A stretch of 31,336 nucleotides of DNA, taken from positions 1 through 31,336 of the IMG/VR virus record IMGVR_UViG_3300027906_000082; one strand, 5' to 3'. The notes beneath the pieces were generated by a model. That model was not told the origin of the DNA, did not search any database, and saw only the letters and a program-made list of their open reading frames with translations. The DNA is from a virus. Below are positions 1 to 31,336 of the stretch, piece after piece. The number at the start of each line of letters is the position of its first letter. Position 1 is the first letter of the stretch. The position numbers and the translations under genes were made by a program.

Positions 1-189
1 GGGGCTGAACTAAAGCCTAATGAGGGGGTGTCTTACTCTGATCCAGTGTCTTTTAACATTGGTACAGATAGTGAGATAGATTGTAGACTACGTGGAAGAT
101 ACTTAGCTATTAAAGTTGAAAATACAACTGGTAATCAATTTAATATGTCAGGGTACTCCGTAGAGTCTGAAGTAGTATCGGATAGATAA
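1..189 (+). CDS. C-terminal end of a tail/virion protein (partial)
   Basis: An open frame enters from the left edge and ends in TAA at 187-189, giving the last 62 residues of a protein that starts outside the window. The tail contains a stretch RLRGRYLAIKVEN followed by QFNMSGYSVESEV. This pattern (GRYL.I..., then a polar beta segment ending in a GYS/GYD-E motif) is typical of the C-termini of podovirus tail or head-completion proteins such as tail tubular protein B relatives. The stop overlaps the next start as TAATG, so it is cotranscribed with the genes that follow. The tail assignment rests on this pattern and on its place before the ejection-protein series; the exact family cannot be fixed from the fragment. 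Confidence 0.55.
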   Translation, partial: GAELKPNEGVSYSDPVSFNIGTDSEIDCRLRGRYLAIKVENTTGNQFNMSGYSVESEVVSDR

Positions 190-449
190 TGGCAAAAGAG
201 TTTTTAAGGTATGCACCAGAAACTACCACGCCTAATCCTGAAGAACTTCCTACTATAGTAGACAATAATTTATTTGCAATTAAGGGTGTATTAGACGCTA
301 TACAAGATGGTCACTTAGACGTAATATACTCTGCCCCAACTAAACCAGCACAAGGTGATATAAGATATGCAGACGGAACAGGATGGAATCCCGGATCAGG
401 AGAAGGCATTTATTTTTACAATTCCAGCGGAGCGTGGGTTAAGCTATAG
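189..449 (+). CDS. Small phage structural-type protein, 86 aa
   Basis: The start ATG overlaps the previous stop (TAATG). The N-terminal half is helical and acidic. The C-terminal half carries a glycine/aromatic block (residues about 48-86) reading SAPTKPAQGDIRYADG, then WNPGSGEGIYFY and GAWVKL. Such a block recurs in small phage virion and tail-fibre proteins and probably forms a beta domain. No enzyme motif is visible. Its position between a tail gene and the ejection-protein series suggests a minor virion component, but the function is unknown. Its 3' part is overlapped by the next gene if that gene starts at 367. Confidence 0.7.
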   Translation: MAKEFLRYAPETTTPNPEELPTIVDNNLFAIKGVLDAIQDGHLDVIYSAPTKPAQGDIRYADGTGWNPGSGEGIYFYNSSGAWVKL

Positions 450-852
450 TAAAATAAATAGTAAATATAAGTATAAAATTTTACTGGTTAGTCAATGCTG
501 GCACTTACTTGACAAATCAGTGTCCAAAGGTAATAGAGATTTAATAGATACAGAAGACATAGCCAAAAGAGTTATAAACTCTGTGTCTGATTTATGGATT
601 TCTACCAACGAAAAAAATGAAATTGTAGGATGTTTTGTTGTGGGCATTATCGCTTATCCCAGAGCAGATGTAATTAACTTTGAAGCAATAAGCGGCAAGT
701 TTCACTTTAAATACGCTTTACCTAAAGTGGAAGAACACTATAAAAGTTTAGGGTATACTAATTTTCAAATGATAGGGAGAAAAGGTTGGGCAAAGGTAAT
801 GAAACCTCTAGGGTATTCACCCAGTAGCTCAACAATTTTTAAAAGGATATAG
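367..852 (+). CDS. GNAT-like / T7 gp13-like protein, 161 aa (start uncertain)
   Basis: The frame from about codon 38 onward is clearly coding: CWHLLDKSV, a central strand pair (NEIVGCFVVGIIAY), then HYKSLGYTNFQMIGRKGW and MKPLGY. This strand-helix layout with a GRKGW/GY ending resembles the GNAT-like proteins found in podovirus structural modules in the place of T7 gp13. Relatives, as I recall them, begin near the CWHLL region. The only in-frame ATG, at 367, lies inside the upstream gene and creates an 83-nt overlap. It does have a plausible ribosome site (AAGGTG, 9 nt upstream). Otherwise the start would have to be a rare codon such as ATT at 478 or CTG at 484. Acetyltransferase activity is not shown; a virion-assembly role is equally likely. 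Confidence 0.65.
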   Translation: MQTEQDGIPDQEKAFIFTIPAERGLSYSKINSKYKYKILLVSQCWHLLDKSVSKGNRDLIDTEDIAKRVINSVSDLWISTNEKNEIVGCFVVGIIAYPRADVINFEAISGKFHFKYALPKVEEHYKSLGYTNFQMIGRKGWAKVMKPLGYSPSSSTIFKRI

Positions 853-854
853 TT

Positions 855-1742
855 ATGGGAAGTGTTTTTAAATCAAAGCCAACGGTAGTTACTGTACCTC
901 AATCACAAAGGGTTGCAGGTTCTAGTGAAGTTAAACCTTATGGAGAGGTAGAGCCTTATATTAAAAGTTACTTACCTGCTTTAGAAGAAGTTTTTACACA
1001 AGACCCGGCTTTGTACACTGGTGCTTTAACCCCCGGTCAATCACAGGCAACGCAAGATGCCTTAGCTGGTTATGGTCAACTGGCTAACCAATTTGGTACA
1101 AGTGTAGATCAAGGTGGTATGGGTATACCACAAAGCCTTCAGCAAGCTTATCAACAACAAGTAGGTAGAGCTACTCAAGACCCTTTAGCTGACCCATTGT
1201 ACCAAGCACAAATAGGAACAATAGCAGATCAAGCAAGAGCTATGACTGAAAGAGACAAGCAGACTGCTCAAGAACAGGCTATTAATGCTGGTCAATTTGG
1301 AGTAGGTTCTACTGCCCTAGCTGAACTACAGGAGCTACAACGTAAACAAAGAGAAGAGACAACGAGAACAGGAATGTATCAAGCGTTGCAAGGTGCGGAA
1401 ACAAGACAATCTGCCGCTATGAACCAATTACCAGCTTATGCACAGCAAGTAGCTCAACAGTCTGCATTGCCTTTTACTATTCAAGAAGGTATAGGCAAAG
1501 CTCAAGAAGGTTATACACAAGCCGCACTTGCAGATGCCGCTAGATTAGCACAGCAAGAGCAGGAAGCTCAACGTAAACAAGCTATTAACTATGCTAATAT
1601 GCTTGGTAGTCTTGCTGGTCTTGGTACAAGCACCGCTTATCAAAGTTCTGCACAAGGTACACAAGGGCAAGCATTTCCGGGTACTAGTCCTTTTCAGACT
1701 GCAATGCAAGTTGGTGGACTTCTCAAAGGAGGATTTGGCTAA
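855..1742 (+). CDS. Gln/Ala-rich ejection (internal virion) protein, 295 aa
   Basis: Starts at ATG 855 behind an AAAAGGATAT ribosome site. The protein is strikingly rich in Gln and Ala, is predicted to be almost all helix, and has no enzymatic motif. Residues about 110-200 show the pattern DPLYQAQIGTIADQ, then an AGQFG element and an R..E....Y....Q....A repeat. This is characteristic of small DNA-ejection proteins of podoviruses (functional counterparts of T7 gp14 or P22 gp7). It ends in a Gly-rich segment. It is the first of six genes joined stop-to-start. The role in DNA delivery through the envelope is inferred from composition and gene order. Confidence 0.65.
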   Translation: MGSVFKSKPTVVTVPQSQRVAGSSEVKPYGEVEPYIKSYLPALEEVFTQDPALYTGALTPGQSQATQDALAGYGQLANQFGTSVDQGGMGIPQSLQQAYQQQVGRATQDPLADPLYQAQIGTIADQARAMTERDKQTAQEQAINAGQFGVGSTALAELQELQRKQREETTRTGMYQALQGAETRQSAAMNQLPAYAQQVAQQSALPFTIQEGIGKAQEGYTQAALADAARLAQQEQEAQRKQAINYANMLGSLAGLGTSTAYQSSAQGTQGQAFPGTSPFQTAMQVGGLLKGGFG

Positions 1743-2170
1743 TGGGTGAAATTTTTAATACCTTAAATAAAACAATGTCTGAAAGTAGGCAAAGCGGTAC
1801 AGAGTACCCTGAATTAGATATACCAGTAGGGTTTGAAGGTACTGGTAGAGGTACTATGCCAGAAGGGGTCTACAGGTATGATCCTGATAAAGATCAAATG
1901 TACAAAGAGATTCAACAAAAGCAAGATATAAAAAAAATATCTAAAGCTTTGGGAGCTTACAAAGATTCTTCTAAGGTAAAACCTGTAAAAAATACTCAAA
2001 AACTTAGTAAGGGGCAAAACCCGGCAGGTCAAAAAGGATTTGCCAGAGTAAGTGATGCAGATTATAAAGGTTCAACTGAACTTAAAACAGCAAAAGAATT
2101 AACAGAAATGGTTCTTGCATTAGCTGAGTTAAATGCAAAATCTAAAGTACTTGGTAAGGGAATATTATAA
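1742..2170 (+). CDS. Uncharacterised virion-module protein, 142 aa
   Basis: Coupled to the previous gene by TAATG, with AGGAGG ten bases upstream. The product is hydrophilic and lysine-rich, with a low-complexity middle (about residues 55-105) and a helical C-terminus (KTAKELTEMVLALAELNAKS). I do not recognise a family. Lying between two putative ejection proteins, it is probably a minor internal virion component or an assembly factor. Confidence 0.7.
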   Translation: MGEIFNTLNKTMSESRQSGTEYPELDIPVGFEGTGRGTMPEGVYRYDPDKDQMYKEIQQKQDIKKISKALGAYKDSSKVKPVKNTQKLSKGQNPAGQKGFARVSDADYKGSTELKTAKELTEMVLALAELNAKSKVLGKGIL

Positions 2171-3321
2171 TGGCTGATAGACAAGTAACTCCGTGGCCTA
2201 TGACAAAAGGAACAAAATTCCATAGACCCCTTGCTGATGATATAAGAACATACTTAAACGAACGTGGTAATCCTTTAAGAAGTATGTATAATTCTGGAAT
2301 GAACCTATTAGGTAGCGGTATTAATTATATATACCGGGGAGATGAAAGTGATCCAGATAATAAACCAATGGACACAACCCGTCCAACTAATACATTAAAT
2401 GCTCTTCGCGCTGTAGCTACTAATACTCCTTTGGTAAACTTAGGCAACTCCGTTGGAACACCTGCTGAACAAGCAGAGTTTATTAAAGAGTATAATAGAA
2501 CGGTAACTCCTGCACCTGCTGGTCCTCCCGGTGGTCTTTTAAACAATCAACAATTTCAAGACAAATATGGACCGGGGCAATCTGGATTAAACATAGGTAC
2601 AAGAGTAGCTACTCAAAAAAATCAAGAAGGTTTGTTTAACGGTACTCTGGATAAAATATTTAACAATCCTGTTTTAAGTAGATTGATGGAAGCTAGTCTG
2701 TACGCTAAACCTAGTTTTCAATCTGGTTTTGGTGCTGATGTGCAAGGAATGGCTGAAGGTGAAGTTGCTTTAAGGGCAGTAGAAGCAGATGAAGCTGAAA
2801 GAATATCTAAAGAAGCTATTGCCAGAGCCAAGGCTGGTGACGGTAGACCTAAAGTAGATAAAACACTGGTAACTCAAATAAACAGATTTACTAAAGCTAA
2901 AAGTGCAGTAGATTTAGCTAGAAAAATGAAATCACTTATTCCGGGTGGTGTAGGCGGTCCTCTTATAATAGCTGAAAATACAATTAATTCTATAGGTAGA
3001 GCATTTGGAATAGATGTTTCCACATCAACTCAAGAAAAAATAAATGCAATAAGAGCAAAACTATATGATCAATTTACTTTTGTAGGAAGAGAACTATCTA
3101 AAACTGATAAAGCGTTAATAGATAAAATGTTACCTGAAACTGGTGGACTTACAATGAGTCCTGATAAATTTAAGTTTAGTTTAGATACATTAATAAGCAA
3201 GTTTGAAAACGATGCTATAATTAGTGGTAATATACTCAGGCAAGAATACGGAAGAAATCCTGATATTTATATTCAAAAAGAAAGACCGCAACAATCGGTT
3301 GTTAGTAGAAGGGCTGGTTAA
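2170..3321 (+). CDS. Putative internal virion protein, 383 aa
   Basis: TAATG junctions join it to both neighbours. The N-terminal 140 residues are Pro/Gly/Asn-rich and probably extended, including PAPAGPPGGLLNNQQF. The rest is mainly helical, with an Ala/Glu-rich helix around 190-225 (EGEVALRAVEADEAERISKE) and Lys-rich stretches around 230-260. No catalytic motif, signal peptide or clear membrane span is visible. Placement between the Gln/Ala-rich protein and the 1057-aa protein argues for a virion or ejection role. The family is not recognised. Confidence 0.65.
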   Translation: MADRQVTPWPMTKGTKFHRPLADDIRTYLNERGNPLRSMYNSGMNLLGSGINYIYRGDESDPDNKPMDTTRPTNTLNALRAVATNTPLVNLGNSVGTPAEQAEFIKEYNRTVTPAPAGPPGGLLNNQQFQDKYGPGQSGLNIGTRVATQKNQEGLFNGTLDKIFNNPVLSRLMEASLYAKPSFQSGFGADVQGMAEGEVALRAVEADEAERISKEAIARAKAGDGRPKVDKTLVTQINRFTKAKSAVDLARKMKSLIPGGVGGPLIIAENTINSIGRAFGIDVSTSTQEKINAIRAKLYDQFTFVGRELSKTDKALIDKMLPETGGLTMSPDKFKFSLDTLISKFENDAIISGNILRQEYGRNPDIYIQKERPQQSVVSRRAG

Positions 3322-6300
3322 TGGCTACAATATACACATTGTCTGATGGAGTACAAATGAGATTAGCTGATGGCTTGTCTGATGAACAAGTACTAGCAGA
3401 ATCAAATAGGTTAGCTAATAACACTTTATTTAACACTAAAGATATAGAAGATACTTATAATATAACATCAGGAGTACAGGATTATGATCTTAGATTATCT
3501 TTAGGACTTGCTGATGGTAATCAAGAAGAAACAACACTTGTATTAAATAACAAAGTGGGTAAAGGTAACTGGGGCTACACCGATCAAGGGTTTTTATACG
3601 TAACTCCTGAAGGTTTAGCGCGAAGAGGAATACAAAGTGATAAACCTGTGTTGGTTAATGGTACAGATACAACTATAAATGATTTAACTGATGTTATACC
3701 AGAAGCAATAGTAGGTGTAGGAGCTTTAGGAGCAGAACTACTTTTACCAGTGGTTCCCGGTTCTGGTGTGCTTGCCAGAGGGTTTTTGTCTCCTCTTGTT
3801 TCACGTGGTCTTAGAGCAAGTTCATTAAGAGCAGGTGCAGGTGATGTTGCCGCTAATATTGGTCTAGAAGAGTGGCAAAAAGCTAAAGGAGAAAACGTAG
3901 AAACGGCAGAAGAAATATATACTAATGCTGGTATAGAAGGTGCGGTAGTTACAGCCGCTTCTGTTGCTTTAGGATTACCTTTTAAACTTACTGGTAAACT
4001 AGGTGGTAAATTATCCCAAGCCGCTAAAAATAAAATGGGAGATACAACTACAAATGGCATAGCTGTTACGTCAAATACAGCGCAAGAAGCTAGAGCTAGT
4101 GCTGTAGAAGCTTTAACAGCCACAGGTAAATATACTGCAAAAGAAGTAGAGGATTTAGTTCCTGTCATAACAATTAAACATATGCTTGGTGATGAAGGAA
4201 GCCTATCAGGTAAATTTGCAACTATACTTGAAGGAATAGGAGCTAAAAACATAGGAGATAAACTACCTGCTGATGCTTTAGTATTTTTACAAAAATTTGA
4301 TGATCTATATAGAAATGCTCAAATTAAAGGTATGTCACCCGTAGAAATAGTTGACTTAATGAAAAATAGCCTTACAAAAAAAGAGTTAAGTCTATTAGGT
4401 AAGACACAAAAAGAAATTGACAACTTTTATAATAATGTAGGGGCTAAAGCTAATAGCGAACTAGATGTTAGTCAAATTACTGACTTAATAACTAAAAACA
4501 TACAAAGGCAGTATGTATATGGTAAAGGCAAATTTGATGATATGTATGGTGAGTTAAATTTAGAAGGACTTACTGAAAAAACAGTTAGTAAACAATCTGT
4601 AGTAAACTTGGTAAATCAAATAGCAAAAGCTCAAGAAGGTAGTGTTGAAGAAGCATTATCAACTATTGTAAAAGCTAATAATGGTATAGGTAATAGAATA
4701 AACAATATTGTAGAAGTTCGTAATGGTGTTTTAGGGATAAAACGAATTAAAGCTACGGAAAACGTAAAGGGAGAAATTACTAAAGCAAGTGCTAAAAGAG
4801 CAAGAGATAGGCAAGCTGAATTTAATGAGTTAAATAACATAAATGCAAAAGATTTATTAGATTTAAGCAGAAGTTTTAGAAGACAAATGGGAAACAACAT
4901 AGATTCTAATACAATGAGATTAGGAGTAAATGCTGATAAAACTATTATAGACACTTTAGATCAAGTAGCCGGGAAAGAATTTGGTACTAATTTAGCGGAG
5001 GTAAATGCCGCTTATAAAAAATTTATAACTCCTTTTACAAAAAGATCAATATATAGAAATTTAGAAAACACATCTAAACAAAATCCTGAAACATTTGTTA
5101 AACAAATAATGACAGGAGACAAAAAAAGATTGTTTACTCAGTTAGTAGATGATTTAGATCAAGTATTAAAAGGTACGGACGAAATTGGCGGTAAAAGCGT
5201 TGATGTAAAAAATGCAGATGAGTTGTTAGCTACAGTTGGTGTACAATATATGAGGTACACTAAACAAAGATTTAATTTAAATAATGCAGATTTAACCGTA
5301 GAAAATTTACCTCAAATACGAAGTAATGCTAAACAAGCTTTAAAAATGCTTGATGATTTAGAAACTAAAGGTGAAACTACATCTAAATATAAAAAAGCTT
5401 TTAGAAAAGTATTTAACAATGAAGGATTTGATGAGTATAAAAAAGCATTAAAACAAATTGCTGATGGAAATCCAGAAGGTTTAGGAAGATTACAGCAAGC
5501 TTTAAGTTATAAAGAAGCAGAACAATTTATAGAAAGAGTGTCTAAATTAGGCGATAATTTAACTGAAGGTGGTTTACCTAATGCTTTAAGGGAATTTAGA
5601 AGTTACAAACAAATAGACCCTGACGGTGCAAAATTTTATAATGATTTATTATATAGTCAAATATATTCACGTTTACTTAAAACAGGTGGTTTAGATGCTT
5701 CTAGAAAAAATGGAGCTATAAAATCATGGGCAGAAGACATTGTTACTGCTAATAATACTAATAAAGAAGCTTTGGAAGAGTTACTGGGAGAAAACTATAA
5801 ACCTATTATGGAAATGGGTAATATTATACAAGGTGCTTTTAACATTGATCCAACAGCAGGTGCTATTAGTGCGGCTGGTTTACCTATAGGAGCAATAAGA
5901 GGTGCTTTAAATATGTCTATAGTCGGAGCATTAAAACCTGTATCACTTATGTACACTTTAAAATCATTTGCTCCGGGGCAAGCAGGGTGGAAAAGTATAA
6001 ATAAATTTGCCAAAGGTGAAGCTTCTCCTGAAAAAATAGACAGTGCTATGCGTCCTTTTATGAAAAAAACATTAGGTGCGGCAAAAACTTCAGCTAACTT
6101 TACAATGGCTGGTAGAAATGGATTATTAGCCGCTACTGTTTCAGCTTATATGAACGAAGCTGACACATCTCTTCCTCCTATAGATTCTCCTAATGTAAAA
6201 AGAAGTCAGATAGAAGAAACTCAAGTAGTAGAACAAGAAGTACCTGACCAAGCTGTAGCACAACAACAGTTAGGTCAGAACATGATGGCGTTGCTCCAGA

Positions 6301-6494
6301 GTGCTCAAGGAGCAGTACCTCCTGCACCCGTGTCCACTCAGAACTCTGTGAACAGAGGTGCTCAGATTGCCAATCAAAATCAAGCAGTGTCGGGTAATCC
6401 TATGGACACGGCAATACCTGTTAGTATCACAGCTAATAGTATACCCAACAGCTTTGCAAATTTAATGGGAAGTATCAACGTGAGTAAAGGATAA
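3321..6494 (+). CDS. Large ejection / internal virion protein, 1057 aa
   Basis: The longest gene in the window. The N-terminus (residues 1-60) is a small folded domain. It is followed by two hydrophobic Gly/Ala-rich stretches (about 125-160 and 203-222) and then a very long Lys/Glu/Asn-rich helical region to about residue 830. A second hydrophobic stretch lies at about 833-890 (AGAISAAGLPIGAIRGALN), before a Pro/Gln-rich tail. This build, soluble helices with amphipathic or membrane-active segments, is that of podovirus ejection proteins comparable to T7 gp15/gp16 or P22 gp16, which form a channel through the envelope. The peptidoglycan hydrolase module carried by T7 gp16 is not visible here; the next gene seems to supply it. 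Role by composition, size and context. Confidence 0.65.
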   Translation: MATIYTLSDGVQMRLADGLSDEQVLAESNRLANNTLFNTKDIEDTYNITSGVQDYDLRLSLGLADGNQEETTLVLNNKVGKGNWGYTDQGFLYVTPEGLARRGIQSDKPVLVNGTDTTINDLTDVIPEAIVGVGALGAELLLPVVPGSGVLARGFLSPLVSRGLRASSLRAGAGDVAANIGLEEWQKAKGENVETAEEIYTNAGIEGAVVTAASVALGLPFKLTGKLGGKLSQAAKNKMGDTTTNGIAVTSNTAQEARASAVEALTATGKYTAKEVEDLVPVITIKHMLGDEGSLSGKFATILEGIGAKNIGDKLPADALVFLQKFDDLYRNAQIKGMSPVEIVDLMKNSLTKKELSLLGKTQKEIDNFYNNVGAKANSELDVSQITDLITKNIQRQYVYGKGKFDDMYGELNLEGLTEKTVSKQSVVNLVNQIAKAQEGSVEEALSTIVKANNGIGNRINNIVEVRNGVLGIKRIKATENVKGEITKASAKRARDRQAEFNELNNINAKDLLDLSRSFRRQMGNNIDSNTMRLGVNADKTIIDTLDQVAGKEFGTNLAEVNAAYKKFITPFTKRSIYRNLENTSKQNPETFVKQIMTGDKKRLFTQLVDDLDQVLKGTDEIGGKSVDVKNADELLATVGVQYMRYTKQRFNLNNADLTVENLPQIRSNAKQALKMLDDLETKGETTSKYKKAFRKVFNNEGFDEYKKALKQIADGNPEGLGRLQQALSYKEAEQFIERVSKLGDNLTEGGLPNALREFRSYKQIDPDGAKFYNDLLYSQIYSRLLKTGGLDASRKNGAIKSWAEDIVTANNTNKEALEELLGENYKPIMEMGNIIQGAFNIDPTAGAISAAGLPIGAIRGALNMSIVGALKPVSLMYTLKSFAPGQAGWKSINKFAKGEASPEKIDSAMRPFMKKTLGAAKTSANFTMAGRNGLLAATVSAYMNEADTSLPPIDSPNVKRSQIEETQVVEQEVPDQAVAQQQLGQNMMALLQSAQGAVPPAPVSTQNSVNRGAQIANQNQAVSGNPMDTAIPVSITANSIPNSFANLMGSINVSKG

Positions 6495-7231
6495 TGGATT
6501 TATTACAAGGGTTACTGTCTAAATTAAAGAGCGAAGGTAAACCAATACCGGGTTATTTAAGCCCTGCTTCAATGGGAGGGTTATTACCAAACCCACCACC
6601 TGTACCTTTTAGTGCAGATGAGAGAGTATCTCCTGTATCTTTACTTCCCCCAGAAAAATTTAATCCTGCTGTATTAGAAGGTGATCCACAAGATAGACCT
6701 GCTTATATTATGTCTAGAGTAGAGAAATATGCTCCTAGTTCTAAGTACAAAAATGCTCAACAAATATTTAAAGGAACTATAGCTAGAGAAACTGGTAATA
6801 CTTTTGATCCTGCTCAGAAACAAATAGGAGGTCTTGCCAAAGGGTTAATTCAAATGGAACCGGGATCTTTCCAACATAAAGTAGGAAACAAAACATATTC
6901 TAATCGAGTTAAGAAACCCGGTAGAAACGCTAAATATGTAAAGGGTATGCACGATTTTTATAAAGAATGGTTATCAAGTAATAAAATGATGGACAATGGA
7001 GAAAATCAAATTAGATTTCTTATGGAAAGCTTAGAGAGTAAAGGCAAGTCAACTGGGTACAAAGTTGGTAACGAAGAAAAAGTATTAAAAGCTTTAAAAG
7101 GCGGTAATATAGAAGACGGTATGGCTATGTTTACAAAATATGCTATAAGACCAAGTTGGGCTAATAAAAAAAGTATTTCGTATATTAAAAAACAACCTCA
7201 ATTTAGAAAAACTATGGAGTTATCAAAATAA
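6494..7231 (+). CDS. Virion-associated lysozyme/transglycosylase-like protein, 245 aa
   Basis: TAATG-coupled to the 1057-aa gene. After a Pro-rich N-terminus (about 20-70), residues 90-125 read FKGTIARETGNTFDP followed by GGLAKGLIQMEPGSF. A Glu (E99) in a R-E-T/S-G-N/F-P context followed by a G-L-I/M-Q motif is the signature of the lysozyme-like superfamily, shared by soluble lytic transglycosylases and phage tail lysozymes. The later NQIRFLMESL (171-180) matches the Ql.fl..EL helix of tail-lysozyme domains. The likely job is local cell-wall digestion during DNA entry, as done by T7 gp16. No signal peptide is seen, so it is probably carried in the virion. It is not the obvious lysis endolysin. 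Confidence 0.6.
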   Translation: MDLLQGLLSKLKSEGKPIPGYLSPASMGGLLPNPPPVPFSADERVSPVSLLPPEKFNPAVLEGDPQDRPAYIMSRVEKYAPSSKYKNAQQIFKGTIARETGNTFDPAQKQIGGLAKGLIQMEPGSFQHKVGNKTYSNRVKKPGRNAKYVKGMHDFYKEWLSSNKMMDNGENQIRFLMESLESKGKSTGYKVGNEEKVLKALKGGNIEDGMAMFTKYAIRPSWANKKSISYIKKQPQFRKTMELSK

Positions 7232-8682
7232 TGGCCCCACCTAAAACAATCGGTAAATATAATGATCCTAATGTAAGCTTACAAGAAATCGCAGATATAG
7301 GACTTTTAGCTGGTAAAGATTTTTTTGGAAGAGTAGTACCAGAACTTGCTGGAATGGCTTATGATCGTTTTGGAAATATTATAGGAGATGCTACAAACAC
7401 TCTGCTCGCAGGGCAACCTTATAGCCCAAGCCCTAGAACTGCTGTTAGTATGCCCATAAACGTAGGCAATGACGGTGTAGTAGACACTTACAACTATGAC
7501 GAAGATGTGTCTGCACCTCCAGAGTACAATAATGCTGTACCTATGGTAGTAAACCGTAATAGAGAAGTTAATGTAAGACCTTGGGTAAAAGATATAGGTA
7601 GATCAGTTAATCAAACTTATAATGACATTTTAAATAGATTTACAGAAAAAAAATTAGGCAGTCCAACTGGTGAAACAGTCCTTAGTATACCATTAAACAC
7701 TGGGACATTTCCTTCGAATCAAAGCATGAGTGTTGATAATATTGCTAATCCTGTAGAAATTCCAGCGTATAACGCTAAAGCAGAATTAATAGACGCAATA
7801 GATAACGAGACTTATTTTAATTCTTCTAGGCCAAATCTAGGTTATGGGTCAGAAGAATTTGGTCCAGTTGTTCAAGAAGTAGATTTACCTAGTCTTCCAC
7901 CGGGAGCAAGGTATGGTTTTGATACTACATCTTTAAATACGCCTAATTATCAGGGATTAGTTACGGCTGTACCATACAATAGTAGTTTACAAGCCTCATT
8001 TGGATACGAGAGTGGGCCGGGAAGATTTCATAGTGACTTAACCTATCCTGATAGGGAAGCTAATCCTGAGTGGGGTAGCCTAAGAGATATGGCTGGCGGT
8101 CTTCTAGGGGGTGGTAACTTAGTTGATATGGCTACGGGAGCTATAGCGGGTAATCCTGCAAGTGCCGCCATGAAAGTTGCCAAAGATGAATCACTGTCAC
8201 CGGGAGAAAGAATAGGGGCAGGTGCTACGGCTGGAGCAATGACTTTAGCACATATGTTAGGTGGACCTGCGGCTGGTATAGTAGGTTTATTAGGGGGTCT
8301 ATTTAACTCTCTAGGTTATCATCAAGATACTAATGAAGTCACGGGTAATATATCTATGTCTAAAGGAGGTACTCTGTCAGGGGATACAAAAGGTAATTTT
8401 TACGATGGTTCATACGAGCCAACGGGTGGAAGATTCGAACAGAGTGGTTCTTTAAACAACTTTAATTTCTTCGATGCTCTTGCCGCAACAAATCCTACTA
8501 TGGGGGTAGATTATAAAGGTCTTGACACTAATGCGGCTGGAGCACGTAACCTAAGTGGATTAGAACATTATTACGGTTCAGAAATGACAGAAGACGCTAT
8601 ATCTGCTGGAGATGCTACGGGTTGGGGTTATACCGCTGATGATATGAGTGTAACTGCCGACAATTCAGGGTGGGGACCATGA
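7231..8682 (+). CDS. Uncharacterised virion protein with Gly/Ala-rich hydrophobic core, 483 aa
   Basis: TAATG start. The first 270 residues are Asn/Pro/Tyr-rich with no recognisable domain. Residues about 280-363 form a Gly/Ala-rich, partly hydrophobic segment (AGGLLGGGNLVDMATGAI; GGPAAGIVGLLGGLF) that could insert into or span a membrane. The C-terminus is Gly/Asn/Asp-rich with aromatic residues. It closes the rightward structural operon apart from one tiny ORF. An ejection or tail-tip role is plausible by position; no family is recognised. Confidence 0.6.
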   Translation: MAPPKTIGKYNDPNVSLQEIADIGLLAGKDFFGRVVPELAGMAYDRFGNIIGDATNTLLAGQPYSPSPRTAVSMPINVGNDGVVDTYNYDEDVSAPPEYNNAVPMVVNRNREVNVRPWVKDIGRSVNQTYNDILNRFTEKKLGSPTGETVLSIPLNTGTFPSNQSMSVDNIANPVEIPAYNAKAELIDAIDNETYFNSSRPNLGYGSEEFGPVVQEVDLPSLPPGARYGFDTTSLNTPNYQGLVTAVPYNSSLQASFGYESGPGRFHSDLTYPDREANPEWGSLRDMAGGLLGGGNLVDMATGAIAGNPASAAMKVAKDESLSPGERIGAGATAGAMTLAHMLGGPAAGIVGLLGGLFNSLGYHQDTNEVTGNISMSKGGTLSGDTKGNFYDGSYEPTGGRFEQSGSLNNFNFFDALAATNPTMGVDYKGLDTNAAGARNLSGLEHYYGSEMTEDAISAGDATGWGYTADDMSVTADNSGWGP

Positions 8683-8786
8683 TTAAATTTTTAAAAAGTA
8701 TGATATGTGCTTTTTTGTGGCACGATATAAAAGGTGAAAGAGGAACCTGTAAACGTTGCGGTAAAATAATTATCCCAATACGTTAA
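8679..8786 (+). CDS. Tiny zinc-finger-like protein, 35 aa
   Basis: An ATG overlaps the stop of the 483-aa gene (ATGA) and the frame ends in TAA at 8784-8786. The peptide has a hydrophobic N-terminus, then LWHDIKGERGTCKRCGK: a His followed by a CxxC knuckle, as in the small prophage proteins of the DUF1660 type (recalled, not verified). Its end overlaps the end of the convergent membrane-protein gene by 17 bases. Coding is supported by the ATGA junction, the CxxCG motif and the absence of a gap. The function is unknown. Confidence 0.55.
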   Translation: MIKFLKSMICAFLWHDIKGERGTCKRCGKIIIPIR

Positions 8787-9027
8787 TCTTAACCAAATAG
8801 CTCACAATACCATTTATAAATATAGATAGCCCTACGCTGTTTATCACAATCAACGCTCTGTCGTTCCACACGATAGCCACATACATCCATCCTATAATAC
8901 CTATAGTATGAAAGATTAAATTATACGGGTATATGTTTTGGCTAGTGAGTATCATGGCTAAAATTAATATTATAGTGGATGCCCATTTAACTTTCCACGT
9001 TAAATTCTTAACAACAACCTTACTCAC
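8770..9027 (-). CDS. Small three-span membrane protein, 85 aa
   Basis: The last gene of the leftward operon; its start overlaps the end of the RNR gene by 8 bases. The product has three hydrophobic segments: about residues 15-30 (ASTIILILAMILTS), 38-53 (LIFHTIGIIGWMYVAIVW) and 60-80 (IVINSVGLSIFINGIV). A conserved-looking WNDRALI sits between spans two and three. Similar small membrane proteins, sometimes labelled DUF6552 (from memory), occur beside replication genes of marine phages. The role is unknown. It is tail-to-tail with the 35-aa gene at 8679. Confidence 0.75.
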   Translation of the reverse strand: MSKVVVKNLTWKVKWASTIILILAMILTSQNIYPYNLIFHTIGIIGWMYVAIVWNDRALIVINSVGLSIFINGIVSYLVKINVLG

Positions 9028-10708
9028 AAGATTTTTGCCCTGTCTGTGGGTCTATAAAACAAGCTTCTGCTTGTGGTTCTTCCTTGACTTCATTCAAGAT
9101 ACCGTAACGTTTACCATCTGCTCTAAAGGTGGTTATCCCTTTACAGCCTTGCTTCCAAGCGTTAAAGTATAACTTCTTGAACTCATCAAAGGTTACATTA
9201 CTTCCGACATTACAAGTCTTAGATACAGCACTATCTATGTACTTAGACACCAAAGATAATACAGATAGGTGTTCATCTGCACTAATGTCATTAGCAGTCC
9301 TACCTTCTACACCATGTTTAAACGCATAGTCCTCCACTCTCTGTATCTGATGACCATCAAACTCTTGAATAGTCCTGTCGTAGTACAGGCTAAAGGGTGG
9401 TTCAATACCAGAGCTTACGTTATCTGCGGTCAAGCTGATTGTACCCGTAGGAGCAATAGAGGTTAGGTGAGAGTTTCTCAGGCCATACTCTTTGATCTGA
9501 TCCTGTACCCAAGGTGCTAGTGTCTTGAAGAACTCTCCTTCTATGTACTTATCCTGTTTGTACAGAGGGAAGGAACCTTTCTCCTGTGCCAAGGTAGAAC
9601 TTGATGCATAGGAATAGTCTCTGAGTATCTTAAGAACTTTAGTAGTAAACTTCATGAACTCTGTAGAAGCATAAGGCATACCGCACATCTCACCAGCATT
9701 AGCCAGACCAGTAACACCTAGTCCTATTCTACGCTTGTTCTTAGCTTCTTTCTCTTGTTCTTTTAAAGGATATATAGTTCTATCTATGACGTTATCCATA
9801 GCTCTGACTACATGGTGAATGTCTCCAGTAAACAATCCGTAATCAAATTGTCCTGCTCCAACGTATTTAGTTAGGTTAAAACTACCAAGCAGACAAGCAC
9901 CATAAGGGGGTAACGGTTGTTCTCCACAGGGGTTGGTAGCTTCAATAGTCTCACAGTAATAAAGGTTATTCATCTTGTTGATAGTATCAATGAACAATAC
10001 CCCCGGCTCTGCCCAATCCCAAGTAGAACGCATAATCATATCCCATAAAGCTACAGGGTCTACCTCTTCATGTACAACACCATCGAACCTTAAAGGGAAT
10101 GATTGTTTCTTTTCAAGGCATTTCATAAACTCATCCGTCACACCAACTGAGATATTGAACCCTGTAAGGGACGTACCATCATTCTTAGCTGTGATAAACT
10201 GTTCTATGTCTGGATGGTCTATCCTAAGTACACCCATCTGTGCGCCTCTCCTATGACCGCTAGAAGCTATTGTCTGGCACACTGCATCATATATCTGCAT
10301 AAAACTTACTGCCCCTGACGCTCTGGAATCTAATGACTTGATACGATTACCTCTGGGACGTAACTTTGAGAAGTCATAACCTATGCCACCACCTCTACGC
10401 ATGGTTTCAGCCGCTTCAGTGGCTCTTCCCATAATAGAGTTCATACTATCTTCTATAGCTCCGCTGACAAAACAATTAAAAGCTGTGGTCTGTCTAGCGG
10501 CTCCCATAGCGTTCTGTACTCTACCAGCAGGTAAGAACCTAAGATGTCTCAAAGTGTCCTTAAAGCTCTCAAAGTGGTCAGGAGAGTCTTTTAAAGCCCC
10601 TGCTATTCTAACTACCTTACCGTAAAAATCTTCACCAACTTGCCTATATTTAGTAGTGTCTATTTCTTCGCTAATAGGAAGTTTCATACCGTATTCATTT
10701 TCATTCAT
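9020..10708 (-). CDS. nrdJ: Class II (B12-dependent) ribonucleotide reductase, 562 aa
   Basis: Reduces ribonucleotides to deoxyribonucleotides using adenosylcobalamin as radical source. The active-site block NPCGE is at residues 259-263, with C261 the expected thiyl cysteine and N259/E263 the catalytic partners. The redox pair is C79 (FNCFVSG) and C272 (ACLLGSFNL). RRGGGIG (104-110) and the loop APTGTIS are also present, and a C-terminal Cys pair (C550, C561) suits the swinging re-reducing arm. There is no N-terminal ATP cone, and no small radical subunit gene is seen nearby, consistent with class II. The ATG at 10708 is preferred over the upstream in-frame ATG at 10735, because it overlaps the preceding gene by only 8 bases, the local style. 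It supplies dNTPs for the replication genes upstream in the same operon. Confidence 0.93.
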   Translation of the reverse strand: MNENEYGMKLPISEEIDTTKYRQVGEDFYGKVVRIAGALKDSPDHFESFKDTLRHLRFLPAGRVQNAMGAARQTTAFNCFVSGAIEDSMNSIMGRATEAAETMRRGGGIGYDFSKLRPRGNRIKSLDSRASGAVSFMQIYDAVCQTIASSGHRRGAQMGVLRIDHPDIEQFITAKNDGTSLTGFNISVGVTDEFMKCLEKKQSFPLRFDGVVHEEVDPVALWDMIMRSTWDWAEPGVLFIDTINKMNNLYYCETIEATNPCGEQPLPPYGACLLGSFNLTKYVGAGQFDYGLFTGDIHHVVRAMDNVIDRTIYPLKEQEKEAKNKRRIGLGVTGLANAGEMCGMPYASTEFMKFTTKVLKILRDYSYASSSTLAQEKGSFPLYKQDKYIEGEFFKTLAPWVQDQIKEYGLRNSHLTSIAPTGTISLTADNVSSGIEPPFSLYYDRTIQEFDGHQIQRVEDYAFKHGVEGRTANDISADEHLSVLSLVSKYIDSAVSKTCNVGSNVTFDEFKKLYFNAWKQGCKGITTFRADGKRYGILNEVKEEPQAEACFIDPQTGQKSCE

Positions 10709-10886
10709 TATAAGCATCCAAAGGTAAGTGTTCAAATTTATGTAGGTTTTCAGAAATGTTTTCGTCTAGCATTAAAGCAACATCTAAGCTAGACAAACCT
10801 ACAATTTCAATTATATCTTCTATGGTATATGATTCAAGTATATCAGATATAATCTCATGTGACAAGAATTTAGAACTTATGCTCAC
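10701..10886 (-). CDS. Small acidic helical protein, 61 aa
   Basis: Lies between the Cas4-like nuclease (17-base overlap) and RNR (8-base overlap) in the leftward operon. The sequence is Ile/Leu/Glu/Asp-rich (SDILESYTIEDIIEIVGLSS) and probably all helix. No motif is recognised. Tight overlaps on both sides support that it is translated. The function is unknown. Confidence 0.6.
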   Translation of the reverse strand: MSISSKFLSHEIISDILESYTIEDIIEIVGLSSLDVALMLDENISENLHKFEHLPLDAYNE

Positions 10887-11697
10887 TTTTCTCTTCCTCT
10901 CCTATAAAGAAAACAGGCTTACCACTACGAAACTTTAGGTCTAAACCTATATCGTCCCAACAAGAAGTTTTATGAGAGCAATATGAGCAGTTAATTCCTA
11001 GTTTTTGTCTACCAGAATTACGGTCAGTAACAGTTTCAAAAGACCTTTCAGGTGGTTTCTTCTTAGACACTTGTTTTTTTAAAGCTTTAACTTTTGCATT
11101 ACTGTCATCTAAATCAGTATGTTTGTAAACAGCTAACTCACCTCCACTTTTATCAAAGGCTAGAAAAGTACCTGACTTTTTACCTAGGGCGTTAGCATAT
11201 CCACTTATTTGACCACAGTAGCCAAAAGGATCGTCTTTGGCAAGAGTGCCTTCCTTAAACTTACGCATACCGTATGAGCTAGAAGACTTAACATCGACTA
11301 ATTCTCCATCTATGATAGCGTCAAGATGCCCTTTGATACCTTCTATCTCAACTTCTTTTTGTTGATCCGTAACGGTATGCCCTGATTCTTTAACCAGATA
11401 AAGAATAACTGCTTCTACAACATCACCAAAAATAAACTTTAGTTTAGTTTGAGGAGACAATTGCTCTGCTTGCTCATCACCATTTATATCGTACCATAGT
11501 GATCGTGTGCAAGGTTTACCTATGTTAGACATACGCAACTTGCCTTTACCTCTAGGCATAGTACCTACCCACAACTGTTTCTTCATAGAATCTACTATGT
11601 TAGAAGCCATAGCAAATAAATGTTCTTGACTAGGTGATTTAGTCCCGTTCTCCAACAGGCTATATATATCATCAACGAGTGTATTAATTTTTGGCAT
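10870..11697 (-). CDS. Cas4/RecB-like PD-(D/E)XK exonuclease with Fe-S cysteines, 275 aa
   Basis: Nuclease core motifs: GHLDAIIDGELVDVKSS (residues 123-139) gives the metal-binding D126 and the D135-x-K137 pair, and GQISGYA (162-168) is the Q-x-x-x-Y motif. One cysteine before the core (C63, GKPCTRSLWY) and three after it (C237, C240, C246; CSYCSHKTSC) have the 1+3 arrangement that holds a 4Fe-4S cluster in Cas4 and AddB-type nucleases. No Cas1 or Cas2 gene or array is present, so CRISPR is not implied. In T7-like replication operons an exonuclease (gp6) sits next to the polymerase for host-DNA degradation and recombination, and this gene takes that slot. Its start overlaps the upstream endonuclease gene by 14 bases. 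Confidence 0.85.
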   Translation of the reverse strand: MPKINTLVDDIYSLLENGTKSPSQEHLFAMASNIVDSMKKQLWVGTMPRGKGKLRMSNIGKPCTRSLWYDINGDEQAEQLSPQTKLKFIFGDVVEAVILYLVKESGHTVTDQQKEVEIEGIKGHLDAIIDGELVDVKSSSSYGMRKFKEGTLAKDDPFGYCGQISGYANALGKKSGTFLAFDKSGGELAVYKHTDLDDSNAKVKALKKQVSKKKPPERSFETVTDRNSGRQKLGINCSYCSHKTSCWDDIGLDLKFRSGKPVFFIGEEEKSEHKF

Positions 11698-12280
11698 TTA
11701 AATACTCCATTTTTATAATGTCTTTATGGGTTTTACGTTTTTTATTAAGTATTTTAACAAGATGACTTTGATCGTAATTGTTTTCTAGTGCAAAATCTCT
11801 GACACTTTTACCTTTTATTAAAGTACTGATTCCTCCTTTATACGTTACTATAAAGTCACTTTTACGTAGTTTATTTATAAACTCAGGATCAGCATAACTT
11901 TCAACAGGTCTGTAAAATCTTTTACCCCCAACGTTTGCATTATAAAAATCGTTAGTTGTTATAACACCAAGCTCAATTTGAACTCGCATTTCTTCGTAGT
12001 ATAAATTACGTTTGTTACTGCACAGTAAAAGTATTTTAAACTCAAAATTATCTTTACCTAATTTTTCTATGTCAGGTTTAAGATACTTACTACTGCTACA
12101 ATAATTTCTCCACTCACTTGCTTTAACAGGTTTACCTTTTTTATACTTCATAAGGTGTTTACACCCTATGTAAGACCTGTTATCTGTAAGATTGGTAATC
12201 TGGTAGACAAACCCGAAGTGTTTATCAGGATCGAATTTGCCTACCAGACTGACATCCCAATGACCATAATCAGTAGACAC
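11684..12280 (-). CDS. GIY-YIG endonuclease (homing type), 198 aa
   Basis: The GIY-YIG domain spans about residues 22-105: FGFVYQI stands for the GIY strand and SYIGCKH for the YIG strand. These are followed by SEWRNYCSSSKYL, GKDNFEFKIL and a catalytic-type Glu in YYEEMRV. The C-terminal third contains GKSVRDFALENNYDQSHLVK followed by a Lys-rich stretch, which looks like a NUMOD/HTH DNA-binding tail of homing endonucleases. The gene lies between SSB and the exonuclease, where T7 carries its gene 3 endonuclease I. It could therefore be a mobile homing enzyme or a resident endonuclease that replaced a resolvase. It overlaps the SSB gene by one base (12280). Confidence 0.8.
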   Translation of the reverse strand: MSTDYGHWDVSLVGKFDPDKHFGFVYQITNLTDNRSYIGCKHLMKYKKGKPVKASEWRNYCSSSKYLKPDIEKLGKDNFEFKILLLCSNKRNLYYEEMRVQIELGVITTNDFYNANVGGKRFYRPVESYADPEFINKLRKSDFIVTYKGGISTLIKGKSVRDFALENNYDQSHLVKILNKKRKTHKDIIKMEYLNAKN

Positions 12281-12696
12281 TAGAACTCACTGTCTGCGGC
12301 TGACTGAGCAAAATCGTCATCAGTGGGGGGAATCCAAGCAACAGGTTTGGTTATCTTAACACTGTCGATATAAGTGGTAGTGCCTTTACCAAACTTATTG
12401 TCGTAAGGCTTCTGAGTTATTTTAACAATAGCTTCAGTACCAGACGTTAGACGAGTAGGACCATCGTAAGGTTTGTCGTCTTCATTATACATCTTAGGTG
12501 GCATGGTGGTTTTTAAAGACACATAAGGTTTACCTTCAAATTTCTCATCATTCTGATTTATCTTCAGGTTAAGTTTTTTAGCGTTCTTGATTTGATCTCC
12601 ATCAAGAACTACAACGGTGCTCCAACGATCAAACTTATCTTTCTTGTCGAAAAGCATAGCATACTCAAGGTTACCTTCTAAATAATGAAAAGTCAT
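12280..12696 (-). CDS. T7 gp2.5-like single-stranded DNA-binding protein, 138 aa
   Basis: A short beta-rich protein with an acidic C-terminal tail ending in a Phe (DDDFAQSAADSEF), the hallmark of T7 gp2.5 and bacterial SSB tails that dock polymerase and helicase. Internal strands include YVSLKTTMPPKMY and TTTYIDSVKITKPVAW. Start choice: the in-frame ATG at 12696 lies one base after the polymerase stop (12698-12700), while the upstream ATG at 12738 would overlap the polymerase by 41 bases. A GGAGTG element lies 12 bases before the chosen ATG. It sits between polymerase and nucleases. The assignment rests on tail, size and context, since gp2.5 proteins diverge strongly in sequence. Confidence 0.75.
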   Translation of the reverse strand: MTFHYLEGNLEYAMLFDKKDKFDRWSTVVVLDGDQIKNAKKLNLKINQNDEKFEGKPYVSLKTTMPPKMYNEDDKPYDGPTRLTSGTEAIVKITQKPYDNKFGKGTTTYIDSVKITKPVAWIPPTDDDFAQSAADSEF

Positions 12697-12697
12697 A

Positions 12698-14305
12698 TTA
12701 ATGTATTTCACTCCAATCATTTCCAAAGTTAATATCACAGCCTAAATCACATCGAATATTAAACTGTTTGTTCACTGCTTCTATACTTAGTTTAACACAA
12801 TCCGAAACTATGTCAACATCTTTTTCAAGACATTCTAAAATAATTTCGTCATGCACCATAGCAATAACTCTAGCATCTACAGACCTCCTTTTTAAATCTA
12901 ATGCGGTATTCATAAACCAGTTTTTCATTAATACAGCAGAGCTTCCCTGTATTAAAGTATTTAAACTAGCGTGTGCTGAACGCACTGTAAGTATTCTACC
13001 ATCTATTGCAATCAACTTACCTTCTGTCTCTCCTTTGCGAATAACAGCGTCACTAAACTTCTTAAAAGCTGGTATCTTTTTAAAGAAAGAAGCTCTGAGC
13101 ATGGCTCCGTCTTTAGCCGTACCGTTAACTACTTTACCTAACTTAGCATCACCTGCACCATAACACAAAGCGTATATAAAAGTCTTTGCTTGATCTCTAG
13201 ACGATAATCCTGCGGCCTTTTGATTAGCCGTGTGAACGTCACCTTCAAGAACTTCCTTGGTGTACTCAGGATCATTGATATAATGGGCTAAGACACGCAA
13301 TTCAAGGCTCTGAGCGTCTGATCCTACTAAGATATTACCGGGAGAACAAGACCATAACTGCCTACATTCTTTACCATAAGGTTTACGGTTAGATGGTACT
13401 TGTTGTAGGTTAGGTTTAGAACAAGACATACGATTGGTAACTGCCCCTAATGAATGGTAAAAACATCTTACCCTAGAATCTGGCTCATTAGCTTTTATCC
13501 AAGACTTTAACATGGCAGACCTTTTACTTAACATAAAGTTTTCAGCCAGTAGATTAGACTCTTTAGAGTTAAATTTTTCCAGTTGTATCTCGTCAACTTT
13601 AGGTTTACCGGACGGGGTAAACAACGTGGGTTTCCATCCAAGGGCTATTAATCTTTTAGCTATCTGATCCCTACTGTTTATGTTAAAAGGTATCACCTTT
13701 TCTTTTGTCTTTAATTGTTTTATCTCAGGCTTAAATACTTTATCAATTTCTTGCTTTATAACGTTCTGTTTTTGTTCTATTACGTTAAGTAAAGACAAAG
13801 CATCTGGTTCTTTAAAGTAAAATCCATTGTCCCTGACCTTGTTTATTAGCCTTTGTAGCTTAAATTCGGACAATATTGACTCTTTTGAGAACTTTTCAAG
13901 GTTATTTTGTACCTTTTTATACAATTTTGTGCATATTTCGACATCTACCTTGCAATATTCTAACATTTCAGGGGTAAACACCTTCCAATCAGGCTTTGGT
14001 AACTTAGGATAACCAAGTCTGTTGCCCCATGCTTCCAAACTATGACCACCTTCTATGTCAGGTTGAGCTAAACGCGAAGCAATCAAGGTATCATACTGTT
14101 TTACAGCAGGTATACTGATATTCCAGAGCTTTTTTAACACTGGAAAGTCAAATTGTATACCATTGTGAGCTACAATATGGTCAAAAGTGGACAAATAAGA
14201 GCCTAAACCGTCTGGAGATGTAAAAACTTTATCATTTACAACGACACAGTGTATAACACTAGCGTTTAAATCATCAGTTTCTATGTCAATAACAGCATAA
14301 CTCAT
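12698..14305 (-). CDS. polA: Family A DNA polymerase with 3'-5' exonuclease, 535 aa
   Basis: Replicative polymerase of T7 gp5 type. The exonuclease motifs are intact: DIETD (7-11), HNGIQFDFP (47-55) and YCKVD (117-121). Polymerase motif A is SDAQSLELR (329-337, D330). Motif B is RDQAKTFIYALCYGAGDAKLG, with R370, K374, Y378 and Y382. Motif C is VHDEI, with D486. AKTFIY.--YGAGD.K.G and VRSAHASLNTLIQ are very close to T7 gp5. Y378 is the residue equivalent to E. coli F762. At 535 aa it is well short of T7 gp5 (704); only about 155 residues separate exo III from the region before motif A, leaving little room for a thioredoxin-binding loop. It overlaps the upstream 46-aa gene by ATGA. Confidence 0.95.
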   Translation of the reverse strand: MSYAVIDIETDDLNASVIHCVVVNDKVFTSPDGLGSYLSTFDHIVAHNGIQFDFPVLKKLWNISIPAVKQYDTLIASRLAQPDIEGGHSLEAWGNRLGYPKLPKPDWKVFTPEMLEYCKVDVEICTKLYKKVQNNLEKFSKESILSEFKLQRLINKVRDNGFYFKEPDALSLLNVIEQKQNVIKQEIDKVFKPEIKQLKTKEKVIPFNINSRDQIAKRLIALGWKPTLFTPSGKPKVDEIQLEKFNSKESNLLAENFMLSKRSAMLKSWIKANEPDSRVRCFYHSLGAVTNRMSCSKPNLQQVPSNRKPYGKECRQLWSCSPGNILVGSDAQSLELRVLAHYINDPEYTKEVLEGDVHTANQKAAGLSSRDQAKTFIYALCYGAGDAKLGKVVNGTAKDGAMLRASFFKKIPAFKKFSDAVIRKGETEGKLIAIDGRILTVRSAHASLNTLIQGSSAVLMKNWFMNTALDLKRRSVDARVIAMVHDEIILECLEKDVDIVSDCVKLSIEAVNKQFNIRCDLGCDINFGNDWSEIH

Positions 14306-14442
14306 CCTTGACCTCTTTTTTTATTGTTAGAATTGACCATGTTAGAGTGTTTGTTTAAAACTTTCTGATGACGTAGATGTTTAGGTTTGTTTCGCCTTAC
14401 CAAACGTTTTTTAGCAACGTATTTATTAAATTTTTGTACCAT
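14302..14442 (-). CDS. Small very basic protein, 46 aa
   Basis: Found between primase-helicase and polymerase. ATG at 14442-14440 overlaps the helicase stop (TAATG), and TGA at 14304-14302 overlaps the polymerase start (ATGA). A good GAGGAG ribosome site lies just upstream. The peptide starts MVQKFNKYVAKKRLVRRNK and stays Lys/Arg/His/Asn-rich throughout, with no hydrophobic core. It could bind nucleic acid or an acidic replisome tail. Overlaps on both sides and the ribosome site argue that it is real. No family is recognised. Confidence 0.65.
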   Translation of the reverse strand: MVQKFNKYVAKKRLVRRNKPKHLRHQKVLNKHSNMVNSNNKKRGQG

Positions 14443-16070
14443 TAAAACTCCTCTTTAACAGTTTCTAACCTACCGTTAGTTCTATTATAAAATAATCTAC
14501 CAGCTACACCAGCATCTCCCGTTTCACGGCACTTTAATACCCTCATGGTAGTGGTATTAGCTTCATCGTCATCATCAGCCTGTGTGTCTCTCTCCAAGGC
14601 TATGACAGTATCGCTAACTTGACTTATACCGTGTGATCCTCTTAGGTGACTTAGGTTAATCTCTGCACCATCTTCATGTGACCTGTCAGAGTTCATGCGT
14701 CTAAGGTGCGTTACTAGATGTATAGCACAACCTGTCTCTTGTGTCAACTGTCTCAACATGGTCATGGTGCGATCAATAGCTTTACGTTCATCCTGTATGT
14801 CAAGACCACTGATTAAAATACTGAGATGGTCTATAAAAATAACTTTACAATCTAGACCAACAACCATGTACCTAACCCTGCTTAACAAATCTTCACAATC
14901 CATTGATCCAAAGTGATCGTACAAATATACCTTATCAGTACCTAAAGTTTTGTCAAAGAAAACTTTTATATCCTCTTTAGAGTAATTACCAAAAACTTCG
15001 TTAAGATGTAACTTATCATTAGCTTCAATGGAAAGTATACCTCTACGAGTTCGATCAATCGACTCTTCTAAAGCTATAATACCAATGTTAAAATCATTGT
15101 TTTTGATGTAATAATGTTGTAATTCCCTGAGAAAACTAGATTTACCTACCCCTGTACCTGCCGCCCAAGTGACTATTTCACGGGGGCGGATACCTAATGT
15201 TTTCTCCTGTAGTTTTTCCCAAGGAAAAGGTATACTCTCTAGGTTTTGCTCAGACCATAGACGGTCAAAATTATTACTAGCGTTTTCTATACCACTTGGC
15301 GTGTAAATAATAGCGTCCTTCAAGTGAGACATAAACTCTTGTTGCATATTTTTAGAGGTATACTCACAGGAATCTTTAAGCTCTAGATTAACAATCCTAG
15401 CTTTACCGGGACTAAACAACTTAGCAACCTTCTCAGAAGCTACCTTGCCTTGATCGTCACTGTCAAAACAAATAAAGACACGTTCAAACCTTTCAAGCAT
15501 CTCAAGATTAGCTTTTATATCGCGTTCAGCACTGGCAACACCTGATTTAATGGAAAAGGCAGGAACAAGAGTTCTTTTTAAAGATATAGTATCGGAAGTA
15601 GGTTTAATCCTATTGGCTATCTGGAAAGCCGCTAAAGCATCTGCTTCTCCCTCAGTGATGATAACTGTATTACCCAACTCAAAATTCTTAGCCTTGGATA
15701 TGGTATGTACGCCAAACATATCAGCGATAGAAAAATCACCACTGGTCTTAAAATTCTTATCACTGTCCCTGTACTTAGACGCTACCTGAACTCCATCACT
15801 ACAATAAGGAAACTCAACTAAATCGTATTCAACCGTAACATCATAAAAATTAGTGACGGCCTGTGAAATATTACGATCTGCCCATTTTAAACTAGGCTTT
15901 AAAGTGTCTTTATATTTGATAGATATTACTTCTGCTGTTTCCAATGTACTTCTCCAAGCTAGGCAACTAAAACAATAAGTGTGATCAGTATAGATGGACA
16001 TGGCATCACTGGATTCACAATCAGGGCACGGTTGATGTGCGCGAATTATTTTTGACTCTTCATACTGCAT
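14442..16070 (-). CDS. T7 gp4-like primase-helicase, 542 aa
   Basis: Bifunctional replication protein. An N-terminal zinc-binding domain has CPDC (15-18) and CFSC (33-36). The TOPRIM primase core has IITEGEADA (E140) and ICFDSDDQGK (D203, D205). The RecA-type DnaB-family helicase has Walker A AAGTGVGKSS (303-312), an Asp in IFIDHLSIL (411-419) as Walker B, and HLVTHLRR (451-458) as the motif 3/H4 region, followed by LRGSHGISQVSD. Domain order and length agree with T7 gp4 (566 aa). It primes the lagging strand and unwinds DNA for the polymerase two genes downstream. Its start overlaps the end of the 74-aa gene by one base. Confidence 0.93.
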   Translation of the reverse strand: MQYEESKIIRAHQPCPDCESSDAMSIYTDHTYCFSCLAWRSTLETAEVISIKYKDTLKPSLKWADRNISQAVTNFYDVTVEYDLVEFPYCSDGVQVASKYRDSDKNFKTSGDFSIADMFGVHTISKAKNFELGNTVIITEGEADALAAFQIANRIKPTSDTISLKRTLVPAFSIKSGVASAERDIKANLEMLERFERVFICFDSDDQGKVASEKVAKLFSPGKARIVNLELKDSCEYTSKNMQQEFMSHLKDAIIYTPSGIENASNNFDRLWSEQNLESIPFPWEKLQEKTLGIRPREIVTWAAGTGVGKSSFLRELQHYYIKNNDFNIGIIALEESIDRTRRGILSIEANDKLHLNEVFGNYSKEDIKVFFDKTLGTDKVYLYDHFGSMDCEDLLSRVRYMVVGLDCKVIFIDHLSILISGLDIQDERKAIDRTMTMLRQLTQETGCAIHLVTHLRRMNSDRSHEDGAEINLSHLRGSHGISQVSDTVIALERDTQADDDDEANTTTMRVLKCRETGDAGVAGRLFYNRTNGRLETVKEEF

Positions 16071-16294
16071 TAATAGCTACTCGTTTCATATGTAACATTT
16101 AACTTAACAGCATCGTGTTCAAAAACTTTTTCAGTTAAAACATCCGTCAATGCTTCAAGAGCTTCAGGAATAAGACAAAAATCTACGGTAACAGAACCAA
16201 CTTTGTCGGAATGTTTTGTGGTTTTATTGCCCTTAGACTTTTTGTCTTCAATTATATACTCAGAAACAATATCAATTTTTAAATTTTCAATCAT
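16070..16294 (-). CDS. Uncharacterised small protein, 74 aa
   Basis: ATG at 16294 follows a strong AAGGAG ribosome site. The product combines a Lys-rich segment (IEDKKSKGNKTTKHSDK) with a helix (PEALEALTDVLTEKVF) and a final beta strand (AVKLNVTYE). No family is recognised. It directly precedes the primase-helicase with a one-base overlap, so the two are probably translationally coupled. Confidence 0.65.
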   Translation of the reverse strand: MIENLKIDIVSEYIIEDKKSKGNKTTKHSDKVGSVTVDFCLIPEALEALTDVLTEKVFEHDAVKLNVTYETSSY

Positions 16295-16296
16295 GA

Positions 16297-16482
16297 CTAC
16301 TCCTTAAATTTAAGTTTATAATATATCTTACCGTCTACGTCAATAGACTTTGCATCAGGATCGAGGTCTTGCTCACCTACATAGTGCCATTCTGCACCAG
16401 CTTTTCGATCCTCTTCAAATTTATTTAAAGCATCAGCATTGACTGCACCAAATAACATTGGGAATATTAATAGAAATACCAT
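16297..16482 (-). CDS. Small exported or membrane-anchored protein, 61 aa
   Basis: The N-terminus MVFLLIFPMLFGAVNADA is a clear hydrophobic segment with a signal-peptidase-like A-x-A site near residue 16-18. A charged 43-residue domain follows (KFEEDRKAGAEWHYVGEQDL; DVDGKIYYKLKFKE). It could be periplasmic or stay anchored by the N-terminus. The start overlaps the stop of the 39-aa gene (TAATG). The function is unknown. A secreted protein inside a replication operon suggests an early effect on the host envelope, which is speculation. Confidence 0.65.
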   Translation of the reverse strand: MVFLLIFPMLFGAVNADALNKFEEDRKAGAEWHYVGEQDLDPDAKSIDVDGKIYYKLKFKE

Positions 16483-16601
16483 TATTCAATCTCCTTTAGT
16501 TTGTGTTTAATTTTGCGAGTATACGCCTTCTTACCTTTCTTAGCAAGGATTATTTTATGTCCTAATGCTCTGAGCCATTTCCAGCTAGGGTCACGCGACA
16601 T
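16482..16601 (-). CDS. Small basic protein, 39 aa
   Basis: ATG at 16601-16599 lies just inside the end of the DUF932 gene (11-base overlap) and 7 bases after an AAGGAG ribosome site, the best start in this frame. Upstream in-frame ATGs would run antisense-free but deep into DUF932 and have no such site. The peptide (starting MSRDPSWKWLRALGHKIILA) is Lys/Arg-rich with two Trp residues, and its C-terminal half is KKGKKAYTRKIKHKLKEIE. It is probably nucleic-acid or membrane binding; no family is recognised. Confidence 0.6.
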   Translation of the reverse strand: MSRDPSWKWLRALGHKIILAKKGKKAYTRKIKHKLKEIE

Positions 16602-17517
16602 ACAATAACTCCTTCCATTCTGTTGAGCCAAGCATCTTACGAACTTTCTCTTCTCTAACAGGCTTGGCATTATGCAGAGATGATCCATTCCTAGTCTGAC
16701 CGTGTGTAGACCACCATGTAGCCGCATTGTAGGCAGTCCACATACTACCACCATTACTTACACCATAATTTTCATAGGTTCCACGCCCATGTATGTGACG
16801 GTTTTCCTCATCAAATGTTTTCATAAGATTAGACAACATTACTTTATTAGCTACCTTCTTTCTGGTCACATTATCAGTACGTCTAGCCAATGTCTTGGTG
16901 AATAAGTTAATGGCTTGATCCCTTGTCACCTTGGTATCATACCATGTACGCATCTCATTCATACCATCACCTGCTATAAACTCACCTGCCTTTTGTATCT
17001 TGGTAGCAAACCCATCAACATTAAAGTTCTTGGTATGTCTACCATAGATGTAGGCAAGTTTATCACCATTAACTAAAGTATTATAACACGCACTTCTCCA
17101 TAGTCCAACCATCATATTGTTAGCCCATGTCCTATTCTGTGATGTTCTAAACTTTAGCTCTGGCTTAACAGTGTCAGTGAGCTTACCTATGCTCTGCTCA
17201 TGTGCAGGGAACCTAGCTGTAAGTTCTATCTTAGCACCGTCATCGTAGACATTAGTTTTAAACTCAGCATCAGTTAAGTCCATACCTGACTTAGTGATAG
17301 CTTGTTCAACACCATCTACGATATCCATGTACTGTACAATCTCATAGTTCTCAGAGACTATACCTAGTGGTTGCTTAGTATCCTTACGTCTGATACCTAC
17401 ACCAATGCTAGATGGTACTGTACTAATACTATCAAACCCAGATCCATCTAAATCACACTGGCTTAATAAGGGAAACTTCTCAACTTCAAAGTCGAGTACT
17501 TCGTGGTTAAACATCAT
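16591..17517 (-). CDS. DUF932 family protein, 308 aa
   Basis: Matches the DUF932 phage/plasmid family in layout: LGIVSENYEIVQYMDIVDGV near residue 50, a central NGDKLAYIYGRHTKN, and near the end WTAYNAATWWSTHG. The family is common on phages and plasmids and in some anti-defence or stress loci; its biochemical function is not firmly established. It is the largest gene in the early part of the leftward operon and overlaps DUF3310 by 11 bases. An ATG at 17514 is an alternative start one codon in. Confidence 0.8.
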   Translation of the reverse strand: MMFNHEVLDFEVEKFPLLSQCDLDGSGFDSISTVPSSIGVGIRRKDTKQPLGIVSENYEIVQYMDIVDGVEQAITKSGMDLTDAEFKTNVYDDGAKIELTARFPAHEQSIGKLTDTVKPELKFRTSQNRTWANNMMVGLWRSACYNTLVNGDKLAYIYGRHTKNFNVDGFATKIQKAGEFIAGDGMNEMRTWYDTKVTRDQAINLFTKTLARRTDNVTRKKVANKVMLSNLMKTFDEENRHIHGRGTYENYGVSNGGSMWTAYNAATWWSTHGQTRNGSSLHNAKPVREEKVRKMLGSTEWKELLYVA

Positions 17518-17728
17518 CTAATTTCTCCGTAAGTTTATTAAGATACCAAATTGATTTGAGTAAATCCTGTTTAGGATTACCCTTATGCTTATATCTGATA
17601 ACGTACTTCATAGCGTTACCTTTAAGATAACCTAAGAACTCTTCCTTGGTCATAGACATCTCAATGATGTCTATAGCTTCAACAGAGAGCATATTGTAGT
17701 GCTCTGGGCTATTAACAGGATCACTCAT
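17507..17728 (-). CDS. DUF3310 family small protein, 73 aa
   Basis: The sequence carries the DUF3310 signature: VNSPEHYN, VEAIDIIEM, then EFLGYLKGNAMKYVIRYKHK and LLKSIWYLNKL at the end. The domain is widespread in phages and also forms part of T7 gp1.7, a nucleotide kinase, so a link with nucleotide metabolism has been proposed. Here it is a stand-alone domain of normal length. The ATG at 17728 has no convincing ribosome site of its own and overlaps the stop of a possible 20-aa ORF, suggesting translational coupling. Confidence 0.85.
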   Translation of the reverse strand: MSDPVNSPEHYNMLSVEAIDIIEMSMTKEEFLGYLKGNAMKYVIRYKHKGNPKQDLLKSIWYLNKLTEKLDDV

Positions 17729-17787
17729 GGCAAACGTTTTTCGATAGAATTTAATAGTTGTAAGAAAAAAACTATAATACTAGTCAT
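17725..17787 (-). CDS. Possible 20-aa hydrophobic peptide / coupling ORF
   Basis: A 20-codon frame (MTSIIVFFLQLLNSIEKRLP) starts at ATG 17787, inside the end of the 50-aa zinc-ribbon gene, and stops with TGA at 17725-17727, overlapping the DUF3310 ATG. It fills exactly the 51-base gap where DUF3310 otherwise lacks a ribosome site. It may be a translated membrane microprotein or simply a re-initiation bridge. Weak evidence: very short, so it could be chance. Confidence 0.35.
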   Translation of the reverse strand: MTSIIVFFLQLLNSIEKRLP

Positions 17788-17932
17788 CTTTTTTGTACCC
17801 TTCCGTAATTCGGTTAATCTCTTCTTGCCAATCATCATCAATATAAACATTACGAATTTCGGTAGAACAAGTATGACAAATATCTAGTTTCCTAGATGGC
17901 TGTAAGATAACGTCACAAATAACGCACCTCAT
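17780..17932 (-). CDS. Small zinc-ribbon protein, 50 aa
   Basis: ATG at 17932-17930 overlaps the upstream stop (ATGA) and lies behind AAGGAG; the stop TAG is at 17780-17782. The N-terminal half has two CxxC knuckles (MRCVICD, residues 3-6; ICHTC, residues 19-22), making a treble-clef or zinc-ribbon type site. The C-terminal half is acidic and charged (DDDWQEEINRITEGYKKDD). Possibly a DNA- or protein-binding early regulator. No specific family is named. Confidence 0.65.
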   Translation of the reverse strand: MRCVICDVILQPSRKLDICHTCSTEIRNVYIDDDWQEEINRITEGYKKDD

Positions 17933-18108
17933 TTTAACTCCTTATACTTGAAACTATAACCGAAGTCAAGTTGTGATTGATCAGTAGTTCCCAATATAAA
18001 ATCAACTGTGTAAGTGCCATTGCGCATACCTTTTTGGTTAAAGTTAACTTCAATATTATTATCTTTGGCAAAAGACAAAAGTAATGCTTTTAATCGTTGT
18101 TCGTTCAT
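17929..18108 (-). CDS. Uncharacterised small protein, 59 aa
   Basis: ATG at 18108 overlaps the stop of the upstream 54-aa gene (ATGA), and its own stop overlaps the next ATG in the same way. Sequence: a helix (NEQRLKALLLSFAKDNNIEV), then strands (GTYTVDFILG, LDFGYSFKYKEL). A compact alpha/beta protein of unknown function within the leader set of the leftward operon. Confidence 0.6.
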   Translation of the reverse strand: MNEQRLKALLLSFAKDNNIEVNFNQKGMRNGTYTVDFILGTTDQSQLDFGYSFKYKELK

Positions 18109-18269
18109 GCTTTTATCTTTACTATGGAACCAGTGATCATTTTGTGCATATTTGCTTCATATGCTAAAATCCTCTGGTCTAATGGTTTGGGTTTGGCTAT
18201 TACACCATTGCCTATGTAGATACCAGTGTTCCAATCGGGTTTTACTTGGGGTGTTTTTTTAGCTTTCAT
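18105..18269 (-). CDS. Uncharacterised small protein, 54 aa
   Basis: Runs from ATG 18269, overlapping the stop of the 60-aa gene by ATGA, to TGA at 18105-18107, overlapping the next ATG. Starts MKAKKTPQVKPDWNTGIYIG and ends HKMITGSIVKIKA. Basic, with a short proline-rich start. No family is recognised; coding is supported by the unbroken ATGA chain on both sides. Confidence 0.55.
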   Translation of the reverse strand: MKAKKTPQVKPDWNTGIYIGNGVIAKPKPLDQRILAYEANMHKMITGSIVKIKA

Positions 18270-18448
18270 GGCTTGTTGATCTCCCTATGATTATAAAAGA
18301 TAGCATTACGCTTGGCTATCTCTTCTGCTGTTACACGCTTCTCTACTGCATGGTCTGTGACTAGACGGTGTATACCGTTCCAATCTTTATCCCTCTGGGC
18401 ATCTATCTTGTCATAGTCCCACACTTTGTCACTCTGTCTTCTTTTCAT
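18266..18448 (-). CDS. First gene of the leftward replication operon, 60 aa
   Basis: ATG at 18448 is preceded by a GGAGAG ribosome site that directly follows the 26-bp repeat array. The protein is highly charged (MKRRQSDKVWDYDKIDAQRD; VEKRVTAEEIAKRNAIFYNH) and probably helical. The family is unknown. As promoter-proximal gene of the operon leading to polymerase and RNR it should be expressed early. Confidence 0.65.
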   Translation of the reverse strand: MKRRQSDKVWDYDKIDAQRDKDWNGIHRLVTDHAVEKRVTAEEIAKRNAIFYNHREINKP

Positions 18449-18462
18449 GTTCTCTCCATATT

Positions 18463-18540
18463 GATACTAAGTGCACTTAGTACTATGTGATACTAAGTGC
18501 ACTTAGTACTATGTGATACTAAGTGCACTTAGTACTATAT
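18463..18540. repeat. Three tandem 26-bp iterons, each with an 18-bp perfect palindrome
   Basis: Units 18463-18488, 18489-18514 and 18515-18540 are identical except for one base in the last unit. Each contains the perfect palindrome TACTAAGTGCACTTAGTA (18465-18482, 18491-18508, 18517-18534). A degenerate fourth unit (18541-18566) keeps only the right half. The array lies between a leftward promoter and the first codon of the replication operon, so it is in the transcribed leader. It may bind a dimeric regulator or initiator, or fold into three RNA hairpins. Confidence 0.9.
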
Positions 18541-18572
18541 GTTAATACTCTATTGTAGTACTATGTGTACTA

Positions 18573-18589
18573 AGTGTATAAAATACACT
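18573..18589. promoter_or_regulatory. Inverted repeat over the -10 region, putative operator
   Basis: AGTGTATAAAATACACT is a perfect 7-bp inverted repeat with a 3-base centre, covering the -10 hexamer of the leftward promoter. Immediately before it stands ACTAAGTG, the same half-site found in the three iterons, so one protein could recognise both elements. This is inference from sequence symmetry only. Confidence 0.5.
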
Positions 18590-18608
18590 ATATTGAATTA
18601 TCTGTCAA
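18580..18608 (-). promoter_or_regulatory. Sigma70-like promoter of the leftward replication operon
   Basis: On the minus strand: TTGACA (complement of 18603-18608), a 17-base spacer, then TATTTT (complement of 18580-18585). The -35 is a consensus match and the -10 is partial. It follows directly after the stop of the 63-aa gene and points into the 18448-8770 operon. Confidence 0.6.
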
Positions 18609-18611
18609 GTA

Positions 18612-18803
18612 CTAATTTAAATATTGTGGCAAATTAGGATAAAACTTTAAGGAATAGTCTAAAATTGCTTCTTTTATAAAGTGTAATTGATGTCTATCAT
18701 TGACAAGTGCAAGGTCTATTAAACTTTCCAAGCAAGCATTAAACTCTTCCCCGTCTGCTAAAATATCTAATAAGATAAGTGTATTCGGCTCTAATTGTCT
18801 CAT
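18612..18803 (-). CDS. Uncharacterised acidic helical protein, 63 aa
   Basis: ATG at 18803 overlaps the stop of the 44-aa gene (ATGA). Leu/Asp/Glu-rich (NTLILLDILADGEEFNACLE; SLIDLALVNDRHQLHFI) and probably a helical bundle. No family is recognised. It is the last of three tiny genes behind the leftward promoter at 19051-19079. No terminator follows, so transcription may continue into the iteron region and the replication operon. Confidence 0.6.
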   Translation of the reverse strand: MRQLEPNTLILLDILADGEEFNACLESLIDLALVNDRHQLHFIKEAILDYSLKFYPNLPQYLN

Positions 18804-18934
18804 GTGTTACCCTCTATAAAATATTGTCTACGCTGTTGGTCACTTGCGTATTTGTACCAATCGGGTAAAATGTCGTATTTATACTCGATTGTGTCTTTCC
18901 AATATTGATACGCTTTTTCATCGAATTTATCCAT
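18800..18934 (-). CDS. Uncharacterised small protein, 44 aa
   Basis: Starts at ATG 18934-18932, eight bases inside the end of the 31-aa membrane ORF, and ends with TGA overlapping the next ATG. Sequence MDKFDEKAYQYWKDTIEYKY, then DILPDWYKYASDQQRRQYF: rich in Tyr, Trp and charged residues. No family is recognised. The overlaps on both sides are the main coding evidence. Confidence 0.55.
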   Translation of the reverse strand: MDKFDEKAYQYWKDTIEYKYDILPDWYKYASDQQRRQYFIEGNT

Positions 18935-19022
18935 TTATTGCACCTATCAACGTAAATCCGATAATTATGCACCCACAAAATATTCCAAGATAAACTAAAT
19001 CTAATACGTCTTTATTTTTCAT
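18927..19022 (-). CDS. Single-span membrane peptide, 31 aa
   Basis: ATG at 19022-19020 follows a GAAGGTGAAG ribosome site and lies about 30 bases downstream of a strong leftward promoter. The peptide is a short charged head (MKNKDVLD) followed by one transmembrane helix (LVYLGIFCGCIIIGFTLIGA). A longer in-frame start at 19151 would run through the promoter and is unlikely. A tiny early membrane protein; possible roles include superinfection exclusion or membrane signalling, neither shown. Confidence 0.55.
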   Translation of the reverse strand: MKNKDVLDLVYLGIFCGCIIIGFTLIGAING

Positions 19023-19050
19023 AACTTCACCTTCTGCTATTGTCTGACGG

Positions 19051-19079
19051 AGTATAACAAAATTTTTAAATGTAGTCAA
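19051..19079 (-). promoter_or_regulatory. Leftward sigma70-like promoter
   Basis: Minus strand TTGACT (complement of 19074-19079), a 17-base spacer, then TATACT (complement of 19051-19056). A near-consensus pair at ideal spacing, back-to-back with the rightward promoter at 19090-19118. It drives the three tiny genes 19022-18612 and perhaps the operon beyond. Confidence 0.8.
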
Positions 19080-19089
19080 ATAAAAATAG

Positions 19090-19118
19090 TTGACATTGTT
19101 TTTATTATCTGTTATACA
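19090..19118 (+). promoter_or_regulatory. Rightward sigma70-like promoter
   Basis: TTGACA at 19090-19095, a 17-base spacer, then TATACA at 19113-19118. Only eleven bases separate its -35 from that of the divergent promoter. It drives the 92-aa gene at 19151. Confidence 0.85.
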
Positions 19119-19150
19119 ATAGACATCTTTAACAAACAAGGGAAAATACA

Positions 19151-19429
19151 ATGATTAAAATTGAAACTTTAAGTACAGATGACGGAACAGACGGTTACCG
19201 TTTTCGCGTCTATCTTTTGTCTAAGTCTATTTGTTCTGGGATTTTCCGTAGGCATCCGACCAAGAACAAATGGCTAAAGTTTGCTAGGTTAAAAGTTTTT
19301 AATCAGTTTAGCATCGGACATAATACTTTGTATGTTCAAAGATTAAATGCTAAAAAATCCAGAAGAACTAGTAAAACTTTTGTAACTAGGCAAACAAAAT
19401 GGCTAGCATTTCCACAAATTAATTTTTAA
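19151..19429 (+). CDS. Very basic early protein of unknown function, 92 aa
   Basis: The first gene rightward of the divergent promoters, with its own promoter (19090) and terminator (19450). Strongly basic throughout: GIFRRHPTKNKWLKFARLK, then LNAKKSRRTSKTFVTRQTKW. The N-terminal strand-like part (IKIETLSTDD; GYRFRVYLLSK) and basic tail suggest a small nucleic-acid-binding protein. No family is recognised. Its position beside early promoters fits an early host-takeover or regulatory protein; this is inference. Confidence 0.7.
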   Translation: MIKIETLSTDDGTDGYRFRVYLLSKSICSGIFRRHPTKNKWLKFARLKVFNQFSIGHNTLYVQRLNAKKSRRTSKTFVTRQTKWLAFPQINF

Positions 19430-19449
19430 TAAACTGTAAAGGGTAAATG

Positions 19450-19485
19450 GACAATGTGTAAAATTAATTACACATTGTCTTTTTT
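19450..19485 (+). terminator. Intrinsic terminator after the 92-aa gene
   Basis: A perfect 12-bp stem (GACAATGTGTAA at 19450-19461 with TTACACATTGTC at 19468-19479), a 6-base loop, then six T residues. An excellent rho-independent terminator. Confidence 0.9.
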
Positions 19486-19487
19486 AT

Positions 19488-19516
19488 TTGACACGGGGTA
19501 TTGTTTATGGCATATT
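19488..19516 (+). promoter_or_regulatory. Putative promoter of the 61-aa/221-aa unit
   Basis: TTGACA at 19488-19493, 17 bases, then CATATT at 19511-19516. The -35 is perfect, the -10 only fair. It begins two bases after the preceding terminator T-run. Confidence 0.55.
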
Positions 19517-19547
19517 TGAATTATATTAAATCAATGGGGAATAAAAT

Positions 19548-19733
19548 ATGTCAATGTTCAAAACAGATGCAGAAATTAGACGGTTTATTAATTTACAGTT
19601 AATGAGCGTTAAAGACGCACCGGATACGTTAAAAGATAAATACTCGATTTATGTTTGGTGCGTTTCAAATGATAGACAAATAAGTTTTATTTTGTCTTTT
19701 AAACAATGGATAGGGAATAAATCATCATGTTAG
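19548..19733 (+). CDS. Uncharacterised small protein, 61 aa
   Basis: ATG at 19548 (a second ATG is two codons on) follows GGGGAATAAA. The product is mixed alpha/beta: TDAEIRRFINLQLMSVKDAP, then IYVWCVSNDRQISFILSF. No family is recognised. Its end overlaps the next start by 7 bases, so it is probably coupled to the Cys-rich 221-aa protein and may serve as its partner. Confidence 0.65.
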   Translation: MSMFKTDAEIRRFINLQLMSVKDAPDTLKDKYSIYVWCVSNDRQISFILSFKQWIGNKSSC

Positions 19734-20392
19734 TAAAAGATGCAATACAATTAGGTAAAATCTCAAATGGTAATACCAAGATGCCGGGAACTACATTTTC
19801 AATAGATGCGTTTGCTTGCCAAACGGGTTCCAAATTAGCAAAGATAAAAGGTACAAGCTGTAATAGTTGCTACGCTAGAAAGTTACAAAAGTTAAGGCCA
19901 AGTGTTGACATGGGGTATAAGTTAAACCTAGCAAAATATAACAAGGCATTGTCAGAAGATAAATTATTTACGTGGGTTTCTGCGATGGTATTTCAAATCG
20001 AACGCCAAGCCAAAAAAACTGGTGTTTATTACCATCGCTGGTTCGATGCCGGTGATTTGCAAAGCGAGAAAATGTTCAAAGCGATTTGTTTGGTTTGCGA
20101 ACGTACACCAAAAATCAAGCATTGGTTACCAACACAAGAACGTAATTATGTAAATGCTTACGCAATACCTGAAAATCTATGCGTTAGAATATCAGGTTCA
20201 AAAATAAACGGTAAAGCCACCTCTAGATCATATGGTGCACTATTGCCAAACTTGTGCACAAGTACAGTACATACCAAAGGCCACGAACCAATTGGCCAAG
20301 AATGTAAAGCTTACACTAGAAATAATAATTGCGGTAGTTGTCGCGCTTGTTGGGATACTACAGTCAAAAACGTATCCTATAAGAAACACTAA
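19727..20392 (+). CDS. Cys-rich phage protein, GP88-like, 221 aa
   Basis: The sequence has NTKMPGTTFSIDAFAC (residues 16-31), GTSCNSCYARKL (42-53, a CxxCYA motif), then a core YYHRWFDAGDLQSEKMFKAI (101-120), HWLPTQE (132-138), and a C-terminal cluster CGSCRACWD. The order Cys knuckle, N-x-x-K-Y, H/R-x-x-DAGD-x-x-S, P-x-I-x-x-x-x-x-T resembles phage proteins grouped as GP88, and more remotely the Gp37/Gp68 (DUF5131) proteins with a GCxxCYA motif. At least nine Cys suggest bound metal, zinc or Fe-S. The activity is unknown; family naming is from memory. It has its own terminator at 20414. Confidence 0.6.
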   Translation: MLVKDAIQLGKISNGNTKMPGTTFSIDAFACQTGSKLAKIKGTSCNSCYARKLQKLRPSVDMGYKLNLAKYNKALSEDKLFTWVSAMVFQIERQAKKTGVYYHRWFDAGDLQSEKMFKAICLVCERTPKIKHWLPTQERNYVNAYAIPENLCVRISGSKINGKATSRSYGALLPNLCTSTVHTKGHEPIGQECKAYTRNNNCGSCRACWDTTVKNVSYKKH

Positions 20393-20413
20393 AATATATT
20401 CCCTGTAACTTGG

Positions 20414-20449
20414 CCCAGTGTTATTAAATTAGCACTGGGTATTTTTTTT
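20414..20449 (+). terminator. Intrinsic terminator after the 221-aa gene
   Basis: CCCAGTG (20414-20420) pairs with CACTGGG (20433-20439). The stem extends three more pairs through one G-T wobble around a 6-base loop, and is followed by TATTTTTTTT. Confidence 0.88.
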
Positions 20450-20450
20450 G

Positions 20451-20479
20451 TTGACGTACTAAACAAACTAGTTTATTGA
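20451..20479 (+). promoter_or_regulatory. Promoter of the 113-aa gene
   Basis: TTGACG at 20451-20456, 17 bases, then TATTGA at 20474-20479, immediately after the previous terminator. A start codon follows 36 bases downstream with AAGGAA upstream of it. Confidence 0.65.
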
Positions 20480-20515
20480 TTAAATTATCTTAAACTTTTA
20501 CAAGGAATATATATC

Positions 20516-20857
20516 ATGGAAACTTCAAATATTAGAAATCTGATTAACGAAAAAAAGCAAAATCGCATGGATTATAATCACGGTTGGTCAATGCGTGGCA
20601 TTTTAAACGAACTAGCAACGGAGGACCGCTTGGACCTAGATCAACTTGTAATTGCATATTATTTAATGATGATTGATGCTGGTAAGCAAAAGTATTTGAA
20701 ATCACCGGACGGGAGCAATCCGCTATCTAGCAGTCATATATATAAAAAGGTGCGTGATATCGTGGGAGATGTTCCAACTAAAAGTGAAATGAAAGCTTTA
20801 ACTAAAAGACTAAATGCTATACCCACGTTACCTTTGGATATTTTAACTTCATCTTAA
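20516..20857 (+). CDS. Uncharacterised early protein, 113 aa
   Basis: ATG at 20516 behind AAGGAATATA. Mostly helical and charged: NIRNLINEKKQNRMDYNHGW, GILNELATEDRLDLDQLVIA, then SSHIYKKVRDIVGDVPTKSE. The K-V-R-D...K-S-E-M-K region could be a helix-turn-helix but is not diagnostic. A monocistronic unit with its own promoter (20451) and terminator (20880), like a moron gene. The function is unknown. Confidence 0.7.
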   Translation: METSNIRNLINEKKQNRMDYNHGWSMRGILNELATEDRLDLDQLVIAYYLMMIDAGKQKYLKSPDGSNPLSSSHIYKKVRDIVGDVPTKSEMKALTKRLNAIPTLPLDILTSS

Positions 20858-20879
20858 GATTTACTGCTTTAATCAAATT

Positions 20880-20910
20880 AAACCCTAGTTTAACCGCTAG
20901 GGTTTTTTTT
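20880..20910 (+). terminator. Intrinsic terminator after the 113-aa gene
   Basis: AAACCCTAG (20880-20888) pairs with CTAGGGTTT (20897-20905) across an 8-base loop, continuing into a T-run to 20910. Confidence 0.9.
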
Positions 20911-20920
20911 ATGCCTATAT

Positions 20921-20942
20921 GCTATTTTAAGCGTGTTATAGC
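20921..20942. repeat. 22-bp hairpin-type repeat, copy 1
   Basis: Arms GCTAT and ATAGC flank the 12-base centre TTTAAGCGTGTT. Copy 2 at 21016-21037 has the same centre but arms GCTGT and ACAGC, so one base pair is changed on both sides and pairing is kept. Confidence 0.75.
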
Positions 20943-21015
20943 GTATCTTTGTCTTTCGGTCATACTGCTATATAAAACATACTTACCTACAACCTAGCGA
21001 GAAATAGCCCTACAA

Positions 21016-21037
21016 GCTGTTTTAAGCGTGTTACAGC
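21016..21037. repeat. 22-bp hairpin-type repeat, copy 2
   Basis: Arms GCTGT and ACAGC around the same TTTAAGCGTGTT centre as copy 1. A looser inverted relative (reverse strand GCTATTTTAAGACGTTTTTA) lies at 21084-21106. Confidence 0.75.
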
Positions 21038-21192
21038 GTGTTTAAGCTTATCAGGTATACTTATACTCTATTTAAATTACATAGCCTAAAAACGTCTTAA
21101 AATAGCCCATAGTTTATTGCCTATTATTTAAGCATATCAAGTATTTGTATATTCTTTACGCACACTGTACACACTGCCTAATTTTTAATCAC

Positions 21193-21218
21193 ACTGTACC
21201 AATATTGAAACACTGTTG
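21193..21218. repeat. 26-bp direct repeat, copy 1
   Basis: Begins ACTGTACCAATATTG and ends AACACTGTTG. Identical to 21265-21290 at 25 of 26 positions; the copies start 72 bases apart. Part of the ACACTGT iteron cluster. Confidence 0.85.
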
Positions 21219-21264
21219 CAAATCAATCACATAGCTCCAGTGTGTTGCATAATTGTCACACAAT

Positions 21265-21290
21265 ACTGTACCAATATTGTAACACTGTTG
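21265..21290. repeat. 26-bp direct repeat, copy 2
   Basis: Second copy of the 21193-21218 repeat with a single A to T change. A further related element, the perfect inverted repeat GCAACACTGTTGC, follows at 21311-21323. Confidence 0.85.
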
Positions 21291-21432
21291 TATATTTATC
21301 ACGCATTTTGGCAACACTGTTGCAATTCTGCAACCTGGTTAGGAACAAATGGAGAACGCAAAACCCCCCCGTGGGTGTGTATTATTATAATAGTTCTCTG
21401 TACACATTTTTTGGAGAATTTAAAAAGTGGGC

Positions 21433-21461
21433 TTGACTTTGTTAACACCTTGTGCTATACT
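21433..21461 (+). promoter_or_regulatory. Strong promoter of the packaging/structural operon
   Basis: TTGACT at 21433-21438, 17 bases, TATACT at 21456-21461. The -10 sits inside the inverted repeat CTATACTTATAG (21455-21466), a possible operator. GGAGG at 21472-21476 is the ribosome site for terS. Confidence 0.85.
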
Positions 21462-21481
21462 TATAGTAACTGGAGGTGCTT

Positions 21482-21928
21482 ATGCGCTTTGAAGACTATA
21501 AGAACCCTAAGACGATAGACAAAAAGCTAACCAAAAAAGAACAGAAGTTTGTTCAATTACTGGTTGATGACAAAGTGGATGTGGTTGTAGCCTACAAGGA
21601 AGCAGGGTATACAGGTAAATCTCCGGGTGTATTCAAACATCGTGCCAACAGAACACAAAGATACCTTTGGCCCCATATTGAAAAACGCATAGAGGAAAAA
21701 GTAAGTGAAACTGCTACAATGGCTCTAGGTGTTTTAGAACAACTACTACAATCAGATTCAGACACAGTGAGACTCAATGCCGCTAGGGATATCCTAAGTA
21801 GAGCAGGGTACGATGCTGTTCAAAGACAGGAGACAACCGTTAAAGAGGTATCTGAGTTATCAGATGAAGAGATAGATAAACAAATAGCTAGACTCGTTGA
21901 AGACAATGTGGTTAAGTTTCCTAAATGA
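21482..21928 (+). CDS. terS: Terminase small subunit, 148 aa
   Basis: ATG at 21482 is chosen because GGAGG lies five bases upstream; an in-frame GTG at 21476 overlaps that site. The N-terminus has the TerS helix-turn-helix pattern LTKKEQKFVQLLVDDKVDV followed by VAYKEAGYTG. The central helices (residues about 70-110, LEQLLQSDSDTVRLNAARDI) suit the oligomerisation region, and the C-terminus is acidic, then VVKFPK. It recognises the phage packaging site and regulates the large subunit, whose gene overlaps it by ATGA. The repeats just upstream may be its target. Confidence 0.85.
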   Translation: MRFEDYKNPKTIDKKLTKKEQKFVQLLVDDKVDVVVAYKEAGYTGKSPGVFKHRANRTQRYLWPHIEKRIEEKVSETATMALGVLEQLLQSDSDTVRLNAARDILSRAGYDAVQRQETTVKEVSELSDEEIDKQIARLVEDNVVKFPK

Positions 21929-23358
21929 GCAATGAAAAAACTCTAGAGCTTTTAAAAGAGAAAAAAAGGCGTGTAGAGGAAAACAGGATAAAGCTATATA
22001 AGCCCTACGATTACCAACAAAAGTTTCACTCCGTTGGACACAGTTCGGCACAAAGAATACTCATGGCGGCTAACAGGGTGGGTAAAACATTCTGCGGAGC
22101 CGCTGAAACAAGTTTCCACATGACGGGAGTATATCCTGATTGGTGGAAGGGACATAAATTTGATCATCCTGTCAGGGTTTGGGCGGCAGGTGAAAGTAAC
22201 GACACCACCAGAGATATCATACAAAGAGAACTTTTCGGTAATCCACAAGACCCTACTAAGTTAGGTCAAGGAGCTTTACCTAAAAGTTTAATCGTATCCA
22301 CGGTGCGTAAACCCGGAGTACCTAATGCTTTTAGTTCGGCTTTGGTCAAACACAAATCAGGAGGTAACTCTAGCATAAGTTTTAAAGCCTATGAACAGGG
22401 ATTTGAGAAGTTCATGGGCGAAGCAGTAGATGTTGTCTGGCTAGACGAGGAACCTAAACAGGAAATTTTTAGTCAGTGTATAACCAGAACAGCAGACACA
22501 GCAGGTATTGTCTATATGACGTTTACCCCGGAAAAAGGGATGACTCAGGTGGTGAGTTCTTTCTTAAACGAATTGAAACCGGGGCAGTCTATGATAACAG
22601 CAACATGGGACGATGTTGAACACTTAGACGATAAGACCAAAGAACAGTTACTAGCTGTTTACAGTCCTGCTGAAAGAGACATGAGATCAAAGGGAATACC
22701 CGTATTTGGTTCAGGGTTGATATTTCCTATAGCTGAAGATGATATTATTTGCGATGATTTTGATATACCTAAACACTATCTTATCTTAGCTGGTATAGAT
22801 TTTGGATATGATCATCCCACCGCAGTTAGTTGGGTAGCTTTAGACCCTGATAACGATGTGATATACGTATACGATGAGTACAGGAGAAGTAAAGAAACAC
22901 CTATAACACACGCTTCAGCTTTAAACTCTAGATCAAGAGGAATACCAGTTGCTTTTCCTCACGATGGATTACAACACGATAAAGGATCGGGAATACAGTT
23001 AGCACAACAATACAGAGATTTAGGAGTGTATATGCTTGCAGATCACTTTACAAATCCACCAGCAGAAGGAAAGTTAAATGGTAATAATTCAGTTGAAGCT
23101 GGTATCAGCGAAATGCTACAACGTTTTGAAACAGGTAGGCTACAAATTTTTAAATCTTGCCAAGAAACCCTTGAAGAACTTAGGTTGTATCATAGAAAAA
23201 ATGGGAAAGTGGTTGCAATCAAAGATGACTTAATATCAGCAATGAGATATGCCACTCTTTCAGTAGAAAGGTTCGGTGAAAAAGCCACGAACAACACCAC
23301 GTACAAGAAGTACAACTTTGATGCTAAGATACAATACGAAAATAGAGGTATTGTATAA
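21925..23358 (+). CDS. terL: Terminase large subunit, 477 aa
   Basis: The DNA-packaging motor and headful/cos nuclease. The N-terminal ATPase has Walker A AANRVGKT (48-55) and Walker B VVWLDEE (170-176), with a coupling-type MTFTP at 198-202. The C-terminal RNase H-like nuclease has acidic residues in AGIDFGYDHPTA (D292) and FPHDGLQ (D347), and a final KDDLISAMRYA. Length is normal for phage TerL. The start ATG overlaps the terS stop; a second in-frame ATG lies near 21934. It acts at the portal encoded two genes downstream. Confidence 0.95.
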   Translation: MSNEKTLELLKEKKRRVEENRIKLYKPYDYQQKFHSVGHSSAQRILMAANRVGKTFCGAAETSFHMTGVYPDWWKGHKFDHPVRVWAAGESNDTTRDIIQRELFGNPQDPTKLGQGALPKSLIVSTVRKPGVPNAFSSALVKHKSGGNSSISFKAYEQGFEKFMGEAVDVVWLDEEPKQEIFSQCITRTADTAGIVYMTFTPEKGMTQVVSSFLNELKPGQSMITATWDDVEHLDDKTKEQLLAVYSPAERDMRSKGIPVFGSGLIFPIAEDDIICDDFDIPKHYLILAGIDFGYDHPTAVSWVALDPDNDVIYVYDEYRRSKETPITHASALNSRSRGIPVAFPHDGLQHDKGSGIQLAQQYRDLGVYMLADHFTNPPAEGKLNGNNSVEAGISEMLQRFETGRLQIFKSCQETLEELRLYHRKNGKVVAIKDDLISAMRYATLSVERFGEKATNNTTYKKYNFDAKIQYENRGIV

Positions 23359-23399
23359 ATTTGTTTAGTTTAGCTATTATTTATAATTGGGAGTTACAG

Positions 23400-23507
23400 A
23401 TGCCAAGCTACAGAGGTAAAAGTTACGGTTACGATAAAAAAGGAATGGAAGCTTACAAAAAGGCAGTACTTAAAAACAAAAAGAAGAAAAAAACAACGAA
23501 AGCTTAA
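23400..23507 (+). CDS. Tiny Lys-rich protein between terL and portal, 35 aa
   Basis: ATG 23400 follows GGGAG by eight bases; TAA is at 23505-23507. The peptide MPSYRGKSYGYDKKGMEAYK ends in a long Lys run (LKNKKKKKTTKA). Small proteins of the same shape (MP..KGK.Y.Y..KG...ykKA.k.kK) are common between terminase and portal in marine phages; their role is unknown and may involve DNA or capsid binding. Confidence 0.7.
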   Translation: MPSYRGKSYGYDKKGMEAYKKAVLKNKKKKKTTKA

Positions 23508-23510
23508 CAC

Positions 23511-25529
23511 ATGGCAAAAATGTCTGATGACGAAATTCTTGCTATTGTTGACAGTGAAATTGAAGAAAGTTCTTCTTTCATAGATTCAGAAGTAAGTACA
23601 CAACGTAAAACTGCTATTGAATATTTCTACGGTGAACCCTTTGGTAACGAAGAAGACGGACGTTCTCAAGTTGTAATTACCGATGTTCAAGACACTATAA
23701 TGTGGATGATGCCTAGTTTAATGCGTATATTCACAAGTGGTAAAGACGTAGTTAGATTTGCACCTGAAGGTCCAGAGGATGTTAGAGTAGCTGAACAAGC
23801 TACTAACTATGTAAACCATGTGTTCTACAAACAGAACAAAGGTTTTGACATACTCTATAATTTCTTCTTCGATGCCTTACTACAAAAAGTAGGTATTGTA
23901 AAACACTACTGGGAAGATGTTGAAAAGACAACTACTGAATCTTACGAAAAACTAACAGAGCAAGAATTTAGTTTAATCTTAGAAGACCCTGAGTTAGAGA
24001 TACTAGAACACACTGAAAATTCTAACATGGTAGAAGTACCTGATCCCCAGACGGGAGAGATGGTAGAAATAGAAGAAGTAAAACACGATGTAACTTTTAC
24101 CAGAACAAAAATAAGCGGTAAAGTTACGGTAGAGAACGTACCTCCAGAAGAGTTTTTAATAAACCGTGGAGCTAAAAGTCTAGAAGATTTTAGATTTGTT
24201 TGTCATCGTTCTCATAAAACCAGATCAGAACTAATAGAAATGGGTTTTGATGAAGAGTTAGTAGAAGGTTTATCCGGTTCTGATTCTAATGCAGATGGTA
24301 TAACCACAAGTCAAGAATACATGGCACGACACGCTTACGATAGTACAAATGTTCTAAGCACAGGGTCAGTATCTAAATCAGAAGACACCGTTGAGGTATT
24401 TGAATCTTATGTTAAGATGGATATGGAAGAATCAGGAGTAGGGGTACTATATAAGATAATACACTCTGGTAACGAAGTTCTAGAAGTAGACCCGGTAGAT
24501 ACCATCCCCTTTAGTTCTATTTGTCCTATACCCATTCCCCATAAGTTCTATGGCTTGTCAGTGGCAGAAACGGTACAAGACATACAGTTAGTTAGAAGTA
24601 CTCTAACCCGTAACTTGTTAGATAATATGTACCTTGCTAACAACGGAAGGTTTCAAGTTGTAGAGGGTCAGGTTAACATAGACGATCTGTTAACTAATCG
24701 TCCCGGTGGTATTGTTCGCACCAGATCACCTAATGCTTTACAACCTATACAGACACCTGCCTTACAACAATACAGCTTTGAAATGCTGGATTATTGGGAA
24801 AAGTTAAAGTCAGGACGAACAGGGGTAAATCCAGCTACACAAGGACTACCTGCTGATATATTAAAGTCGCACGTAACTCAGGGTGCTGTTCAAGGTGCTT
24901 TAAGCAATGCACAAGGGAGAGTAGAACTAATTGCCAGAATATTTGCTGACACGGGTGTTCGTAGTATGTTCAAGAGTATCTATAATTTAATACAAAGATA
25001 CGAAGATGGTAAAAAAGTACTACGTTTAAACAACGACTATTACGAGGTTGATCCTTCAAGTTGGAAAGAAGACCTTGATGTAAACATTGAAGTCGGTTTA
25101 GGTTACGGAGATCAAGATGTTAGGCTTAATAATTTATCTAGTTACGCAGGTCTTGTAGAGAAAATAGCTCAACAGACGGACAATATAGTTTCACCAGAAA
25201 ATATATATAATTTAGCCAAAGAAATTGGTACAGAGATGGGTATTAAAGATACTGATCAATATATAAGCCCACCTCAACCAGTAGAGCCACCTCCTCCAAC
25301 AGCGCAGGAACAACTTGCACAGGCACAAGCTCAAGCACTAGTGATGGAAGCAGAGACTTCTAGGATGGAAGCGGAAGTTAAGCAAAACGAGTTACAGATA
25401 AAAGCAGGTAAGCTTGAACTTGAAAGATTAGAATTAGAAAATAATATTAACCTAAAGAAAGAAGAGATCAAGTTAAAAGGAGTAGAACTTGGATATGAGA
25501 TGTCTTCTAACAGAAACGTAAAGGCTTAG
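23511..25529 (+). CDS. Portal (head-tail connector) protein, 672 aa
   Basis: Large portal of the podovirus type. The N-terminus has RKTAIEYFYGEPFGNEEDGR, then IMWMMPSLMRIFTSGKDVV, typical of P22-like portals. A mid-section beta/acidic insert follows (about 150-215). The clip/stem region includes FYGLSVAETVQDIQLVRSTL and LANNGRFQVVEG. Residues about 595-660 are a long Gln/Glu/Lys coiled coil, matching the barrel helix. It forms the dodecameric ring for DNA passage and docks TerL. The start ATG at 23511 has no strong ribosome site; ATG 23520 is an alternative. Confidence 0.88.
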   Translation: MAKMSDDEILAIVDSEIEESSSFIDSEVSTQRKTAIEYFYGEPFGNEEDGRSQVVITDVQDTIMWMMPSLMRIFTSGKDVVRFAPEGPEDVRVAEQATNYVNHVFYKQNKGFDILYNFFFDALLQKVGIVKHYWEDVEKTTTESYEKLTEQEFSLILEDPELEILEHTENSNMVEVPDPQTGEMVEIEEVKHDVTFTRTKISGKVTVENVPPEEFLINRGAKSLEDFRFVCHRSHKTRSELIEMGFDEELVEGLSGSDSNADGITTSQEYMARHAYDSTNVLSTGSVSKSEDTVEVFESYVKMDMEESGVGVLYKIIHSGNEVLEVDPVDTIPFSSICPIPIPHKFYGLSVAETVQDIQLVRSTLTRNLLDNMYLANNGRFQVVEGQVNIDDLLTNRPGGIVRTRSPNALQPIQTPALQQYSFEMLDYWEKLKSGRTGVNPATQGLPADILKSHVTQGAVQGALSNAQGRVELIARIFADTGVRSMFKSIYNLIQRYEDGKKVLRLNNDYYEVDPSSWKEDLDVNIEVGLGYGDQDVRLNNLSSYAGLVEKIAQQTDNIVSPENIYNLAKEIGTEMGIKDTDQYISPPQPVEPPPPTAQEQLAQAQAQALVMEAETSRMEAEVKQNELQIKAGKLELERLELENNINLKKEEIKLKGVELGYEMSSNRNVKA

Positions 25530-25533
25530 AAAA

Positions 25534-25830
25534 ATGGCAAGACAAAATAACTTCATGACAATACACTCTAGTGAAAACCTAGCGGCAACTACGTCTTCAG
25601 GGGCATCTAGATCAGCGGCAACACCAGTGGGAATAAACTATGTGAGGATATCTTCTTCAGCTTTAGCTTATGTTAAGTTAGATAGTGCCGCTCCAACTGC
25701 AACGGTAGCTTCTGGAATAGCAGTTAACGTTGGAGAACCTATCACAGTTGTTATTAAAGAGGGTTTTAAAGTTGCATCTATAACAGCATCAGGAACAGCC
25801 ACGGTCAATATAACTTGGCTAGAAGGCTAG
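25534..25830 (+). CDS. Small beta-rich structural-type protein, 98 aa
   Basis: Starts four bases after the portal stop. Ser/Thr/Ala/Val-rich with alternating strands (GINYVRISSSALAYVKL; GEPITVVIKEGFKVASIT; TATVNITWLEG). It looks like a small phage decoration or fibre-associated domain. No motif is diagnostic. It is not long enough to be a major capsid protein. Confidence 0.65.
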   Translation: MARQNNFMTIHSSENLAATTSSGASRSAATPVGINYVRISSSALAYVKLDSAAPTATVASGIAVNVGEPITVVIKEGFKVASITASGTATVNITWLEG

Positions 25831-25841
25831 GGGAGGATTAA

Positions 25842-26615
25842 TTGGCTACTAATAAAAAAATAACGGAGTTAACAGAGTTATCCGAAGTTAATTTAGCGGC
25901 TGATGATGTTCTAGCTATTGTTGATATAAGCGAAGGTACAACGCACAAAATACGTAAAGACACTCTTGCATCTGCTTTGTCAGGTGTATCTAGTATAACA
26001 GCTACAAGTCCTATTGCTAGAGACAATGCTATAGGTTCAGTTACAATTAGTTTAGGTACTGTTCCAGTTAACAAGGGTGGTACAGGTTCTACTACTGCAA
26101 GTGCCGCTAGAACTGCTTTAGGTTTAGGTACAATAGCTACACAAGCATCTGACAGTGTAAGTATATCAGGAGGTTCTATAGCAGGTTTATCTGCTTTAGC
26201 CACAAACAATGCTAAGATAACAGGTCTTGCCGTAGGTACTGCTTTAACAGACAGTGTAACACTTGGACAAGCTCAGAACGCTTCGATGAATTTTGCTCAA
26301 GACACAGGGGGTGCTAATGCTTACGTTATAGCCCCTAGTCCAGCAATAACCAGTTATGTAGCTGGACAAGTATTTTATTTTGATGCAGATAATAACAACA
26401 CGGGTGCTTCTACTTTAAACGTTAGTGGACTAGGGGTTAAGGCAATACAAAACAATGGGTCAGCTTTATCAGCAAATCAAGTATTAGCCGCTGGACTTAC
26501 TGGTGTTATCTACGATGGTACACAATTTCAACTTTTAACCGTAAACTCATCTAATTTCGTTACTGCTACTGATGCGGCATCTACCGCTACAGCTTTAGCT
26601 ATCGCATTAGGATAA
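25842..26615 (+). CDS. Tail fibre-like protein with TTG start, 257 aa
   Basis: TTG at 25842 is the only sensible start and follows a strong GGGGAGGA ribosome site. The N-terminus KKITELTELSEVNLAADDVL is a typical adaptor seen in many phage fibre proteins. Residues about 75-100 contain VNKGGTGSTTASAARTALGL, a classic tail-fibre repeat element. The rest is low-complexity Ala/Ser/Thr/Gly beta sequence (FYFDADNNNTGASTLNVSG). A structural fibre or fibre-connector role is well supported; the receptor is unknown. Confidence 0.75.
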   Translation: MATNKKITELTELSEVNLAADDVLAIVDISEGTTHKIRKDTLASALSGVSSITATSPIARDNAIGSVTISLGTVPVNKGGTGSTTASAARTALGLGTIATQASDSVSISGGSIAGLSALATNNAKITGLAVGTALTDSVTLGQAQNASMNFAQDTGGANAYVIAPSPAITSYVAGQVFYFDADNNNTGASTLNVSGLGVKAIQNNGSALSANQVLAAGLTGVIYDGTQFQLLTVNSSNFVTATDAASTATALAIALG

Positions 26616-26626
26616 AGGAGTAAATA

Positions 26627-26953
26627 ATGGCAAATACTTTCCACATGGTTTCAGCAGATATTACCACAAGTGATCCTACGATACTAACTGCTGGTTCTGG
26701 AGAAACACTTGTAATAGTAGGATTTCAAGTTGCTAACGTTCATGCAACTACAGCTTCTTGGCTGACTGCCACTGTATACCAATCAGGCGGTAGTACAAAC
26801 TCAATCTTAGCTAAAGAGATAAATATACCAGTTAACGATGCTTTTAGCCCAATGCAAGGGAAGTTAGTGTTAGAAACTGGTGACTACATAAAGTGTGATG
26901 CTCAAGCGAACTCAAGTTTAGAAGCTACAATTTCTTACTTAAAGGTAACATAA
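26627..26953 (+). CDS. Small structural-type protein, 108 aa
   Basis: Good AAAGGAG ribosome site. A predicted all-beta protein: GETLVIVGFQVANVHATTAS, WLTATVYQSGG, GKLVLETGDYIKCDAQANSS, LEATISYLKV. It resembles small virion decoration or fibre-base proteins encoded among phage fibre genes. The specific function is unknown. Confidence 0.65.
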   Translation: MANTFHMVSADITTSDPTILTAGSGETLVIVGFQVANVHATTASWLTATVYQSGGSTNSILAKEINIPVNDAFSPMQGKLVLETGDYIKCDAQANSSLEATISYLKVT

Positions 26954-26954
26954 A

Positions 26955-27890
26955 ATGGGTGGGTACATATCAGGTATCTCTCCAACCTTACGGGAGCTAG
27001 TTACACCTACAGTAGATGTATTCGCTGACGGTGTTGGATTTAATGACGGTTCTAGCACATACATTGATCTTAGTGCTAATCCGGGCAATGAGAATAATGT
27101 TCACATCACTTTTGATGGAGTAACTCAGCATCACGATACGTATACTGTATCAGGTGTAAGAGTTACCTTTGATGCCGCCATCCCTACAGGTACATCAAAG
27201 ATAGAAGCACGTTATGCACAAGAGCATCCTAATTATATGGTTACTCAAGATAATAGTATAACTAACGCTAAAATGGCTGACGATGCAATTGGTGTTGCAG
27301 AGCTATCAGCTTCGGGAACAGCTTCATCTAGTACATATCTTAGAGGTGATAACTCTTGGGGAGCCGTGGGTGGTGCTGGCTCAGTTTTAGAGGTTGTTCC
27401 ATTAGTATGTGATGGTCGATCTGTTACTGTTGGTAGTGGAACATATACAGCGCAAGATGTAACATCAGCGCAAATTCCAACGGCAAGCTATGCTGATTTT
27501 TCAGGAAGCTTAATAGCTTACACACCTCCGTCTGGCGCACAGGCTGTAATTTATAATTTCCAGTATGGCTATGGATACGAAGATGGCAATCAGATGCACC
27601 ATATGAAATTCTATATTGATTCTGATGAAGTAACAAACGCAAGGAGAGGTTCATCTAGTTACGGCTATTCCGATCACCTAGACACTTATCGTTGGATTAT
27701 TACGATTGGTGATGGAAATGAAACAGCAACAGGAAAGTTAGCGTCTTGGAGTTCAAGTAAAACATTAAAACTACAAGTTAGAGCTTACAGTACAAGTCAT
27801 CAATCTAAGTTACATGAGACAGATTATTGGGATGGGGCTGGAGGAAGTCATCTTATAGTTCCAACACTTACAGTTACAGCGATAGGTTAG
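26955..27890 (+). CDS. Tail fibre protein 1, 311 aa
   Basis: The N-terminal domain (about 20-100) includes VHITFDGVTQHHDTYTVSG and VTFDAAIPTGTSKIEARY, a phage fibre domain with the F/VDGV-Q....Y.VSG core. Next comes DNSITNAKMADDAIG and SSTYLRGDNSWGAVGG, a common fibre linker. Residues 150-311 form a distinct beta-rich C-terminal domain with aromatic/His-rich segments (QYGYGYEDGNQMHHMKFYID), likely the receptor-binding part. The next small gene looks like its assembly chaperone. Confidence 0.8.
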   Translation: MGGYISGISPTLRELVTPTVDVFADGVGFNDGSSTYIDLSANPGNENNVHITFDGVTQHHDTYTVSGVRVTFDAAIPTGTSKIEARYAQEHPNYMVTQDNSITNAKMADDAIGVAELSASGTASSSTYLRGDNSWGAVGGAGSVLEVVPLVCDGRSVTVGSGTYTAQDVTSAQIPTASYADFSGSLIAYTPPSGAQAVIYNFQYGYGYEDGNQMHHMKFYIDSDEVTNARRGSSSYGYSDHLDTYRWIITIGDGNETATGKLASWSSSKTLKLQVRAYSTSHQSKLHETDYWDGAGGSHLIVPTLTVTAIG

Positions 27891-27898
27891 GAAAGATT

Positions 27899-28054
27899 AT
27901 GTCAGATTATAAAATACTACGAAGAGTTCAGTATCCTCCTATCAATCATTTCCTTGAAGCTGTTCACGATAAGGAAAAAGGTGATGACACTAAATATAAA
28001 GCTTGGGTTGTCGCTTGTGACAAAGTGAAATCCGACTTTCCAAAGGGGGATTAA
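27899..28054 (+). CDS. Small tail-fibre assembly chaperone-like protein, 51 aa
   Basis: ATG at 27899 with AGGAAAG upstream; the longer frame from 27827 would overlap the fibre gene and lacks support. The sequence LRRVQYPPINHFLEAVHDKE, then YKAWVVACDKVKSDFPKGD, has the R..-YP-.-..-L-a-...D...-..a-v..-K-..-.PK pattern of short phage tail assembly proteins (XkdW-like). The same pattern recurs in the gene at 30391. Confidence 0.65.
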   Translation: MSDYKILRRVQYPPINHFLEAVHDKEKGDDTKYKAWVVACDKVKSDFPKGD

Positions 28055-28984
28055 ATGAGTAATTATCTAACTGGTCTAGCTCAACTCAATCCTCAAGTGA
28101 AACGTCATAATGGTGGCACTACTACTCTTACATTAGATGAGAATGGAACTACTAATGCAACGATGCTCTATGTTAATGGTGTAGCACAAACACCGGGAAT
28201 AGATTTTAACGTCAGTGGTGCAACACTTACCTGTACTTCAACTCTACCAGCCGGAACCAATATTGCTACAACTATCCAGTATTTTAATACAGGCATAGTT
28301 AATGCTCCCGCAGACAATTCGGTCACGGGGGCTAAACTAGATGTCTCATTAGTTCAAGGCGATGTTCTAACGGCAACTGGCACAGACACATTAGCTCGAT
28401 TAGGAAAAGGTACTGCTAATCAAAAACTTTCGATGAACTCAGCCGCCAATGCTGTTGAATGGCAGACGGTAGCTGGTGGGGGCTACGAGTTTGTTAGTGC
28501 AATAACAGCTAGTGATGATGCAACAGTAGCATTTACAAACATGGTCAGCGGATACGATTATCAGTATCGTTGGAGCAATTTAACACCAGCTACGAATGAC
28601 GCACTGTTTAAAGCAGAACTTGGAACAAGTGGACCTTCTTATTTAACAAGTGGATATTTGGGTACAACAATGGAAGTAAATTCTAGTGCTTCTGTTACGT
28701 CATATGAATACACTACTTATATGGCAATTTCTGCTAATTCAATGGACGGAACCGAACCAGATTCTGGTGCTGGACACTGGGATGTTTTTGATCCAGCGGG
28801 ATCAGGGGTAACAAAAATCATGGGGCGAAGCATCAATCGAAACTCTGGGCATACTTTTTATAATTCTTTACAGCATTGGTATCACGATACTGCCGCTTCC
28901 CATGTAGCAGTAAAATTTTACTTCTCAAGTGGTAATGTAGAAGCTGGCGTATTTGTACAATATCGCAGAAAACTTTCGGCATAA
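28055..28984 (+). CDS. Tail fibre protein 2, 309 aa
   Basis: The N-terminal half parallels fibre 1: LYVNGVAQTPGIDFNVSG, TLPAGTNIATTIQYF, then DNSVTGAKLDVSLVQ. The C-terminal half (YEFVSAITASDDATVAFTN onward to FVQYRRKLSA) is a different domain, shared with the 190-aa gene at 29297. A two-domain adaptor plus receptor-binding tip is the likely design. It is followed by a tail-assembly chaperone gene. Confidence 0.8.
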   Translation: MSNYLTGLAQLNPQVKRHNGGTTTLTLDENGTTNATMLYVNGVAQTPGIDFNVSGATLTCTSTLPAGTNIATTIQYFNTGIVNAPADNSVTGAKLDVSLVQGDVLTATGTDTLARLGKGTANQKLSMNSAANAVEWQTVAGGGYEFVSAITASDDATVAFTNMVSGYDYQYRWSNLTPATNDALFKAELGTSGPSYLTSGYLGTTMEVNSSASVTSYEYTTYMAISANSMDGTEPDSGAGHWDVFDPAGSGVTKIMGRSINRNSGHTFYNSLQHWYHDTAASHVAVKFYFSSGNVEAGVFVQYRRKLSA

Positions 28985-29006
28985 TTTTTAACAATAGGAG
29001 ACTACA

Positions 29007-29297
29007 GTGGCAAGACATCATATGACCAACGAAGGTAAAGTACCTTTTACAGCAGAAGAAGAAAAAGCTCGTGATGCTCAAGAAAAAGAATGGGCAGACA
29101 AAGCCGCTGAAAGAGCATGGGCAAGTTTACGCCAAGAACGTGATCTTAAATTAGCTAGTACAGATTGGATGGCTTCTTCGGATGTGACACTTAGCGATGA
29201 GTGGAAAAAGTATCGTAAAGATTTAAGAGATTTTCCAGCAACCCTAGATGATGCCAAGGTAGTTAAAGAATACACTTGGCCTTCGGAGCCTAGCTAA
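29007..29297 (+). CDS. Phage tail assembly chaperone-like protein, 96 aa
   Basis: GTG start at 29007, six bases after AGGAG. The C-terminal half reads LRQERDLKLASTDWMASSDV, WKKYRKDLRDFPATL and EYTWPSEP. This R..-.L..-sDW......-...W..YR..LRd.P.......-WP.-P arrangement is the hallmark of a widespread tail-fibre assembly chaperone family. The N-terminal half is a charged helix. It probably helps fold or trimerise the neighbouring fibres. Confidence 0.82.
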   Translation: MARHHMTNEGKVPFTAEEEKARDAQEKEWADKAAERAWASLRQERDLKLASTDWMASSDVTLSDEWKKYRKDLRDFPATLDDAKVVKEYTWPSEPS

Positions 29298-29869
29298 TGA
29301 CGGCAACTAAAATAACTCCCGGTCTTATCACTAGTATAGCTGGTGTAGCTGGAGGAGGTGGTTGGGAATATGTGTCTACTGTAACAGCTAGTTCAAGTTC
29401 AACTCTTGATTTTACAAATATGACAACGGGTTACGATTGGCAGTACGAAATGCAAAATATAATGCCCGGAACCAATCAAGTTTATATTAGAGGATACCTT
29501 GGTGTCGCTGGACCAACCTATAGAACAAGCTCATATGCAGATTTAGGTTGTACCGTTTGGTCAAGTGGCACTAGTTCTGCAACTGCATCAACTTCACACA
29601 TACAATTTGGTTACGCTCAAACAGGAAGTGCATCTGGCAAAGGTGTTCCATATATGATCCTCACTTTATTTGATCCAGCTAACTCTGGAACTAAAACAGT
29701 GTACGATAAAAAGGGAAATTGGCGATATTATCACGACAGTAGTTATTCAAACGAAATGGGTGGAGGTGATTATACATCAGCCGAAGCTCATACTTGTGTA
29801 AGATTTTACCCTGATAGTGGCAATTTTGCTTCGGGACTTATAAAACAATATCGGAGACCAAACGCATGA
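29297..29869 (+). CDS. Tail fibre tip-like protein, 190 aa (paralogue of fibre 2 C-terminus)
   Basis: A short start (MTATKITPGLITSIAGVAGG) followed by WEYVSTVTASSSSTLDFTNM, TGYDWQYEMQNIMPGTNQVY and, at the end, CVRFYPDSGNFASGLIKQYR. These line up with the fibre 2 C-terminal domain (TNMVSGYDYQY, FYFSSGNVEAGVFVQYRR). It therefore appears to be a stand-alone copy of that tip domain without the N-terminal adaptor. TAATG joins it to the chaperone gene upstream. Confidence 0.75.
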   Translation: MTATKITPGLITSIAGVAGGGGWEYVSTVTASSSSTLDFTNMTTGYDWQYEMQNIMPGTNQVYIRGYLGVAGPTYRTSSYADLGCTVWSSGTSSATASTSHIQFGYAQTGSASGKGVPYMILTLFDPANSGTKTVYDKKGNWRYYHDSSYSNEMGGGDYTSAEAHTCVRFYPDSGNFASGLIKQYRRPNA

Positions 29870-30384
29870 GTATAACCAAAGTAAACGCAGACGTTCTTGA
29901 TCTCACTGATGCTTATGCCTTCACTGGTGCTGTTAGTGGTGCTGGTAAAATCCTTCAAGTTCTTTATGCAACAAGTCATGAGTATATAACTTCAACAACT
30001 TTAAGTGCTTTCGATGATTCTATAATGCAGATTGGAGAGGGGGTCGAGGTACTCACGAGGGCAATTACACCAGCCAGTGCTTCAAATTTATTAAAGATTG
30101 AATTTTTTAGCTGTGTTGGTGGAACAGAAAATTACAAAACGTGGGGCATATTTCAGGATACCACAGCAAATGCACTCGCTAGTGGATATAATTATACTCA
30201 TTATTCAAATGATATTTCTTTATCCACTGTCATTGTTGCTGGAACAACCAATGCAACAACAATTCGAGCGCGTGTAGCCAATACATCTGGAACAGTTTCT
30301 GTGAATGGATATGCAACCTCTGGTTATCCAATTGGAGGTGATACTCCACATACAACTTTAATCGTTACCGAAATTTCAGCGTAG
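29866..30384 (+). CDS. Tail fibre tip-like protein, 172 aa
   Basis: ATGA overlap with the previous gene. The N-terminal peptide MSITKVNADVLDLTDAYAFT leads into a beta domain beginning GKILQVLYATSHEY and containing GVEVLTRAITPASASNLLKI, LASGYNYTHYSND and PHTTLIVTEIS. Such ILQV...T....TP.SASNKL domains are common phage fibre tips. The sequence differs from the 28055/29297 tip domain, giving the phage a second type of tip. Confidence 0.7.
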   Translation: MSITKVNADVLDLTDAYAFTGAVSGAGKILQVLYATSHEYITSTTLSAFDDSIMQIGEGVEVLTRAITPASASNLLKIEFFSCVGGTENYKTWGIFQDTTANALASGYNYTHYSNDISLSTVIVAGTTNATTIRARVANTSGTVSVNGYATSGYPIGGDTPHTTLIVTEISA

Positions 30385-30390
30385 GAAAAT

Positions 30391-30687
30391 ATGATGGCAA
30401 CACAAATAGATAACATGGGCCAAATCATTGGCTGGAAACATAACCATCAATCAGGCATGGTTACGCGAGATGGCGTCATCACTGAATTTCCCGGTGGCAT
30501 ACCTTCAGACGAAGATATTGCTACGTGGAAAAAAGAGTACGATGCTCACGTTGCGGCAACTGCTTATGTTGGCAAACGAAAAGACGAATACCCATCTATT
30601 GAAGATCAGCTAGATAAAATTTACCACGATGGAATTGATGAGTGGAAAAAAGTTATCAAGGCTGTCAAAGACAAACATCCTAAGTAA
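30391..30687 (+). CDS. Tail assembly chaperone-like protein, 98 aa
   Basis: ATG 30391 (or 30394) after AGGAAAAT. The N-terminal half is WKHNHQSGMVTRDGVITEFP; the C-terminal half is KRKDEYPSIEDQLDKIYHDG, then DEWKKVIKAVKDKHPK. The R-.-EYPSIEDQLD-.-.-DG-..W...I..VK..-PK signature is that of small tail-fibre assembly proteins of many marine phages. It is the third putative chaperone in the fibre array. Confidence 0.75.
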   Translation: MMATQIDNMGQIIGWKHNHQSGMVTRDGVITEFPGGIPSDEDIATWKKEYDAHVAATAYVGKRKDEYPSIEDQLDKIYHDGIDEWKKVIKAVKDKHPK

Positions 30688-31196
30688 TGGTCGTAGCAGA
30701 AACTCTTGCAGGACTGAGCTTAATTAACGCATCAGTCAAAGCAATTAAGGGTGCAATAGGAACTGCAAAAGATATATCGGTAGTTGCAGATCAAATAGAT
30801 GATTTGTTTAAAGGACGTAAAGAAATAAAAAAATCTTCTCATCCTATAGCTGGTAGATGGGATTCTTTTTTACATAAAACATTAGGCGATAGTGCAGATA
30901 AATTTTCTCTTGGAGCTATAGCTAAAGAAAGTATAGAAGAAAAATTAGCTGAAGAGCAAATAAATCGTGTTAGGTTAATGATTAATCGCAGGTTTGGTCC
31001 TGACACTTGGACTGATATTTTAGAAGAACGTAGACGTAGAATTGAAGAGCATACCAAAGAAGTAAAAAAGCAGAAGCTAAAAAAAGCCGAAACAACTCAG
31101 CGTTTATACAAAATACTGGAAACAGGAGTAGGAGTGCTACTTGTAACAGTTGGTATAATAGGAGTAGTATTTTATATTAACTGGATTAGAAAATAA
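30687..31196 (+). CDS. Coiled-coil protein with C-terminal membrane span, 169 aa
   Basis: TAATG-coupled to the chaperone gene. Residues 1-110 are helical and charged, with a potential amphipathic start. Residues about 112-140 are extremely Lys/Glu/Arg-rich (ILEERRRRIEEHTKEVKKQK), then a single transmembrane helix (GVGVLLVTVGIIGVVFYINW) ends the protein. Resembles membrane-anchored proteins near phage lysis genes, but could equally be virion-associated. The function is unknown. Confidence 0.65.
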   Translation: MVVAETLAGLSLINASVKAIKGAIGTAKDISVVADQIDDLFKGRKEIKKSSHPIAGRWDSFLHKTLGDSADKFSLGAIAKESIEEKLAEEQINRVRLMINRRFGPDTWTDILEERRRRIEEHTKEVKKQKLKKAETTQRLYKILETGVGVLLVTVGIIGVVFYINWIRK

Positions 31197-31336
31197 TGGA
31201 ATTAGGTGCTAGAGAATTAATGACCATAGGCACTGTGTTGTGCGGTTTAGCGGCAACATGGGGAATGGTAAAAGGTCAGATAGGTAGATTAATGGATGAC
31301 CTTATGAAAGTAAATAAAGAACTAGAAGTTATACAA
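31196..31336 (+). CDS. N-terminal part of a small membrane protein (partial)
   Basis: ATG at 31196 overlaps the previous stop (TAATG); the frame stays open to the window edge (47 codons). MELGARELMTIGTVLCGLAA starts a likely transmembrane segment, followed by a coiled-coil-like region (GRLMDDLMKVNKELEV). This build occurs in i-spanins and other small phage membrane proteins, so a lysis-cassette gene is possible but not shown. Confidence 0.55.
   Translation, partial: MELGARELMTIGTVLCGLAATWGMVKGQIGRLMDDLMKVNKELEVIQ

Follow-up and report, generated by a model that had tools for sequence, protein, structure and literature searches.

Are phage genes that sit in self-contained promoter-gene-terminator units recent cargo, or can such packaging be laid over genes of long standing? 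The question is raised by a short interval of the window, by which we mean the whole 31,336-base viral contig that was analysed. Structural genes run rightward at the left end of the contig, and a leftward replication module occupies its middle (ribonucleotide reductase, GIY-YIG nuclease, family A DNA polymerase, a DnaB/Toprim protein, DUF932 and DUF3310); the studied interval lies between this module and terS, which is followed by terL and portal. A reading made from the sequence only had seen three promoter-gene-terminator units here, and took them for insulated accessory genes of the moron type. We favor, with a probability of about 0.7, a different reading of the whole: an early gene block that faces right in a marine tailed phage, placed between a divergent promoter and terS with the late operon, in which old genes are accompanied by one exchange slot framed by terminator-promoter cassettes.

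Terminators, promoters and composite cassettes

The interval contains four rightward (+) open reading frames of 92, 61, 221 and 113 amino acids, as first read: p92 (19151..19429), a conserved early gene and the first of a p92-p61-GP88 block; p61 (19548..19733), a small gene immediately 5' of GP88; the 221-residue GP88 family protein (19727..20392); and p113 (20516..20857). The p61 and gp88 frames share 7 bp, which makes unit 2 a two-gene operon.

The three terminators of the sequence-only reading are borne out by sequence, folding energy and a scan, each being a strong rightward (+) signal with a T-run. Terminator 1 (19449..19486; 13-bp stem, hairpin 19449-19480), terminator 2 (20413..20449; 11-bp stem, hairpin 20413-20440) and terminator 3 (20880..20910; hairpin 20880-20905) have folding energies of -16.5, -18.4 and -14.6 kcal/mol and z-scores against shuffles of -6.6, -4.8 and -4.7, respectively; a 6-kb scan found 8 terminator-like sites where 3.1 were expected. 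Among 11 distinct hairpins taken from both cassettes, a script counted 121/121 stem pairs kept, all of them standard pairs, while most stem positions vary and many have changes on both sides, which argues that the terminators are under selection; this covariation supports their being real. The hairpin loop, ATTAATTT, is nearly constant in the cassette terminators. In terminator 1 the loop of the window (19449-19480) is the reverse complement of that in its close relative L003 (731-762) with the stem unchanged, a difference that appears to be a small inversion inside the hairpin.

Terminators 1 and 2 run straight into TTGAC(A/G), with TTGACA (19488) and TTGACG (20451) starting 1-3 nt past the T-runs, and so form composite terminator-promoter cassettes. 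Cassette 1 is made up of terminator 1 and promoter 2 (19488..19516, +; TTGACA-17-CATATT), and cassette 2 of terminator 2 and promoter 3 (20451..20479, +; TTGACG-17-TATTGA). TTGAC comes next after 6 of the 163 T-runs (five T or more) in the window, both cassettes being among the six; in this genome, then, a T-run has a chance of only a few per cent of being followed by TTGAC, and the arrangement recurs in relatives. At the place of promoter 2, TTGACA is found in L003-L009, L011, L019 and L020; at the place of promoter 3, TTGAC is kept in L003, L007, L008 and L018 and lost in L004 (TTGATT) and L013, the latter having a TTGACA some 25-30 nt downstream of the usual place. The two cassettes of one genome are alike (59/84 in L007, 56/81 in L008, with 0/500 shuffles as high), those of the window itself less so (55/93).

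The promoters call for more reserve. Over 6 kb there were 29 promoter matches against 22.9 +/- 5.1 expected, barely above chance, and we therefore base the promoters on position and conservation rather than on consensus score. Promoter 3, whose -10 element at 17-nt spacing matches 3/6 of the consensus, is predicted to be weak, which qualifies the third of the proposed units. Promoter 1 (19090..19118, +; TTGACA-17-TATACA with an upstream TG) is conserved in L003 and is preceded by no terminator; its TTGACA (19090) stands back to back with the TTGACT (19079) of a leftward promoter-like site (19051..19079, - strand; TTGACT-17-TATACT) that heads the replication module and is conserved in L003 and L004. 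Promoter 1 would thus be half of a divergent pair, and the claim that every promoter begins one to four bases after a terminator applies to promoters 2 and 3 only.

Terminators with the ATTAATTT loop and an immediate TTGACA were also seen in many apparently unrelated viral contigs (L107-L217, for example L146, L155 and L176). A pattern scan of IMG/VR gave, among the matches listed, at least 45 that form the hairpin and 75 that do not; the former lie in other viral contigs, with the ATTAATTT loop followed by TTGACA. This mixed outcome tells us just that the loop type is common, and phage terminators at large may often have it.

Terminator 3 has no promoter directly 3' to it. Between it and terS lies a non-coding stretch of about 520 bp with iterated motifs (20911..21432), which ends at the terS promoter-like site (21433..21461, +; TTGACT-17-TATACT), conserved in L003 and L004 and present as a close variant in L008. 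Within this DNA, positions 21145-21334 carry the iterated motif ACTGTACCAATATTG(A/T)AACACTGTTG, a candidate replication origin or packaging site; repeats resembling AACACTGTTG also precede terS in L027. In the leftward module, a palindrome, TACTAAGTGCACTTAGTA, occurs in three copies at 26-bp spacing (18463-18536) and looks like a set of operators. Rfam matches in the region all fell below gathering scores, mostly microRNA models placed on a palindrome, and were set aside as chance.

An old block, probably turned toward the late operon

If the units were morons, that is, three independent accessory units, recently gained and self-expressed, the possession by each of its own promoter and terminator would be readily explained. 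A profile search over related loci, however, showed that many relatives carry homologs of p92, p61 and GP88 in unchanged order. In distant relatives the block lies mostly leftward, on the strand opposite terL, closely spaced and opening a leftward early operon without cassettes; L046, L067 and L033 have this leftward block in the same gene order with gaps of 64-75 nt. The insulation would accordingly have come later than the genes, and p92, p61 and GP88 are an ancestral early block, not recent cargo.

The contig L027 (580-1758) has p92 leftward and GP88 rightward, and appears to be an intermediate between the two arrangements. On the terL tree the loci with a rightward GP88 form one clade, reached by one change (support 95/91), in which ten rows, including the window, make up a subclade with 100/100 support. 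No cassettes were seen outside this subclade except in close relatives (for example L005, L009, L019 and L020) that are off the tree, having no usable terL. On the simplest account, GP88 would have been flipped toward the late operon together with p61, followed later by p92, with the cassettes arising between them.

It could then be argued that the signals serve insulation and nothing else, having arisen only since the block was flipped toward the late operon, and that any variation of neighboring genes is ordinary turnover, unaided by cassettes. The occurrence of cassettes only where p92 and GP88 are both rightward fits such a view, as does the close, cassette-free packing of the leftward relatives. 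Against it, in L027, where GP88 is rightward, the sole terminator of the run stands at its end, so rightward facing alone does not require a cassette. We regard this explanation as unlikely, though it is the one we take most seriously besides our own; the breakpoints described below weigh further on it.

The sequence-only reading had left all four proteins of the interval without a known function. The 221-residue protein can be assigned to a family, being a clear match to PF17338 (GP88; E 3.2e-19, 70.1 bits against a cut-off of 24.4) and also to phrog_1392, with conserved cysteines near both ends; the function of the GP88 family is not known, and a search for PF17338 or "gene product 88" in the literature found nothing on it. 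The protein is core in the clade, and the member in the window is unremarkable except for its location. Seven cysteines (C31, C45, C48, C193, C202, C205 and C208) are invariant in 23 aligned sequences; C31, C45 and C48 are suggestive of a metal site, and a metal or iron-sulfur site may fairly be inferred from the cysteines. The structure model (pLDDT 90) has as its relatives GP88 proteins and, farther off, a Gp37/Gp68-like protein; searches of the PDB by sequence and by fold gave no relative (no match at E <= 0.001). An identity as a radical SAM enzyme was considered and rejected on this PDB result, the BFVD rows for radical SAM or Fe-S oxidoreductases being weak (E 0.066 or worse). Bacterial genome contigs from several phyla (L231-L248) also carry relatives of GP88, with 30-47% identity.

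Gene replacement within fixed borders

The picture is different between cassette 2 and terminator 3, which we call slot 3. The window and L003 have 98% terL identity, yet carry different genes here: identity between the two is 78-98% over positions 18961 to about 20510, falls to 32-60% across p113, returns to 86% at terminator 3, and is 90-98% from 21001 onward. The alignment breaks just 5' of the p113 start codon and resumes at terminator 3, which is conserved in L003 next to a different gene. Such breakpoints at the borders of the slot speak against turnover unaided by the cassettes.

Including p113 of the window, slot 3 holds five unrelated occupant sets among the relatives: the others are an 87/72/68-aa family (L003, L004, L008), a pair of 58 and 98 aa (L007, L016), one gene of 109 aa (L018) and one of 127 aa (L013). 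Compared pairwise, the occupants gave no match better than E 0.03, the 87/72/68-aa family apart. The ten-row subclade contains near-identical contigs, and the occupants therefore correspond to about five independent changes. A leader, AAACAAACTTAAAGGAGAATACTAATG, is common to L007 and L018 up to the start codon, before genes that are unrelated, which is again hard to reconcile with insulation only; L008 has the same leader with one base changed. In L008 there also survives a 25-nt stretch that matches exactly the 3' end of the 58-aa gene, which is whole in L007; it is a trace of an earlier occupant. The shared leaders and this remnant are traces of replacement within fixed borders.

The sequence-only reading had proposed that relatives be compared for presence and absence of the units, as opposed to core, invariant genes. 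The comparison divides the interval: p92 and GP88 are conserved and come near to being core and invariant, p61 is missing in some relatives (it is absent from L004 and L007), and slot 3 varies. On this evidence slot 3 behaves like accessory cargo, whereas the slots of p92, p61 and GP88 do not. The moron interpretation suits the varying occupant of slot 3 and nothing else in the interval, and as an account of all three units we consider it improbable.

The same interval had been put forward as a site of anti-defense or host takeover, for which p113, p92 and GP88 would be the effectors. A variable early slot that encodes small uncharacterized proteins is a usual place for genes of this kind, and slot 3 is such a place. 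The proposal is otherwise unsupported. The tested proteins had no match in PADLOC (best E 0.034), a library of defense and not of counter-defense systems. p113 is an orphan, with no relative in viral contigs, phage records (tblastn to E 1), Pfam, PHROGs or NCBIfam; structure prediction, which had been suggested as a check, gave for it an all-helical single-sequence model of moderate confidence (pLDDT 71), and neither this fold nor that of GP88 had a match in the PDB. The wide, core distribution of GP88, which extends to bacterial genome contigs, speaks against a specialized counter-defense role. We hold an anti-defense or takeover cluster to be very improbable.

Returning to the reading we favor, each of the two composite cassettes, one behind p92 and the other behind GP88, would halt transcription and immediately start it anew, and terminator 3 would close slot 3. 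In this way early transcription would not run on into the late operon, and the units could be expressed independently of one another; that the promoters are active, and early, we infer from the sequence. The borders of slot 3 carry common regulatory sequence on either side, and replacement is seen to be limited to what they enclose. Since the borders are common on both sides, the gene between them would be exchangeable by recombination in the borders, a mechanism to which the breakpoints point. An incoming gene would still land behind a promoter and ahead of a terminator, and p113 would be merely the current occupant.

Comparison with known devices

The promoter early stem-loops (PeSLs) of T4-like phages are reported to mediate gene shuffling between close relatives (Arbiol, 2010; Comeau, 2014; as described in PMC4503421), and a high PeSL density marks the regions of PeSL-driven shuffling (PMC4503421). 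The likeness to our cassettes lies in the composite of early promoter and stem-loop between small early genes, of which there are two here, conserved in relatives, and in gene shuffling among close relatives, here in slot 3 only. The differences are that the present phage is marine, tailed, smaller and from another lineage, its terL relatives not being T4-like (the nearest isolates by terL are Vibrio phages and Pelagibacter phage Baldr, at about 57% identity), that two cassettes per genome are far below the numbers reported for T4-like phages and do not amount to a high density, and that the order here is terminator first, then promoter. With the composite motif and the shuffling present and the density and phage group different, we call the cassettes PeSL-like, not PeSLs.

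The haloarchaeal virus HGTV-1 has a conserved promoter and inverted-repeat motif before many of its ORFs, for which transcription control and gene shuffling have been proposed (PMC3950731). This motif too is PeSL-like, and HGTV-1 likewise encodes a GP88-domain protein; it is, however, an archaeal virus with a TATA-box-like promoter, and its motif is spread over a large region of the genome. With phage morons the interval shares units with their own promoter and terminator and, in slot 3, a varying occupant, but slots 1 and 2 contain the ancestral conserved block. In our judgment this is a known type of device in a new setting, in which the evolutionary history of the slot's neighbors is clear. 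A more far-reaching proposal, which we consider unlikely, is that ATTAATTT-loop cassettes serve small marine phages widely as a means of gene exchange, one that is independent of the PeSLs of T4-like phages; recombination in the cassette borders would carry early genes from phage to phage, pre-insulated.

On our reading, core genes can come to have an insulated, moron-like layout through late rearrangement, and layout alone is thus no evidence of recent cargo. If our reading is right, cassette-framed gene exchange extends beyond the large T4-like genomes to small marine phages, in a single-slot system whose simplicity would make it testable; slot 3 would then allow small early phage genes to be collected by way of their borders, without homology to known proteins.
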